A DNA stretch of 64,000 bases, taken from the NCBI RefSeq assembly GCF_016860525.1, contig NZ_BNEA01000007.1:62001-126000 (forward strand), given 5' to 3'. The position numbers and the translations under genes were made by a program. Source of the stretch: Streptomyces rubradiris (GTDB lineage: Bacteria > Actinomycetota > Actinomycetes > Streptomycetales > Streptomycetaceae). The notes under the pieces were generated by a model, which saw nothing but the letters and a program-made list of their open reading frames with translations, made no database searches and had not been told where the DNA came from. The stretch's first letter is position 1. Each line of letters begins with the position of its first letter. Shown here piece after piece: positions 1-64,000 of the stretch.

Positions 1-224
1 GGAAGCCCGCGCCCAGGAGATGGTCATGTCCGTCCCCCGGGTCAACGGCACAACGACGGCCGCGTACCGCGTTCTCCTGAATGGCCAGTTGCGAGGATTC
101 TGCGAACGGCCCGCGAGTGATCACGTTTCGGCAGGTCGCCGTTCGCAGAAAACCTCTCACAACCAGGGCGTTGTGCCCAACGGTCCTGAGAGACTGCCTG
201 GTGGACCGTGGGCCCGGTCAGGCC

Positions 225-565
225 GTGAGTGCGGCGCAACGCACCGAATGCCCCAAGTGTGAAGCTCCGGCCGGGAGTCCGTGCCGCGCCCGGAGCGGGA
301 GATGCGCGACGAAGTACCACACACCGCCCGCTTCACCCTTGTCCCCGCACTCCGCGAAGAACTCGACGTTCCCGTACCCGACGACCGCGCCCCGGGACTG
401 ACCTGGACGCCGGGCCCGCCTGTCGAGGACGCCCCGCCGAGCGCCGCCGCGAAGCCGATCCGGATCGGTACGCCCGCTGCTGGACCGCCCAGCAGGAACC
501 CCAGTCCCGACTCGATGCGCCGAGTGCGAGCGTGTCTTCTCCGAGAAGATCGGATACGTGCCTCA
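225..565 (+). pseudogene. Serine recombinase (resolvase) N-terminal remnant
   Basis: The pieces match, in order, a Streptomyces resolvase with an N-terminal zinc-ribbon-like segment, but they lie in different frames. A GTG-started segment has CPKCEAPAGSPC, the next frame has ARFTLVPALREELDVPVP, then comes RYARCWTAQQEPQSRLDA, then CERVFSEKIGY. In the family the catalytic serine follows YARC; here that position is W, so activity would be lost even without the frameshifts. Nothing recognisable follows, and the end runs into the 3' end of the opposing TetR gene. The assignment rests on remembered family motifs. Confidence 0.55.
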
Positions 566-1150
566 GCCGTGGTCCCGCACCGCAGCGAGGCACTGGTCGT
601 AGAGGTCTGCCAGGTCGATCCGTCCGTCATGTCCGGCCCAGAGTTCGGTTGCCGTGTCGATACAGGCGAAGACCGTCGCGACGATCGCCTTGGCCTGCGT
701 GTCGGGAGCCGGGCGGCCGGAGCCGTTGCTCAGCCGCGCCCGGATGACGGGGACGAGTTCGGCCTGCCAGCGCAGTCGCTTCTCGATGTAGCGGGCATGC
801 AGCGAGGGCGTGTCGAAGACGAGGCGGGAGAGTTCCAGCGCGCGCTCAGGTGGGTGGTTGGCGGTCAGAATGACCTCGAATCCGGCGCGCAGGGCATCCC
901 AGGCGGACATCTCGGCCGGCTGCTGCTCGACGGTCCGTTTCAGCAGCTCGCCCAGCGCCTCCTGGTCGCCGCAGACCAGGTCCTCCTTGGTTCCGAAGTA
1001 GCGGAAGAGGGAGCGCTGCGAGATCCCCGCCTCCCGCGCGATCTGCGCGATCGTCGTCTGCTCGTAGCCCTGCTCGGCGAACAGGCGTACCGCCGTGTCC
1101 AGGATCGCCTGGACGGCGACCTGCCGCGAGCGCTCCCACAAGGTCGTCAT
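563..1150 (-). CDS. TetR/AcrR family transcriptional regulator
   Basis: A 195-residue one-component regulator. The N-terminal helix-turn-helix reads TTIAQIAREAGISQRSLFRYFGTKEDLV (residues about 32-60), a textbook TetR DNA-binding domain; the remainder is a helical ligand-binding domain. It is divergent from an SDR gene 82 bp away, and a perfect 17-bp palindrome lies between them, so it probably represses itself and the SDR. The ligand cannot be predicted. Confidence 0.9.
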   Translation of the reverse strand: MTTLWERSRQVAVQAILDTAVRLFAEQGYEQTTIAQIAREAGISQRSLFRYFGTKEDLVCGDQEALGELLKRTVEQQPAEMSAWDALRAGFEVILTANHPPERALELSRLVFDTPSLHARYIEKRLRWQAELVPVIRARLSNGSGRPAPDTQAKAIVATVFACIDTATELWAGHDGRIDLADLYDQCLAAVRDHG

Positions 1151-1187
1151 GGACGTCAGGATACGCCTCTAGACAGCGACCGCCTAC

Positions 1188-1204
1188 CTGGCATTAACTG
1201 CCAG
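1188..1204. promoter_or_regulatory. Candidate TetR operator
   Basis: Perfect inverted repeat CTGGCA-N5-TGCCAG midway between the divergent TetR and SDR genes. Size, symmetry and position fit the operator of the adjacent TetR protein. No footprint is implied. Confidence 0.5.
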
Positions 1205-1232
1205 AAAGGCAGCGACTGAAAGAAGGATGACC

Positions 1233-2036
1233 ATGCCGGCCGTCGACTACCACGGACACACCACTCTCATCACCGGGGCCAGCGCGGGCCTCGGCGCCGA
1301 GTTCGCCCGCCAGCTCGCCGCCCGCGGCTCCGACCTGGTGCTGGTCGCCCGCCGCAGGGAACGCCTGGAGAAGCTGGCCACCGAGCTGCGCGAACAGCAT
1401 CGGATCCAGGTGCACGTGGTGGAGATGGACCTGGCCACGGACCACCCCGGGCAGGCGCTGGCCGAGCAGGTGGACCAGCTCGGCCTGCACGTCACAAGCC
1501 TGATCAACAACGCCGGGTTCGCCACCTTCGGCCCTTTCCACCAGGCGGACCCGGACCGGCTGCGCCGGGAGATCGCGGTCGACGTGACCGCGGTCGCCGA
1601 CATCAGCCGTGCCTTCATCGACCAACTGCGTACCGCGGGCCGCGGAGTACTGGTCAACGTGGCGAGCATGGCCGCCTACCAGCCCAACCCGCGCATGGCG
1701 CTCTACGGGGCGACCAAGGCGTTCGTCCTCAGCCTCACCGAAGCGCTGTGGGAGGAGTCGCGCGGCACCGGTCTGCGGGTGCTGGCCCTGTCCCCCGGCG
1801 CGACCCGGACCGAGTTCTTCGATGTCGTGGGCACCCCACAGGCCGCCGGAGGGACCAGGCTCGCCTCGCCCGTCGACGTCGTCCGCACCGCGCTGGCCGC
1901 CCTGGACCGCAGGAACCCGCCACCCAGCGTCATCGCAGGCCGCATGAACCGGGTGATGGCCTTCCTCGCCCGACGCCTGGCCACCCGGCGCCAGGTCATC
2001 CGGGCCATCGGCCGGCTCACCGCCGAGGGGGCATGA
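1233..2036 (+). CDS. SDR family NAD(P)-dependent oxidoreductase
   Basis: Classical short-chain dehydrogenase of about 267 residues. It has the cofactor motif TGASAGLGAEFA near the N-terminus, NNAG, a catalytic Ser in NVASMAAY and the YGATK active-site Tyr/Lys pair. The ATG at 1233 is preferred over the in-frame ATG at 1227 because AAGAAGG ends 6 bp before 1233 but directly abuts 1227. It is divergently paired with a TetR gene and likely controlled by it. The substrate is unknown; the sequence before the active site (PNPRM) resembles the DltE/YqjQ-like SDR group. Confidence 0.88.
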   Translation: MPAVDYHGHTTLITGASAGLGAEFARQLAARGSDLVLVARRRERLEKLATELREQHRIQVHVVEMDLATDHPGQALAEQVDQLGLHVTSLINNAGFATFGPFHQADPDRLRREIAVDVTAVADISRAFIDQLRTAGRGVLVNVASMAAYQPNPRMALYGATKAFVLSLTEALWEESRGTGLRVLALSPGATRTEFFDVVGTPQAAGGTRLASPVDVVRTALAALDRRNPPPSVIAGRMNRVMAFLARRLATRRQVIRAIGRLTAEGA

Positions 2037-2222
2037 CGACGGGCGGAAAGGCCGTAGTGACTCCCGAACTCATGCCGGCCATCTCCGTTCCTGTGGCGTT
2101 CCCGTTCCGACGGCGACACACGCCGGTCGGACGGGTGGACAAGACAGTGACGGCGCTTGCGGACCAAGCGAGCCTGTAAGGTCAGATACGTTCGTCTGTG
2201 GCGATCGCTCGTTGGTCAGGCC

Positions 2223-3040
2223 ATGGGGCGGGGTACGTGGAGTCGGATTGTTCCGGACGGGCTGTAGGAGATCGCGAAGCCGCTGATCCCACCGTCGAAG
2301 GTGCGACCTCAGGGCGGGGGAACGCGGGACACCCCTGATGAGACGCTTTTCGCGGCCATCATCTACGTCCTGGCCAGCGGGTGCGCCTGGCGTCAACTTC
2401 CGCCCTGCTTCGGGGTATCGAAGTCGACCGCCCACCGCCGGCTCCTGATCTGGTCGAGAGCGGGAGTCTGGGGCCGGCTCCACGAAGCCGTGCTGCACCG
2501 CCTGGACGACGCCGGGCTCCTGGACGTCTCCCGTGTCGTCCTCGACACCGCCCACTTCAGGGCCAAAAAGGGGGTGAACACACAGGTCCGAGCCCCGTGG
2601 ACCGGGGCAAGCCGGGTGCCAAGATGCACATCCTGTCGGACGCGAACGGACTGCCCCTTCTCGTCGGCGTCTCGGCCGGCAACACCCACGACAGCGAAGG
2701 ACTGAAGCCCATGGTCGAGGGTCACCAAACGAGAAACGACCCCCACCGCGGCCGCCACTTCAAGCCCCAGCGCCTGCACGCCGACAAAGCCTACGATCGC
2801 GCCTACCTGCGGAAATGGTTACGCGGCAAGCGCATCGGAGCCCGGATCGCACGCAAAGGAATCGATTCCAGCCAACGATTGGGCCGCCGCCGCTGCGTGA
2901 TCGAACGCACCATGTCGTGGCTGTCCGGCTACCGCCGACTCAGCCCACGCTACGAACGCAATCCCCGCAACTACCTGGCCTTTCTCGGTCTCGCCGCCGC
3001 CATCTGCTGCTTCAAACGACTTGTCCGCCTCACCACATAG
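2223..3040 (+). pseudogene. IS5-family (IS427-type) transposase, two-frame, with premature stop
   Basis: The first frame encodes the N-terminal half (IYVLASGCAWRQLPPCFGVSKSTAHRRL, then DTAHFRAKKG) and the -1 frame the DDE half (GAKMHILSDANGLPLLVG, ADKAYD, RCVIERTMSWLSGYRRL). The junction is the slippery run CCAAAAAGGGGG near 2562, which fits the programmed -1 shift known in IS427-like elements. Reading from ATG 2223, codon 15 is TAG where the family has Trp (L-W-E-I), so the usual start is blocked. No clear left inverted repeat was found. The right end probably lies near 3050, where an unrelated gene fragment resumes. Confidence 0.7.
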
Positions 3041-3050
3041 GACACGGTCT

Positions 3051-3310
3051 AAGTCGCCGGACAGTCGGGTGCCCATGACGACCGCGCGCAGCACGGCGAT
3101 GGCCAATGCGCCCTCCAGGACCAGGAGCAGGCTGGCGGCCAGACGGGTCGGCAGCGTGGCGCGCGGCCGCGCCCCGGCCGCCTCCAGGGCGACCAAGACC
3201 GCTCTCTGGGCGGCGATGCCGCCCAGGATGCTGCCCACTGCGAGGGCGAGCTGACCGGCTATGGCGGCGCTGACCATGATGCGAAAGATGGTACTGGCCG
3301 TCACCGGGAC
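3051..3310 (-). pseudogene. Membrane protein fragment cut by the IS element
   Basis: On the minus strand an open stretch encodes two hydrophobic segments (AAIAGQLALAVGSILGGIAA and RLAASLLLVLEGALAIAVLRAVV), ending in MGTRLSGDLD exactly where the transposase-side sequence begins. This looks like the truncated end of an integral membrane protein. The family is not identified. Confidence 0.35.
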
Positions 3311-3584
3311 CGACGGCCTGGAGGGCGCCGAGCCGGGCAGGGCGCTGGCGGAGTACGGGCAGAACCTCACCCCGGATCTGCTCGGTGTGGCATCGGGCCT
3401 GACGTCCGGGTGGGCTGTGAGCGCGGGCGAGGACATCCGGGCGGCGACCGGTCGCCTCGCCCGCCACGTCCTGCGGGCACTTCTGTCGTTCACCCAAGTC
3501 GACGCCCCGGAGGGAGTGCGGGTCGACCCTGCTCGCGCATCTGCGCGCGGATGCCCTCGCCTATTTCTGACCATCCCCGCCAGC

Positions 3585-3700
3585 CGTGCCCCGGTCTTCG
3601 GCCACGACGGGCCCGGAGATGTCCTGCCCGGCAAAGTCACCACAGCCAGGCAGTGGAATTGCGCATCCAGGACAGGACGCGGGCATCGCGGCGTGCCGTC
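3585..3700. repeat. Dispersed repeat, short copy C
   Basis: Shares runs such as GTCACCACAGCCAGG and GGGCATCGCGGCG, in the same order, with sequences near 5,115-5,225 and 21,235-21,305. It corresponds to the outer end of the longer duplicated segments described there. Confidence 0.55.
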
Positions 3701-3834
3701 GACCGCGATCCGTCGCTCCGGCGGTCTGCTCCGGCTGGTCCTCGGACGGGGTCTTGCGCGCACTGGCTGAGATCGGCACCGCGCCCCCGTGGGTCACCCA
3801 CCGCGGGAGGCGGCGGGGTGACGCCGCCGCCCTT

Positions 3835-4374
3835 TCAGTTGGTGCGGTCGGCGAAGCCCCGGGGCAGGTCCTGGGGGCCCACCGCGACAACGCTCTCGTC
3901 GTTCTCGCCGACGTACTCGAACAGGGTGATGCGGGCGAACTCCGGGACGACGTATATCGGGTAGGTGGGGCCGGCGTCCCGGTAGGCGCGCATCTCCTCC
4001 AGGTGGTCGTTCTGGTAGAGCACCGTCTTGCCGCCGTCCTGCTCGATCCACTGCGGGAAGAAGATGGTGCCGTGCAGGACTCGTCGGCGGGGCAGCACGT
4101 TGACGACGACCGAGGTGCCGGTCGGTTCATTCCAGGACACCTTGTAGACGTCGTCGGCGAGCCGCACCAGGTCGACCTCCTGGTCCTTCACCCAGCGGCC
4201 GCCGACCATCCCGGAGTGGATGCGGTAGTCGATGGTCGTGGCGTTCTTGACGTACATCTCGTACTGCCAGCCGTTGGCGTACGTGTAGATGAACCGGTGC
4301 CCGACGATACCGGCCAGATCCTGCGGCGGGACGGGGTTCTCGACGGTCGTCGGGGTGTCGTACACGGTGGTCAT
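3835..4374 (-). CDS. padC: Phenolic acid decarboxylase
   Basis: Non-oxidative decarboxylase of hydroxycinnamic acids (ferulate and p-coumarate to vinyl phenols). The 179-residue protein carries the family signature throughout: [63 protein letters not shown], and a C-terminal [22 protein letters not shown]. The length is normal for the family. ATG 4374 has AAGGAG 7 bp upstream. It is divergent from a MarR gene with a perfect palindrome between them, the usual layout for phenolic-acid-responsive regulation. Confidence 0.93.
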
Positions 4375-4460
4375 GGTGGTGCTCCTTGCTGTGCTGTGAG
4401 CGGTCACCGACGGCGTGGGGTCCGGCCGGTTCGGTGCGCCCGCTCCACACACCACTGTGC

Positions 4461-4477
4461 CACAAAATATATTTGTG
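4461..4477. promoter_or_regulatory. Candidate MarR operator
   Basis: Perfect AT-rich palindrome CACAAAATATATTTGTG in the padC-marR divergent region, 35 bp before the marR start. It is the most AT-rich stretch nearby, and its symmetry is typical of a MarR dimer site. Confidence 0.6.
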
Positions 4478-4511
4478 ACAAAACTTTATCTTCGCAGTCC
4501 ACAATGGTGGC

Positions 4512-5045
4512 ATGCGTAACACAGACAGAGCGGCGGACGAGACGGGCGACCGCGGTGCACCCGGCACGCCCGAGGCGGCGCGCGTCGCGGCCGGACTGGG
4601 CGGGCTTCTGGGGCCGCTGCGGCGCGCGGTCCTGCGCGCCACCCGCAACGCCGAGGGATTGCCCGACCTGCCGGAGGCGCAGATCGAATTGCTGCGGGCC
4701 CTGTCCTCCTCGCCCGAGGGTCTCAGCCCCGGTACGGCAGCCGCGCGTGTGCGGGTGGCACCGTCCACCGTGAGCAACCTGGTGCGGGCGATGTCCGCGG
4801 CCCGGCTGGTGGAACGGGTCCGGCCCGAGCACGACCAACGGACCGTGGTGCTCACCGCGTCACAGGAGGCCCTTCACCTACTGAAGCGCTATGACCGGGC
4901 CAGCACTGCGGCGCTCACCCGCGTCGTGGAGGAACTGTCCGACGCCGACCGGGCGGCGCTGCACCAGGCGCTGCCGGCTCTGGACCGGCTGGTCACCGCA
5001 CTGGAGACCGGCGACGGCACCCGTCCGGACTCGATCAGCCCCTGA
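4512..5045 (+). CDS. MarR family transcriptional regulator
   Basis: 177 residues with a winged helix-turn-helix: LSPGTAAARVRVAPSTVSNLVRAMSAARLVERVRPEHDQRTVVLTAS (residues about 76-122) contains the recognition helix and the DxR wing. An N-terminal helix and a C-terminal helix provide dimerisation. Divergent from the phenolic acid decarboxylase, it is the likely repressor of that gene, released by phenolic acids in characterised relatives. Confidence 0.9.
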   Translation: MRNTDRAADETGDRGAPGTPEAARVAAGLGGLLGPLRRAVLRATRNAEGLPDLPEAQIELLRALSSSPEGLSPGTAAARVRVAPSTVSNLVRAMSAARLVERVRPEHDQRTVVLTASQEALHLLKRYDRASTAALTRVVEELSDADRAALHQALPALDRLVTALETGDGTRPDSISP

Positions 5046-5109
5046 TCGGAGTACGAACACCCCGTCGAGCGCGACCCTGAACAGGCTCCGAGCTGAACAC
5101 CCCGGCCGG

Positions 5110-6010
5110 CCGCGCGCCGGTCTTCGGCCACGACGGACCCGGAGGACATCCGCCCGGCATCGTCACCACAGCCAGGGGCTCGATGCCGCACCCGGGACAG
5201 GGCACGGGCATCGCGGCGCTCGGCAGCGCTACCGATCCGGTTCCGCCGGCCCCGGCGGCAAGGCGACACCGTCCAGCGGCCTTCAGCCGCCCCCGCTGCC
5301 TGCGCAGCGCTGCCTTCTTCGCCGCCTTCGACTTCGGCTTGCGGGGCCGCTTTTGAACCGGCTGCCACCCCCGAGGATCACCGGCCCCGGGGGCCTGGGG
5401 CTTGTCGAGCGCGGCGACGGCTTCAAGCGTCCGACGGGTCTGCTCCACCGTGACGACGCCGGTCCCCTGCTCCGGGACGCGGCCGGCCTTCAGGCCGATA
5501 CGGGACGGCCGCGGGCGCGGCCTTCGAGGCAGTAGGCACGGCGACGGGATGCGGCCGGGCACGGCAGCCCAGTCGGTCCGCGCTGCGTCGGCGGCGAGGC
5601 GGGCCCGCTCGTACGGGCGGGGCGGTCCGGTTGCGGTCAGCGGGCGCAGCACGGCCTGGTCCTCGGTGCGGCGCGGGTAGAGGGCGGGCAGGTCGGCGGT
5701 CATCATCCGGCGGCCGGCCGGGTGTAGTCGTCGACGGCCGTCTGCACGATCTGTTCGTCCAGGCCGGGTTGGTGTGGCTGGCCGCGCAGAACGTAGGAGA
5801 GGTGGCGGCGGGCGGCGAGCAGGTGGTGGCGTAACGCGCCGCGCATCACGTGGACCACGGCGACGACATCGACGGCGGCCGGCGCGGTGTCGACCACCGG
5901 CCGGACACCCGCCCACACGGCCGTGGCCGCCGCCCGCGCACGCTCGGCCAGCCGGTAAACGGTGCCGGCGCCGAACGCCCGGATCGCGGAGTCCCTCCTC
6001 TCCCCGGATC
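5110..6010 (-). pseudogene. Degraded conjugation-element tail, copy A
   Basis: Minus-strand pieces in changing frames: AIRAFGAGTVYRLAERARA, then HHLLAARRHLSYVLRGQPHQ, GLDEQIVQTAVDDYTRP, directly followed by a small ORF starting MTADLPALYPRRTEDQAVLRPLT and containing VEQTRRTLEAVAALD and a Lys/Arg-rich stretch. The same order recurs at 21,230-22,240. The first part resembles the C-terminal tail of Streptomyces MobF/TrwC-like relaxases as I remember them; this is not certain. The reading frame is broken several times. Confidence 0.45.
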
Positions 6011-6039
6011 ACCGTCGAATCCACCGTTATCGCCCGGGA

Positions 6040-6371
6040 GACCTGGCGGTTCCCGGCTCCGCATTGGCCTTCGCCGACGACAAAAGCGAGGCCCGGCGCT
6101 TCGTCCGGGCCCGGCGGTGACACGACCCCCACGGACTGCCCCGCTTCTTCTTCGTCTCCCCCACCGAACCCCGACCCTTCTTCGTCGTCGACTTCGGCAG
6201 CCCCGTCTACGTCAACATCCTCGCCAAGGCCGTCCGTCGGCTCACGCACAAGGCCCCGACGCCCGCCTCACCATCACCAAGATGCTCCCCACCCCCGCAC
6301 AGACCTGGCTCACCGACGACCAAGACCACCGCTACACCTCCGAACTCCACCTCGTCGCCGTGACGGACTGA
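6040..6371 (+). pseudogene. Conserved accessory protein fragment
   Basis: Plus-strand pieces give a plausible protein only across frames: GLPRFFFVSPTEPRPFFVVDFGSPVYVNILAKAVRRL, then ARLTITKMLPTPAQTWLTDDQDHRYTSELHLVAV and a stop. The second part is a clean open frame. The type of gene is seen in Streptomyces mobile regions but I assign no function. It is broken by at least two shifts. Confidence 0.35.
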
Positions 6372-6616
6372 ACCCGCGGCACGGCCGCGCCCCGAGTCGT
6401 ACGAGACGGCGGCGCCGGACCGTACCTGACCGCTGAACAACGTTGCACCGGGCCGGTCCCCTCTCCCGGGGCCCGGCCCCGGTCGCGCGCGGCGCCGAGC
6501 GGACGGGTGCCCGGGGTCGCCCGTGTGGACGACACCGGGATGCAGTAGCCGCCCAGTTCCGTACGGTCGTGTGCAGGGCCGGAACACCCTCCGGCCCGGC
6601 CATGAGGAGGCGCGCC

Positions 6617-6925
6617 ATGCGTCGCATCAGCTCGACACTCACCGTACTCGCGGCCGCCGGACTGCTCGCGCTCACCGTTCCCGGCCCGGCGTCCGCCACG
6701 AACGGATTCCTCCGTATCGGCGGAGTCGTCCACAACCACCCGCTGGGCTGCTACGAGGTCGTACAACTGTCCACCGTACTCAACTTCACGGACGTTCCCG
6801 TCCGCATCCACAATGTCCCGGGGTGCCAGGGCAGCGTCGTCCAGATCCTTCCCCCGGGACTGGCGGCGCAGGTGCCCGGGACACACAGCATCCTCGTCGA
6901 AGACCCGCTCGGCCCCGTGGGGTGA
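6617..6925 (+). CDS. Small secreted protein of unknown function
   Basis: 102 residues. The N-terminus MRRISSTLTVLAAAGLLALTV followed by PGPASA is a classic Sec signal peptide with likely cleavage after ASA (about residue 27). The mature part is about 75 residues with two cysteines (GCYEV, PGCQG) that could form a disulphide. ATG 6617 has GAGGAGG 6 bp upstream, which decides the start over the ATG at 6602. No family recognised; it stands alone between eroded genes. Confidence 0.7.
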   Translation: MRRISSTLTVLAAAGLLALTVPGPASATNGFLRIGGVVHNHPLGCYEVVQLSTVLNFTDVPVRIHNVPGCQGSVVQILPPGLAAQVPGTHSILVEDPLGPVG

Positions 6926-7164
6926 CATGCACGGCTGACGGCGCCCTCCGCCCCAGCATCGTCGACGACGCCGGTGACGGCCTTGGCGAGCCGGCCGAGG
7001 TACGGCGGCAGCGCGGCCCGGCCGATCGCGCCGTTGCCGGTGAGCGGGAGGGCGGCCAGCCCCACCCAGACACCGGGCACCAGTCAGCCGGGCACCCGCC
7101 GCCGAAGCCGCGCGGGCAGCGCGGCGACCTCGAGCGGACTGTTCCCGAGCTCCAGGACACCTGG

Positions 7165-7628
7165 CCTGGAACGGGCCTGCGCCGCGGTGATACTCGACTC
7201 GATGGTCACCGGGCAGCCCAAAGCGCTGCCGGAGCGCTGGGTGATCTCGGCCCAACGTGGCCGCCGCGCTCGCGGCGGCCACGTTGGGCTCGTCCGTCTC
7301 CGGCACCGGCGTCTCCCTGGTCTGCTGCCGTGTGACCGGCTTCGAGAACCTCGCCTACCTCAAGGCCGTTGTGATCGACCTGGTCGGGGTCCCCGTGTCC
7401 GACCTCGACGACGCTCGGGCGGAAGCCTTTACCGCCCGCTGCCGCGAGCACTGGCCCGACCTGAAGTCCGAGGTCGCCCCCAGCGTCGAGGAGACGCTCT
7501 CCGCCCACCGGCTGGTCTGCCTGGCGACCACCACCGTCGCCCCGCACCCGACCACCGACGCCTGCCGACGCGGCACCCTGGTCCTGCACGTGTCGCGCCG
7601 CGACCTCACGCCGGGGAGAGGGCCTTGA
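7165..7628 (+). pseudogene. Ornithine cyclodeaminase / SbnB-like remnant
   Basis: Frame one gives AAVILDSMVTGQPKALPERWVISAQR; after about 7,260 another frame gives AAALAAATLGSSVSGTGVSL, then DLDDARAEAFTARCREHWPDLKSEVAPSVEETLSAHRLVCLATTTVAPH and GTLVLHVSRRDLTPG. These are consecutive blocks of the OCD/mu-crystallin family, closest in feel to SbnB-type enzymes. The usual GxGxxN cofactor loop is degraded. The frame break coincides with a perfect hairpin at 7,250-7,289. The 3' end is fused to a truncated aldo/keto reductase. Confidence 0.55.
7250..7289. repeat. Perfect 19-bp inverted repeat with 2-nt loop
   Basis: GCCCAACGTGGCCGCCGCG, loop CT, then its exact reverse complement. It lies inside the cyclodeaminase remnant where the frame breaks. 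The right arm codes for part of the conserved AAATLG block, so the left arm looks like an inverted copy of it. Confidence 0.8.
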
Positions 7629-7653
7629 GGTCTCGGCGATCGGCTACGGCGCG

Positions 7654-8649
<996 letters not shown>

Positions 8650-9140
8650 GGCCCGGATCACCGAAGCCTTGCAATACCAGCCACGGCTAGAGTGCCCGAA
8701 GCCGTTGGAGCTCCGGTTCGGGCTCGACTTGAACAGACGCCTCGACTCGCACTTGACCGCCCGGGACGCCGACGCCGTGCCCGGGCCGCGCGCCCCGGAT
8801 GGTGGACCGGCGGCGGTGCGGGGGTGAGGAGCTGGGGCTCCGATCGCCTACGAACAATGTCTGGTCACCAGCACTCTCGCCGCATAACGGCACAAACAGG
8901 TGTCCACTTTACGGGAGAAGGTTCACGTGTCTTCGTGGGCCGCGACAACCTCCTGGTGCGAGCATCCTGACGCCGTCGCCGGCGAACTCGATGGCCGCCC
9001 ACGCAAAACGCTCGGCGGGGAAACCCCAGCCGGGCGTCTGCGTGAACTGCTCGCGGCCTGATCGACACGACCACGGGTTGCAGCGCCCCCCTGAAACCGC
9101 CGTGGTAGCGGGCCTTGCGCCCGTGGGATAGCGGACGAGC
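8650..9140. other. Intergenic, no supported gene
   Basis: No open frame here shows a recognisable domain, a good ribosome binding site or consistent codon bias. It separates the convergent AKR and SDR genes. Confidence 0.5.
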
Positions 9141-9887
9141 TCATAGCTGGGTTTCGCCGCCATCCACGGCCAGCTCGATGCCGGTGGTGTACGTGGCATC
9201 GAAGGCGAGGAATGCGGCCGCCTTGGCGAACTCTTCGACGGTGCCGTAGCGCTTCATGGGGTTGCTCGCGGTCCGCTCCGCCCTGAACTGGTCGGCGGCC
9301 TCTTCGGACAAGTTCATCGTTTCCAGGATCCCCGAGTCGATGGGACCCGGGCTGATCGCATTGACACGGATTCCCCGCGGAAGCAGCTCGCGGGAGAAGG
9401 TGCGGGCCATCGAGCGCAGCGCCGCCTTGCCGGCCGCATAGACGCTGGTGTCCACCATGCCGATGACGTTCGCGATCGAGGTGGTGAGGACGATGCCGGC
9501 GTTCGCGCTCAGCACCGGAGCGAGCTTCTGCACAGTGAAGAAGGCGCCCTTGACGTTGATCGCGAACAGCTCGTCGTACACGTCCTCGGTCGTCGACTCA
9601 AGGGGCGTGAGGGGTGAGATGCCGGCGTTGACGAACAAAGCCTCGATCGAGCCGAGCTCGCGCTTTACACGGCCGGCGAGCATATCCAGGTCGGACAGTG
9701 AGGCCACATCCGCCCGGACGGCCACAGCGTTCTTGCCGAGCCGCTCGCGTGCCGCGTCGAGCTTGGTCTGAGAACGGCCGGTGATCACCACGCGGGCTCC
9801 GCCTTACACCAGTAGCTCCGCCAGCGCGAGCCCCATGCCGCTGCTGCCACCCGTGATCACCACATTCTTGTCGCTGTACTCACCCAT
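9141..9887 (-). pseudogene. SDR oxidoreductase with in-frame stop at codon 28
   Basis: Read from ATG 9887 the protein begins MGEYSDKNVVITGGSSGMGLALAELLV, then TAA (9,806-9,804), then continues without a break as GGARVVITGRSQTKLDAARERLG to the C-terminal VDGGETQL. NAG, Ser in LTTSIAN and YAAGK are present, so the enzyme would be complete if the stop were a sense codon (for example CAA, one transition away). An internal GTG start after the stop would remove the nucleotide-binding loop. An imperfect palindrome GACATATCTGGATATCG at 9,924-9,940 lies upstream. Confidence 0.8.
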
Positions 9888-9956
9888 GCCGGGGTTGCTC
9901 CGTTCCATCATCAAAGACGTATCGACATATCTGGATATCGCTGTTCATGTAGCGAA

Positions 9957-11026
9957 TCAGCCGAGGGTTTCGATTTTCATGTCGCCTGTGGTGACCGTGC
10001 GGATGTGATCGCTGGCGAGCAGGTCGTGCGGATTGCCCAGGTCTATGGAGCTGACCTCGTCGAGGCGGGCCAGGTGGGAAGGAGTGAGGTCGACCTGCAG
10101 GGCACCCAGGTTGTCCTCCAGCTGCGCGATGGTGCGGGCGCCGATGATGGGTGCCGTCACGCCCGGGGCGTTCAGGGTCCAGGCCAGTGCGACCTGGGCG
10201 GGTGTGCGGCCCAGCTCCGAGGCCACCTCCTTCACCACATCGGCGATGGCGAGGTTGCGGTCGGTGACCCATCCCAGGGCGACGTTGAGGCTCTTGCGGT
10301 TGCCGGCGGTTTCGCCGGCGACGGAGCCCGCCTGGTTCTGGTCCTCCCGGCTGTACTTGCCGGTGAGCACCCCGCCGCCCAATGGGGAGAAGGGGACCAC
10401 GCCGAGTCCCATCTCGCGTGCCATCGGGATGAGGTCACGCTCCGCGGTGCGCTCGATCAGGCTGTACTCGGTCTCCAGTGCGACAGTGGTGACCAGCCGC
10501 GCAGGTCGGCGATCGCCTGCATGCGCGACACCTGCCAGGCCGGGGCGCTGGAGATCGCCACGTACAGCACCTTGCCCTGCCTCACCAGGTCGTCCAGGCC
10601 TCGCAGGATCTCCTCCACCGGCGTCCTGAAGTCCCATACGTTGACGTAGAGCAGATCGATGTAGTCGGTGTCCAGCTGCCGCAGACTGGCTTCCACCGAC
10701 GCCAGCATGCTCTTGCGGTGGGTACCCCCGGAATTCGGGTCACCTGGCTGGCGCAGCGTCGAGTACTTCGTCGCCAGCACCACCTTGTCGCGGTTGGTGC
10801 GGGTGAATTCGCCGAGCAGTCGCTCGGAGCTGCCGTTGGTGTAGGTGCTGGCGGTGTCGAAGAAGTTGCCGCCGAGCTCGGTGTAGCGGTCGAAGAGCCT
10901 GCGCGCCTCGTCGCGCTCGGCGCCCCAGCCCCACTCGGTGCCGAAGGTCGCCGTGCCCAGCGCCAGCGGTGAGACCCGGAGTCCGGAACGGCCCAGCAGC
11001 CGATAGGTGTCGAGAGTGAGTGCCAT
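9957..11026 (-). pseudogene. Aldo/keto reductase with one-base deletion
   Basis: The first frame runs MALTLDTYRLLGRSGLRVSPLALG through ADLRGWSPL; the rest, from VALETEYSLIERTAERDLIPMAREMGLGVVPFSPLGGGVLTGKY to MKIETLG, is in the next frame. Adding one C between 10,484 and 10,485 (a G on the coding strand) restores RGWSPLVALETEYSL, so this is a single-base deletion. Asp/Tyr in FFDTASTY and Lys in LATKYS are visible; the usual catalytic His (YVHVWD) is Asn here (YVNVWD). It lies in a three-gene oxidoreductase block. Confidence 0.82.
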
Positions 11027-11820
11027 CGTGTTCTCCTGTGAGGTGCGGTTGGTGGCGTTCGAGAGGTGCGGATGGGTGGTCGACTCGCCCGGGTTTCAGC
11101 GCCGAGCCCGTAGCAGCCGGCCACGGTGATGTCCTGGCCGGTGATGTGGCCGGCGGCGTCCGAGGCGAGGAAGGCGACTGCTTCCGCGACCTCCTGGCTG
11201 GTTCCGAAGCGCTTGAAAGGGATCTTCGAGCGCATGGCGGCCCGGCCGCTCTCGGGCACCCCCAGCTTGTTGAGCAGCGGGGTGTCGGTGGCCCCGGGAC
11301 TCACGGCGTTGACGCGAATCCTGCGTGGGGCCAGTTCGAGCGCGAGGGAGGGCAGCATGGCCAGCAGCGCGCCGCGTGTCGCCGCCCTCACCGTGGCGCC
11401 AGGGATGCCGCGACGGGATCCGATGCCGACGGTCAGCACGATCGAGCCGCCGTCGTTCATGAGGGGAAGGGCCTTTTTGAGGGTGAAGTACCGGCCCTTG
11501 AAGTTGAGGTCGGCGTGCTCGTCGAACGATTCCTCCGTCACCTCGGCAACCGGTGCCGGACGGAAGATCCCGGCGTCGAGGAAGAGCAGGTCCAACGATC
11601 CGAACCGCGCCGACACCGCTGACATCAGGGCGTCGGTGTCGGAGAGCACGCGCCCGTCGGATCGGAGGACGAGCACGTCGTCGGGGAGCTCAGATCTTGC
11701 TCGTGCGAGGGAATCGGGATTCTGTCCGGTGACCGCGACCTGGTAGCCCCGGGCGTGCAGCAGCTCGGCCGTCGCTCTGCCGATCCCGGTCGTCCCCCCG
11801 GTGATGACCGCAGTAGGCAT
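10582..11820 (-). CDS. SDR family protein with lost stop codon and altered active site
   Basis: SDR homology covers 11,820 to about 11,092: TGGTTGIGRATAELL, DAGIF, IVLTVG, ELAPRRIRVNAVSPGATDTP and C-terminal GQDITVAGCYGLGA. Instead of stopping there, the frame continues about 170 codons through the aldo/keto reductase gene in a different frame, so the tail has no homology; a TGA sits just one base out of frame at the expected end. The YxxxK catalytic pair reads RAATR, losing both Tyr and Lys. GAAAGG precedes ATG 11820 by 6 bp. It is divergent from a TetR gene. Probably inactive. Confidence 0.7.
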   Translation of the reverse strand: MPTAVITGGTTGIGRATAELLHARGYQVAVTGQNPDSLARARSELPDDVLVLRSDGRVLSDTDALMSAVSARFGSLDLLFLDAGIFRPAPVAEVTEESFDEHADLNFKGRYFTLKKALPLMNDGGSIVLTVGIGSRRGIPGATVRAATRGALLAMLPSLALELAPRRIRVNAVSPGATDTPLLNKLGVPESGRAAMRSKIPFKRFGTSQEVAEAVAFLASDAAGHITGQDITVAGCYGLGAETRASRPPIRTSRTPPTAPHRRTRWHSLSTPIGCWAVPDSGSHRWRWARRPSAPSGAGAPSATRRAGSSTATPSSAATSSTPPAPTPTAAPSDCSANSPAPTATRWCWRRSTRRCASQVTRIPGVPTARACWRRWKPVCGSWTPTTSICSTSTYGTSGRRWRRSCEAWTTW

Positions 11821-11861
11821 GGCAAACCTTTCGTCGCTGAAGCGACGGGTGAGACCACCCG

Positions 11862-11915
11862 TAATCGGGGAACTCCCCGGTTATCTCACCGTACACTGAA
11901 CCGGGGACATCCCCG
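11862..11915. promoter_or_regulatory. Two candidate TetR operators
   Basis: Two related palindromes, CGGGGAACTCCCCG (within an extended near-palindrome, 11,862-11,883) and CGGGGACATCCCCG (11,902-11,915), lie between the divergent SDR and TetR genes. Tandem similar palindromes fit operators for that TetR protein. Confidence 0.55.
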
Positions 11916-11958
11916 AATCGTTCCCGAGCCCCATCCGACACTCACGATCGCCAAGGTC

Positions 11959-12522
11959 ATGACACCTCCACGCAGCACCCTGCGCGCCGACGCGCAGCGC
12001 AACCGTGAGCAGCTGATCGCCACGGCCGCCGAAGCCTTCGCCTCCGGACACCCGATCTCGCTGGACGCGATCGCCAAACGCGCGGGAGTGGGGAACGCCA
12101 CCCTGTACCGGCACTTCCCCACCCGAGAGGATCTGGTCGAAGAGGTCTACCGGGACCAGATCCGCCCCTTGCGCGAAGACGCGCGCACCCTGCTGGCCAC
12201 CAAGCCGCCCGCACAGGCCCTCCACGCCTGGATGCTCCGATTCGCCGACTGGGCCGGCGAACGACGCGGCATCTGCGAGGCCCTGGTCGCCATGAGCGCT
12301 TCCGGCCGCTTCGGCACCGGACCGGTCTGCGACGAGGTCCAGCAAGTTCTGGCGATGGTGCTCGAGGCCGGCGCCACAGCAGGAGAACTGCGCAGCGACA
12401 TCGACCCGGTCGAGGTGGGCGGCATCCTCGCCGGTGTGCTCTCCGTGGCCGGCACACCCGAGCAGCGCCCCCAGCTGAACCGCATGCTGGACGTCGTCGT
12501 CGACGGACTCAGGACCCGCTAA
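11959..12522 (+). CDS. TetR family transcriptional regulator
   Basis: 187 residues. DNA-binding domain ISLDAIAKRAGVGNATLYRHFPTREDLVEEVYRD (about residues 32-66); the C-terminal part resembles the TetR_C SbtR-like domain (WMLRFADWAGERRGICEALVAM). ATG 11959 follows a weak AAGG. It is divergent from the damaged SDR/AKR/SDR block, whose expression it likely controlled. Confidence 0.88.
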   Translation: MTPPRSTLRADAQRNREQLIATAAEAFASGHPISLDAIAKRAGVGNATLYRHFPTREDLVEEVYRDQIRPLREDARTLLATKPPAQALHAWMLRFADWAGERRGICEALVAMSASGRFGTGPVCDEVQQVLAMVLEAGATAGELRSDIDPVEVGGILAGVLSVAGTPEQRPQLNRMLDVVVDGLRTR

Positions 12523-12556
12523 GCGACACTCCAGCGGTTCGGCAAGGCGTCGGCCC

Positions 12557-12923
12557 ATGCCGGACGGCATGGCTGCTGCCGCGGCGGTCGTGGTACCCCA
12601 GACCTTGCGGACGTTCGCCAAGGAACAGCGGTGGACAGTGATGGCCAGAGCCGCCAACCTGCGGACCCTGCGGTTCCTCGCCGCCTGGCTCGGCGTCGAC
12701 GCTCCCCTCCATGAGGCCGACGTCCGTGAGGTCGCCCGGTTCGGGTCCAGCTGGGGCCGCCGACGCGTCGTCCCCTTCCTCAGCGAGCGCGGACTCCTGA
12801 TCCCGCTGGAGCGAACCGACCCCGAACAAGCCGCCGTCGAGCGGCTCCTCGACACGATCCCCGATCACCTGCACGACGAGGTGAAGGTCTGGGTCCGCGT
12901 CATGCGAGGAGAAGGCCGCCGCC
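12557..12923 (+). pseudogene. Integrase-like gene, 5' part
   Basis: N-terminal part (TLRTFAKEQRWTVMARAANLRTLRFLAAWLGVDAPLHEADVREVARF ... VKVWVRVMRGEGRR) of a tyrosine-recombinase-like protein whose continuation is at 16,540. The reading frame is cut exactly at the left end of the IS21-type element. Removing the element and one copy of the CCGCCGCC duplication rejoins GEGRR to PSPAMDWATIRRY in frame. Confidence 0.75.
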
Positions 12924-13259
12924 TGTTTTCGACGGTGTGTTTTGGCCCCACCGGAACGGTTTCGTCTGGCCCCACTTTTGGGCCGTGTGGGTGACGAGTC
13001 GGAACGGTGCCGCAGAGGAACGGTTTGGGGTGGCCCCACCCCTCGATCGGGTGACGTTTCGTCGGCGTCCTGGGACGGAGGCTGCCAGGTGCGGACGGTG
13101 GTCCGCGGCGGCCGGTAGCGTGTGGTCCACGGAGCCCGCCCGGCTGCTTCCCCTGACAGGAATGCGGACGGGCGGGCGCCTTGTTGAGGCACTACCGGCG
13201 CGGTAGTTCACGTGCAGACGACGCGCTGGCCAGGTGAAGGAGGCCGTGGGGCCGACGTC

Positions 13260-13727
13260 TCAACTGTTCCGTGTGAGGGTGTTGAGGTCGCAACTGTCGG
13301 GATCGCCGACGTATTCGTAGAGGTGCGGATTCTCTCGACCGCCGCCGACGTAGAGACCGCTTCCGTAGTGACCACCGTTGACATCGCTGTCCCAGTAGCC
13401 GCTGATCTTGTGGAAGCTGAAGGAGACGGGCCAGTCGGCGTCGTGGTCGGGAGTCAGCTTCCAGGTTCCGCTCCCGGTTCTGTTCCGGGGGTCGCCGGAG
13501 GCTCCTTCAAGATCTGCGGGCCACCCGACCGTCGTGAAAGTACCGTCGCTGCGGAGAGTCAACCGTGCGGCAGAGTCTTCGTAGGTGCCGACCAGGTCCT
13601 GCGTGGTCAGTCCCTCGGGCCTCTGGTCCGCTCCTGGGCATGAGGAGTATCGGCTGGAGCATCCGGTCGTACCCACCGATGCTGCCAGGACCAGCGTGCA
13701 TGCGAGGCCGAACAGCCTGCGGTTCAT
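13260..13727 (-). CDS. Small lipoprotein carried inside the IS21 element
   Basis: 155 residues starting MNRRLFGLACTLVLAASVGTTGCSSRY: a lipoprotein signal peptide with Cys after TTG. The mature part contains TTQDLVGTYEDSAARLTLRSDGTFTTVGWP and SGTWKLTPDHD, a pattern seen in small extracytoplasmic Streptomyces lipoproteins of unknown role. ATG 13727 is preferred over the in-frame ATG 13739 because it starts the signal peptide. It is an unusual passenger for an IS21 element. Confidence 0.7.
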   Translation of the reverse strand: MNRRLFGLACTLVLAASVGTTGCSSRYSSCPGADQRPEGLTTQDLVGTYEDSAARLTLRSDGTFTTVGWPADLEGASGDPRNRTGSGTWKLTPDHDADWPVSFSFHKISGYWDSDVNGGHYGSGLYVGGGRENPHLYEYVGDPDSCDLNTLTRNS

Positions 13728-13872
13728 ATGGACCCCCACCCATGAGACTGAACACGTTCAGTGTCTCAGTCAGGTGTGCGGGGACTTGGGCAGGGTGTCG
13801 CTCGTTGTGGGTGTGGATGGGTGGTGAGAGCGAGGAGCATGCATCGCTCTCACCACGGGACCACTCTCGTGG

Positions 13873-14700
13873 TCAGGCGGCAGCCGCCTTGCGCTTGGCG
13901 GTGGTGCTGGCGAGGCGGAAGGACTGGGTGCCGGTCTCGATGATGTGGGCCTCGAAGGTGAGCCGGTCGACGATGGCCTGGCAGAGCCGCTTGTCGGTGA
14001 AGGTCTGGTCCCACTCGGTGAACGGCCTGTTCGAGGCGATCGCGTGCCGTTCCTCGCGTTCGGTGAAGATCTGGAACAGCAGCTCGGCGCCGTGCCGGTC
14101 GAGCTTGACGTAGCCGAGTTCGTCCAGGCAGAGCAGGTCCACCCTGCCGTACTTCTTGATCGTGCGGCCCAGCTGCTTGTCGCTGGCCGCCTCGGCCAGC
14201 TCGTTCACCAGGTTCGCCGCGGTGGTGTAGCGGACCCGCCCGCCGGCCTCCGCGATCGCGGTGCCCAGCCCGATCAGCAGGTGGGACTTTCCGGTGCCGG
14301 AGTCTCCGATCAGGCAGAGCGGGTTGCCGGCCTGGACCCAGCCGGGCTGGGCGAGGGTGCTGATGACCTCGGGCGGAACGTTGGGGTTCTTGGAGAAGTC
14401 GAAGTCCTCGATGCGCTTGTTCCGAGGGAAGCCCGCCTCCTTGACCCGCCGGAACTTGCGCCTCTCGTCCCGGTCCTCGCACTCGCTCTCCAGCAGCTCG
14501 GCCAGGAAGTCCGCGTAGGACGCGTGCTCGCGCAGGGCCTGGGCGGCGAACTCCTCCCAGCGGCCGCGGATCGTGGACAGGCCCAGGTTCCGGCAGGCCG
14601 CGTCGATCGTGGCCGACGGGTCGGCCCCGCGCTGAGCGGGCAGGCCGAAGGAGCCCCACCGCCCCGTGGTCGCCGGGGCGGGGGACGTGCTCTGCGTCAT
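13873..14700 (-). CDS. istB: IS21-family helper ATPase IstB
   Basis: 275-residue AAA+ ATPase that assists the IstA transposase in target selection. Walker A is GDSGTGKSH, Walker B is LLCLDELGY, and sensor residues lie in AIASNRPFTEW. It overlaps the 3' end of istA by 4 bp (ATGA), the standard coupled arrangement. It appears intact. Confidence 0.93.
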   Translation of the reverse strand: MTQSTSPAPATTGRWGSFGLPAQRGADPSATIDAACRNLGLSTIRGRWEEFAAQALREHASYADFLAELLESECEDRDERRKFRRVKEAGFPRNKRIEDFDFSKNPNVPPEVISTLAQPGWVQAGNPLCLIGDSGTGKSHLLIGLGTAIAEAGGRVRYTTAANLVNELAEAASDKQLGRTIKKYGRVDLLCLDELGYVKLDRHGAELLFQIFTEREERHAIASNRPFTEWDQTFTDKRLCQAIVDRLTFEAHIIETGTQSFRLASTTAKRKAAAA

Positions 14701-16374
14701 GCTGAGCCTTTCGGTTGGATAGAGAGCAACTGGCCGTAGGCGGCCAGGGAGGGTTCCGGCCGGGTGTCCGGCGGCAGTTCAGGACGACGTGCGGGCAGGG
14801 AGATCACCCGCGCGGAGACGATGTCCTGGTCTTCGGGCCCGTCCGCGGCGGCGGTCGCGGGCGGGGCGATCACGACGGGCGGGGGTCCGCCGGCGGCGGC
14901 GACGGCCTTGCGGGCCTCGATCGCGACGAGGTCCGGGGAGACCGACCCGGCCTGGAGGACCGCGTTCATGCCCGCGATCACGGCTTCGCCGGGCAGCCGG
15001 CGGTGCAGAAGGAGAACGTCGATCAGGGCCCGGGTGCCTTCTGCCCGGCCTCTGGCCTCGCGGGCCGCCGCCCAGAACGCGTCGTGAACCGGGGTGAACA
15101 GCCCGCTTTCGCGGGCCGCTGCCAGGCCGGTGGAGTTCTCCAGGGCGCCAGGCTTGTGCCGCAGGATCTCCAGGTAGTGGTCGAGGAGATCGCGGAAGCC
15201 GTAGCGGCCGGCCAGCCGCGGGTGGCGGACGACGATCTCGTGCCGGTCGAAGACCCAGACCTCGTCCGCCCGCAGCGAGACGCGGACGTTCTGGCCGATG
15301 AACCGGGCCGGCACCGAATACTTGTTCTGGCGGACCGTGATCCGCGAGGTCTTGTCGACCTTCGGCGTGAGCGTCAGCCCGACATCGAACTCCTCGAACG
15401 GCAACGGCGCCAGCAGCGGGGCCTCGTAGTCGAAATCGAAGCCGACCGACGTGGGCCGGTTGTCGATGTGCCGGGCGTCCTCGGCCACCTCGATCTGCTC
15501 GATCCGCGCGTTCAGATCGGCCAGCGTATCGACGTCGGGAACCGGGACCAGGTGCGTGCGGCGGAACCGGCCGCCCTCGTGCTCGACCCCACCCTTCTCA
15601 TGGGCGCCCTCGATGCCGGGACGGCAGTAGAACAGCGTCGAATCCGTAGTGCGAGCGGAAGGCCACCCACCTCTGCGACTCCACCCGCGAGCGGCCGAAG
15701 CAGACCTGGGAGACCGCCGGCTTGAGGTTGTCGTAACGGATGTGCCGGGTCGGGACGCCCCCGAGGATCCGGAAGGCGTCCACGTGGCCTTGCATGAACG
15801 CTTCCTGGCCCGACGTGGAGAACACCCGGTGGACGGCCTTGCCCGAATACGACAGCCTCAGCGTGAACAGCTGGCACTGCATCGGCTTGCCGTCCACCCG
15901 GACCCAGACCTCGGCGAAGTCGACCTCAGCCTCCTCACCGGGCCGGTGGAACTGCGGAACCATGCCCTCGTGCATCATCCGGGCCCGGTCCGCCTCCTCC
16001 TTGATCTGAGGCCGGCGGACCCGCAGGTAGTCGTTGAGGGTGGTGTAGGCGACGGCGGTGAAGCCGTACTCGTCGCGCAGCCGGTCCAGGATCCGCTTGT
16101 TGGTGTGCCGCTGCTTCGGCGGCGCGGTCAGATCCGACCGCAGCATCTCGTCGATCCAGCCCTTGGCCGGATCCAGCGCCGACCGGCGCATCACAGGCTC
16201 CTTGCGCTGGGGCGGCAACGCGCTGTCCAGGGCCTGGCGGACCACCCGACGGTGGACCGCGTAACGGCGGGCCAGCTCGCGGACGGAGGCGTTCTCCAGC
16301 CTCCGGTCGCGACGGATCCGCTCGAACAACTCAACACGCTGCAAAACCCGGCCTCCTGACACGGCCGTAATCAA
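14697..16374 (-). pseudogene. istA: IS21-family transposase IstA, frameshifted
   Basis: The first frame has the N-terminal helix-turn-helix (ASVRELARRYAVHRRVVRQAL) and the first two catalytic acids (EVDFAEVW, RHIRYDNLK). Near 15,632 the frame changes; the second frame continues FYCRPGIEGAHEKGGVEHEGGRF (catalytic Glu) and the C-terminal Mu-type beta domain to SIQPKGSA. One extra base in GACGCTGTTCTAC explains the shift. Without correction the product lacks the third acidic residue. Confidence 0.85.
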
Positions 16375-16539
16375 GTACTCACACAGCGTGATCCCGGTCG
16401 CGAATCCGGGTCAATACCGCACTACTCCAAACGAGTGCATCCCCGCCGTACCGGCCGTCAGGTGGGGCCACTTCAAACCGTTCCTCGGTGGGGCCACACG
16501 AAGCCGTTCACCCGGGGCCAAAGAAGACCGCCCTAGACA

Positions 16540-17333
16540 CCGCCGCCCCTCCCCGGCGATGGACTGGGCCACCATCCGCCGCTATTCCCACTACCGCGTT
16601 CCCGTCCTGCGGAAGTGCGGCAAGCGGATCGACAGCCTCCGCGAGATCACACCAAAAGATGTCGAAGACGTCGTCACCGCGCACACCGGCAATCCCGCTC
16701 ATGGCGTCCACGGCGCCTTGCGATCGCTGTTCCGGGCCTTGAAGCGAGAGCGGGTCATCTTCCGGGGCCCGGCCCGCAACGTCTCCGTCACCTACGCGAA
16801 TCGCGCACCGCGACGGATTCCGTCCGACCGCCTCGCCGGCCTGCTGGATAGGGCGCCGACCGCGATGGCCAAGGCCGTCGTCGCTCTGGTCGCGATCCAC
16901 GCGCTGGGGTCGACGGAGATCCGACGCCTGCATCTGATGGATCTCAACCGGTCGGCCGGTCGACTCATCGCTCGACGTCGTGGAGACAAGCACAACGTTT
17001 ACCTGGACGAGCTAACCCTGGAGCTTCTCACCGACTGGCTCCGCGAACGCTACGAGCGCTGGCCCCACAGCACCAACCCACATCTGTTCGTCACGCAAGT
17101 CACCGCCCTCGACCCAGAGGGACCACCGGTCGCCAAATGCGACGTCCAACCGATCTTCACTCAACTTGGATCCCAGCGCCAGAAGTTGAGGATCGACCGG
17201 ATCCTCGCCGAAGCACACGAGACTGCCGACCCCGTCCACCTGATGCGTCTTCGGGATCGCACCCGACACCGCGATGAAGTACGTCAAGGCCGCCCACCCG
17301 CACCGCTTCATCAAGAACCCCACCCAGGCGTGA
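16540..17333 (+). pseudogene. Integrase-like gene, 3' part
   Basis: Continuation of the gene at 12,557. It resumes PSPAMDWATIRRYSHYRVPVLRKCGKRIDSLREITPKDVE (core-binding), then a catalytic-domain-like region with VALVAIHALGSTEIRRLHLMDL in the place of the first catalytic Arg box. Near 17,245 the frame shifts; the natural end, VFGIAPDTAMKYVKAAHPHRFIKNPTQA followed by TGA, lies in another frame. So the gene is broken both by the IS21 insertion and by a small indel. Confidence 0.7.
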
Positions 17334-17516
17334 CGAGCTGGCTGGTTCGCGGCCCCGCTTGTCACTCAGCGACGAGCCCGCCGACGTGGGCGTGTCCATT
17401 GCGACTGTGCACGCCTCGATCTTGGCCTTGCGTCACTGCCGGGCCCGCTCATCCTGCTCGGGACCACGAAAATTCCCTTGCGGCCAAGGGCGGTGATCGC
17501 CCTACGGTTGCTCCCC

Positions 17517-18365
17517 GTGACCATTGAGATGCCCTACCAGCCACTTCCGATCGACCAGTCGGACGTGCGCTACGTCCACGGACCCGATTCCGCTCTACAG
17601 CCGGGCGTGCCCGCTGGCGAGACGGTCGAGTTCGACTGGAGGGACAGCGAGGTCTACCCGGGAACCTTCCGGAAGTTCTGGGTACACGTGCCAGCACAGT
17701 ACGACCCAGCGGAACCGGCATCCTTGATGGTGTTCCAGGATGGATGGTGGTACTTGGACCCCGCAGGGGAGGTACGCGGCGCGATCGTCCTGGACAACCT
17801 CATTCACCGCGGCGACATCCCCGTCACCATCGGCGTGTTCGTCGATCCTGGCGTCTTCCCCAACGCGGAGAACCCAAAGAACCGCAACAACGAGTACGAC
17901 GCCTTCGATGACCAGTACGTCACCTTCCTCCTCACCGAGATCATCCCGCAGGTTACAGAGCGCTATACCATTGCCCGGTCGCCCGAAAGGTGGGGCATCT
18001 GCGGCGGGAGCAGCGGCGGCAACTGCGCCTTTACCGCCGCGTGGCTGCGTCCGGACAAGTTCCGCCGCGTCATCGGATACCTGTCCAGCTTCGCGCAGAT
18101 GCCGGAAGGCAATCCCTATCCAGACCTCATCTCCCGCGTCCCCCGCAAGCCTCTGCGCATCTTCATGCAAGGCGGCCACCGCGATCTGCACTGGAATGAG
18201 CCACGGCGGAACTGGCTCGCCGAAAACCTGCATGTGGCAGCCGCTCTCGCTGAAGCGGGCTACGACTTCCGCCTTGTCCTAGGAGACGGCGGACACAGCC
18301 CCAACCACGGCGGCGTCCTGCTTCCGGACGCTCTGCGCTGGCTGTGGCGGCCCAACGCAGGTTGA
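17517..18365 (+). CDS. Alpha/beta-hydrolase, esterase D / Fes-like
   Basis: About 282 residues. It begins with an N-terminal segment similar to enterochelin-esterase-like hydrolases (GETVEFDWRDSEVYPGTFRKFWVHVPAQYDP). The nucleophile elbow is GGSSGGNCAF (Ser about residue 168), and a likely acid and His lie in HRDLHWNE and GDGGHSPNHGG. GTG 17517 is taken as the start, but ATG 17529 is possible; neither has a good ribosome binding site. The substrate is unknown. It sits downstream of the broken integrase gene. Confidence 0.78.
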   Translation: MTIEMPYQPLPIDQSDVRYVHGPDSALQPGVPAGETVEFDWRDSEVYPGTFRKFWVHVPAQYDPAEPASLMVFQDGWWYLDPAGEVRGAIVLDNLIHRGDIPVTIGVFVDPGVFPNAENPKNRNNEYDAFDDQYVTFLLTEIIPQVTERYTIARSPERWGICGGSSGGNCAFTAAWLRPDKFRRVIGYLSSFAQMPEGNPYPDLISRVPRKPLRIFMQGGHRDLHWNEPRRNWLAENLHVAAALAEAGYDFRLVLGDGGHSPNHGGVLLPDALRWLWRPNAG

Positions 18366-18613
18366 TCGATACCTGCAACATGCAATCCGGCGCCGACTGC
18401 GGTGAGGTGGGCTGCACCCTGGTCGCATAATCGCATAGGGCCTGAGATTGGAGAAGGCTCACTGACAGCTGAGAGCAGCTCACACTGCCAGTTGAAGGCC
18501 CGGAACCCGCGGGCAACTCTGCCTAGAGGAGCCCAGCCACCCTCCGGTTCCCTGGATTTCCCCTCCAGGAATCCGCGAACCCGTCGGCTTGCCGTCGTGC
18601 CGACTTCGATCAC

Positions 18614-18835
18614 ATGGTCCGGCTCGGTTGGGTCCGCTCCCCGCAGTCGATCGGAATCCGCTTCGGCACCAGCCGGGCCGGGACCGCCGACGTCCCGCTC
18701 TACACCACGGCGTCCGTCGACGCGGTCGTCCCGGCCCACCCGGAAGGCGACTGGGAGCAACTGCGCGCGGTGGAGGAGGGCCGCCGTTCTCCGCTTGCGG
18801 CGCTGCGCCCGGAGCGTGCACCCCTACCGGCGTAA
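18614..18835 (+). pseudogene. C-terminal fragment of a small DNA-binding-like protein (copy 1)
   Basis: MVRLGWVRSPQSIGIRFGTSRAGTADVPLYTTASVDAVVPAHPEGDWEQLRAVEEGRRSPLAALRPE is clearly paralogous to 29,771-29,986. In the longer copy this segment follows a helix-turn-helix-like stretch. Here the N-terminal part is absent; only FDH immediately before the Met is shared. Confidence 0.45.
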
Positions 18836-18915
18836 GCCTTCGGTGCCCTTCCCCGCCCGCGCCCCACACCGTCCGGAGGACGGCCCGGGCGCGGGCGTTC
18901 TTCTTGACGTGTCGC

Positions 18916-19380
18916 TCACGCGTGCCCGGCAGTCGGCTCCCACAAGGGCAAGGCGTGCCCGGTCCCGCCGCAGTGGAAGCACCGGCCGCCTCCCGGCGTG
19001 CTGCGGGCACCGATGGTGCCGGCCGCGTGGCGGAAGAGCCGGGTAAGGCCGGCGGTGTGCGCCTCGTGGATCGGGAGCTCCTGCCGTCTGCCGGGCGTGA
19101 CCTCCAGCGCGACGCCGGGGCCGGTGAAGTGGGCGTGCCTGCCCCCGGTGATCGCACGGAGCGTCTCGTTCAGTTCGTGCATCGTCTCCGCGCCGGACAG
19201 TTGCACGCGTGCCGCGAGGACGGTGTCGGTGGCCGCGGCGAAGGACAGCAGTGCGACCGGGCAGGCGAGCGGCCCGACGCGGCCCACGGGGGCGGGGTGG
19301 GTGTGCTGGAGTTGGGACAGGGTGTGCCACAGGTCGCCCGGCAGGTCCTGGGGTGCGGTTTCTTCTCGGCTGCGTCTCAT
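18916..19380 (-). CDS. Hypothetical protein with C-terminal zinc-ribbon-like motif
   Basis: 154 residues from ATG 19380. No family recognised. The C-terminus GGGRCFHCGGTGHALPLWEP carries a CxxCxGxGH motif that could bind zinc. The middle part (PLACPVALLSFAAATDTVLAARVQLSG, ALEVTPGRRQELPIHEAHTAGLTRLFRHAAG) reads like a normal globular protein. It lies downstream of the P450/short-peptide pair, beyond their terminator hairpin, on the same strand. Confidence 0.5.
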   Translation of the reverse strand: MRRSREETAPQDLPGDLWHTLSQLQHTHPAPVGRVGPLACPVALLSFAAATDTVLAARVQLSGAETMHELNETLRAITGGRHAHFTGPGVALEVTPGRRQELPIHEAHTAGLTRLFRHAAGTIGARSTPGGGRCFHCGGTGHALPLWEPTAGHA

Positions 19381-19744
19381 ACGGCCCTGTGTAGGGCCTT
19401 GGGTGGGCTGTCGACGTCGGATGGGCCCATCCGTCCCGTCCAGTGGTGCGGTGACTTCGGGACCGGTCCCGCTGTGCGGCCTGGCGGCTGCCGGCCGCAC
19501 AGCGGGCTGGTGCGGTCAGGCCCGCCGACAGAACCAACGGCGGCCACGGCCCGGCTCCTGGTGGTTCTCCGGCTCCGGCGGTGCGGCGGCCTGGAGACGG
19601 GCGGCTTCGGCGACGGCTTCCTCACGGGCGACGTCATCGGCGTGGCAGGTGCCGCACACCGACAGCTTCCCGGCGTCGGCGGCCAAGCGTGCGGGATCGC
19701 GAGCCGGGGGGAGGCAGACCGCGGCGCTCCCGCACGCCTTGCGT
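19381..19744. other. Intergenic, no supported gene
   Basis: No open frame with domain or start signals was accepted. Pro/Arg-rich minus-strand frames here look spurious. Confidence 0.4.
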
Positions 19745-19791
19745 CCGCCGTGGTCTGCACGCCGTCGGGTACGGCGTGCAGACCACGGCGG
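19745..19791 (-). terminator. 21-bp perfect hairpin after the short peptide gene
   Basis: Two 21-bp arms (19,745-19,765 and 19,771-19,791) are exact reverse complements around a 5-nt loop, CGGGT. The hairpin starts 11 bp after the stop codon of the 23-codon ORF. It has no U-tract, as is common for actinobacterial terminators. It would end the P450-peptide transcript. Confidence 0.75.
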
Positions 19792-19802
19792 GCGTGGAAC
19801 CT

Positions 19803-19874
19803 CTAGAGCCAGACGTTGGGCTCCCAGAAGCTGGCGGGCTTGTTCCGGATGATACGGCGGATAGCAGCGAACAT
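19803..19874 (-). CDS. Putative RiPP precursor peptide (23 aa)
   Basis: A 23-codon ORF beginning MFAAIRRIIRN and ending KPASFWEPNVWL. It starts one base after the P450 stop codon. AAGGGAGGTGA, almost fully complementary to the 16S rRNA tail, sits 5 bp upstream of the ATG, and it is followed by a strong hairpin terminator. The N-terminal half is basic and amphipathic (leader-like); the C-terminal half has Phe and two Trp. Minimal two-gene RiPPs of this layout (atropopeptides such as tryptorubin, and other P450-crosslinked peptides) join aromatic side chains in such cores. The role is inferred from context only. Confidence 0.65.
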   Translation of the reverse strand: MFAAIRRIIRNKPASFWEPNVWL

Positions 19875-19875
19875 G

Positions 19876-21120
19876 TCACTCACCTCCCTTCCTCAGCGCG
19901 CACACGGGGGTCTTCAGGGCCCGTCGCAGAGCGAAGGGGCGGGGGAGGACGGAGCCGGCCACCAGGGGCCGGGCATCGGCGCCGCTGATGCTCAGGCGGG
20001 CGTCCAGGGACAGGGCGGCTACCGTCTCGCAGGCCAGGTCGTGGGCGACGCTCGCGCCGCCACAGGTGAAAGGCCCCGCGCTGAAGGGAAGGTAGGGGCC
20101 TTGTCCGCCCGCCTCGCTCCAGCGTTCGGGCCGGAAGGTCCGGGGGTGGTCCCAGCGCCGCGCATCGTGGTGCAGCAGGTAGGGGCTGACCGACAGGATC
20201 GTGCCCGCCGCGAACGGCAGGCCACCGAGTTCCAGGGGGTGGGGGACGCGCCGGCCGACCATCCACACGAACGGGCGGTGACGTGCGGCCTCGCGCACCA
20301 GCCAGTCAACGGGCCAGGGCCACGGCGGGCCGGGCGGGTGGTGAAGGCCGGCCAGTAGCAGCGACCAGGCCACCGTGTAGCCGACGTTGCCCACGATCGA
20401 GGTGAACAACAGCACCCAGAGATCGAGCACGGTCCGGTCGGTCGATTCCCCGGGACAGGCCCCGAGCACCGCGTCCAGCAGGTCCTGCGGCTCTCCCGCT
20501 CCGGGGCCCTCCGCCCGGCGGTGGTGGACATGTTCGGCAAGCGCGGCCAGCAGCCCGGGCCGCACGATTTCCGCCCGTAGCCGCTGTCGTACGGAGGGCT
20601 GGCGGGCGGTCAGGCCGGCTCCCACAGCCCGTCGCAGCTGTCGCCGCAGTACCGGCGGCGCGTCAGGGCGAAGCAGTACGTCCTCGCTGCACCGGTACAC
20701 CAGCAGCGGCCCCGCTGCGGGCCACTGGCCGACCGGGTCCAGCGCGGCTGCGGCCTCGGCCACGCGCCGGCGGTAGGCGGGCAGGTGCGCGCGCAGCAGC
20801 TTCCGCACGGCGCGGCCGAGGGCGACCTGGGCGGTGCGCGAAGGCAGCATGGCGCCGAAGAAGGGGGACATGCCGCCGTGGAAGACCGGGTCGCGCAGCA
20901 CCGTGAGCGCCAACTCGGAGTCCCTCACGCACCAGGCGCCCCAGGGGAGGTGGAACACCTCTGCTGGACTCCGCCGTGCGCATTCCTCGACATATCCCAG
21001 CGGATCACGTCGGAACCGGCGCATCTCCCTTACGCTCACCGCACCCCCGTCAGCCGCCGGCCGAGGCCGGCCGTCACCGTCGCTGCTGCCGTGGTCCTGC
21101 CCGCCGACGATTCCCGTCAT
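19876..21120 (-). CDS. Cytochrome P450, likely peptide-modifying
   Basis: 414 residues. The heme loop is LPFSAGPFTCGGASVAHDLACE (F-x-x-G-x-x-x-C-x-G, Cys about 353); the K-helix ExxR is EAAR in WLVREAARHRPF; the meander is FRPERW. The I-helix reads LLFTSIVGNVGYTVAWSLLL and lacks the usual acid-alcohol pair. The start could be internal (GTG 21039 or the ATG of MRRFRRDPLGYVEEC), since the first 30 residues are low-complexity. Its last codons (Lys-Gly-Gly-Glu-stop) form the ribosome binding site of the 23-residue peptide gene. No ferredoxin gene is adjacent. Confidence 0.85.
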   Translation of the reverse strand: MTGIVGGQDHGSSDGDGRPRPAADGGAVSVREMRRFRRDPLGYVEECARRSPAEVFHLPWGAWCVRDSELALTVLRDPVFHGGMSPFFGAMLPSRTAQVALGRAVRKLLRAHLPAYRRRVAEAAAALDPVGQWPAAGPLLVYRCSEDVLLRPDAPPVLRRQLRRAVGAGLTARQPSVRQRLRAEIVRPGLLAALAEHVHHRRAEGPGAGEPQDLLDAVLGACPGESTDRTVLDLWVLLFTSIVGNVGYTVAWSLLLAGLHHPPGPPWPWPVDWLVREAARHRPFVWMVGRRVPHPLELGGLPFAAGTILSVSPYLLHHDARRWDHPRTFRPERWSEAGGQGPYLPFSAGPFTCGGASVAHDLACETVAALSLDARLSISGADARPLVAGSVLPRPFALRRALKTPVCALRKGGE

Positions 21121-21229
21121 ACCGCTGAAAGGGGGACTTCACCTGTGAAGGTGACCGCCGCCGGGGGCATCGCTCTCCCGCAGCCAGGCGTGAAGGCTGA
21201 TCTGTCACGCGAACGCCTGGTACCACACG

Positions 21230-22400
21230 GTGTCCGGCATCGTCACCACAGCCAGGCGCCTGAATGCCGCACCCGGGACAGGGCGCGGGCATCGCGGCGC
21301 GCGGCCGCGTTGCCGATCCGGTTCTGCCAGGCGCCAGGGCCGGCGCGAGTTCCTCGCGGCGAGGCGGCGCTTGCCGGCTTCCTGGAGCCGCTTCCGCTGC
21401 CTGCGCAGCTCCGCCTTCCTCACCGCCTTCGACTTCGGCGTCCGGGGCCGCTTCCAGGTCGGCCTTCCATCCCTCGGGTTCGTCGACTTCGGACTCCTGG
21501 TCCTCGTCGAGCGCAACGGCCATCTGCTCGCGGGCGGCACGGGCGGGGGCGAGGGCTTCGTCGGGGTCGGGCTGGTCTTGCGGAGTGTTCACACCGCCGC
21601 CGGGGCGGGTTGCGGACGCAGGCTGCGGGCGGCTTCGCGTGCCCGCCTGCTGTCCCGGATCGTGGCGGTCACCTTCGCGGTGACGGCTTCGAGCGTCCGG
21701 CGGGTCTGCTCCACGGCATCGACGTCGACGCCGGTGTCCGGCTCCGGTAGGCGGCCGTCCTTCCGGCCGTCGCGGAAAGGACGCGGATACGACCCCGCGG
21801 CGGCGGGCACCGCGACGGCGTACGGGCGAGGGCGGCAGCCCAGGCGCTCCGCTCGCCGCGCGGCGCGGACCCGGACGGCGAGGGCACCGGCGACGAGGCG
21901 GGCCCGCTCGTACGGGGCCGCCGTGCGCTTGCGAGTCAGCGGGCGCGGCACGGCCTGGTCCTCGGTGCCGCGCGGTACAGAGCACACAAGTCGGCGGTCA
22001 TACTCCGGCCGCGCCCGACGGGGCGGGTGTGGTCGTCGACGGCCGCCTGCACGGTCCACGGCGACGGTGTCCACGGCCGCCAGGACGACCTCGGCCAACG
22101 GACGCACCCGCGCCCACACCACCGCGTCCGCTCCGCGAGCCGGTAGACGGTGCAAGCTCCGAACGCCCGGATCGCCGAGGCACGCCAGCGCTCGCGCAGC
22201 TCGGTCAGCGACAGCAATTCGGTGCGCTTGGGCGGACGGCACTGGTCGGCCTGGCAGGCAAGCGCGTAGGAGGCCCGCTCCCCCGGCGCATGCCCCTGCC
22301 GCTCCTCGTACCGGGCGGTGGGGACGGGCAGCGCGTCCTCGATCTGCCGGCGGCGGGTCGGCTGCCAGCCGATCGGACGATTACCGTCCTCCAGCTCAAC
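21230..22400 (-). pseudogene. Degraded conjugation-element tail, copy B
   Basis: Same organisation as 5,110-6,010. Minus-strand pieces are RRRQIEDALPVPTARYEERQGHAPGERASYALACQADQCRPPKRTELLSLTELRERWRASAIRAFGACTVYRLAERT, then AVDDHTRPVGRG, then MTADLCALYR and EDQAVPRPLTRKRTAAPYERARL, VEQTRRTLEAVTAKV. The outer end has GTCACCACAGCCAGG and GGGCATCGCGGCG like copies A and C. Frames change repeatedly. It is probably the tail of a relaxase-like gene plus a small downstream gene from an integrated plasmid. Confidence 0.45.
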
Positions 22401-22501
22401 GACCGATGGCAGGATCAGCCTGTGTCCAGCCAACACGCCACGCCCCCATGCTCCTTCCGTGCCGCGCACACCGTCTGGCACCAGCATGGGCGGGATCGGC
22501 C

Positions 22502-23428
22502 ATGAGTAGCGACGGGGTGGCAACCATCGTCGGCGCGGTGTGCACGCCGCTGGGCGTAGCCGTCGGCGCCGTGGGTGCGCCGGCGGCCGCCCGGGTCCGG
22601 TTGCGTGGGGCCATCGCGCAGGCGGACGCGGTGCTGGCGCAGGCCCACACCACCTACCGGGCCGCTCTCGACCAGGCGTACGCGGCACAGCACGCCGCCC
22701 ATGAGCAGTGGCGCCGCGAGATCAGACGGGACGCCTACGCCGCGTTCGTCACGGCGCTCGACGAAGTGAGGGAGCTGGTGGCGCGGCCAGAATTCCTCGA
22801 CACCGACCCGGAGGACGGGTCCGGCCCACTACAGGCGGCTTCGCGCGCTATGGCGGCGGCCCTCGCAGTGGTGGAACTGGAGGGGCCGGCCTCGCTCACG
22901 GTGCTCGCGCGGACGGTCCAGCAGCGGTGCCTCGTGGCCGGTGAGCACGCCCTGCGGCTGGCTCCGCGCGCCACCGCGATGCGACTGCTGAGCAGCGCAA
23001 CCGATGCCGCTACAGCGGACCGATCCGACAACGGGTCACCGTCCGCCCTCGCCCGCTCGGCCCATCAGGCGCTGACCCAGCTACGCGAGGCCGCATACCG
23101 CCACGAGAGCGGCCGTATCGGTCGGGATGCGTACGATGCCGCGCGACAGCGCGCAACCGAGGCTGTGGACGTGTGCGGTCTGTTCACGGCTGGCCAGGCC
23201 CGTGCACTGCTCAGCGACCCGTCGTGGGAGGCAGCCCTGCGGATGGGCAGCGAACACGCCGAAGCCCTCGCGCGGTTCGAGGCAGCGCGCGGCGACTTCG
23301 TCTCGGCTGCCCGCGAACTCCTCGACCCCGAGGGCGACACCAGCACCGACCGCCACAGCGGACGCCTTCAACACCGTCTTTCTCAGCTGACCCTTTGTAA
23401 GGGTCGCTTAGAACTCCTGACGGAATGA
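22502..23428 (+). CDS. Hypothetical membrane-anchored helical protein
   Basis: 308 residues starting MSSDGVATIVGAVCTPLGVAVGAVGAPAAARVRLRG, one likely N-terminal membrane segment. A long Ala-rich helical region follows (IAQADAVLAQAHTTYRAALDQAYAAQHAAHEQWRREIRRDAYAAFV), probably coiled coil. The family is not recognised but the codon usage is good and the frame is long. ATG 22502 has GGCGGGA 7 bp upstream. Confidence 0.65.
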   Translation: MSSDGVATIVGAVCTPLGVAVGAVGAPAAARVRLRGAIAQADAVLAQAHTTYRAALDQAYAAQHAAHEQWRREIRRDAYAAFVTALDEVRELVARPEFLDTDPEDGSGPLQAASRAMAAALAVVELEGPASLTVLARTVQQRCLVAGEHALRLAPRATAMRLLSSATDAATADRSDNGSPSALARSAHQALTQLREAAYRHESGRIGRDAYDAARQRATEAVDVCGLFTAGQARALLSDPSWEAALRMGSEHAEALARFEAARGDFVSAARELLDPEGDTSTDRHSGRLQHRLSQLTLCKGRLELLTE

Positions 23429-23514
23429 GACTGGGGCAATCTGGTTGTGGCCGCAGCTCTGCTTCGACACCATGAGCCCTCGCGGGTGAAGGTAAGCGGA
23501 GCAGAGGATGCACG

Positions 23515-23967
23515 GTGGATCTGATCAGCCTCTCGGATGGTGACAACGGCCTCCGGGTGCGTGTTCTGGGGCGGCGGTCGCCGGGTGTGCCGCATCTTCA
23601 CGACCAGCTCGACGCAGAGGTCCTGATCACGAGCAGCTTCGTCAACGGTCGACTCGGCATGTCCCTGTCCCCTACCGACCTGGAGGACTGGTCCCGGGCT
23701 CTGGCTCTCCTCGATGCAGGGCAGGACATCTGCTGGAGGGACGACGACCACAGCCCTGAGATCAGGATCCAGCCGCACAACGAAGAACACGAGACTCCCG
23801 TTGTCCATGTGGAGGATCCGGGCAGTTCGTGCGTCAGCGTGCTCCTCCCCATGAACCTTGAAGAGGGTTGGATCGACGAGCAGCGAAGGCTGCTCGGACA
23901 GGTGATGAAGGAGTGGCCGAGTGAGGTCCTGCAGTCCTCACCGGGTGTCTATGAGTGGCGACGCTGA
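23515..23967 (+). CDS. DUF5959-like protein
   Basis: 150 residues from a GTG with AGAGG 8 bp upstream. The sequence VDLISLSDGDNGLRVRVLGRR ... LDAEVLITSSFVNGRLGMSLSPTDLEDWSRALALLDAGQDICWRDDDHSPEIRIQ matches the pattern of the DUF5959 family found in Streptomyces; function unknown. It stands alone before an IS fragment. Confidence 0.65.
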   Translation: MDLISLSDGDNGLRVRVLGRRSPGVPHLHDQLDAEVLITSSFVNGRLGMSLSPTDLEDWSRALALLDAGQDICWRDDDHSPEIRIQPHNEEHETPVVHVEDPGSSCVSVLLPMNLEEGWIDEQRRLLGQVMKEWPSEVLQSSPGVYEWRR

Positions 23968-23974
23968 ACTGCTG

Positions 23975-24362
23975 CCGGGCGTCGCCAGCAGACGAGTGCG
24001 CATCCGAGAGTGAGGAAGGCTTCGTGAAGGTCGTTGCGGATCTCCCAGCGGATCCGCAGGCGGCGGAACCGGTGGGGTGGGCGAACGCGCGCTCCACGAC
24101 CCAGCGTTGGGTACCGAGCCCGGAGCCGTGCCCGATGCCCGGCGGGCAATCAGCGGTTTCACTCCGAGGCCCCGGACCAGACGGCGTACTTGTCGTGGTC
24201 GTAGCCGCGGTCGCCCAGCACCCCCTCCGGGCGGCGCCCGGGGTCCACCGCGCTTGCCTCGCACGGGAGGCACAGCCTGGAGGAGTGGGATCGGCTGGGT
24301 GACGTCGTTGCGGTTGCCGCCTGTCAGGGTAATGGCGAGCGGGATACCGGTGGCGTCGGTGA
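23975..24362 (-). pseudogene. IS5-type transposase C-terminal fragment
   Basis: Minus-strand pieces DATGIPLAITLTGGN, VPPVRGKRGG, LVRGLGVKPLIARR, HGSGLGTQRWVVERAFAH, RRLRIRWEIRNDLHEAFLTLGCALVCWRR are consecutive blocks of an IS5-group transposase DDE domain, spread over three frames. The 5' part is missing; the fragment abuts the NRPS remnant at about 24,363. Confidence 0.7.
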
Positions 24363-24990
24363 TCAGAAGTCGAAGCCGAGGGCGGTGAACTGGCCGACGC
24401 GGGTGCCGGGGCGCCCGGGAAAGCGGTCGCGGTGCCAGGCGAGGAGGTTGGCCAGGCCGCGGTGGGGCATGGCGACGCCCTTGGGGGTGCCGGTGGAGCC
24501 GGACGTGTAGATGACGTAGGCGAGGGTCGTCGGGTCGGGGCGGTGCCCGGGCGGGTCGTCGGGGAGCGCGGAGAGCGTCCGCAGGGTGGCGGGGTCGTCT
24601 GCGGCGACGGTGGTGCCGCGGTGGGCGAGCCGGGGCAGGGCGACGGTGTGGGTGAGGACGACCTCGGGGTCGGCGTCGGCGAGGACAGCCCGGAACCGGG
24701 CGTCCGGATGGGCGAGGTCGAGCGGCAGGTAGACGGCGCCCGCCTTGAGGATGGCGAGCAGGGCGACGGGCAGGTCGAGGCCGCGGGGCAGGGCGACGGC
24801 GACGATCTGCTCGGGTCCGGCGCCGAGCGCGGTGAGGTGGCGCGCCAGCCGGTTGGCGCGGGCGTCGAGTTCACGGTAGGTGAGGACCCCCTCGGCGTGG
24901 CTGCAGGCGCCGGGGGTGCGGCGGACCTGTGCCTCGAAGAGTTCGGGCACGGTGCGCCGTACGGGCACGGCGGGGATGTCCGCGGCGAGC
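24363..24990 (-). pseudogene. NRPS adenylation-domain fragment
   Basis: Contains adenylation core motifs A1-A4 in order: LTYRELDARANRLARHL, LPRGLDLPVALLAILKAGAVYLPLD, AYVIYTSGSTGTPKGVAMPHRGL and FTALGFDF, where it is cut by the transposase fragment. Upstream, AVPVRRTVPELFEAQVRRTPGA is the usual linker to a preceding domain, also cut. It is an orphan piece of a large NRPS gene that is not otherwise present in the window. Confidence 0.85.
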
Positions 24991-25019
24991 AGGGTGTGCC
25001 GTCGATAGCGGAGTTCGAA

Positions 25020-25313
25020 GTCGCCGGGCACATGGCCGCCGCGTCCGTGCCGCACTTCGGCTTGCCGATGCTCATGCGCGTGGTGACGGGCATGGCGTAC
25101 GCCGGGTTCTGGGCGGTCGCGCCCATCGCCGCCGACCGGCGCGGGAGGGCGATGTCCGTGGTCGTGTCCGGACTGGACCTGGCCGTGATTGTCGGCGTTC
25201 CCGCCGACACGCCGCTCGCGCAGCACACCAACTGGCAGGCCGACTTCCGGGCGGCGGCCGGCGCGGCGCTCGGAAACCTGGAGAACCTGCCTTCTCCGGC
25301 GGCGGCGCCCTGA
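25020..25313 (+). pseudogene. MFS transporter fragment
   Basis: MLMRVVTGMAYAGFWAVAPIAADRRGRAMSVVVSGLDLAVIVGVPADTPLAQHTNWQADFRAA is an internal piece of a drug-efflux-type MFS protein (transmembrane segments 4-5, with the RRGRAMS loop), open at neither natural end. It lies head-on against the NRPS fragment, so both ends of this block are recombination scars. Confidence 0.65.
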
Positions 25314-25316
25314 CTC

Positions 25317-25457
25317 GTTAAGGGCTTGTCCGAAGGTGTCGACGGCGTCCCGCGTCATGGCCAGCGCTTCGATTGCGGTTCCTTCGAGTTCACGGTGGAC
25401 GGTGTACCGGAAGGCTTCCGCTTGACCCTCGGCTTGCAGGGCGACCTATCGGGGCAT
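25317..25457 (-). pseudogene. Small broken ORF of unknown function
   Basis: A good ribosome binding site (GGAGG, 9 bp) precedes ATG 25457, which encodes MPR and then TAG; the frame continues VALQAEGQAEAFRYTVHRELEGTAIEALAMTRDAVDTFGQALNES. The composition looks coding, so this may be a small gene killed by one stop. Family unknown. Confidence 0.25.
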
Positions 25458-25522
25458 GCATGATTTTTTTCCTCCGCTTTGTCAGGTGCGCGCGCCGAGG
25501 GGCCGCAACCTTGTCGCCCAGC

Positions 25523-26046
25523 TCACCCTCCGGCTGGGCGCGTTGACGGATCACGCGGCTCCAGCAGCCGCAGCAGGTGATCGGCCAGCGCACGGTGACG
25601 CGGGGGTCCGTACGGCACGCGGTAGTGGACCAGGTCCGGCTGCTCGGCCACCGCCGTCTCGATCGCCGACAGATACGCCTTCTCCCGCGACCGGGAGCCG
25701 CTGACGACCAGCTGCTCGCGCGCACCCCCAACGAAGTCGACCATCGCCTCGACCAAGTCCGTCCAGCGGGTCAGCACCTTGACCACCACGGCGGTGCCGA
25801 GGTCTCCAGCACGCTGGTGGCCGCGCCGTCCTGGTGAGCGAACAGCACCTCCGGCCGCTCGCGGTACACCTGGCACAGACCGGCCCGGTTCCGCTTGCCC
25901 GTACGACGCCGGCCCGACTCCCACGCGCTCTCAAGCTCGCGTCCGCCGCCCCGCCCGTGATCGAGTTCAGCGCGTCAGCCGCCTGCTCCAGCGCCATGTT
26001 CAGCGCGAACCGCGCCCGCTACGACAGCGAGGCCACCGCTCGCTGA
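25523..26046 (-). pseudogene. XRE/helix-turn-helix regulator C-terminal remnant
   Basis: Two frames together give ALNMALEQAADALNSITGG, DASLRARGSRAGVVRASG, a damaged YRERPEVLFAHQDG region, then VVKVLTRWTDLVEAMVDFVGGAREQLVVSGSRSREKAYLSAIETAVAEQPDLVHYRVPYGPPRHRALADHLLRLLE. This is the effector region of a common Streptomyces regulator family. The DNA-binding part and the natural C-terminus are missing. Confidence 0.55.
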
Positions 26047-26867
26047 AGCGGCGGCCTTTGGACTCACCCAATGCTTCATCCGGCCGCTGAGCCGGCGTGG
26101 CTGTCGCGGTGTCCCCGCTGCTCCGACCCAGCGCGCACGGCCCGCCACGGGTACGAGAACCGAGCGTCCTCGTACGGCCGCCGCCAGCCCCGGCGAGTAC
26201 ACCTCCAGCCTCGAAGTGCCGGCCTGCGGTGCCCTGACGGACCGCGGAAGGGGCCATGCCAACGGTGTGCCGAACTCTTGCCCTGAACTGGGGGCCGGGG
26301 CGATGGCCGCGGAACTGGCCCCCGTCCTCAAGGGCTTGGAGCATGGCTTCGGCGAACCGTAACCGCCGACGCCAGGACGGCGTTGAACACGGCACGCGTG
26401 CATGAACATCCAACTCCTGCGGATACGCGAGCGAGCCGGGACCGATGCGGTTGGGCCGAAGCACGATAGGTGTCACCGTTGCGGTCCGCTGACCTGGGGT
26501 TGAACGCGGTGCGCAGCAGGACGATTGTCACCAATGAGGCAGCGCTGTTGTCACCGACGCCGAATTTGGGGGCTTGTTGTCACCGCCTCCGGCCGCCGTA
26601 CGAGTTCTGACCTGCGATGGACTCGACCTGTCCCGTCCTTGCCGTGGCAGATGACGCGGGCGAGCGTGTGGCGGGGCTCCTGGCCGCCGGGCCGCAGGAA
26701 CCGGCGGTCCTGAACGGCGGGTTCGTAGCGCTGCCGAAGCAGCAGAGGGCCGAGCTGGCCTACGGGGCCTGCCCCATCGGCATCGTGCACGTCAGACAGC
26801 AGCAGTATGGCTGCCTGCGCCCGTGAGGGTGGCGGGTCATGCGAGTGGGGTGGATCGGTGGGCCGTG
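26047..26867. other. Gene-poor stretch
   Basis: No convincing gene. A 69-codon frame at 26,617-26,826 (MDSTCPVLAVADDAGERVAGLLAAGPQEP) has balanced composition but no ribosome binding site and no recognised family. Confidence 0.4.
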
Positions 26868-27956
26868 TCAGTCGGCTGAAGGGGTGAGGCTGGTGCGGTC
26901 GAACGGGCCACCGTGCGCGGTGGCGTACGTGATGGCGTCATTGACGGCATCGAGGCCGAACGACCGGACCCGCTCGGAGGCGAGATCCAGAGTGCCCGAG
27001 GCGAGGAGCCGGATGATGCCGACATTGGCCGTGCGCGGATACATCCACTGCCCGCGCACGGTGACCGAGTTGCGCATGATCCATGGGTACGGGAGTGCGA
27101 GGTCGTCGCCACCGAGCATGCCGACGCCGCCCATGAGGACGACGCGGCCGTACTCGCGCACGGTCATGGCCGCCGCACGCGAGGCCGAGCTGGGTGCGCT
27201 CGGCGGGAGCAGGTCGATCACCATGTCGATCGGGCCGTCGGCTGTCGCGGACATCGCCGCGCGGTCGGTGGCCTCCTCCCCGGTCAGCGGGACCGGGCGC
27301 AGACGCGGGCCGAACCGGTCGGCGAGGAGGTCGAGCGCCTCCTTGTTGCGGCCGGGGGCGACCACGCGGCCGGCGCCCATCGCGAACGCGACCGCGACCG
27401 CGCTGCTGCCGAGGTTGCCGGTGGCCCCGCTGACGAGCAAGGTCTCGCCGGCCGCGAGCCCGCCTGCCAGCAGCCCGCCGTAGGAGATGGTGTGCACGGT
27501 GAGCGCGGCCCAGCGGGCCGGATCCTCCCCGGCCGCGGCGGGCAGCGGGTAGACGTTCTCCGTCGGGACCCGCATGAGCTCGGCGAACGCGCCGTCGTGC
27601 AGGTACTCGGCGAGCCGCGCGCCGCCCTCGCCCCGCGAACTCCAGCCCTGGAGCGTGATGTCGGGCGTCAGGGCGTCGTCCCGCGAGCGCACCGTCGAGT
27701 CGCACCACACCAGGTCGCCGGCCTGCAGCCGGGTGGCGTCCGGGCCGACGTGGAGGATCCGCCCCACCGCGCCGACACCGGGTACGACAGGGGGGACAAG
27801 GGGGTACTTCCGTTTGCCGCTGAAGACGTCGGCCGCGTAGGGCGCCACGTTGGCGGCGAGGACCTCGACCACCACCTCACCGCTGCCGGCCTCGGGGTCC
27901 GGTACCTCCCGCACCGCGAGCGGGGCACCGAACCGCGTCAGAACTGCTGCTCGCAC
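26868..27956 (-). CDS. Zinc-independent alcohol dehydrogenase / quinone oxidoreductase (MDR family)
   Basis: 362 residues from GTG 27956, which has GGAGG 7 bp upstream. GroES-like N-terminal domain (VREVPDPEAGSGEVVVEVLAANVAPYAADVFSG, VPGVGAVGRILHVGPDATRLQAGDLVW) and Rossmann domain with LLVSGATGNLGSSAVAVAFAMGAGRVVAPGR. The zinc-binding Cys/His set is absent, pointing to a QOR-like NADPH reductase. It is divergent from a LysR gene, so it is probably a small inducible stress or detoxification unit. Confidence 0.85.
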   Translation of the reverse strand: MRAAVLTRFGAPLAVREVPDPEAGSGEVVVEVLAANVAPYAADVFSGKRKYPLVPPVVPGVGAVGRILHVGPDATRLQAGDLVWCDSTVRSRDDALTPDITLQGWSSRGEGGARLAEYLHDGAFAELMRVPTENVYPLPAAAGEDPARWAALTVHTISYGGLLAGGLAAGETLLVSGATGNLGSSAVAVAFAMGAGRVVAPGRNKEALDLLADRFGPRLRPVPLTGEEATDRAAMSATADGPIDMVIDLLPPSAPSSASRAAAMTVREYGRVVLMGGVGMLGGDDLALPYPWIMRNSVTVRGQWMYPRTANVGIIRLLASGTLDLASERVRSFGLDAVNDAITYATAHGGPFDRTSLTPSAD

Positions 27957-28014
27957 GTGATGACCTCCGTGTTGTCCGTGCTCTCGAGATCGAAACACTA
28001 GGAGCGGGACGAGC

Positions 28015-28060
28015 ATGCGGGAAGCGACGATCCGGCATCTGTGGTATGCGTATCCCGCAT
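28015..28060. promoter_or_regulatory. Candidate LysR-type control region
   Basis: Inverted repeat ATGCGGGA (28,015-28,022) and TCCCGCAT (28,053-28,060), 30 bp apart, flanking the start of the LysR gene in the divergent intergenic region. LysR regulators often bind split dyads of this kind. Confidence 0.35.
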
Positions 28061-28952
28061 GGACATCTCCAGTACGGGACTGCGGGTCCTGCGGCAGATC
28101 GCCGAGTCCGGCAGCTTCACCGCGGCGGCTGCCCGGCTCGGTTACACGCAGTCGGCCGTCTCCCGTCAGGCCGCCGCCCTCGAACGCAGCGTCGGTACCA
28201 CCCTGTTCGAACGCCGTCCGGACGGGGTACGGCTCACTCCCGCCGGCTTGACCCTGCTGCGGCACGCCCACACGGTCCTCGCCTCGCTCGCGGCGGCCGA
28301 GCGTGAGCTCGCTGGGACCGTCCCACGGACCGAACCTGTACGGCTCGGGGCAGTCCTGAGCGCGGGTTCGGCGATCCTGCCCGCCGCACTCGCACACCTC
28401 GCGGCGGCCGACCCGCAGATCACGGTCACCACCCGCGAGGGCACCACACCCACCCTGATCCGGGCGCTGCGCGCGGGCTCGCTCGACCTCGCCGTGCTGA
28501 CATCCCGACCGCCCCACCGGCCCTTCGACGGCGACTCGCCACGGCTGCACCTCGAGACCGTCGCGGACACCGAGCTGGTCGTGGCGGTGCCTTCGACCGG
28601 AGAGTTCGCCGGGCGCACCACGGTGCACGTCGACGAGCTGGTCGATGCCGCTTGGATCGCCACCCCGTCATCAGGCGGCGAGCCGCTGCTCGGCGTCTGG
28701 CCCGGCCTGCCCGGACGGCCGCGCGTCATCCACTCCGCGCGCGACTGGCTGACCAAACTCCAGCTGGTCGCCGGCGGCTTCGGCGTGACCACAGTGCCCT
28801 CCCCCCTCTCACCGGTACTGCCGCCGGGGGTGAGCCTGCTGCGCGTCGACGGCGCACCCCCCGAGATCCGTCGTGTGCTCGTGGCACGACTCGGCGGCCA
28901 CCCCACTCCGGCGATCACGGCCGTCACCCGAGCGATCACCGCGACCGTTTGA
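28059..28952 (+). CDS. LysR family transcriptional regulator
   Basis: 297 residues. N-terminal winged HTH LRVLRQIAESGSFTAAAARLGYTQSAVSRQAAALERSVGTTLFERRPDGVRLTPAGLTLL (residues 9-68) followed by a substrate-binding domain starting at VRLGAVLSAGSAILP. The start at ATG 28059 gives the canonical length; no clear ribosome binding site, so the transcript may be leaderless. It likely activates the divergent oxidoreductase. Confidence 0.92.
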   Translation: MDISSTGLRVLRQIAESGSFTAAAARLGYTQSAVSRQAAALERSVGTTLFERRPDGVRLTPAGLTLLRHAHTVLASLAAAERELAGTVPRTEPVRLGAVLSAGSAILPAALAHLAAADPQITVTTREGTTPTLIRALRAGSLDLAVLTSRPPHRPFDGDSPRLHLETVADTELVVAVPSTGEFAGRTTVHVDELVDAAWIATPSSGGEPLLGVWPGLPGRPRVIHSARDWLTKLQLVAGGFGVTTVPSPLSPVLPPGVSLLRVDGAPPEIRRVLVARLGGHPTPAITAVTRAITATV

Positions 28953-29412
28953 AGCGCCGCCACCGCCGGCCTGTTCTTCGCGGTACTGACACCCGGCTCC
29001 GCCGCCGTCACAGCTTGGCATCACGTACATGACGGTCCAACCCGTGGACACGCGAGCGAGCTGGCACGGGCTCGCAGCCCGGGGCGGGCTGATACAGCGA
29101 ACTCCAGGTGCTCCACGTCGCCCGCGGCTTCGCCCTTCATGCGGTTCTTCGAGCAGCCCAGTTGTCGTGAAGGGCCCCTGCCGTGCATTTCTCCCGGCAC
29201 TGCGGTAATCCGCTTGAACCACAGTCAGGTGGACGGGCAGGCTTGCGGAGTGATTGTTGAGCTGGCTCCCCGTTTCCTGACCTGGGACGACGTGAATCCT
29301 GCCCAGCATTTCTTCGATAGCGCGTCGGCACCGCAGGTGGTGCGGTCACTCGGGCCCGCCCGGAGGGTGCCAAGCCGCCCCGACATCCCCTTTGGTGACC
29401 CGGCGATGAGTG
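28953..29412. other. Gene-poor stretch
   Basis: No recognisable coding blocks. It ends where a fragment of a conserved Streptomyces protein begins. Confidence 0.4.
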
Positions 29413-29552
29413 CCTGGGCTTGGGGCGAGGGACAGTCCTGGGCCGACGCCATGTCGCACGCCCTCGCCGATCACTACGGCCGATGGACCGTGGGCTGGCG
29501 CTGGACGCACGACGAAGGCGACTTCGACGGAGGGCCCGAACCAAATCGGTGA
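29413..29552 (+). pseudogene. Conserved hypothetical fragment
   Basis: AWGEGQSWADAMSHALADHYGRWTVGWRWTHDEGDFDGGP is a well-formed internal piece of a larger Streptomyces accessory protein as I remember it; the rest is absent and the sequence is fused to the next gene remnant. Confidence 0.35.
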
Positions 29553-29562
29553 GAAGGCGAAC

Positions 29563-29986
29563 GTGACGGCGTTCGTGGTGCGCCGGTTCGTCGACCGTGG
29601 CCCGCTGGCCGACCTGAGCGCGCCCCCGGGCGGGACGCTGCACCAGCCCGGCCAGGTCGACCAGGTCCGCCGCCGCGAGGACCTGGCGGCACTGGTCGCC
29701 GCCGACACCCCGGCTCGGACCCGAGCAGGCCGCCGCCCGACTCGGGGCGCGCAGGGTCGAGTTCGACTGAATGGTCCGGCTCGGCCGGGTCCACTCCCCG
29801 CAGTCGGCCAAGGTCCACTTCGACACCAGCCGGGCCGGAGCCGTCAACGTCGCCCTCAACACCACCGCCTCCGTCGACGCGATCCCCGCCGCACACCCCG
29901 AGGCCGGCCGGGAACAGCTGCGTACGGTGGAGAAAGGCCGACACTCCCCGCCCGCCACGCCAGCGAAGCAGGCCACCGAGGCCTGA
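29563..29986 (+). pseudogene. Small DNA-binding-like protein with internal stop (copy 2)
   Basis: Starts VTAFVVRRFVDRGPLADLSAPPGGTLHQPGQVDQVRRREDLAALVAADTP (GTG 29563, AGAAGG 6 bp upstream), shifts frame to PEQAAARLGARRVEFD, then TGA, then continues MVRLGRVHSPQSAKVHFDTSRAGAVNVALNTTASVDA. Copy 1 at 18.6 kb reads FDHMVRLG here, so the TGA replaces a sense codon. The AAARLG...VEFDHMVRLG stretch resembles a helix-turn-helix. Confidence 0.5.
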
Positions 29987-30211
29987 CCTGTACCACTGTC
30001 CGGTGATGCCCCCGGTGTGGTGAGGGGAGGCGTCACCGTGTGCGGTCAGCCACGGTGGTGGAACAGACCACGGCGGGGTCCGGCCCGCTCCCGGCCGCGG
30101 TCTTCCTCCGAGGACTGCTGCGTGGCAGTCTGCTCGTACGCGGCGTGGGTGGCTTCCCGTCAGGCGGTGTGGTGGACATGGGCAAGCGGCCTCGCGGGCT
30201 GTCGGCGGGCC

Positions 30212-30302
30212 TGATCATCCCCGCACCTGCGGGGATGATTCCCTGTCCAGTTCATCCTTGATGTGAACGACCGTCCGCTTCCCGCATCCGCAGGGGCGGT
30301 CC
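30212..30302. CRISPR. Possible degenerate type I-E CRISPR repeat pair
   Basis: The first unit holds a perfect palindrome, ATCATCCCCGCA-CC-TGCGGGGATGAT (30,214-30,239), much like type I-E repeats of Streptomyces. Exactly 61 bp later (CCCGCA at 30,220 and 30,281) a degraded version follows, CCCGCATCCGCAGGGG; over the 15-bp core 12 positions match. 61 bp equals the usual 29-bp repeat plus 32-bp spacer. There are only two units and no cas genes in the window. The first unit alone could also be a terminator. Confidence 0.3.
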
Positions 30303-30470
30303 TCCGCCCCCGCAGGTGTGAAGGGGAGGGGCACTCGGTGGCGGCGGTCGGCGCCGTTCCGCCGGAATGATCATCTCAACGCAGCCCTCCGCCTGCCGTT
30401 ACCAGGACCTGAGCAATGCAGCGGCACCACACCCGCGGCGGCATGTGAGGCACGTCATACCTCACACATA

Positions 30471-30513
30471 TGAACGCGACGTTCATTACCTGCTTATATG
30501 GACGTGTCGTTCA
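30471..30513. promoter_or_regulatory. Two TetR-type operators
   Basis: TGAACG-CGA-CGTTCA (30,471-30,485) and TGGACG-TGT-CGTTCA (30,499-30,513), centres 28 bp apart, upstream of the SDR-SDR-TetR operon. They are the likely binding sites of the operon's own TetR protein. Confidence 0.65.
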
Positions 30514-30547
30514 CATACGGCATCGCCCCGGATTCAGGAGGTCTCCC

Positions 30548-31291
30548 ATGTCCAGCACGACCACCGCCTCGCGCGTCGCCCTCGTCACCGGCGGCTCCGG
30601 GGGTATCGGCCGCGCCGTTGTCGAGCGTCTGGCCGCCGACGGGTACGCCGTCGCCGTGCACTACGCCGGCAACCCGGCCCGCGCCACCGAAGTCGCCGAC
30701 CAGATCACCGCCGCCGGCGGCCGCGCCATCACGGTCGGCGCAGACGTCGCCGACGAGACCGCGATGGGTGCGGCCTTCGACGCGGTGGAGGCCGCGTTCG
30801 GCGGCATCGACGTCGTCGTCAACACGGCCGGGATCATGCTGCTGTCTCCGATCGCCACGCTCGACCTGGCCGACTTCGACCACATGCACCGCACCAACGT
30901 GCGCGGCACGTTCGTCGTCTCACAGCTCGCCGCGAATCGGCTGCGGACCGGGGGCGCCATCGTGAACTTCTCCACGTCGGTCACCCGCACGCAGTTCCCC
31001 GCCTACGGCGCCTACGTCGCCTCCAAGGCCGCGGTCGAGGGCATCACCCTGATCCTGGCGCGAGAACTGCGCGGCAAGGACATCACGGTCAACGCCGTCG
31101 CTCCCGGCCCCACTGCCACCGCACTGTTTCTGAACGACAAGGACGAGGCCACGATCGCAAACCTCTCCAAGGCCGTGCCGCTCGAGCGCCTCGGCCAGCC
31201 CGCCGACATCGCCGAGACCGTGGCGTTCCTCGCCGGCCCGGCCCGATGGGTCAACGGCCAGGTCCTCTTCACCAACGGCGGCCTCGCCTGA
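30548..31291 (+). CDS. SDR family oxidoreductase
   Basis: 247 residues. TGGSGGIGRAVVERLA cofactor loop, NTAGI, Ser in VNFSTSV, YVASK catalytic pair, C-terminal PARWVNGQVLFTNGGLA, typical of 3-oxoacyl-ACP-reductase-like SDRs. AGGAGGT lies 5 bp before ATG 30548. It is the first gene of a likely three-gene operon with a second SDR and a TetR repressor, preceded by tandem operators. Confidence 0.9.
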   Translation: MSSTTTASRVALVTGGSGGIGRAVVERLAADGYAVAVHYAGNPARATEVADQITAAGGRAITVGADVADETAMGAAFDAVEAAFGGIDVVVNTAGIMLLSPIATLDLADFDHMHRTNVRGTFVVSQLAANRLRTGGAIVNFSTSVTRTQFPAYGAYVASKAAVEGITLILARELRGKDITVNAVAPGPTATALFLNDKDEATIANLSKAVPLERLGQPADIAETVAFLAGPARWVNGQVLFTNGGLA

Positions 31292-31345
31292 CCTTCGCCG
31301 CCCGGTCCTTCCCTCGTCCCGCCTGCCAGAAAGTAGGAGCATGCC

Positions 31346-32242
31346 GTGTCCACCCAGCAGATCGTCCTGATCACCGGTGCCTCCAGCGGATTCGGCGCAC
31401 TGACCGCCCGCTCCGTCGCGGACGGCGGTGACACCGTCTACGCCGGCATGCGCCACACCACCGGCCGCAACGCCCCGGCCGCCCAGGCCGCCGCCGACCA
31501 CGCCACCGAGCATGAGGTCGACCTACGCACCGTCGAGCTCGACGTGACCTCCCAGGAGTCGGTCGACGCCGCCGTCGCGCGGATCCTCGCCGAACATGGT
31601 CGCATCGACGTCCTGATCCATAACGCCGGCCACATGGTGACCGGCCCCGCCGAAGCCTTCACCGCCGAGCAGCTCGCCCAGCTGTACGACGTCAACGTCC
31701 TGTCCACGCAGCGCGTCAACCGGGCCGTGCTGCCCGGGATGCGTGCACGCGGCGCAGGCCTGGTCGTGTGGGTCTCCAGCTCCAGCGTCAAGGGCGGCAC
31801 TCCGCCCTACCTCGCCCCGTACTTCGCGGCGAAGGCCGGCATGGACTCCCTCGCGGTCGGCTACGCCGCCGAACTCGCCCGCTGGGGCGTGGAGACCTCC
31901 ATCGTGGTGCCGGGGTCGTTCACCCGGGGAACCAACCACTTCGCGCACGCCGGCACGCCTGCCGACGCCGCGGTCGAGGACGCCTACGAGACGCGGTACG
32001 CGGGCCTCGTGGAACAGGTCGCGGGAAAACTCGCGGCCCTGTCCCCGGCCGGCGCCGAGGCGTCCATGGTGTCCGACGAGATCGCCCGCATCGTGGCCCT
32101 GCCCGGGGGCACCCGGCCCTACCGCGTACACATCGACCCGGCCGACGACGGGTCACAGACGGTCTCCGAGGTGGCCGACCGCATCCGGAGCGAATTCCTC
32201 ACCCGCATCGGCCTGGCCGACCTGCTGCCGGTCCACCCGTAA
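31346..32242 (+). CDS. SDR family oxidoreductase
   Basis: 298 residues from GTG 31346 (GTAGGAG upstream). TGASSGFGALTARSVA, HNAGHMV, VSSSSVKGG and YFAAK are the cofactor, NAG, catalytic Ser and Tyr/Lys motifs. It differs from its neighbour in the long C-terminal part (HIDPADDGSQTVSEVADRIRSEFLTRIGL), typical of the SDR type related to 17-beta-hydroxysteroid dehydrogenases. Cotranscribed with the upstream SDR (54-bp gap). Confidence 0.9.
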   Translation: MSTQQIVLITGASSGFGALTARSVADGGDTVYAGMRHTTGRNAPAAQAAADHATEHEVDLRTVELDVTSQESVDAAVARILAEHGRIDVLIHNAGHMVTGPAEAFTAEQLAQLYDVNVLSTQRVNRAVLPGMRARGAGLVVWVSSSSVKGGTPPYLAPYFAAKAGMDSLAVGYAAELARWGVETSIVVPGSFTRGTNHFAHAGTPADAAVEDAYETRYAGLVEQVAGKLAALSPAGAEASMVSDEIARIVALPGGTRPYRVHIDPADDGSQTVSEVADRIRSEFLTRIGLADLLPVHP

Positions 32243-32380
32243 CACCGACAATGCCGGTGGGTGTGTCCGCGGGCACCCCCACCGGCATGGCGGGCCTCAT
32301 CGTGAGCCCGCTCGCCGTCCGACGCCCACGCCCGCGCGACATCCCGGCAACCCTCGACCCCGACCCTTCAGGAGGCGCCC

Positions 32381-32998
32381 GTGACCACCCAGCCGGACGA
32401 GACGACCACGAGCCCGCGCAGGCGCGGCCGCGGGAGACGTCCCGCCGAAGAGGTCCGCGCCGACGTCCTGGAAGCCGCCGGACGGCTGATCCTGACCGAG
32501 GGAATGGCGGGCCTGACGTTCGAGCGGGTCGCCAAAACCGCCGGTGTCAGCAAGACCACCCTGTACAAGTGGTGGCAATCACCCGGCGCGCTCGCCCTCG
32601 ACGGGTACTTCCACGCCGTACACACCACCCTGGCCTTCGCCGACACCGGCAACGTACGCGAGGATCTGCGCGACCAGCTCCACCACCACCGCCAGGTCAT
32701 GGCAGGGCCGGGAGGCCGTGCCCTGCTCGAACTCATCGGCGCCTCCCAGACGGACCCCGACCTCGCACGCGCCTACCGCGCCCTGTACTCCTCGGGCAGA
32801 CGCGAACTGGCCTACCAGCGCCTGACCCGCGCCCAGGAACAAGGCGAGATCCGCGAGGACGTCGACGTCCGGGTCCTGGTCGACCAGCTCTGGGGCGCCG
32901 TCTACCACCGCAGCCTGATCCCCGACGAGCCCGTCACACCCGAGTTCGTCGACGCCATCGTTGACAACCTCTTCGACGGTATCCAGCCCCGGGAGTAG
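32381..32998 (+). CDS. TetR family transcriptional regulator
   Basis: 205 residues. After a basic N-terminal tail, the HTH is MAGLTFERVAKTAGVSKTTLYKWWQSPGALALDGYF (about residues 41-76). The C-terminal domain resembles the TetR_C_11-like fold (LLELIGASQTDPDLARAYRALYSSGRR). It is the last gene of the SDR operon and presumably binds the two TGAACG-type operators at its head. Confidence 0.9.
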   Translation: MTTQPDETTTSPRRRGRGRRPAEEVRADVLEAAGRLILTEGMAGLTFERVAKTAGVSKTTLYKWWQSPGALALDGYFHAVHTTLAFADTGNVREDLRDQLHHHRQVMAGPGGRALLELIGASQTDPDLARAYRALYSSGRRELAYQRLTRAQEQGEIREDVDVRVLVDQLWGAVYHRSLIPDEPVTPEFVDAIVDNLFDGIQPRE

Positions 32999-32999
32999 C

Positions 33000-33304
33000 G
33001 GTCCGGAGGCGGATCGCGGTCCCGGTCGCACTCACCGGGCTTCCCCGCGGGCGCGCCGCACGGGCGCCTGATGCGTAGGCCCGGTGCGGGAGCGGGCCGG
33101 GGTCGGGGGCGTCGTGGTCGGCGCCGCGGGCCCGGCGGCACAGCGGCTGTTCGTCTTCACGGTCCACGCCTTCAGCCTGGCAGCCGCCGCTGACGGCCAG
33201 GGTGTGGTCGCGTCACCTGCGGAAGCGGGAGGACCAGCCGCCGGCCTTCCGCTCGGGCACGGCCTGCTGCTCCTGGTGCAGCGACATGACGACAGGCATA
33301 CCAC
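33000..33304. other. Intergenic, no supported gene
   Basis: No coding block recognised between the TetR gene and the zinc-ribbon remnant. Confidence 0.4.
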
Positions 33305-33560
33305 TCAGAGTGCTGCCATGCCCCGGCAGGTACCGGGGTCCTGGCGCCCTTTCGTACCGGCCGCGCTCGGACGCTGGGGTTTTCTGCTCGCCTGCCGCCG
33401 GGCTACGGCGGTTGCGGCCCTCGGCTTGCAGCCGTCGCACAGGTGCGGGTGGGTGCCCATCGGCCCGCCCCGGTCCGTCGCCTGTGTCGCCTCCCAGCGC
33501 TGGTCGGTGAACCTCGCTCCGCAGCCGGTGCGGACGGGACGGCGGGCCTCACGCTCGGCC
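33305..33560 (-). pseudogene. Zinc-ribbon plasmid-type protein fragment
   Basis: RTGCGARFTDQRWEATQATDRGGPMGTHPHLCDGCKPRAATAV shows a Cys-x-x-x-F ... LCDGC pair typical of a small zinc-binding protein found on Streptomyces plasmids. The N-terminal part is missing and the sequence overlaps the 3' end of the XRE gene. Confidence 0.35.
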
Positions 33561-34433
33561 GCCTGCTCCAGGGCCGCCCGCCGCACCCTTCCGGCGTCGT
33601 GCCTCGCGGCGGCTCCGGGTGGCGTGGAGAGAGCCGAGCAGGTCCAACGCCTGGGCACTGGGGCCGCCCGGTTCGGCGTGGTAGATGACGAGCTGCTGGC
33701 CGGGCGCGTCGCGTACGTCGAAGGCTTGGTAGGTGAGGGTGAGGGGACCGACGTCCGGGTGGTGTAGGTGTTTGGCGTCCTGGGTCTTGCCGCGCACGGT
33801 GTGGCTGTTCCACTGGCGGGCGAACAGGGTGCTGTGCTCGGTGAGGGTGCGGACCAACTCGCGCAGCCGCGGAGCGTTCGGGTCGAACCCCGTGGCGTGG
33901 CGCAGGTTGGCGACGGCGGCCTCGGCCGCACGGTCCCAGTCCGTGTAGAAGTGCCGGCCCGCGGGGTCGAGGAACGTCATGCGGGCCAGGTTGTCCGGCG
34001 GGTCGAAGGGGGCGAAGAGGGCGTCGGCCAGGGCGTTGGTGGCGAGGATGTCCAGAGTGCGGTCCAGGACGAATGCGGGGGTGTTCGGGTAGCCGTCCAT
34101 CAGCTGGCGCAGTTCGGGACTGACCCGTGCGGACGTGTGCGCGGCGAGGTGGTCGCCTGGTGTGGCACCGGCGAGCCGGTACAGGTGCGCGCGGGTGTCC
34201 TCGTCGAGCCGGAGCGCCCGGGTGAGGGCGTCGAGCACCTGGGGTGAGGGGTTGCGTTCGCGTCCCTGTTCCAGGCGAGCGTAATAGTCGGCGTTCACTC
34301 CGGCCAGGACGGCGACCTCCTCGCGGCGCAGTCCGGTGACCCTGCGGGTCCCGTAGCTCGCCATGTCGACGTCCTGCGGCCGCAGGCGTGCGCGGCGTGC
34401 ACGCAGAAAGTCGCCCAGGTGGTTGTCGGTCAT
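33549..34433 (-). CDS. XRE family regulator with MmyB-like domain
   Basis: 294 residues. N-terminal HTH_31 domain LGDFLRARRARLRPQDV ... VTGLRREEVAVLAGVNADYYARLEQGRERNPSPQVLDALTRALRLD (residues 5-78), then the MmyB-like ligand-binding PAS fold (NTPAFVLDRTLDILATNALADALFAPF, DWDRAAEAAVANLRH, HPDVGPLTLTYQAFDVRDAPGQQLVIYHAEPG). The last 20 residues run into foreign sequence, so the natural end may be altered. Divergent from an SDR gene, a common pairing in which the regulator controls the SDR. Confidence 0.9.
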   Translation of the reverse strand: MTDNHLGDFLRARRARLRPQDVDMASYGTRRVTGLRREEVAVLAGVNADYYARLEQGRERNPSPQVLDALTRALRLDEDTRAHLYRLAGATPGDHLAAHTSARVSPELRQLMDGYPNTPAFVLDRTLDILATNALADALFAPFDPPDNLARMTFLDPAGRHFYTDWDRAAEAAVANLRHATGFDPNAPRLRELVRTLTEHSTLFARQWNSHTVRGKTQDAKHLHHPDVGPLTLTYQAFDVRDAPGQQLVIYHAEPGGPSAQALDLLGSLHATRSRREARRRKGAAGGPGAGGRA

Positions 34434-34591
34434 TTGTTCAGGTTAAGCACAGGCCCGGTGCGCTGCCTGGGTGCCCCGCACCCAGGCGGCGCACGTCCTG
34501 GTCGACGGCTGCTGACCTGCTCATTCTCGGTGTCAGAGCGACTGGCGCGGGACGCGCGCTGATCGAGGAGAACCAAGGAGAGGAGCCGTCC

Positions 34592-35358
34592 GTGGCCGGG
34601 ATGGGTGACGATCGGCGGGATGCCGACTTCGCCGGGAAGGTGGCCGTTGTCACCGGGGGTGCGCGAGGGGTCGGCAGGAAGACGGTGGCACTGCTGAGCG
34701 CCCGCGGCGCCCGCGTCGTCGCCGTCGACCTGCGTCCCGAGACCGAGGACTGCCAAAGGAGTTTCCCGGTGTCCTGGCGGTGACCGGGGACGTGACGCTG
34801 GAGGAGACGGCCGTCGGGGCCGTGCGGAGGGCGGTCGACGCGTTCGGGCGGCTGGACATCCTGGTGAACAACGCCGGGCGCACCGTGAACAAGCCTGTCA
34901 CCGACACCACCGCCGAGAACTGGGACGCGGTGATGGCGGTCGACGCCCGCGGCTCGTTCTTCTTCGCCCGCGAGGCCTTCGGGGCCATGCGGGCCGGCGG
35001 TGGCGGGGCCATGGTCAGCACCTGCTCCTACGCGGGCACCGTCGGGCTGCCCGAGGGCGCCGCCTACAGCGCGTCCAAGGGCGCTCTGGCCCAGCTGACG
35101 AAGGTGCTCGCTGTCGAGGGCGGGCCCCTGGGCATCCGCGCCAACCTCGTTGCCGCGGGCGTGATCGAGTCCGACTTCCTCGACTCCTTCCGCTCCGACA
35201 GCCGCGCCTACCTCGCGTCCTTCGCCGACGCACAGCCGCTGGGCCGGGTGGCGCAGCCGGCCGCGATCGCCGAGGTGCTGTGCTTCCTCGCCTCCCCGCG
35301 CTCCAGCTTCGTCACCGGAGCCGTGGTCGCCGCCGACGGCGGCTTCACCGCGCTCTGA
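34592..35358 (+). pseudogene. SDR oxidoreductase with one-base deletion
   Basis: GTG 34592 has GAGGAG 6 bp upstream. Frame one: FAGKVAVVTGGARGVGRKTVALLSARGARVVAVDLRPETED; frame two: LPKEFPGVLAVTGDVTLEETAVGAVRRAVDAFGRLDILVNNAGRT ... YSASK ... VVAADGGFTAL. Adding one C at 34,750/34,751 (GACCTGCC) joins them perfectly. All catalytic motifs are otherwise present, so this is either a recent mutation or a sequencing error. Confidence 0.82.
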
Positions 35359-35402
35359 ACCGGCGCACGGGGCACCCGACACACCACATAAGGAATCGAG
35401 GG

Positions 35403-36164
35403 ATGACCATGACGGGACGCCTGGCAGGAAAAACAGCGCTGATCACAGGCGCGACGGGCGGCATCGGACAGGCCACCGCAAAACTGTTCGCTCGCCAGGG
35501 AGCACATCTGGTGCTCACCGATGCCTGTGCCGACGCCGCGGCGGACCTCGCGGCCCGGCTGGAGAGCACTGGCACCGAAGCACTGGGCATCGGCCTGGAC
35601 GTCTCGTCGCCGCAGCAGTGGAGCGAGGCCATCGCCCAGGTCGAGCGACACTTCGCAGGGCTGGATGTGCTGGTGAACATCGCCGGAATCGTGGACTGGG
35701 CCGGCGTCGAGGAAACCGATCCGCACGCCTGGCACCGGGTGATCGCGGTCAACCAGACCGGCACCTGGCTGGGCATGAAGACCGCCATGCCGCTGCTGCG
35801 CGCCAGCGGCAATGCCTCGGTGATCAACACCTCGTCCGTCCTGGGGCTGATCGGCAGCGGGGGCGCCGCCGCGTACCACGCGTCCAAGGGAGCAGTGCGC
35901 CTGCTGACCAAGACCGCCGCCGTGGAGTACGCCGCTCAGGGCGTGCGCGTGAACTCCGTGCACCCGGGAGTCATCGCCACTCCCATGATCCAGGAGATCC
36001 TCGACCAGGAGGGAGACCAGCAGCCCGACATCGTGCGGACCCCGATGCGGCGCGCCGGCCGCCCCGAGGAAATCGCCCCCATGATGCTTTTCCTGGCCAG
36101 CGACGAGTCCTCGTACATCACAGGGGCAGAGTTCGTCGTCGACGGCGGGCTCACCGCGCACTGA
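35403..36164 (+). CDS. SDR family oxidoreductase
   Basis: 253 residues. TGATGGIGQATAKLFA, NIAGIVDW, INTSSVLGLIGSGG, YHASK and C-terminal SSYITGAEFVVDGGLTAH place it with 3-alpha/20-beta-hydroxysteroid-dehydrogenase-like SDRs. It follows the damaged SDR by 44 bp and is probably cotranscribed. ATG 35409 is an alternative start with equal ribosome-binding support. Confidence 0.9.
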   Translation: MTMTGRLAGKTALITGATGGIGQATAKLFARQGAHLVLTDACADAAADLAARLESTGTEALGIGLDVSSPQQWSEAIAQVERHFAGLDVLVNIAGIVDWAGVEETDPHAWHRVIAVNQTGTWLGMKTAMPLLRASGNASVINTSSVLGLIGSGGAAAYHASKGAVRLLTKTAAVEYAAQGVRVNSVHPGVIATPMIQEILDQEGDQQPDIVRTPMRRAGRPEEIAPMMLFLASDESSYITGAEFVVDGGLTAH

Positions 36165-36175
36165 CCCATCAGCTC

Positions 36176-36315
36176 CTCGCCGCACGGTCAACCGGGGCGG
36201 GAACCTGACCGCACCGGACGGCGAGCGCCGCCTTGAGCAGGCCGACGAGACCGGCCACCGACTCGGTATGTCCGATGTCGGTCCTCACCGCCCCCGGCGC
36301 GACACCGCCCGGGTG
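36176..36315 (-). pseudogene. SDR C-terminal remnant
   Basis: VAPGAVRTDIGHTESVAGLVGLLKAALAVRCGQ resembles the post-active-site segment of an SDR (PG-x-V-x-T-D). Nothing before it is SDR-like. Confidence 0.3.
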
Positions 36316-36670
36316 CCTGGCCGCACACGGCGTCGAGGCAGGCGGACTCGATCCGCTCCCCGGCCCGGGGGCCCGAACCGTGCGCCTCGCCCATGCCGAT
36401 GCCAACCGGGGCGAGGCCCGCCCGGGCGAGCGCCTGACGACAGACCAGTCCCCGGGCATCGCCGCCTGCTGGTGCGTGGCGATGTCGTACGCCCGGCTCC
36501 GCGCGGGGGCGGTGGAGGAGCGCGGCATCTCGCGGACCACCGCGTGGGCGGGGTCCGCCCGCCGGACGACCGGCACCGCGGGCTCGGCAGAGGAGGCTTG
36601 CAGGGCCGAGGCATTCATGATCGTCGGGTTTTGATGCAACCGTCGCCCGGTGACCGGCGCTCTGCTGTGG
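36316..36670. other. Intergenic, no supported gene
   Basis: Frames here are Pro/Arg-rich without domains. It separates the SDR group from the Rhs/SUKH pair. Confidence 0.4.
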
Positions 36671-37351
36671 TCAGTTGTTTCTGTGTGCTTCTTCCCACGC
36701 CTGTCGGACTCCTGCGGGAATACGTCCGCGCATCGGAACGTCGTATCCGTTCGCACGTGCCCAGTCGCGGATTTCGTCGGTGCTGACGGGAGCGGTCACA
36801 GGTGGCAGGGGCGGAGACCATTGGTCAAGGCGCGAGGGTTTGAAGTCGATTTCACCTTTCAGCAGTGTCTCGGGGAACTGCGGGACGGTCGTGGTGCCGC
36901 TGAGTACGGCGACCAGGAACTGGGTCAGGTTTCCGTCGAAGGTGTACCAGCGTGGCCCTCGTGCTTCGTTGACGGCGACGGTCCAGGCATCCGGATCGTT
37001 CTTCGGGTCGGTGATCCAGAAGATGCCCTCGCCGTTGTCGGTGCCACCGCAGGGAAGCAGGAGCTCCGGATCGACCGGGGCCGGGTAGATTCCCCGGGCG
37101 TAGTCCTCACGTACCTGCGCACGGGTGCGCTCTTGAGCCGGGCCAAGCAGGCTGACGTGGACGGAGGTGTGACGTGGGTCGTAGACCCAGAGGAAATTGG
37201 CGAAACATCCGGGATCGTAGGCAGTTGTGAGCTGCTTGTAGTCTTCGGGCAGACGCAGTTGAAGGGCGGATTCGACGCCTGCCCAGTTCACCGGCGGTTG
37301 CACGGATATGGGTGGCGGGCAAAGCTCGGTAAGGCGTTCGAGAGGGGTCAT
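36671..37351 (-). CDS. SMI1/KNR4 (SUKH) immunity protein fused to Lsr2-like domain
   Basis: 226 residues. The N-terminal part is a SUKH-fold immunity domain: VNWAGVESALQLRLPEDYKQLTTAYDPGCFANFLWVYDP, LLPCGGTDNGEGIFWITDP, WTVAVNEARGPRWYTFDGNLTQFLVAVLSG. The last 35 residues, EIRDWARANGYDVPMRGRIPAGVRQAWEEAHR, match the C-terminal DNA-binding domain of Lsr2, including the RGRIP minor-groove hook. The ATG overlaps the stop of the upstream Rhs frame (ATGA), so toxin and immunity would be coupled. The Lsr2 part suggests an added role, perhaps autorepression (inference). Confidence 0.82.
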   Translation of the reverse strand: MTPLERLTELCPPPISVQPPVNWAGVESALQLRLPEDYKQLTTAYDPGCFANFLWVYDPRHTSVHVSLLGPAQERTRAQVREDYARGIYPAPVDPELLLPCGGTDNGEGIFWITDPKNDPDAWTVAVNEARGPRWYTFDGNLTQFLVAVLSGTTTVPQFPETLLKGEIDFKPSRLDQWSPPLPPVTAPVSTDEIRDWARANGYDVPMRGRIPAGVRQAWEEAHRNN

Positions 37352-38606
37352 TCGATTCCGTCCCTGCGTCGGATCTTCTGTGCGGCCTGATCGGGGTGGA
37401 GGAAGTTACGGTCAAGACGGAGGCCGCGGCTGCCGTCCGCTTCCATGTAGACGTGGCTGGGCACAGAGATCGCTTCGTTATCAGCGTACTCAAGAAAGAC
37501 ACTGTACTGAATGATCTTCCATGGCCGGTCGCGGCTGCCCCGGACCGCGTCCTGGACCGCAGCTCCAGATCCCTCATTTCGGGAATTGGTGGACCTTTGT
37601 GTGCGTCCGTCAATGAAACCGGGGGTCGTGTCGAGACATTTGCGTCGGTTCCCTCGCCAAGCATTTCTCGGGTGACGGTGGCATGCATTTCGCAAGGGCG
37701 GCCGTGTTCGTCCCGTATCCACACCTCCTTGCTGCCCCAGGTGGGATCGTCGCAGTACTGGCCCGGGTAGCGCAGGGGTGTGTAGGCGGTGCGGTCGCGG
37801 TTCCACTGGGTGGCTCCCCAGGCGGTACTGCGGGCACGCCAGGCGATGGTCCCGTCGGGGGCGATCAGTTCGCTGGGGGCGCCGGAGAGGTCGGCGACGA
37901 TGGCGAAGAAGCGCCGGTCGATGGCCTCCTGCCGATCCGCGATCTTGGTTTCGCGTTGGGCCAGGGGGTACTGCCCCAGGTAGTCCCACGTCAGGGATAT
38001 GCCGTCGGTGTGCTGTTCGGCGAGCTGGGCGCCGTCCCAGGTGTAGGTGACGCGTTCGAGGACGCGGTCGTTGTCGTCCAGGCGGCATTTGGCGATGCGG
38101 CGGCCCAGGGCATCGTAGAGGTAGTGCCAGCGCCCGTGGTGGGGTGTGGTGACGTGGGTGAGGCGGTCTTCGGCGTTCCAGGTGAAGTGCCAGGTGAGGG
38201 TCTTGCCGCTGAGGGTGGTGATCTGGCGGCGGATGACGCGCCCCTGGGCGTCGTAGTGGTCGTGGGTGCGTCCGGCCGTTGTCAGGCGGCTGCCGTGTAG
38301 TGGACGGGACCGGTGTGGTGCTGGCCGGGGGCGGGTTCGGGCAGGGAGCTGTGGGTGAGGTCGCCCGCCGCGTTGTAGGCGTAGGTCTCGCTCCAGCCGC
38401 GGGCATGGACAGCGGTCGCGGGCATGGACAGCGGTGATTCGGCTGGCGGCGTCGAGTGTGTAGGTGCGTTCTCCGGTGAGGCTGTCCTCTACGCGGGTGA
38501 GGGCGCCGTCGGGTTGGTAGGTGAAGGACCGCTCGATCGGACCGTCCTGGGACGAGAGCAGGGTTGCCTCTCCCCCGCGCTCCCTCTTTAGACCACGGGA
38601 ATACAA
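37348..38606 (-). pseudogene. Rhs-repeat toxin, N-terminally truncated and frameshifted
   Basis: YD/Rhs repeats are clear: ERSFTYQPDGALTRVEDSLTGERTYTLDAASRITAVHA, YDAQGRVIRRQITTLSGKTLTWHFTWNAEDRLTHV, WHYLYDALGRRIAKCRLDD, ERVTYTWDGAQLAEQ, ending in LRYPGQYCDDPTWGS. The usual DPxGxxPAPN junction is replaced by a short C-terminal tip ending FLEYADNEAISVPSHVYMEADGSRGLRLDRNFLHPDQAAQKIRRRDGIE, overlapping the SUKH gene. Frame breaks occur at a 19-bp tandem duplication (38,398), near 38,290, and in a CCCCCGG run before the tip. The N-terminal bulk of a normal Rhs protein is missing. Confidence 0.8.
38398..38435. repeat. 19-bp exact tandem duplication
   Basis: CGCGGGCATGGACAGCGGT occurs twice in direct succession inside the Rhs gene. 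It shifts the reading frame between ITAVHAR and the following repeat. Confidence 0.9.
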
Positions 38607-38633
38607 CCACCGCGTTCGTGATCATGAACCCTA

Positions 38634-39053
38634 ATGGACGACACGGACAACAGGACACCGGGAAGCAAGCCACCCTCGGCGGCCGCACATCGGCCTGGTA
38701 GGACTCCACTGGTCCGCCTGGCCGAGATCTGCTGGCGCATCGAGCACGACTACCGCGCACTCGAGCACGGCCTGGGCCTGAACCACTTCGAAGGCCGCTC
38801 CTGGACAGGCTGGCACCACCACGTCACGCTGGTCACCGCCGCCCATGCCTTCCTCACCGAACGGCGAACGGCGAACGGCGAACGGCCCCAAAGGCACCCG
38901 ATACGAACCCGCTCTGTGCCAGATCCTCGACACCCTCCAGGACATCCTGAGGTGCGCGACCGGCACCTGCACCACCTGCCACCGGCCGCTGCCCGCACCC
39001 CGACGCAGACACCAAACAGCAAGAGCCGCGACAACCCAACGGAGTCCTACTAA
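38634..39053 (+). pseudogene. IS701-type transposase C-terminal fragment
   Basis: LAEICWRIEHDYRALEHGLGLNHFEGRSWTGWHHHVTLVTAAHAFLTERR carries the conserved E and the GLxHFEGRSWxGWHHH signature of IS701/ISSod10-like transposases. After TERR a heptamer expansion shifts the frame; the natural tail (ILRCATGTCTTCHRPLP) is in another frame. The N-terminal two-thirds are missing. Confidence 0.75.
38860..38887. repeat. Heptamer tandem repeat (GAACGGC x4)
   Basis: Four exact GAACGGC units in the transposase fragment. Because 7 is not a multiple of 3, copy-number change alters the frame. Confidence 0.9.
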
Positions 39054-39113
39054 CCGGCCCAGGAGGTTCCGCCCCTGGCACGGACCTCGTGCGGCACACC
39101 GCCCGGCGCAGTA

Positions 39114-40742
39114 CTACCCGGCGGTCAGGACGGTCTCGTGCACGGTCCGCAGTGTCTCGTCGGTACCGGTGCGCTCCAGGCACAGGTGGGCCGAACGGCC
39201 GCGCAGGGTGAGGGTCATGAGCTGGTTGCCGAACCAGGGCCCGCCCTGCTTGCGCCACCTCACCGGCGGCCGGGGGCAGCGGCCGTGCCGGGCCAGCAAC
39301 CGCCCCAGGAGGCGGGCCGGGGCGCTCCAGCCGAAGCGGAACCCGATCCGCATCGTCAGGGGCACAGAGTTGTGCACGGGCGAGCAGGTGAGCTGGACGA
39401 CCGGTATGCCGGGGCCGCCGGACGGCCAGGAGGCGCGCGCGACGTAGCCGTGGTGCACGTCCCCGGACAGCACGCACACGCTCGCCGGGGCGCCCGGCGC
39501 GGATCCGGCTTCGCCGATGAGGTCGGCGAGGTCGGCGAAGGAGCGCGGGAAGGCCGCCCAGTGCTCCAGATCGGCGCCACGGCGCAGCCACTCGCCGAAG
39601 CGGGCCCAGCGGTCCCCGCGTTCCCCGGCGCACAGGGCCGCGTCCCAGCCCTCGGCGTCGTGCACCAGGTGCGGCAGCAGCCAGGGCAGGGAAGTGCCGA
39701 TCAGAAGGTGATCGTAAGCCCCCTCGTCGGCCAGGACCTGCTCGCGCAGCCAGTCGGCCTCGCCCGGGTTGAGCATGGCGCGCCGGTCCTCGTCCAGCAC
39801 GCGTGCGGCCCGGGAGTCGACCATCACCACCCGGACCCGGCCGAAGTCGCGCCGGTAACTGAAGCGGACCGAGGAGGGGTCGGCGTCGGCCTGTTCGGCG
39901 AGGGCGCGCAACGCGTGCGTGCCGTCGGGTGCGTCGCGCACGGCGGCCCACGTCGGGTCGTCGGCCAGTTCGGCAGGGGAGAGGTTGCCCAGGTGCTGGT
40001 GGACCCAGTAGGACATCAGGCCGCTCAGCAGCCGCTGCTGCCACCAGTCGGTGGAGCGCATGTCGGCGAGCCAGGCGGCGGAGGTGTTCCAGTCGTCCAC
40101 GATGTCGTGGTCGTCGAAGATCATGAAGCTGGGCACGGTGGACAGCAGCCAGCGGATCTCCGGATCGAGCCAGGATTCGTAGTAGAGGTGGCAGTACTCC
40201 TCGTAGTCGGCGACCTGGCTGCCGGGCGCCTCGTCGAGGTCGCGGCGAGTGGCCAGCAGGCGCCGGGTCTCCTCGGAGACCTCGTCGGCGTAGACCTGGT
40301 CCCCCAGGAGCAGCAGGACGTCCGGGCGCCGCGCGTCGGGGTCGGCCGCCAGCCGCTTGGCGAGGGTGTCGAGCGCGTCGGGGCCCACCGGGTCCTTGCC
40401 GTCGGCCGGGGGCGCGGCCCAGCGGCACGACCCGAAGGTGACCCGGACGGCGTCGCCGGCGCCGGGCGACCGGATGACCGAGGGCGGGAAGCGGGAGTCG
40501 GGCAGAGGCCACACCGGCGCGTCGTCCAGGAACACCTCGTACGACGGCGAGGTGCCCGGTCGGAGCCCGGTCACCGTGACCAGGGCGTAGTGGTGCCCGG
40601 CCACCCGGAAGGTGGGGGCGGTGCCGCTCGCGCCGTCCGAGCAGCGCACGTGTGCCGTGCAGGGCGCGTCCGTCTCGACCCACACGGTCGCGCACGAGCC
40701 GTCGGTGTACCTCAGCAGTGGTCCCAGGCGCAGTCCGGCCAT
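39114..40742 (-). CDS. PhoD-like metallophosphatase
   Basis: 542 residues from ATG 40742. PhoD-family calcineurin-like phosphatase or phosphodiesterase: N-terminal beta domain (SCATVWVETDAPCTAHVRC), then VRVTFGSCRW, LLLLGDQVYAD, FMIFDDHDIVDDWN, VVMVDSRA, IGTSLPWLLP, VLSGDVHHGYVA, which supply the metal ligands. Unlike secreted PhoD there is no twin-arginine signal, so it is likely cytoplasmic. Divergent from a polyphosphate kinase 2 gene 136 bp away, suggesting a phosphate-related pair. Confidence 0.9.
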   Translation of the reverse strand: MAGLRLGPLLRYTDGSCATVWVETDAPCTAHVRCSDGASGTAPTFRVAGHHYALVTVTGLRPGTSPSYEVFLDDAPVWPLPDSRFPPSVIRSPGAGDAVRVTFGSCRWAAPPADGKDPVGPDALDTLAKRLAADPDARRPDVLLLLGDQVYADEVSEETRRLLATRRDLDEAPGSQVADYEEYCHLYYESWLDPEIRWLLSTVPSFMIFDDHDIVDDWNTSAAWLADMRSTDWWQQRLLSGLMSYWVHQHLGNLSPAELADDPTWAAVRDAPDGTHALRALAEQADADPSSVRFSYRRDFGRVRVVMVDSRAARVLDEDRRAMLNPGEADWLREQVLADEGAYDHLLIGTSLPWLLPHLVHDAEGWDAALCAGERGDRWARFGEWLRRGADLEHWAAFPRSFADLADLIGEAGSAPGAPASVCVLSGDVHHGYVARASWPSGGPGIPVVQLTCSPVHNSVPLTMRIGFRFGWSAPARLLGRLLARHGRCPRPPVRWRKQGGPWFGNQLMTLTLRGRSAHLCLERTGTDETLRTVHETVLTAG

Positions 40743-40878
40743 GTGATCGCCATTCTGTCTCGCACCGTACGGAAAGGAACGACCGTAGCGACGGTACATG
40801 GGACTCGTTCGGATGGGCACGTGGGAGAAGACCGGGGCGGGACGGCCCCGGTGAGTGGCGAGGCGGAGAGGCGGTGTC

Positions 40879-41874
40879 GTGGCCGAGCACGAGCAGGCGA
40901 CCCAGACCCAGGAGATCCACGGCACGGCCCGTGAGGACGACCTGCTGCGTGGGCTCGAGGTGGACGACCGGCAGCCGGAACGGCCGGTGCTCCTGGACTC
41001 CGGCGGCCGGCCGATCGAGACCTGGCGGGAGAACCACCCCTACGACCACAGGATCGGCCGGCGCGAGTACGAGCAGACCAAGCGCATCCTGCAGATCGAG
41101 CTGCTGAAGTTCCAACGCTGGGTGAAGGACACCGGCCAGCGGGTCGTCGTGGTCTGCGAGGGACGGGACGCGGCGGGCAAGGGCGGCACGATCAAGCGCT
41201 TCACCGAGCGGCTCAACCCTCGCGGGGCCCGGGTGGTGGCGCTGGAGAAGCCGACCGAGCGCGAGGCGGGTCAGTGGTACTTCCAGCGCTACGTGGCCCA
41301 CCTGCCGGCCCGCGGCGAGATCGTCTTCTTCGACCGGTCCTGGTACAACCGCGCGGGCGTCGAGCGGGTCATGGGGTTCTGCACGCAGGACGAGTACCGG
41401 CAGTTCCTCCGGCAGGCCCCGATGTTCGAGCGCCTGCTCACCGACGACGGCATCCTGCTGGTCAAGTTCTGGTTCTCGGTGTCCCAGGCCGAGCAGCGCA
41501 CCCGGTTCGCGATCCGCCAGGTCGATCCGGTGCGCCGGTGGAAGCTCTCCCCGACGGACCTGGCCTCCCTCGACCGCTGGGACGACTACACCACGGCCAA
41601 GGTCGACATGTTCCGGGCCACCGACACGCCGCACGCGCCCTGGACGGTCGTGAAGAACAACGACAAACGGCGCGGCCGGCTGGAGGCGATGCGCAGTCTC
41701 CTCGACCGCTTCGACTACCCGGCCAAGGACCACGAAGCGGTCGGCACCCCCGACCCGTTGATCGTCGGCGCGGCGGAGACCCTGCTCGAACCGGGCGAGG
41801 AACCCACGGCCCTGTCGCCGACACCTCTGGCCGGACCGGGCGGCGAGCCCGGCAACCACCCGGACCCGCGGTGA
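40879..41874 (+). CDS. ppk2: Polyphosphate kinase 2
   Basis: 331 residues. Catalyses phosphate transfer between polyphosphate and nucleotides. Walker A is VVCEGRDAAGKGGTIKRFTERL; the lid and Walker B region is IVFFDRSWYNRAGVERVMGFC; also KFWFSVSQAEQ, RWDDYTTAKVDMFRATDT, WTVVKNNDKRRGRLEAMR. A single PPK2 domain with a short acidic C-terminal tail. GTG 40879 (AGAGG 7 bp upstream) is preferred over the GTG at 40855. Confidence 0.93.
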   Translation: MAEHEQATQTQEIHGTAREDDLLRGLEVDDRQPERPVLLDSGGRPIETWRENHPYDHRIGRREYEQTKRILQIELLKFQRWVKDTGQRVVVVCEGRDAAGKGGTIKRFTERLNPRGARVVALEKPTEREAGQWYFQRYVAHLPARGEIVFFDRSWYNRAGVERVMGFCTQDEYRQFLRQAPMFERLLTDDGILLVKFWFSVSQAEQRTRFAIRQVDPVRRWKLSPTDLASLDRWDDYTTAKVDMFRATDTPHAPWTVVKNNDKRRGRLEAMRSLLDRFDYPAKDHEAVGTPDPLIVGAAETLLEPGEEPTALSPTPLAGPGGEPGNHPDPR

Positions 41875-42013
41875 CGGACCGGCGGCGTCCGCGCGTCGGG
41901 GCCTGGACACGTCCGGCGGTGTCCGGCCGGCGGCGACGGCCCGGAACGCCGCCTGGTCCGGCACCCACTCTCCCGAAGAGCCCCCCCGGCACGCGTGCGT
42001 GCCGTTCCGGCAG

Positions 42014-42139
42014 GATGAGCCCCTGCTCATCGCGATCGGCGGACCGCCCGGCACAGGCAAGGCCACCCTGGCCCGGCTGCTGGCCGCGCGCGTCGGCGCG
42101 GTCCACCTGCGCAACGACCCGGCGGCGAATAAACGGTGA
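42014..42139 (+). pseudogene. ATP-binding kinase-like fragment
   Basis: PLLIAIGGPPGTGKATLARLLAARVGAVHLRND is the P-loop start of a gluconokinase/aminoglycoside-phosphotransferase-associated ATPase. Ser of GKS is Ala here, and the frame ends after PAANKR. The rest is absent. Confidence 0.55.
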
Positions 42140-42873
42140 CGGCGCAGCGCGGGCGGCAGAGGCGCCGCGGAAGACGACGGGCAGCGACACCTCCCCCGAC
42201 CAGGCTCCGCGAACGAGGGTCTGGGCCGAAGACCGGCGACCGGCCGCACGACGGCGCGCCGCACACGGCGGTCCGGGACGCGTGGGAGCGGACGGGGCCG
42301 GGGCACGACAGCGGACGGTGGCAGACCGGCGCGGTCCCGGCCAGGACCAATCAGGCCGATGCGCAACGGAGGGCGGCAAGGCGACAGGCGACCAGCACGG
42401 CACACGCGGCACGGGGACGGCCCAGGCTCCCACTGGGCAGCGGCACAGGCTTGACAGCGGCGGCCTGGTGACCGACCGGCGTTGTCGCGGACCGGCCCGG
42501 CGGCGGACACGCGGGCCCGGATCCGGGCGGCCGCGCGACGCGGGCGCGCGACGCGGGCGCGCGACGGCACGGGGGTAGCGAGCCTTGACGATCTCGGGAT
42601 GACACCCAGACATGCCGGCTGGCGGAAGCGGAGGCACGGCGCCGACGGGACAGCACGACGGGAACGGCGGGCCCAGTAGCGAGCCGGGCGCGGCAGCGCG
42701 GTCCGACGCCGGGACGGCGGGCAGCGGGCAGCGGGCAGCAGGCAGCAGGCACCGTCACGGTGACCATCGGCCCCGGCCTTCCGCCTGTGCCGCTGGTCGC
42801 TGGTCGCTGCGCGTGCTGCCGCTGCGGACGACGACGGCAGTGACCGCAGTTCGAGTGGCAAGGGCACCGAGCG
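42140..42873. other. Low-complexity gene-poor stretch with tandem repeats
   Basis: Very GC-rich, no gene recognised. It contains a 13-bp direct repeat (GCGCGACGCGGGC, near 42,525-42,555) and a heptamer array at 42,719-42,746. Confidence 0.5.
42719..42746. repeat. Heptamer tandem repeat (GGGCAGC x3, AGGCAGC x1)
   Basis: Three exact GGGCAGC units followed by AGGCAGC and a partial AGGCACC. Same unit length as the array at 38,860. Confidence 0.85.
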
Positions 42874-43310
42874 TCAGGAGTGACCGTCCCCGGCGACGAG
42901 CTGCACCAAGCCGACCCATGGGAAGTCGCCGTTCTTATGGACCGCCCGACCGCCCGCACCCTCCACTGGCCTGCAGGAATCTGCACTGGAGACTGGTCCG
43001 GCCGGCCACCGCCGGGATACTCCATTCCCAGATCGGCGCCCGCTACGGCCGAATCCATCAACACCGCCGGGCGATCGGTGACCCACAGCCCGCCGTCCTC
43101 CAAGCGGTGTCCGGATCGGCCAGGACCGCCTCGACTGCCACGAACAACTCAGCCTCGGAGTCCGCGGCCGCCCACCGCACGAACAGCAGCTTCTTTGGCA
43201 GGAAGCACGTTCTTGCAGGTTCATCGGCCAGGACAAGCGCAGTGACGGCGCACGCGCCCACGGCGATCGCACCGGCCCAGTCCTCCACCTCGCAGGCGCG
43301 GTCGTAGTCA
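42874..43310 (-). pseudogene. Imm21-like immunity protein, frameshifted
   Basis: Across three frames: CEVEDWAGAIAVGACAVTALVLADEPARTCFLPKKLLFVRWAAADSEAELFVAVEAVLADPDTAW, then GGLWVTDRPAVLMDSAVAGADLGMEYPGGGRPDQSPVQIPAGQWRVRAV, then WVGLVQLVAGDGHS. This is the order of conserved blocks in the Imm21 family of polymorphic-toxin immunity proteins. No toxin gene is adjacent. Confidence 0.6.
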
Positions 43311-43446
43311 TCACGGCCGAGAACGTCCCGGCCGGCAGCCGTGCGCTCACTCCCCGCAGCGCGGGCGTCCCACCACCGCCGGGGTACGTCTTCGACGCAT
43401 CCTCCAGCTCGACCGCAGCCGCCGACGGATCACTCGCGAGGTACAT
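43311..43446 (-). pseudogene. ABC transporter ATPase, first 45 residues only
   Basis: MYLASDPSAAAVELEDASKTYPGGGGTPALRGVSARLPAGTFSAVM is a perfect MacB/LolD-type ATPase N-terminus that stops exactly before the Walker A loop and is then joined to the Imm21 remnant. Confidence 0.7.
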
Positions 43447-43734
43447 GGTCCCAGCCTCGCCGGAACGAAACTGCACGCCTACATAGCCCACTCGTAACCT
43501 GCTGGCAGGGATAGCCCTACCTCCTCCCGAGCCGGGCGGCCAGGGGCAGCGAACGGTGACCGGCCGTGGCGGGTTGTACTGCCTCTCGGGCGGCAAAGCC
43601 CTCCGGACCTCAAGGACGCCCTGCCGGCCCCCAAGTACCGGTTGGGCAACGTGTTGGGCACGGCCGGTACGCTTCCGGCCCATTGGCGGCTGAAGAGACC
43701 GTTGACTCACGTTCGACGACGGGGGAGGTGTCCG

Positions 43735-44103
43735 GTGGATCGATCGCCACTGATCACACACGTCTCATGGGGGCAGATGGAGGTCGAAGGGCTCGCGGGC
43801 GGCAAGGATTTCGTGTTGTATCCCGGGGGAGGCTGCCCCTGGGATTGGAACGAGTACGGCACCCGGCACGATCCGGGGATCCAGCCCGCGGAGGTACGAG
43901 AACTCCTCGATCGTCGATGTACGGTCGTCGTCCTCAGCCAGGGCATGGAACGGCGTCTGAAGACGATGCCCGAGACCTTGCGGCTGCTCCAGGAAGCGGG
44001 CGTCGCCGTGCACGTCGAGGAGACGAGGGGCGCCGTCGACCTGTACAACCGGCTGGCGACCGAGAGCGAGCCGGTCGGCGGCCTGTTCCACTCGACCTGC
44101 TGA
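43735..44103 (+). CDS. Mth938-like domain protein
   Basis: 122 residues from GTG 43735 with a strong GGGGGAGGTG ribosome binding site. Sequence blocks ITHVSWGQMEVEGL, DFVLYPGGGCPWDWNEYGTRHDPGIQPAEVRELLDR, VVVLSQGMERRLKTMPETLRLLQEAGVAVHVEETRGAVDLYNRLA match the MTH938/NDUFAF3-like fold (DUF498). No enzymatic role is established. Stand-alone gene. Confidence 0.82.
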   Translation: MDRSPLITHVSWGQMEVEGLAGGKDFVLYPGGGCPWDWNEYGTRHDPGIQPAEVRELLDRRCTVVVLSQGMERRLKTMPETLRLLQEAGVAVHVEETRGAVDLYNRLATESEPVGGLFHSTC

Positions 44104-44339
44104 GCAGGGTCGGGACTGGTAACGGAACGTCCGGCCGCCACGCCAGTCCCGACCTTACTGAGCTCAGGACCGGTCCAACTTCGATGGCAAACGGTCCAGG
44201 TTCAGTGTCGGAGAACGGAGGCGCCGAGCCGGCCGACCGCGGTTCGCCTGCGGGACAGGCCACGGTCGGATACTTCCCTCACGGCTTCACGACAAGCCCC
44301 GCTCCCGCCCTCCGGCCGGTCAGACTCCAATGGCAAACG

Positions 44340-45250
44340 GTCAAGATTCAGTGCTCCGGACAGCGGGCACGTGCACGGCCGGCAGACGGCGCAGGCCGCG
44401 CAACTCACGCAGAACGCGCGTGGGACGACGGGGCACTCGCAGAGGGAGTTGTAGTCGGGGTCCTCCTCGCCAACGTGGTGCGTATCGCCGAACGGCGGCT
44501 CGGTCCACGCGTGGACCGTGCCGTCGGCGAGCAGCTCCTCGAAGTGCCGGCCGACGGCGCGGCGGTGTGCCAGACGGCGACGACCTCCGGCTCCTCCTGG
44601 TCTCGGTTCACACCGGGCTCCCCGCCGGGTCGGCTGGCCCCACGGCACGGCTGAGGAGCGCGGCGAGGCCGGCGGTCGCCTCCAGGCCGGCGGCGGCGAG
44701 TCGGGCCGCGGCGGCCGGGACCAGGCGGGCGAGCGCGAACAGCAGCGCGCGTGCGCGAGGATCGGCTGCGGCAGGAGGCCGGCGGCCCTCTCACGGGCGG
44801 CCGGGTCGGCGCAGTGGCCGCGGTGCGCGGCGAGGGAGCGGGCGAGCCAGGCGTCGACGTTGGCCTCCACGCACAGTCCGGCGCGGCGGGTGAGCTCGTC
44901 GCGGACGGCTTCGTCGCCCTCGCGGGGCTCGGCCTGCTCCAGTGTGCCCAGCTCGCGCGGCGTCTGGAGCTCGTCGGCGCGGGCCGCGATCCGCTGCGCC
45001 TCGCGTACGGCGGCGTCCCGTTCGGCGGCGGTCGCGGCCTCCGTGGCGAGCTAGGCCTGGACGACGTCGTCGGTGTCCGGGTCGTACACGGTGCCCGGCG
45101 CGGCAGCAGCGAGGAACTGGTCGGTGCCCTCCCCCTCGGACAGTTCCGCCGCCGGCGCTCGTCGGCGGCCCGGTCCTCGTGCCGGGAAGCCTGCCTCGCG
45201 TCGAACCGGACGTCCTGGAGAGCGCGGGCGACGGCGGCGGCGTCCATGCC
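44340..45250 (-). pseudogene. Degraded plasmid-type hypothetical protein
   Basis: Minus-strand frames give MDAAAVARALQDVRFDARQASRHEDRAADE, then ATAAERDAAVREAQRIAARADELQTPRELGTLEQAEPREGDEAVRDELTRRAGLCVEANVDAWLARSLAAHRGHCADPAARERAAGLLPQPILAHAR, then GRHFEELLADGTVHAWTEPPFGDTHHVGEEDPDYNSLCECPV. These are coherent coding blocks in different frames with at least one stop (before LATEAATAAERD). Function unknown. Confidence 0.4.
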
Positions 45251-45378
45251 CTTCGCCCGCCGCCGTACGACGCGCGGGGCGAGCGGTGCGCCGGGGCGGC
45301 CAGGGAGTGGTCATCGTCGGCCTCGTCTGTGCGTCAGGGAGGGAGCGTGGGCGCTCAGGCGCCCGGAGTGTGGCAGCG

Positions 45379-46959
45379 TCAGCAGGTCGCGCCCGGCTTC
45401 ACCGGCTTGAGGTCGCTGAGGTAGCCGTCCACGGCGTTGTCCACGCATCTGTTGCCGCGCCCGTAAGCGGTGTGTCCAAGGCCCTCGAAGGTCAGCAGCA
45501 TGCCGTGGGGCAGCTGGCGGGCCAGGCTCTGTGCCTCGTGATACGGCGTGGCCGGGTCGCCGGTGGTGCCCACCACGAGGACCGGAGGAAGGCCATCGGC
45601 GCTCACCCGGTGCGGGCCTCGTCCGCGGTGCGGCCAGCCCTTGCAGTCGAGCGCGGCGACCACGCTCTCGGACCCGAAGTCGCCCTCTGCTAGGTGCGCC
45701 TCGTCGAGGGCTTGCCAGTATTCCCGGGGGTCCTTGGGGTGGGGGATGTCGACGCAGTCGACCGCGGTGCCGGCCGCGTCTGAGTTGTCGGGGTAACTCT
45801 CCTCCTCCACCTCGTTACCGCTGCCGGTGTCTTCTTCCCCCGAGGTGTCTTCCTCTCCGTCGGCGATCTCGGCGAGCCGCGTTCCGTCACCGCCGGCCGC
45901 GTCGCTCAGCCCCTGGGACAGGACCTCCCACTGCTCCTCCGGGGTGTACATCGAGTTGACGATGGCGCTGTGCAGAGTCGCCACGTCCAGGCCCCACTCG
46001 CTGTCGTCGACCGGCAGCGGCTTCTCGGCGGTCTGCTTGTAGAGACCGTGGAGCAGGTCGCGGATGCCGTCAGGGGTACCGGCGGGGCAGGCGTCCCCCG
46101 CCACGTCGGCGCAGTGCTCGGTGTAGTCGTCGACCGCCTTGCTGAATCCGGCGGCCTGACTGCGGGCCCGCTCGGCCCAGTCCTGCGAGGGGTCGACGGC
46201 CCCGTCCAGCGCCATCGCGCGTACCCGCCGTGGGAACAGCTCGCCGTAGGCGGTGCCGAGAGACGTCCCGTAGGACCAGCCGAGATAGCTCAGCTTGTCG
46301 TCTCCGAGCGCGGCGCGCAGCACGTCCATGTCGCGGGCGGCGTCTACCGTCCCGACGTGCGGCAGGATCGAGCCGCTGTGCCTCTCGCAGGCCGCGACCG
46401 TGCTCTCGGCGTCGGCCAGGGCGGCCCGGCGCTGCTCAGCCGTCGCGGGGTGAAGCGGCTGGGGCGCGGCGCCATCGGCCCGCGTATCAGCCTCGTCGTC
46501 AGGGCCGCAGTCCACTGCGGGCTTACTGCCCGCCACACCGCGCGGGTCGAACCCGACAATGTCGAAGCGGGCCCGTATTCGTTCGCTGAACGACTCCGCT
46601 CCGCCATCCTTGAGCAGGGCGACCCCGGATTCCCCCGGGCCGCCCGGGTTGAAGACCAGCGCCCCGATGCGGCGGGACGTGTCAGTCGCGGTGGCTCGTA
46701 TGAGGGGAAGGGTGAAGGTCTTGCCGTTGCCGGGCGCCGAGTAGTCCATGGGGACCTTCAGCGTGGCGCACTCCTCCTCGCCGCAGGGCTTCCACTGCGG
46801 CTTCTGTTGGTAGAAAGCGCGCAGGTCGGCGCGGGCGGCGGGATCGTCCGCGGCAACCGCGGGGGTGCCCTGCGTACAGCCGCTCAGCGAACTCGCGGCG
46901 AGAACCGCCGCCACGGCCAGGACGAGGGCGTGGCGGTGCCGCTTGCCATGAGTGAACAA
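45379..46959 (-). CDS. Secreted alpha/beta-hydrolase (SlpD/tripeptidyl aminopeptidase-like)
   Basis: 526 residues with a lipoprotein signal (RHALVLAVAAVLAASSLSGCTQ). Peptidase S33-type hydrolase: oxyanion region FNPGGPGESG, DPRGVAGS, nucleophile GWSYGTSLGTAYG, acid in GTTGDPATPYHEA and His in FEGLGHTAYG, plus the TAP-like C-terminal domain with NRCVDNAVDGYLSDL. Members release N-terminal tripeptides from secreted proteins. The start is TTG 46959; no ATG or GTG precedes the signal peptide. An acidic insert (GEEDTSGEEDTGSGNEVEEE) interrupts the lid region. Confidence 0.9.
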   Translation of the reverse strand: MFTHGKRHRHALVLAVAAVLAASSLSGCTQGTPAVAADDPAARADLRAFYQQKPQWKPCGEEECATLKVPMDYSAPGNGKTFTLPLIRATATDTSRRIGALVFNPGGPGESGVALLKDGGAESFSERIRARFDIVGFDPRGVAGSKPAVDCGPDDEADTRADGAAPQPLHPATAEQRRAALADAESTVAACERHSGSILPHVGTVDAARDMDVLRAALGDDKLSYLGWSYGTSLGTAYGELFPRRVRAMALDGAVDPSQDWAERARSQAAGFSKAVDDYTEHCADVAGDACPAGTPDGIRDLLHGLYKQTAEKPLPVDDSEWGLDVATLHSAIVNSMYTPEEQWEVLSQGLSDAAGGDGTRLAEIADGEEDTSGEEDTGSGNEVEEESYPDNSDAAGTAVDCVDIPHPKDPREYWQALDEAHLAEGDFGSESVVAALDCKGWPHRGRGPHRVSADGLPPVLVVGTTGDPATPYHEAQSLARQLPHGMLLTFEGLGHTAYGRGNRCVDNAVDGYLSDLKPVKPGATC

Positions 46960-47279
46960 GGGAGACTGCTCCGGACTTCGAATTGAGCATCGCTGCGGCG
47001 TGTCAGCGACGAGGACACGGTACGAGACGGAATCCCACCCTCACATCGTTCCGAGGTAGAGGCCGCTTCTCCTCCTCTCGTCCGGAGGGATGACAACCAA
47101 TTCCACCGATGAACCCTCCGGGAGCGCCGCCGGCCTTCAGACCGACTAGGTTCGCGAAACAGCCCACCGCGTCGGGTACGGACTCGCTTCGAGCCAGCCG
47201 ACTGGCTCGGGCATGGCCTCAACGCGGAACACTCAATCGGCCGACTCGAACGCTCACTGGACAACTGAAGTGCTCAGTC
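46960..47279. other. Intergenic, no supported gene
   Basis: Upstream region of the lipoprotein hydrolase; no gene recognised. Confidence 0.4.
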
Positions 47280-47580
47280 ACAGATACGTTTCCAGCGGGT
47301 CTGGAATTCGGCCGGGTCGGAACCGGAACTCAATTGCCGAGACGTGCGTGACATACACCAGAGCGGCCCGGCGGCGGTTCTGCGGGGTCGTCAGCGCCCC
47401 GGCGCGGTAGCGCTCCAGCGTGCGGCGCGAGACACCCAAGCGCTCCGCCGGGACCTGCGTCGCCCCCCTCGCCCGCGTGAGAAGGAGATTCACCTGAGCC
47501 CTTCGCGGATTTCGGTGCGGGGCCGGGTGAACACCTTCCGCTCCGACCGCGCGAGGGCCTCCAAGACCTTGCCGCTCGCG
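47280..47580 (-). pseudogene. Telomere terminal protein (Tpg)-like remnant
   Basis: LEALARSERKVFTRPRTEIREGLR in one frame, followed in another by QVNLLLTRARGATQVPAERLGVSRRTLERYRAGALTTPQNRRRAALVYVTHV. This is the helix-turn-helix start of the Tpg family, which primes telomere replication in linear Streptomyces replicons (typical pattern VFTR...LL...G...AxRLGVSxRTxERY). Only the first third is present and it is frameshifted. Confidence 0.45.
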
Positions 47581-47624
47581 GACGCCGACTACCAGGGTCC
47601 GGGCGGCCGACCGGTGGGCGCGTA

Positions 47625-47876
47625 GTGACGCCACCGCACCGCAAGTTGAAGAAGAAGATCCCGGACTGGTACGAGGAGTTGCACGAGCGGCAACGCAAGG
47701 CGCACTCCTCACGCCGTATCCGCGTCGAGAACGGCATCGCGCATTTGAAGAATTGGCAAACTCTGACCCGCTCCTCGGCCGCCGTGAGCACATCAGCGAC
47801 ACCGTCCAGGCCGTCCGTCGCCGGCCTGCTGTCCCACCTGCAGACGACGGGCCTGACTCCGGCACGGCAGGAGTGA
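47625..47876 (+). pseudogene. Transposase C-terminal fragment
   Basis: TPHRKLKKKIPDWYEELHERQRKAHSSRRIRVENGIAHLKNWQTL is the DDE C-terminal block (R-x-x-x-E-N-G-I-x-x-L-K-N-W) of an IS5/ISL2-like transposase; after that the frame shifts, with RREHISDTVQAV in the next frame and AGLLSHLQTTGL resuming. Only the tail is left. Confidence 0.65.
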
Positions 47877-49076
47877 ACACCGAGCCCGCCGCCGTCCTCG
47901 ACGCCTCACCGCCTGCCGTGCACGAGCTCGCCAGGGCCGGCCGGGCCGGCTTTTACGCCTGCAACGCCCCCGGAGGGCAGCCGGACATCTGAAACCAGAA
48001 ATATCCACATTTATTCTACTTTGCGCTTTCTGGTGTGTCAGCTCATCCGAATGGCCAGGTCGCGGATACATGGAGCCATTTTGAGTCACGTGGCTTATTC
48101 GCGTTCGCCCAGCTCAGGAAAATGCTCGATACACTGATTCCGGCGAGGCACACCAGCCTCAGAACAGCAGGGGCATCGCGAACACCATGAACGCAGACAT
48201 GTCCGAGCGGAATGGAAACACCAGCCGACTCACCACAGCCGACCCGACCGTCCGTACCGCAGCCCGCACCCAATTCCCCCCTTCCACCCCCGGGGGGAAG
48301 AGGACGCACAAGGCGACCAAAACACAACAGGAACCCAGGCCGTCCGGGCCCTCCGTACCCACCCCGAGCCAGGCCGCCGCACCGGACGCCACCCGCACGA
48401 CCGCGCCCGTCCCCTTCTCACGCAGCGCAGCAATCCAGGTACGACCTCGCGAGGCCCAGCAAGCCTGGCCGGCCGGGACACGCTCCGAGACCGTGCCGAA
48501 AGGCGACCCCTGGGGAGGATGGGTGGTGCGTCGGCGGCGCAGGGCTGAGCCGTCCGCTCTCAGGCAGGCAGCGGGGTCACTGCTTGAATACCAAACGCTG
48601 GTAAGGAGAGGCACTCGGATACCAGGCGAGACGGCGTAATGGCCGGCATTCGCAGGGTCCGCTGCGGCCCCCTTATCGCGATGCGGTTCGGCGTCGGCAA
48701 TGGTGGCTATTGGCCGTGCTCGGGCGCGGACGCTGGCGCATTAATCGTCTCCGGAAATCTCGTCATAGGGGGTTGTTCCGGTCGCCTCGGGTCGGCCGGA
48801 AGCAGAACCAGGCGGCCCGGGTATTCCGCGAGCCATGGCTCCGCGCACATCAGGCCGTCCCTGCCCTCCGCGCCCGCCGGTCCCTCCAGCCGAGACGGCC
48901 GCGCCCCTCCGGGACGCGGGACCGGACGAGCGGGCACGGCCAGCTCACTGGCCGGCATGGAAATCGCCGTGTCATGGCGTGTTCAGTACGTCACTTGATC
49001 GGCACTGTTTCAGCACCTGCCCCGCCCTACGACCGACCACCCGTCAAGTGACCGTCGAAAGGCAAGAGCCCCCCAC
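47877..49076 (+). promoter_or_regulatory. Long sanG upstream region with AdpA-like box
   Basis: 1.2 kb without an accepted gene before sanG. TGGCGTGTTC at 48,975-48,984 fits the AdpA consensus TGGCSNGWWY exactly and lies about 93 bp before the sanG start. An ACCAGAAA/TTTCTGGT inverted repeat sits in the AT-rich patch at 47,994-48,034. In S. ansochromogenes sanG is known to have a long AdpA- and SabR-controlled upstream region; correspondence here is inferred. Confidence 0.45.
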
Positions 49077-52000
49077 ATGGCGTACACAGCCCAAGAGCAA
49101 AAAACCGCGTCCCTGGCAGATCTGTCGTTCGAGGCTTTCGGTGTGATGACGGCTCGGCGCGGAGCCGAGCAGGTGCCTCTCGGTCCCCCACGGCACCGGG
49201 CCGTGCTGGGACTGCTGCTCATCCGGCTGGGCCAGGTGGTGCCCGCCGATCAGCTCATCGACGAACTATGGGGCGACAGCCTCCCCAGACGCCCGCAGGC
49301 CACCCTGCAGACGTACCTGTCCCACCTGCGGCGGGTGCTGACGGGGCGGCACGGGCCGATCGCCCCGCTGCGCTACCAGGCCCCCGGGTACGTCCTGACG
49401 GTGGAGCCGGACACGTTCGACCTGTCCCGGTTCGAGAGCCTCGTCTCCCAGGGGCAGCACCATGTGGCCGACAGCCGGCTCCAGGAAGCCCGCGACGCGT
49501 TCGACAACGCACTGCGGCTATGGCGGGCGGACCCCTTCCTGGACCTCGCGGCCTACACCCCGCTCGCGGAGGAGGCCGCCCGCCTGAGCCTCCTGCGGAC
49601 CACAGCCGTCGCGGCCCAAGCCGACACGCTCCTCGCGCTCGGCGAGGCCGGTGCCGCCGTCGCGCTGCTGCGCCGCGAGGTGTCCCTCCAGCCCGTCGAC
49701 GAACGCCTGGTCGGCAGCCTCATGACGGGCCTGTACCGCCTGGGCCGGCAGGCCGAGGCGCTCCAGCTGTACGACCGGACGCGCGCCTACCTCTCCGAGG
49801 AACTCGGGGTCGCCCCGGCCCGCGAGCTCCAGCGCGTCCACCTCGCCCTGCTGCGCCACGAACTCGACGACCAGACGTCCGCCCCGGCCGCCGTCGAGGT
49901 ACGCGTCCGGCCCGGCACCGTGGCCGAGCGGGAGCCGGAGGGGCCCACGCCGGCAGACGGTCCGGCGGCCGACCCCGAGGACGGACAGCGGGGTACGGCA
50001 CCGGCGGCCTGGTCCGCCTTCCCCTGCCGCGGCGACGCCCTCGACGCCCTGCGGTCGTCCATCACCGGCGCCCTGCGCGGCAGCGGGCACACCACCGCCG
50101 TCGTCGGCGAGGCGGGCGTCGGCAAGACCGAACTGGTGGCACGGGCCACGGATCAGGCGCATCCGCCGCTACCGCAGGCGGAGGTGATCCGCGTCAACTG
50201 CCGCAGCAGCGAGGGGATGCCCGTCGGCTGGGTGTGGCAGCAGGTGCTGCGCCGGCTCGACATCCCGTTCGGGACGTCCTTCGACAACCTGCGCAAGCAG
50301 CGCGCCGAACGGCATCCGGTGACAACGCTGTCGCAGCCCCCCTCGGACCAAATGGACTTCCTCGCCCAGGACGCGCTGTGCGAAGCGATCCTCCAGTACG
50401 CCGACGGCAGCCCCCTCCTGCTCGTCCTCGAAGACGTGCACTTGGCGGACCGCCTCACGCTCGACGTGCTAGGACTGTTCTGCAGCCGCACGCAGGGGCG
50501 GCCCGTCAGCGTGGTGATCACGGTCCGCGAACCCGGTCTCGGGGCCGGGCCCGAGACCGACGGCCCGCTCGTCGAGCTCCTGGCCGACTGCCGCACCAAG
50601 GTCGTGCACCTGGACAACCTCACCGAGGACTACGTCCGGGCCGCGGTCACGGCCCAGGCCGGGCCCGGCGTCGAAGCGTCCGTCGTACGGGCGCTGTACG
50701 AGCGCAGCGCCGGCAACCCCTATCTCCTCGACCAGTTGCTCGCCGACGCCGGCGGGGCGCGGCGCCTGCACGATCCCCGTGCGGCCGACGTCGTCCGCGC
50801 CGGGATCCCGACGGGCGTCCGCAGCATGCTGCGTCGGCAGTTCGCCGGGCTGCCCCCGCGCGTCCTGCGCCTCCTCCAGTGCTGCGCCGTGCTCGGCGGC
50901 GAGGCGACGCTGGCCTCGCTGACCGCCATGCTGAACGACGACGGCGCCGGCCACGACGTCCTGGAAGAGGTCCTGGCGACCGGACTCATGCACAGCGACC
51001 CCGACGACCCGCACCGGCTCGTCTTCCGCTGCGGCCTTATCCGCGACGTCCTCCTGGCGGAGCTGCGCCGCCAGGAGCGGGCGGCCCTGCACGCGCGCGC
51101 CGTGGGCGTGCTCGGTGCCCGCCACGGCGACTCCCCCGAGGCGAGCGAGCAGATCGCCGAGCACGCCTGGCAGGCCGTGCTGGCCCTGCCGGCCGAGGAC
51201 GTGCTGCCGCACCTCAGGCGCGCCGGCGAACAGGCCGTCGTCGACGGCGACTACCGGCGCGCGCAGACCTGGTTCGAGCACGCGCACACCTTGCTCTGCG
51301 CCCTGCCCCGGGACGGTGGCGCGGCATCGGAGCAGACGCTGGACCTGCGCAGCAAACTGCTCTACACGGCGAGCATCACCCGCGGCTACAGCAACCGGCA
51401 GGTGGCGGCCGAGGCCGGGCGCGTCCGGAAGCTGTACGCCGCCACGGCGGGCGGGTCCATCGAGCAGGCTGCCTTGCTGCTGTGGCAGTTCGGGGCCGAA
51501 CTGATCACCGGCCGGCATGCCGAGTGCGCCCGGCACGCGGAGCAGCTGCGCGCTCTCGCCGAGCGGTCCGACGCCCCGGAGGTCCGGTTCTACGAGCGGA
51601 TCGCCCACGGCATGCTCCAGTTGCCCCGGGAGACCGCCGACGCGCTCACCGCCCTGACCGAGGCGGAGCGGATCGCCGAGAAGCTGACCCCCGAACAACG
51701 GGAGCGCATGACCGGCCGCTCCCAGCACGACCCGCGGTTCATGGCCGCGAACCATCGCGTCCTCACCCTGTGGCTGCTCGGCGCCACCGACGAGGCGCGG
51801 GCGCTGAGCGAGAAGCTGCTCGTAGCCACCGGCCTGGACGGCACGCCGGTCGACCAGGCGAGCGCGTACTACTTCCACTCCCTGACAGCGGCCCTGGGCG
51901 AGGACCCCCACGGGGCGGGGGCCTCCAGCGGCCGGGGCCTGGACATCGCCCGCGCCCACGGTCTGAGCCACTGGACTGCCATGCTCCAGGTGTGCCAGAG

Positions 52001-52265
52001 CTGGGCACTCCAGCAGAGCGGCGAGGCCGCCGCACTCGACAGCCTGGAATCGGCCATCGCCGAGCTGCGCGAGCGGCGGCTGCTCATCCGGCTGCCGCTC
52101 CACCTGGGCCTGCTGGCCCACGCCCAGCACAGCAGCGGGGCGGCCGAGGACGCCAGACGGACGCTGCGGTCGTCGACCGCGGAGGCCAGATCGCGCGGGG
52201 AGTTCGCCTATGTGAGCCGCCCCCTGCCGTTCACCCGGCTGTCTCCCCTGACGTCCGCTTCGTAG
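49077..52265 (+). CDS. sanG: SanG, pathway-specific SARP-type activator of nikkomycin genes
   Basis: 1062 residues; the known SanG is about the same size. N-terminal SARP OmpR-type winged helix (PLGPPRHRAVLGLLLIRLGQVVPADQLIDELWG ... LQTYLSHLRRVL, residues about 35-92), then a BTAD helical domain to about 245 (EARDAFDNALRLW, YDRTRAYLSEELGVAPARELQRVH). After a linker comes an ATPase domain with Walker A VVGEAGVGKTEL (about 342) and Walker B LLLVLEDVHLAD (about 448), then a long C-terminal helical/TPR-like region. It activates both divergent nik operons through CGGCAAG repeats in the relative. A very weak ribosome binding site precedes ATG 49077. Confidence 0.92.
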   Translation: MAYTAQEQKTASLADLSFEAFGVMTARRGAEQVPLGPPRHRAVLGLLLIRLGQVVPADQLIDELWGDSLPRRPQATLQTYLSHLRRVLTGRHGPIAPLRYQAPGYVLTVEPDTFDLSRFESLVSQGQHHVADSRLQEARDAFDNALRLWRADPFLDLAAYTPLAEEAARLSLLRTTAVAAQADTLLALGEAGAAVALLRREVSLQPVDERLVGSLMTGLYRLGRQAEALQLYDRTRAYLSEELGVAPARELQRVHLALLRHELDDQTSAPAAVEVRVRPGTVAEREPEGPTPADGPAADPEDGQRGTAPAAWSAFPCRGDALDALRSSITGALRGSGHTTAVVGEAGVGKTELVARATDQAHPPLPQAEVIRVNCRSSEGMPVGWVWQQVLRRLDIPFGTSFDNLRKQRAERHPVTTLSQPPSDQMDFLAQDALCEAILQYADGSPLLLVLEDVHLADRLTLDVLGLFCSRTQGRPVSVVITVREPGLGAGPETDGPLVELLADCRTKVVHLDNLTEDYVRAAVTAQAGPGVEASVVRALYERSAGNPYLLDQLLADAGGARRLHDPRAADVVRAGIPTGVRSMLRRQFAGLPPRVLRLLQCCAVLGGEATLASLTAMLNDDGAGHDVLEEVLATGLMHSDPDDPHRLVFRCGLIRDVLLAELRRQERAALHARAVGVLGARHGDSPEASEQIAEHAWQAVLALPAEDVLPHLRRAGEQAVVDGDYRRAQTWFEHAHTLLCALPRDGGAASEQTLDLRSKLLYTASITRGYSNRQVAAEAGRVRKLYAATAGGSIEQAALLLWQFGAELITGRHAECARHAEQLRALAERSDAPEVRFYERIAHGMLQLPRETADALTALTEAERIAEKLTPEQRERMTGRSQHDPRFMAANHRVLTLWLLGATDEARALSEKLLVATGLDGTPVDQASAYYFHSLTAALGEDPHGAGASSGRGLDIARAHGLSHWTAMLQVCQSWALQQSGEAAALDSLESAIAELRERRLLIRLPLHLGLLAHAQHSSGAAEDARRTLRSSTAEARSRGEFAYVSRPLPFTRLSPLTSAS

Positions 52266-53116
52266 CGGCCGGGTCGTCGGTTCCTTCGCCTCTCAGCCGG
52301 GCGCGGGCCTGGCCGGCCTCTGGGTGGCCGAGTCCGTCGAGGATCCGCGCCGCCTCCCGCCACAGCGGCAGGGCGGCGGCGCGGTCTCCGCGGGGGCCAT
52401 CCCATCTCGTCGAGGACGAGCGCCTGTCCGGTGTGGTTGCCGGCCGCCCGGTACGGTCGGGGGCCTGCGCGTAGGGGCGCGGGGCCGCGTCGTGGTCCTC
52501 GCGGCCGTTGGCCGGGAAGGCCGACGACCGGTGGGCGCGGGCCTGGCCGCTCTGGTCGCCGAGTGCGGTGAAGAGGCCATCGCTTCCTGGAGTTCGGTGT
52601 GGGTTCGGTCGTCCTCGGTGAGGCGCCCGTACGCGAAGCCCAGGGCCCGACGGGCCTTCGCCTCGCGGTGCCGGTGCTGGAGCGCGGGGGCGGCGTCCAC
52701 GGCGATGGACTGGATGTCGATTCGGTCCTGCCGGCGGCCCCTGCGGTCCAGGTACAGCTCCAGCGTCTGGGCCGGCAGCCAGGCGCGGTCCGGGTGGCCC
52801 GTGCTTCCGGCCCGCTTCACGGCGCGAGCAGCACGGGCAGTTCCCGCTCCAGCCAGGCCGCGGCCGAGGCGCGATCGGTGAATGCCTCCGGTGCGACGCC
52901 CGTTCGGCGGGGGCGTCGATGCGGCCGGGCGTCAGCCCGGTCGTGGCGGCGTGGGCGCCGTGGACGTAGTAGTCGAGCATCCGCCGTGCGGCGTCGGCGA
53001 GCCTGGCCGGCAGCGTCGTGGTCCGGCGCGGCGGCGCGGCCAGGCCCGCCGCGGCCGAGGCGGACAGGTCAGGGCCCTCCAGCCCGGGTTCGTGATCTTC
53101 CTCGCCGTGCGGCCCG
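52262..53116 (-). pseudogene. Frameshifted NB-ARC/TPR-type regulator remnant
   Basis: Minus-strand blocks in successive frames: ARLADAARRMLDYYVHGAHAATTGLTPGRIDAP, then EAFTDRASAAAWLERELPVLLAP followed by a stop, then AQTLELYLDRRGRRQDRIDIQ, EAKARRALGFAYGRLTEDDRTHTELQEA, DQSGQARAHR and ALPLWREAARILDGLGHPEAGQARARLRGE. This order (AWL-E-x-x-x-L, then TPR units) is that of AfsR/SARP-like ATPase-TPR regulators. It lies between the convergent sanG and nikV. Confidence 0.65.
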
Positions 53117-54388
53117 TCAACGAGGGTGGCTGATCCGGGACGGGTTGTCGTAGCGTCGTTCGTTGTAACTGAGCATGTCGATGAGGCCCCGGGCGGTGAG
53201 CCGCCGCCGGTTACCGGCCAGATCGCGGGCCCGGGGAATCGGCACCCCCGCGGGGTCGGCCCAGGTGAGCCGGCCACGGTCGTCGATGCGGGCCCGGCAG
53301 CGGTTCGCGTTGTCCTGGTGCAGGCAGAACGGGATGTCGAGGTGTCCGAGGGCGAACGCGCGGACGAGCGCCTTTCCGACATCGCTGCCGAGGGTCAGCG
53401 TGTGCGTGATGATCGCCTGGGCCTCCTCGTAGATCCCGGAGTCCGGAATTCCGGCCGGTTCGGCCACCGCCTCCCGCTCGGCCGCCCTCGCGGCGCGTTC
53501 CAGGGCGTCGACGTTCTCCGTGATCGACGGGATTCTGCTGGCCTCCACCGCGGTCTTGACGATCAACCGCTCGGTCCCGGATCTGGCGGCGAGCCTCGCA
53601 CTGTCCTCGAGGAGCCCGTACGCCCCCTGCCGGCTGCGGGGATAAACGCCCATGTAGGTGTACAGGACGGCGTGCCAGTCGGTGTCTCCGAGCCATTCCT
53701 TCGCCAGGGAGCGCAGGGCGCGGATCGCCTCGATGTCCTGTTGCTGATTCGTCTGCTGGGCGTAGCTGAGGGAAATGTCCCGCAGTCCGTGTTCGCGGAA
53801 GAACAAGCCTTCCAGAATACTCAGGGAGATCAGCAGGCTCGGCGGGCACAACTGTCCCAGCATACAGCCGCCGAAACTCTCCAGATGCACCGGCTCGCTG
53901 ATTCCCGCGAGCATCTCGCAGCATTCCGCCCAGGCGTCGACGGCTTGCGCCAGGGGGACGCGGCTATAAGGCAGGCAGTAGGAGACAGGGCCGCCTTCGG
54001 TGGCGTCGATGCCGGCCGCCACCAGTCCCTCGAACAATGCGCCGGGCAGCGCCGAGCCGTGCCTCACCTGCACCGGGAAGTCGTCGCCCGCGATTCCGGC
54101 GAGCAGCTCGCGGGTGGCCGCCGCGCCGTGGGCCACCAGCGGGAACCCGTTGAGGTCCGCGCCCTCCTCCAGAGCGAGAAGGGCCGAGGCGTGATCGTTC
54201 ACCCGCGTGTAGCTGTCGACGGTGATGGTGCCCACCGTGGCCGCGTCGACGGTCCTGACCGCGTCGAGTCCCGCGCGCATCTGCTCTACCGTGCCGAAGC
54301 CCATGCGCGGCTGGACGACCAGTTTCCCTTCGCTCGACGCCCGCCGGACGAACCGGGTGAAGCGTCCGGGGCCGGTGGGAGGTGCCAT
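53117..54388 (-). CDS. nikV: NikV, glutamate mutase epsilon-type subunit
   Basis: 423 residues. Catalytic subunit of a B12-dependent glutamate mutase: LVVQPRMGFGTVEQMRAGLDAVRTV, ATVGTITVDSYTRVNDHASALLALEEGADLNGFPLVAHG, VQVRHGSALPGALFEGLVAAGIDATEGGPVSYCLPYSRVPL, HLESFGGCMLGQLCPPSLLISLSILEGLFF. These are the substrate-binding and TIM-barrel blocks of MutE. ATG 54388 overlaps the nikU stop by one base (TGATG), the normal pairing of the two subunits. In the reported clusters NikU/NikV help supply the peptidyl side chain. Last gene of the nikP1-nikV operon. Confidence 0.93.
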   Translation of the reverse strand: MAPPTGPGRFTRFVRRASSEGKLVVQPRMGFGTVEQMRAGLDAVRTVDAATVGTITVDSYTRVNDHASALLALEEGADLNGFPLVAHGAAATRELLAGIAGDDFPVQVRHGSALPGALFEGLVAAGIDATEGGPVSYCLPYSRVPLAQAVDAWAECCEMLAGISEPVHLESFGGCMLGQLCPPSLLISLSILEGLFFREHGLRDISLSYAQQTNQQQDIEAIRALRSLAKEWLGDTDWHAVLYTYMGVYPRSRQGAYGLLEDSARLAARSGTERLIVKTAVEASRIPSITENVDALERAARAAEREAVAEPAGIPDSGIYEEAQAIITHTLTLGSDVGKALVRAFALGHLDIPFCLHQDNANRCRARIDDRGRLTWADPAGVPIPRARDLAGNRRRLTARGLIDMLSYNERRYDNPSRISHPR

Positions 54389-54855
54389 CAGGTGCTCCGG
54401 ATGTCCGTAGAGGCGACGCGGCGCGGCGGGGGCGTGCCCAGTCCGAGGCAGTCGAGGAACCGGTCGAGATCGGCGTCCGCCTCGAACACCGCGTCGAAGC
54501 CGTTCGCTACCAGTTCCGCCCGGGACCCCGCCTGCCGGGAACCGTGGACGCCGAGTTTTCCGCCGATGACGACTTTCATGGAGGCGAGCACCGCATGCCC
54601 GCGAATCTTTCTGATCAGCCGTAGGCCGTCGATATGGCCGTGCCCGTTGACCGTGCTGATGACCAAGGCGTCCGGCCGGATTCTGAGGCATTCGGACATG
54701 ACCAGTTCGTCCGGAGCGCACGCGCCGAGGTTGATCACCTTCCCGCCGTTCTCCTCGAGCAGCAACTGGAGGAAAACGAGGTTCCACATGTGGGAATCCG
54801 ACGACACACTGGTCACGACGAATGTCCTGCCGTTTCCACGGGAAGCAGGATTCAC
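54388..54855 (-). CDS. nikU: NikU, glutamate mutase sigma-type (B12-binding) subunit
   Basis: 155 residues, cobalamin-binding Rossmann-like fold. The base-off/His-on motif D-x-H-x-x-G appears as SSDSHMWN, so the Asp and axial His are kept but the Gly is Asn. The following blocks GGKVINLGACAPDELV, ALVISTVNGHGHIDG and VVIGGKLGVHG align with MutS (SxL, GG). The GTG start overlaps the nikT stop by 4 bp (GTGA), so it is translationally coupled. Confidence 0.92.
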   Translation of the reverse strand: MNPASRGNGRTFVVTSVSSDSHMWNLVFLQLLLEENGGKVINLGACAPDELVMSECLRIRPDALVISTVNGHGHIDGLRLIRKIRGHAVLASMKVVIGGKLGVHGSRQAGSRAELVANGFDAVFEADADLDRFLDCLGLGTPPPRRVASTDIRST

Positions 54856-56177
54856 GGGCGGTTCATCTCCGCCGCTGCCAGGAACGCGTCGTTGTCCTCC
54901 GCGGTTCCTGTCGTCACGCGCACGCCGTCACCCGGGTAGGGCCGTACGTCGACTCCCGCCGACGCGCACGCGGCGGCGAACTCCTGGGCGCGGGCGCCCA
55001 GCGGCAGCCAGAGGAAGTTCGCCTCCGAGGGCGGCACGTCGAATCCCAGGGCGAGCAGCGCGGCGCGGACGCGGTCCCGTTCGGCGACCGTTTCCCGGAC
55101 GCGGCCGAGGAGCTCCTTCTCCGCCGCCAGCGACGCGACGGCGGCGGCCTGGGCGACGTCGCTGACACTCAACGGCATGACCATGCGGTGGACGCGGGAG
55201 ATCAGGCCGGGTTCCGCGAGCAGGTAGCCGACGCGCAGGCCGGCGAGGCCGTACGCCTTGGAGAAGGTGCGGGCGACGATCAGGTTCGGCCGCGAGGTGA
55301 GGAGGCGGGCGCCGAGGCCGGGGTCACGCGCGTATTCGCAGTACGCCTCGTCGAGCACGACCAGGCACGTGCGCGGCACGGCGTCGAGGAACCGCAGGAG
55401 GTCGGCCTCGCCCGACGCGGTGCCGGTGGGGTTGTTGGGGTTGCAGAGCAGCACCAGGCGGGTGTGCTCGTCGACCGCCGCGGCCAGGGCGTCGAGGTCG
55501 TGCCCGTCCTCGGCCAGCGGGACCCGTACCGTGCGGAACCCGGCGAGGTCCGCGAGCACCTCGTAGCCGTCGAAGGACGGCCACGAGTAGGCGACGGCTG
55601 CTCCCGGTCCGGCGGTCACCGTGAGCAGTGCCTGGAGGAGCGTGATCGATCCGGCTCCCACCGCGACGCGGTCCGGGGAGAGGCCGTAGTGCCGGGCGAG
55701 TGCGGCGCGCAGCGCTCCGCAGGCCGGGTCCGGGTACCGGTTGGCCTCGGCGGCGGCCCGGGTGATCGCGTCCAGCACGGGCGCGGGGGGCGGGAACGGG
55801 GTTTCGTTGCGGGCGAGTTGGTGGGCGGGGCCGCCGGGGCGGTCGGGGTGGACGCCGTCCCCGTCGCCGAGCAGCCGGGCGAGCCCGGCGTGCTCGCGGC
55901 CCTCGGCTCGGTCCGCCGCCTGAGCTCCGCTTGCTCCCGGGGAGCCCGGCAGGCCGGCGGTGCGCTTCTCCAGGAACTCGGCGATGTCCGCCAGCGTCCT
56001 GAGACCGAACAGGTCCTCGTCGGCGATGGTGACGCCGAGGCGCTGGGTGAGCGCCAGGGAGAGTTCGAAGGTGGCGAGGGAGTCCAGGCCGGCGTCCTCG
56101 CGGCTCGCGTCCGGGGACACCTGGCCGGCCTCGACCTCCAGCTCCTCGATCATGATCGTCTTCAGCAGTTCGTACAC
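54852..56177 (-). CDS. nikT: NikT, acyl-carrier domain fused to PLP aminotransferase
   Basis: 441 residues. Residues 1-75 are a carrier domain (EDAGLDSLATFELSLALTQRLGVTI; phosphopantetheine Ser33). A linker rich in Ala/Gly/Glu leads to a HisC-like class II aminotransferase from about 120 (RNETPFPPPAPVLDAITRAAAEANRYPDP, LLCNPNNPTGTASGEADLL, VVLDEAYCEYA) with PLP Lys307 in ARTFSKAYGLAGLRVGYLL. The fusion is characteristic of NikT/SanT. GTG 56177 follows GGAGGA. It probably aminates a carrier-bound 2-oxo intermediate of the hydroxypyridylhomothreonine half (inference). Confidence 0.93.
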   Translation of the reverse strand: MYELLKTIMIEELEVEAGQVSPDASREDAGLDSLATFELSLALTQRLGVTIADEDLFGLRTLADIAEFLEKRTAGLPGSPGASGAQAADRAEGREHAGLARLLGDGDGVHPDRPGGPAHQLARNETPFPPPAPVLDAITRAAAEANRYPDPACGALRAALARHYGLSPDRVAVGAGSITLLQALLTVTAGPGAAVAYSWPSFDGYEVLADLAGFRTVRVPLAEDGHDLDALAAAVDEHTRLVLLCNPNNPTGTASGEADLLRFLDAVPRTCLVVLDEAYCEYARDPGLGARLLTSRPNLIVARTFSKAYGLAGLRVGYLLAEPGLISRVHRMVMPLSVSDVAQAAAVASLAAEKELLGRVRETVAERDRVRAALLALGFDVPPSEANFLWLPLGARAQEFAAACASAGVDVRPYPGDGVRVTTGTAEDNDAFLAAAEMNRP

Positions 56178-56204
56178 GGGTCCTCCGGTCCGATTGCCGG
56201 GCCG

Positions 56205-57479
56205 CTACGCGTCGGCCGGCTTCCTTCGGGGCGTCTTCCAGCGGTCGGGCACCGCGTTGGTCCGGTGCTCCCAGACGACGTTGTCGTCCCACCACTCCTC
56301 GATCCGCCGCAGCTCCGCCCCGGTGTCCGGCTCGGTGAGCCGGAAGACCATCTCGGCGATGGGCCGGCCGAGTCCGGGGGTACTGCCGTAGCGGCGTCCG
56401 ACGTCGCCGCAGGGCCGGTAGCTCACCGTCCCCGGCAGCGGGCACGTGTCGGGCAGCGCGCGCAGGACTCCCCTGGCCGGCGGGAACCAGACGAAGCCGA
56501 GCCGTTCACCGGTCGGCCGGATCTCGACCTGGTCACCGCGTCCGGCCTGGCCGAGCAGGCTCGCGCCGTGGAAGTTCACGCCCAGCACGGCTTCGTGGAC
56601 GTCGCTGACGAGGGCCGCGCCCGCCCGGCAGGCGATCTCGCAGACGACCACGCGGTCGTCGGCGGTGTGGAACAGTTCGAGGTGGAAGGCGCACAGGTCG
56701 GGTACGGCGGGAAGCGCGGCCACGACCTGCCGCGCGGTACTGCGCAGCCGCTCGGACAGGGGGTGGTCGTCGGGCATCATCCCCGTCATGGTCGGGGCGT
56801 CGTAGGCGACCGAGAACCAGTCGGAATACAGGTTGCGGGAAGGCACCGCGAGCACCACCTCGCCGTCCTTCATGAGGCCGTTGACGTGGTAGAAGTCGCC
56901 CTCGACCCAGGCTTCGGCCAGCCGGGGGGCCGCGGTGGCACGCTCCGGGAGGGCGCGCAGGTCCTCCTCGTCCATCAGGACCACCGTGCCGTTCGACGCG
57001 CCGGAGTCGAGTTCCTTGACGACGACCGGGAAGCCGAACTTCCACGCGAACTCGGCGAGGTCGTCGGTGGTCCGGAACTTGCGCATGGGGGCGACGTCGA
57101 TGCCCGCCGCCGCCAGGGTCGACTTCATGACGTGCTTGTCCCGGTACGCCGTGGCCGAGGCGAGGCTCTGGCCGGGCAGGCCGAGTTCGGCCCGCATGCG
57201 CGCCGCGCGCAGCACCTCGCGCTCGCCGAGCGACAGGATCCGGCGTACGCCGAACCGCCGGGCGAGGGCCAGGAGTTCGTCGTCCGACAGCTCCCAGAGG
57301 CTGGGCACCACCTCCAAGTGGAGGAAGCGCCGCGCGTACGCGGAGATGTCGGCGGCGGGGATGTCCGCTCTCGTGGTCACCACGACCAGCTCCCGCGCCG
57401 CGTCGGGGAACCACTCGTGCAGGCGCGAGACGATCTTCTTGGTGTTCAGCAGGAGGAACGGCCCCTGTTCGGCCTTCAT
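56205..57479 (-). CDS. nikS: NikS, ATP-grasp ligase
   Basis: 424 residues. ATP-grasp enzyme: pre-ATP domain (LLLNTKKIVSRLHEWFPDAARELVVVTT), hinge GVRRILSLGEREVLRAARMRAELGLPGQSLASATAYRDKHVMKSTLAAAG, then FGFPVVVKELDSGASNGTVVLMDEEDL (ATP loop) and AFHLELFHTADDRVVVCEIACRAGAAL (Mg-binding acids). It is proposed to join the peptidyl amino acid to the nucleoside amino-hexuronic acid. ATG 57479 is chosen because GAAGG is 6 bp upstream; the in-frame ATG 57485 touches it. Confidence 0.92.
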   Translation of the reverse strand: MKAEQGPFLLLNTKKIVSRLHEWFPDAARELVVVTTRADIPAADISAYARRFLHLEVVPSLWELSDDELLALARRFGVRRILSLGEREVLRAARMRAELGLPGQSLASATAYRDKHVMKSTLAAAGIDVAPMRKFRTTDDLAEFAWKFGFPVVVKELDSGASNGTVVLMDEEDLRALPERATAAPRLAEAWVEGDFYHVNGLMKDGEVVLAVPSRNLYSDWFSVAYDAPTMTGMMPDDHPLSERLRSTARQVVAALPAVPDLCAFHLELFHTADDRVVVCEIACRAGAALVSDVHEAVLGVNFHGASLLGQAGRGDQVEIRPTGERLGFVWFPPARGVLRALPDTCPLPGTVSYRPCGDVGRRYGSTPGLGRPIAEMVFRLTEPDTGAELRRIEEWWDDNVVWEHRTNAVPDRWKTPRRKPADA

Positions 57480-57547
57480 GCGCATCCTTCGATCAGTCGT
57501 CGTTTCACGGTCTTCCAGGCCGGCCGGGGAAGCCGGCCGCGCACGCG

Positions 57548-58228
57548 TCAGGCGTCCGTGCCGAAGTAGCGGTCCCCGAAGTCCCCGATGCCGGGCAGCA
57601 TCCACGCGTCCTCGGTCAGCCGCTCCTCGATGGCGGAGGTCACGATCCGCACCCGCGGGTACTGCTCGCAGACGGCGGTGATGCCCTCGGGGACGGTGAT
57701 GAAGTTGACGAAGACGATGTTCTCCTCGGGCACGCCGAGGTCTGTCAGCACGCGCAGCGCCGCCAGCGCGGTCCCGCCGGTCGCCATGACCGGGTCGAGG
57801 AGCAGGACGTGCCGCCGGGCGATGTCGGTGGGCAGGGAGGTGTAGTAGAGGCGGGCCTCTTTGGTCGTCTCGTCCCGCTGGATGAGGATCTTCCCGATCC
57901 TGATCCCCGGGCAGACGTCCCGCAGTTCGCCCTCCATGCTCTCCCCGGCGCGCACCACGGTGACCCCGCACAGCCCGGAGGCGAAGCGCAGCCCCTGGTA
58001 GGCGGCGCCGGTCGGGGTGCGGACCTCGTGCGGCTCGAAGGGCAGCAGGTCCATGCCCGCCTCGATCAGCAGGCGGATGATCCGGCGCGAGTAGTGGACG
58101 AAGTCCTCGCGGCGGGCGTCCCGGTCGCGGATCGCGGTGTGCAGGGCGCGCATTTGGCCGGTCTGGGGCAGCAGACGGACATGGGTGCCGAGGTACTCGT
58201 CGATCGAGGGGGCGGTGGGCGCGGTCAT
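57548..58228 (-). CDS. nikR: NikR, uracil phosphoribosyltransferase-like enzyme
   Basis: 226 residues. UPRT fold with PRPP loop HVLLLDPVMATGGTALAALRVL and the family blocks GAAYQGLRFASGLCGVTVVRAGESMEGELRDVCPGIRIGKILIQRDE, ITAVCEQYPRVRIVTSAIEERLTEDAWMLPGIGDFGDRYFGTDA. In nikkomycin biosynthesis it is needed for the imidazolone-type nucleosides (X and I), attaching ribose phosphate to 4-formyl-4-imidazolin-2-one. Starts 13 bp after nikQ. Confidence 0.93.
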   Translation of the reverse strand: MTAPTAPSIDEYLGTHVRLLPQTGQMRALHTAIRDRDARREDFVHYSRRIIRLLIEAGMDLLPFEPHEVRTPTGAAYQGLRFASGLCGVTVVRAGESMEGELRDVCPGIRIGKILIQRDETTKEARLYYTSLPTDIARRHVLLLDPVMATGGTALAALRVLTDLGVPEENIVFVNFITVPEGITAVCEQYPRVRIVTSAIEERLTEDAWMLPGIGDFGDRYFGTDA

Positions 58229-58241
58229 GGGGCAGCTCTCC

Positions 58242-59432
58242 TCAGGCCCTGGGAACGAATTTCACGGGAAGCGAGTCGAACCCCCACAGCAGGTTCGAAC
58301 GCAGGCGGCGGACCTGGCCGGCGAGTTCGGCGACCTCGACCCGCGCCAGGAGTTCCTCGAACATCACCGTGAGTTCGAGCTTGGCGAGCGAGGAGCCGAT
58401 GCAGTAGTGGTTACCCTGGATGAAGCCCAGGTGGCGGTTGGGTTCGCGCTCGATGTCGAAGCGGTCGGGGTCGTCGAAGACCTTCTCGTCGCGGTTGGCC
58501 GAGGGCAGCCAGGCGACGACGTGGTCCCCGGCGCTGATCAGCTCCCCGCCGAACTCGACGTCCTCGGTCGCGGTGCGCAGCGCGTGCATGACAGGCGAGG
58601 TGTAGCGCACGATCTCCTGGATCGCCGAGGGCATGAGGGCGGGCTCGTCGCGCAGCCGGTGCCACTGATCCGGGTTGTCGATGAGGGCGAGCAGCCCGCC
58701 GACGGTGGCGTGCCGGGTCGTCTCGTTGCCGCCGGAGACCAGGGCGTCGCAGTTGTAGAGGATCTCCTGGTCGGTCAGCGGGGCGCCGTCGATCTCGCCG
58801 CACACCAGGGCGCTCATGAGGTCGTCCTTCGGCTCCCGCCTGCGCTGCGCGGCGAGGTCCTGGAAGTGGAGCAGGATCTCGGTGTGGGCCCGGACCTTGC
58901 GCGCCTCCTCCGCTTCGTCGAGGGCGGTGGAGCTCCAGGCGAAGCGGGTGCGCTCGACCATGAAGTCCCAGTCGGCGGGCTCGACGCCGAGCATGTCGCA
59001 GATGACCGAGACCGGCAGTTTCTGGGCGACGCGCGTGAACTCGCACTCCCCCGCGGCCAGCGCCTCGTCGACGGCTTTGGCGGCCGTCTCGCGCATGGTG
59101 GCCTCCAGCCGGCCCACCATGCGCGGGGTGAACGCCGAGCTGACGACCTTGCGTATCTTGTCGTGCCGGGGCGGGTCGGTGATGTTGAGCATCTTGCCGG
59201 CCGCGGCGGCGAGGACCCGCGGGTCGGAGTCGAGGCGCATCCCGTTCCGGGAGCTGAACACGCGGGGGTCGGTCAGCATGTCGGTGCACAGGCCGTGGGT
59301 CATCACCGCCCAGAAGTGCTCCCCGTTGGCCCGCTCGTTGCGGTAGACGGGGTGTTCGGCGCGCAGTCGCGACCAGACCGGTGCGGGGTCGGAGTCCCGG
59401 TACAAGAGCGGGTCGGACAGGTCAACTCTCAT
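58242..59432 (-). CDS. nikQ: NikQ, cytochrome P450 histidine beta-hydroxylase
   Basis: 396 residues from ATG 59432, which overlaps nikP2 by 11 bp. I-helix ILYNCDALVSGGNETTRHATVGGLLAL, K-helix ExxR in QEIVRYTSP, heme loop HLGFIQGNHYCIGSSLAKLEL with Cys344. The relative hydroxylates the beta-carbon of L-His while it is tethered to NikP1. Redox partners are not seen in the window. Confidence 0.94.
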   Translation of the reverse strand: MRVDLSDPLLYRDSDPAPVWSRLRAEHPVYRNERANGEHFWAVMTHGLCTDMLTDPRVFSSRNGMRLDSDPRVLAAAAGKMLNITDPPRHDKIRKVVSSAFTPRMVGRLEATMRETAAKAVDEALAAGECEFTRVAQKLPVSVICDMLGVEPADWDFMVERTRFAWSSTALDEAEEARKVRAHTEILLHFQDLAAQRRREPKDDLMSALVCGEIDGAPLTDQEILYNCDALVSGGNETTRHATVGGLLALIDNPDQWHRLRDEPALMPSAIQEIVRYTSPVMHALRTATEDVEFGGELISAGDHVVAWLPSANRDEKVFDDPDRFDIEREPNRHLGFIQGNHYCIGSSLAKLELTVMFEELLARVEVAELAGQVRRLRSNLLWGFDSLPVKFVPRA

Positions 59433-60243
59433 CGGCTCTCCCGGTGTCGATCGTGGCGGCGGGAAGGAGGACCTCGCGCAGGGCGTGCAGGACGTGGTCC
59501 GGGTGTTCTCCGAGGTAGAAGTGGCCGCCGGGGAAGGTGCGGAGCGTGAAGCGGCCCCGGGTCGCGCCGGCCCAGGCGCCCGCGTCGCCGACGCCGACCG
59601 CCTCGTCCTGGCGGCCCACGAACGCGGTGACGTCGGTCCGCAGGAGCGGGCCGCCGACGCGCGGGACGTAGGACTGGACGATGCGGTAGTCGTCGCGGAC
59701 CGCCGGCAGGAAGGCCGAACGCATGTCCGGGTCGTCCAGCAGGCCCGCGTTGCCCGAGCCCAGCTCCTTGAGGAGGGCCACGAGCCGGTCGTCGTCCAGG
59801 AGGTGGGCACCTTCCTGTCCGGCGAAGGGGCGCACCCGCTGGGGGGCGCCGCACCCCGAGACCACGAGGTGGAGTACGGCGCCGCCCCGGCCGTCGGCCG
59901 TGAGGCGGCGCAGGACCTCGTAGCCGACGACGGCGCCCATGCTGTGCCCGAAGAAGACGGTGGGCCGGTCGAGGAGTCCGCGCAGCTCCTCGGTGACCTG
60001 GTCGGCGAGGGTGTGCAGGTCGGGCGGGAACCCCTCCCGGATCCGGTTCTCGCGGCCCGGGTACTGGACGGCCCACACCTCGGCCCCGGCGAGGTCACGG
60101 CCGCCCCAGTCCCGGAAGTAGCTGGCCGCGCCCCCGGCGTGCGGGAAGCACACGAGCCGGGCCGGGGCCGCGGGCCGCGGCGGGCCGGAGGTGCGCAGCC
60201 AGGGGCTGTCCGGGCGCGTGGCGGCGACCTGTCGCGGTGCCAC
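59422..60243 (-). CDS. nikP2: NikP2, type II thioesterase-like hydrolase
   Basis: 273 residues from GTG 60243. Alpha/beta thioesterase: LVCFPHAGGAASYFRDWG, VFFGHSMGAVVGYEVL (nucleophile Ser101), GRQDEAVGV (acid region) and FPGGHFYLGEH (catalytic His). In the known pathway it releases beta-hydroxy-His from the NikP1 carrier domain. Starts 6 bp after nikP1. Confidence 0.93.
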   Translation of the reverse strand: MAPRQVAATRPDSPWLRTSGPPRPAAPARLVCFPHAGGAASYFRDWGGRDLAGAEVWAVQYPGRENRIREGFPPDLHTLADQVTEELRGLLDRPTVFFGHSMGAVVGYEVLRRLTADGRGGAVLHLVVSGCGAPQRVRPFAGQEGAHLLDDDRLVALLKELGSGNAGLLDDPDMRSAFLPAVRDDYRIVQSYVPRVGGPLLRTDVTAFVGRQDEAVGVGDAGAWAGATRGRFTLRTFPGGHFYLGEHPDHVLHALREVLLPAATIDTGRADES

Positions 60244-60249
60244 CGCCGG

Positions 60250-62283
60250 TCAGCTCCGTCCGGCGCGGGCCGCCGCGCCGTCGCCGGTCGCCCGGGTGAC
60301 GGCTTCGGCGAGCCCGGCGATGGTCGGGGACTCGAACAGCACGCGGGCCGTCATAGCGACGTCGAACCGGGCGCGGATGCGGGCGATGAGACTCGCGGCG
60401 AGCAGGGAGTGGCCGCCCACCTGGAAGAAGTCGGCGTCGACGCTGATGCCGCGGCGGCCGAGGATGTCCTCCCAGATGTCCGCCAGGACCGCTTCCTCGG
60501 GGGTGCGCGGCGGTACGTGGACGGCTTCGCCGTCGTCGTCGGGTTCGAGGGCGAGCAGGGCGGCCCGGTCGATCTTCCCGTTGGGGGTCAGGGGGAAGGC
60601 GTCCAGGACGTGGACGGCCGTCGGGATCATGTACCAGGGCAGTCGGCCGCGCAGGTGGGCGATCAGTTCGGCGGCCGGCGGCGCGGCCCGCCCACCCGCG
60701 GTCACGAAGCACACGAGGGCACTGTCGGGGCCGTCGCCGGTCACCAGGGCGACGCACGTCCGGACGTCCTCGTGCTCGGTGAGCACGGCCTCGATCTCGC
60801 CGAGCTCGATGCGGTAGCCGCGCAGTTTCACCTGGTGGTCCCGGCGGCCGAGGAACTCCAGGCAGCCGTCGGCGTCCGCGCGCACCAGGTCCCCGGTGCG
60901 GTAGAGCCGGCTGCCGGGCACGCCGGAGAAGGGGTCGGGCAGGAACCGCTCGGCGGTGGTCCGCGGCGCGTTCAGGTAACCGACGGCCACGCCCGCCCCG
61001 CCGATGAACAACTCGCCCGGCTCTCCCGCCGGGACCGGCCGCAGGGCGTCGTCGAGGACGTACGTGCGGACGTTGTCGATGGGGCGGCCGATCGGGACGG
61101 AGCCGTAGTCGCCGGTCTCCCAGTCGGCGCCCGGCTCGTGGACCGTCGTGGTGATGGTGCCCTCGGTGGGGCCGTAGACGTTGAACCAGCGGATGTCCTC
61201 GCCGACCCGTTTCTTCCAGGTCAGCAGGGCCTGACGGGCCGCCTTCTCGCCGGCCACGATCATCGTGCGCAGCGCGGACTCCGTGGCCAGCCGCAGCAGG
61301 CAGTCCTCCTCCGCGACCCAGCTGTGCCAGAAGGCCGTGGGCACGCTCAGGAAGGTCGTGCCGGTGTCGATGACCTGCTGGGTCAGGGCCCGGAACGTCT
61401 GGCGCAGGGGGTCGCTGCCGAGGACGAGGGCCGCGCCGTGCAGGAGCGGCGGGAAGATCTCCTCGGCGGCGGCGTCGAAGCTCAGCGGCCTGCACTGCAG
61501 GACGCGGTCGCCGGGGGCGAAGGCGAAGTACCGGTTCACGGCAGAGCTGTGGTTCGCCAGGGAGCGGTGCGTCACCAGGACGCCCTTGGGGCGGCCCGTG
61601 GAGCCGGAGGTGTGGATGACGTAGGCGGTGTCCGACGGCAGCGGGACGGGGCTGTCCGGTGCGGGCGCGGCGGACAGCGCGTCGATGTCCTGCCGGTGCT
61701 GGTCGAGGCAGAGGATCTCGCCGTCGTGGTCGGGGAAGAGCGGCCTGAGCGGCTCCTGGGTCAGGAGCAGGCTCGCTCCCGTGTCGGACAGGACGTACCG
61801 CAGCCGCTCGACCGGGTACTGGGGGTCGAGGGGCACGTAGGCGGCGCCGGTCTTCAGGATGCCGAGCAGGGCCGTGATCATCTGCGGCGACCGCTCGACG
61901 CACAGGCCCACGAACGCGCCGGGCCCGACGCCACGCAGCCGCAGGTACGCGGCCAACTTGCCTGATTCATCGTCGAGTTGACCGTACGACACCTCATGGT
62001 CCCGCCAGATCAGGGCCGGCGCCCCGGGGGTGCGCGCGACCTGGGCGGCGAACAGGTCGTGCAGGCAGGCGCCCGCGTCCTTCCCGGCGTCCGGGAGTCC
62101 GGCGGGCCGGATGTCCGGCCAGTGGGCGCCGATGTACTCCAGGCACTCCCGGCGGCCGGCCGCCCGGTGCGCGACGCGCCAGCCCGGTGGTACGTCGAGG
62201 CCGTCGCCCCACAGAGCGTGCCGGTTCTCGCTGTTCACCAGGACCAGAGAGGCGTCGTTGTCGTCATGAATCGGGTTGACCAC
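60250..62283 (-). CDS. nikP1: NikP1, MbtH-A-T nonribosomal peptide synthetase
   Basis: 677 residues. An N-terminal MbtH-like domain (residues 1-65: NSENRHALWGDGLDVPPGW, RRECLEYIGAHWPDIRPAGL) is fused to an adenylation domain (A3 HTSGSTGRPKG 224-234, A5 NVYGPTEGT, A7 YRTGD 461, A10 NGKIDR 568) and a thiolation domain (GGHSLLA, Ser626). There is no condensation domain: it loads one amino acid, L-His in the characterised NikP1, for NikQ and NikP2 to act on. GTG 62283 with AAGGGGA 9 bp upstream is the start that begins the MbtH domain; longer frames upstream are noncoding in character. Confidence 0.95.
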   Translation of the reverse strand: MVNPIHDDNDASLVLVNSENRHALWGDGLDVPPGWRVAHRAAGRRECLEYIGAHWPDIRPAGLPDAGKDAGACLHDLFAAQVARTPGAPALIWRDHEVSYGQLDDESGKLAAYLRLRGVGPGAFVGLCVERSPQMITALLGILKTGAAYVPLDPQYPVERLRYVLSDTGASLLLTQEPLRPLFPDHDGEILCLDQHRQDIDALSAAPAPDSPVPLPSDTAYVIHTSGSTGRPKGVLVTHRSLANHSSAVNRYFAFAPGDRVLQCRPLSFDAAAEEIFPPLLHGAALVLGSDPLRQTFRALTQQVIDTGTTFLSVPTAFWHSWVAEEDCLLRLATESALRTMIVAGEKAARQALLTWKKRVGEDIRWFNVYGPTEGTITTTVHEPGADWETGDYGSVPIGRPIDNVRTYVLDDALRPVPAGEPGELFIGGAGVAVGYLNAPRTTAERFLPDPFSGVPGSRLYRTGDLVRADADGCLEFLGRRDHQVKLRGYRIELGEIEAVLTEHEDVRTCVALVTGDGPDSALVCFVTAGGRAAPPAAELIAHLRGRLPWYMIPTAVHVLDAFPLTPNGKIDRAALLALEPDDDGEAVHVPPRTPEEAVLADIWEDILGRRGISVDADFFQVGGHSLLAASLIARIRARFDVAMTARVLFESPTIAGLAEAVTRATGDGAAARAGRS

Positions 62284-62558
62284 GGATCGCAGTCCCCTTC
62301 GGATGCTGGATGTGCGGCGTACGCACTGGCGTTGTAGCGGGGGAAGCCCCAGGGTGGTGCCCGCACAGCATGTCGCCGCGTCCCTGCAAGGACCTCGCCG
62401 CCTCGCTTGCCCCGCCCGCGGCGCCGGCCGGTCAGTGCACGGCAAGCCGTCGGCAAGGCCCCGGTTCCAGGCTGGGCCGCGTAGGGATCACCGCGGCCGG
62501 CCTCCGCGGGCGGTCCCCGTGCGGATCACGCCGCACCTTGACGGAAAGGCGACCGTAC
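62284..62558. promoter_or_regulatory. Divergent nikP1/nikA control region with SanG-type repeats
   Basis: 275 bp between the two operons (the sanO-sanN region of S. ansochromogenes). Direct repeats CGGCAAG at 62,440-62,446 and 62,451-62,457 are 11 bp apart, the spacing expected of a SARP and the heptamer reported for SanG. Weaker variants are CTGCAAG (62,384-62,390) and CTTGCCC on the other strand (62,406-62,412). A possible -10 for nikA, TAGGGA, lies at 62,482. Confidence 0.75.
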
Positions 62559-63449
62559 ATGCAAGCAACTGGACGGCTGTCCGTGTCGGTCCTGGGCGCC
62601 GGACTCATCGGTATGGACCTGGCGACCAAGATCATGCGCTCGGACTGTCTCGACCTGCGGCTCGTCGCGGGGCGGCACGACGCCGCCGAGCTGCGGCGGG
62701 CTTCCCGGCGCGGGATGCCGGTGGCGACCGGGGGCATCCAGTCCCTCGTCGACGCCGAGGAGGACTTCGACGTGGTGTTCGACGCCACCAACGCGTCGTG
62801 CCACGCCGAGCACGCGGAGAAGCTCGCGGCGTCCGGGGCGATGCTCGTCGACCTGACGCCCAGCAGAGTCGGGCAGATGATCGTCCCGAGCGTCAACCGG
62901 GAGGACATCGGCTCCCACCGCGACATCAGCATGGTGACCTGCGGCGGGCAGGCGTGCGTACCGATCCTGCACGCGATCGCGAGAGTGCACGAGATCGACT
63001 GCGTCGAGGTCGTGACCACGGCCGCCACCCTGAGCGTGGGCCGCGCCTCACGCCTGAACCTGGACGAGTACGTGCAGACCACGCAGGACGCGATCCGCTG
63101 GTTCACCGGCGTCGAGGACGTGAAGGCGCTCGTCAACATCAGCCCGGCCCGGCCCGCGGCCACCTTCCGGGTCGCCATGTACCTGCGGGGCCGGGACCTC
63201 ACCACCGACTCGGTGCGCGCGCTGGTGACGAGAGCCGCTGACGAGATCCGCGCGTATGCCAAGGGGTTCGGCGTCAGCGTGTGCACCGTCAACGACTCCA
63301 CGGCCTTCGTCTCCGTGGAGGTCACCTCGTCCGGCGACCGGCTGCCGCACTACGCCGGGAATCTCGACATCATCAATTCCGCCGCGATCCAGGCCGCCGA
63401 GTGTTACGCGGCGAACCGGCTCGCACTGGCAGGCAGGGAGACGGCATGA
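62559..63449 (+). CDS. nikA: NikA, acylating acetaldehyde dehydrogenase-like
   Basis: 296 residues, NAD-binding [16 protein letters not shown] at the N-terminus, [14 protein letters not shown], catalytic Cys128 in [54 protein letters not shown]. Homologue of the dehydrogenase that partners with 4-hydroxy-2-oxovalerate aldolase; in nikkomycin it serves the pyridyl side chain, processing picolinoyl-CoA to picolinaldehyde. GGAAAGG precedes ATG 62559 by 9 bp. It overlaps nikB by 4 bp. Confidence 0.94.
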
Positions 63450-64000
63450 GCCAGGAAGCGGCCCGGGACGCCGCCGCGGGCAGGCCGGTCCAGATCCACG
63501 ACCCGACGCTGCGCGACGGCCAGCACGCCGTGCGGCACAGCCTCGGCGCGGAGCAGTTCCGCGCCTATCTGAAGGCCGCGGACGCCGCAGCCGTCCCGGT
63601 CGTCGAGGTCGGCCACGGCAACGGGCTGGCCGCCTCGTCCCTCCAGGTCGGCCGGGCCCGGCTGAGCGACGACGAGATGATGTCGATCGCCCGGGAGACC
63701 CTGACGACCAGCAAGCTCGGGGTTCTCATGTTCCCGGGCTGGGCCACCACCCAGGACATCAAGAACGCCCTCGCTCACGAGGTCGACTTGGTGCGCATCG
63801 CGACGCACTGCACCGAGGCCAGCGTCGCCGAGCGCCACCTCGGCTTCCTGCGCGACGAGGGCGTGGAGGCGCACGGCATCCTCCTGATGACGCACATGGC
63901 GAGCCCCGACCAGCTCGCCGAGGAGTGCGCGCGCCTGGTCGGGTACGGCGCCACCGGTGTGGGCATCCTCGACTCCTCGGGGCACTTCCTGCCCTCGGAC
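63446..64000 (+). CDS. nikB: NikB, 4-hydroxy-2-oxovalerate aldolase-like (partial, runs off the edge)
   Basis: First 185 codons of a DRE-TIM metallolyase: [23 protein letters not shown] (catalytic Arg and metal-binding Asp), [61 protein letters not shown]. The ATG overlaps the nikA stop (ATGA), so the two enzymes are coupled and likely form a channelling complex as in catabolic homologues. It condenses the aldehyde with a 2-oxo acid to build the hydroxypyridyl chain. The window ends inside the gene. Confidence 0.93.

Follow-up and report, generated by a model that had tools for sequence, protein, structure and literature searches.

Organization of the P450–peptide locus

On the minus strand of the window, by which we mean the whole 64-kb stretch of Streptomyces DNA analysed here, a cytochrome P450 gene is followed almost immediately by an ORF of 23 codons. 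Is this short ORF a gene and, if so, does it encode the substrate of the P450? The initial annotation described the layout as a P450 stop codon, a single base and then the ORF, and the coordinates bear this out exactly: the P450 TGA lies at 19878–19876, one base (19875) follows, and the ORF extends from its ATG at 19874 to 19803 (23 codons and a TAG stop; MFAAIRRIIRNKPASFWEPNVWL). As also claimed, its ribosome binding site, AAGGGAGGTGA (19890–19880, minus strand), is built from the final P450 codons; it occurs once in the window, both strands counted, and GGAGGTGA occurs twice. Codons 1–16 (19874–19827, minus strand), which carry the motif RRII-RNKP of the family described below, form the presumed leader. 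Codons 17–23 (19826–19806, minus strand) form the presumed core, WEPNVWL, within which Trp17 and Trp22 are the candidate crosslinked residues.

The perfect 21-bp hairpin noted earlier was found 11 nt past the stop codon of the ORF (19791–19745, minus strand). It has a 5-nt loop and is probably a terminator, with a predicted RNA fold of −50.4 kcal/mol (z −9.4; none of 200 shuffles was equally good); the hairpin has no T run. In the 90 nt that follow the peptide stop, 19 of 45 family loci had perfect repeats of at least 9 bp, which are thus common, not universal.

The P450 ORF, the presumed peptide-modifying enzyme, spans 21120–19876 (minus strand) and has 414 aa when read from the listed ATG. 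That ATG is probably the wrong start because a relative, P0002, begins MSVREMRRF, and the corresponding site in the window P450 is a GTG at 21039, which is probably the true start. Pfam recognized a P450 domain (PF00067, E 1.2e-17) over residues 272–359 only. The best NCBIfam match was the model for ApyO, a RiPP crosslinking P450, at 53.8 bits, far under the cut-off of 525. Among solved structures, the sole full-length match was 9ulw_A (89 bits), labelled just Cytochrome P450. In an alignment of 50 P450s, ExxR was present in all and the FxxGxxxC heme loop in 46. The acid–Thr pair of the presumed I-helix was missing in 49, the exception being P0028, which has Glu-Thr. The lack of this pair would suit indole oxidation over the usual oxygen insertion.

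The short ORF is a conserved gene

Related loci were collected from 16 named loci and from whole-genome searches at the level of genus, family, class and phylum. With the genome of the window counted in each case, matches were found in 12 of 392 genomes from the genus of the window (E 1e-60), 14 of 200 from its family (E 1e-25), 4 of 394 in a class-wide sample (E 1e-25) and 2 of 396 in a phylum-wide sample (E 1e-20), the last two adding little. In the family to which a Saccharothrix genome belongs, 26 of 297 genomes had matches at E 1e-20, a count that includes the hyalucidin-type relatives discussed below. Sixty loci scored at least 300 bits. Removal of 14 repeats (last 250 P450 residues identical, or the same place found twice) and of L037, which has a contig or frame break, left 45 distinct P450s, including that of the window, with a lowest score of 340.8 bits.

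We searched each locus for an ORF that started between −80 and +60 of the P450 stop, was preceded by a Shine–Dalgarno (SD) sequence, comprised 15–32 residues and had a Trp among its last 12. The SD pattern was widened after a narrower version missed known peptides of L021 (repeated as L036 and L060), L086 and L087. Such an ORF, of 17–25 residues, was present at the 3′ end of all 45 family P450s, the relatives being 47–76% identical to the window enzyme. Applied to 22 unrelated control P450s from nine genomes, the same rule returned none, and it was satisfied at 17 of 1683 random places. The controls scored below 70 bits and excluded L056, an atropopeptide P450, and L082, which overlaps a hyalucidin-type locus. 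Among more distant P450s, 19 of 20 carried such an ORF. GGAGGTG precedes 42 of the 45 family peptides and ATG starts 44. Outside the 45, a peptide was also present at L037 (at +164), behind the partial P450 of L045 (165 bits) and at L111, a copy on an Embleya plasmid (MMAIIRRILTNTPPLIWNPKDPW).

The ORF is also conserved as protein. In the group of eight members to which the window peptide belongs, pN/pS pooled over 28 non-independent pairs was 0.37 in frame and 0.98 and 1.72 in the other two frames. Differences from the window sequence fell at codon positions 1, 2 and 3 in 24, 10 and 41 cases, respectively. Residues that never varied included Pro13, Trp17, Pro19, Trp22, Leu23 and Asn11; residues 2, 5, 9, 10, 12, 16, 18, 20 and 21 were variable. 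A chance ORF or an artefact of the P450 end is ruled out by the in-frame pN/pS together with the recurrence at 45 of 45 family P450s, 0 of 22 controls and 17 of 1683 random places. Thus, both findings that would have spoken against the initial annotation, homologous P450s lacking a short aromatic ORF and an ORF not conserved as protein, failed to appear, and the 23-residue ORF is a genuine conserved gene.

Peptide family and P450 phylogeny

A single motif fits all 45 peptides: a mostly basic pair, [IVL]-[FIL], three residues, [PT], three residues and Trp. The basic pair is mostly Arg (40 and 39 of 45 at the two positions). The N-K-P segment (Asn in 31, Lys in 33 and Pro in 43 of 45) is followed by three residues and then by the Trp. 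The initial annotation had singled out FWEPNVW-like residues as those to look for; Trp17 is invariant throughout the family, and Trp22 is present in all eight members of the window's group.

The position of the next Trp or Tyr differs among the peptides. It lies at i+2 in 25, at i+5 in 14 and at i+6 in three; in single peptides these residues occur at both i+4 and i+6 or at i+7, and one peptide has only a Phe, at i+1. The commonest tail is therefore WxW (25 of 45), which in twelve peptides reads WYWY. The tail W[ED]PxxWL occurs in eight peptides, from the window and other Streptomyces, W[DN]PAxYG in six from Nocardia, and WNPKxxW in three, two of which are named Embleya. A pattern of W-[DEN]-P-x(2,3)-[WY] recurs across the Streptomyces, Nocardia and Embleya groups. 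Three tails occur once each: WNHTWEW; WSSSGSDWE, in the L021/L036 precursor, which ends SNWSSSGSDWE and has its Trp at i+7; and WFRAS, in the L026 precursor, which ends SNSWFRAS and has a single Trp and no Tyr. The genome of the window encodes a second family P450 (L002, G000:C7:309550-310680) on the same contig, approximately 226 kb away. It is 50% identical to the first and has its precursor, MAASMRRIFSNKPARRWYWY, with a WYWY tail, directly behind it.

A rapidly built maximum-likelihood tree covered 68 P450s and was rooted over long branches on three atropopeptide P450s; in it, the 45 family P450s formed one clade (support 100). The W4W, W4Y and W5W groups were each a single clade (supports 100, 100 and 99), and the eight P450s of the window's group, Trp-[ED]-Pro-x-x-Trp-Leu, likewise formed one. 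The WxW tail required three changes on the tree. Over seven tail groups, nine label changes were counted, with a minimum of six and a mean of 37.8 for shuffled labels. The tail type therefore follows the P450 subclade, and the RRI..NKP segment and Trp17 are family-wide. As such clustering is also expected from shared descent alone, the data indicate that the pairing of enzyme and peptide is stable; they do not demonstrate selection on the pairing.

Relationship to known P450-modified RiPPs

RiPPs modified by P450s form a known class that earlier work has mined several times (PMC12299652, PMC13417212, PMC13383641 and PMC12352619). We therefore compared the window unit with the characterized groups. 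It resembles the atropopeptides (tryptorubin, scabrirubin and varsorubin) in combining one P450 with one precursor of similar size and an aromatic C-terminus. PMC11450843 defines atropopeptides by three features: a leader motif of the KSLK type, a P450 that defines the class and a Trp at core position two. Phe16-Trp17 would fit the last feature if the core started at residue 16. However, the KSLK-type motif, scanned as KSLK, RSLK, ESLK, KSRK, KPLK and PSLK, was absent from the window peptide and, among the scanned loci, occurred only in L005, L056 and L057. The P450s of these three loci form a clade separate from that of the window enzyme (branch 1.78, support 100). Membership in the atropopeptides is ruled out by the missing motif and the distant P450 clade. 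One of the three, L005, is a tryptorubin-type unit in the genome of the window itself (G000:C15, near 338678–338842). Its precursor, which ends KSLKANAWYIWY, scores 56.5 bits against NCBIfam NF038372, for which the cut-off is 33. AWYIWY is the core of tryptorubin A itself.

The nearest related group found was that of the hyalucidin-type P450s, which are approximately 33–37% identical to the window enzyme. These units also have a short precursor at the P450 3′ end, but their precursors end WYLYHHI or similar and do not have the RRI..NKP..W motif. Eighteen such sister-clade P450s (L040–L044, L065, L097–L107 and L109) have precursors ending WYLYHHI or WYVYHHI; such an ORF is missing downstream of L110, a further related P450. 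In the tree, these 19 rows and the 45 family rows fall on opposite sides (supports 90 and 100). All three sister-clade peptides tested match the hyalucidin A family model, NF053510, and none of six family peptides does so at E 10. Membership in the hyalucidin A family is ruled out on these two grounds, the absent match and the separate P450 clade. A 2026 paper by Yin et al. on hyalucidin A RiPPs reportedly speaks of tandem P450 catalysis in its title.

Across all NCBIfam precursor models, the six family peptides tested, including that of the window, gave no match. The same library recognized the tryptorubin-type L005 peptide and the three hyalucidin-type peptides, which agrees with the earlier remark that the core was not that of a recognized RiPP. 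Pfam matched none of five short peptides, and this blank is uninformative because the tryptorubin-type peptide was also missed.

Other groups were compared by description. Biarylitides likewise pair a minimal P450 with a peptide, but their precursor has five residues with a two-residue leader (as outlined in PMC13417212). Biarylitide membership is ruled out, as the window precursor has 23 residues (17–25 in the family) with a conserved leader. RiPPs with a Trp(i)–Trp(i+2) bond have been described from Amycolatopsis xylanica, Streptoalloteichus hindustanus and Streptomyces spectabilis (Hu 2023 and Liu 2024, as summarized in PMC11002830). By spacing alone, the 25 of 45 relatives with WxW tails, among them L002, could accommodate such a bond; the core of the window unit itself differs from the A. 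xylanica type in having its Trp pair at i and i+5. The cyptides roseovertin, rubrin and lapparbin contain aromatic bonds formed by P450s (Nam 2023, as summarized in PMC12299652, PMC12352619 and PMC11002830), and these are placed at i+2 or i+3 in the account given by PMC11002830. In the wide sense of the term cyptide, a short aromatic precursor beside a dedicated P450, such a pair was present at 45 of 45 family loci and at 0 of 22 controls.

Genomic neighbourhood and the probable two-gene unit

Neighbouring genes were surveyed at the window and the 16 named loci, using ORFs of at least 90 aa that passed a GC3 filter in flanks of approximately 6 kb (one locus was shorter). The P450 was the sole protein family common to all 17 loci. 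Six of the 17 had an ORF antisense to the P450; every other family was limited to three loci at most, and no conserved tailoring or protease genes were found. As no neighbour is widely shared, the unit appears to consist of two genes, and leader removal would fall to proteases encoded elsewhere. The same has been proposed for tryptorubin (in the relevant part of PMC11450843).

Around the unit, the window contains several other features. At 13873–16374 (minus strand) lies an IS21-type insertion sequence encoding an IstB ATPase (E 1.3e-59) together with a Mu-transposase C-terminal domain. At 1e-5, Pfam recognized nothing in the ORF expected to supply the remainder of the transposase. A putative esterase is encoded at 17478–18362 (plus strand; PF00756, E 2.3e-10). 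An AMP-binding (adenylation) domain at 24366–25358 (minus strand) covers profile positions 1–218 of 384 and is perhaps part of a truncated NRPS gene.

The recurrence at 45 of 45 loci, the common motif, the in-frame conservation and the lack of any other shared neighbour indicate that the P450 and the peptide very probably constitute a two-gene P450 RiPP cassette, as the initial annotation had suggested from the layout. The match of the three sister-clade peptides to a RiPP precursor model also supports this reading. It is very improbable that the ORF instead encodes a small peptide with a regulatory or coupling role towards the P450. Its tiny size and its place at the P450 end would suit such a role, but its C-terminal residues vary with the P450 subclade although Trp17 and the leader do not, and ORFs at the corresponding position in the related clade are named RiPP precursors.

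Proposed crosslink and ring size

Within the two-gene RiPP reading, the conserved segment at a fixed distance from the invariant Trp is read as a docking leader. The N-terminal segment would dock on the P450 and place Trp17 at the heme. The enzyme would then oxidize Trp17 and join it, with two hydrogens lost, to a second aromatic side chain, that of Trp22 in the window peptide. The resulting ring, WEPNVW, would span six residues and turn at Pro19, and host proteases encoded elsewhere would trim the leader. Trimmed products with one such bond (−2.016 Da) would have calculated [M+H]+ values of 941.4516 for WEPNVWL (linear 943.4672), 1088.5200 for FWEPNVWL (1090.5356) and 1175.5520 for SFWEPNVWL (1177.5676); the equivalents for L006, a relative from S. 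rimosus, are 942.4356 for WEPDVWL and 1105.4989 for YWEPDVWL. That three groups share W-[DEN]-P-x(2,3)-[WY] speaks for a Pro-turned ring. For the bond itself, the balance tips slightly towards a Trp17–Trp22 linkage. The statement as a whole, a complete two-gene cassette with leader docking, a Trp17–Trp22 ring and outside proteases, we regard as moderately probable. Counting against the Trp17–Trp22 linkage, the L026 peptide (SWFRAS) has no second Trp or Tyr.

Another P450 chemistry in the same RiPP setting is a less likely alternative: closure of the Trp17 indole onto its own backbone nitrogen, a non-aromatic bond or hydroxylation, with Trp22 serving for recognition. Trp17 is the only invariant aromatic residue, the second shifts from i+2 to i+7 and is absent as Trp or Tyr from one of 45 peptides, and P450s that bond one Trp both to its own backbone nitrogen and to Trp(i+2) are reported in PMC11002830. 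Against this, residue 22 is conserved as Trp in 8 of 8 members of the window's group and as Tyr in 6 of 6 of the W4Y group, while the residues between vary.

The rings described for P450 RiPPs in the consulted parts of PMC13192836 and PMC11002830 have three or four residues, so that a six-residue ring would be unusual. More tentatively, and with rather less than even confidence, we propose that all members share a P450 scaffold and a leader that hold one Trp at the heme, with its aromatic partner shifting in position between i+2 and i+7. Aryl-bridged macrocycles of 3, 6, 7 and 8 residues would then arise under one docking rule. If true, the larger rings would exceed those described in these sources. 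RiPP P450s are wanted as peptide macrocyclases, and a single leader and anchor Trp with natural spacings from i+2 to i+7 would make what sets ring size directly testable. The family offers ready enzyme–peptide pairs and a larger, Pro-containing ring.

The architecture is known; what may be new is a leader family with no NCBIfam match and the unusual spacing of the presumed ring residues. There is an even chance that the peptide group is already listed in published cyptide surveys, leaving the chemistry alone to be settled. These surveys report 19 groups and 11 classes of P450-modified RiPPs, as stated in PMC12299652, and similar P450s are plentiful in public genomes (at least 107 proteins at E 1e-20). 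An earlier listing may be found in Nam 2023, Hu 2023, He 2023, Liu 2024 or Yin 2026. By contrast, five family strings and one sister-clade string had no occurrence in the literature searched, which did not extend to the surveys' own text and supplements, and the family lacks an NCBIfam model for the six peptides mentioned above. The precursor genes are short, and those P450s that carry source names are mostly labelled just cytochrome P450.

A further pair was observed at L032, where a P450 40% identical to that of the window is followed by the peptide MRKFIRRLQDVTAKQAWRIW (2706–2765, plus strand). This peptide fits neither the motif of the window family nor any NCBIfam model, and the L032 type is possibly another unlisted group.
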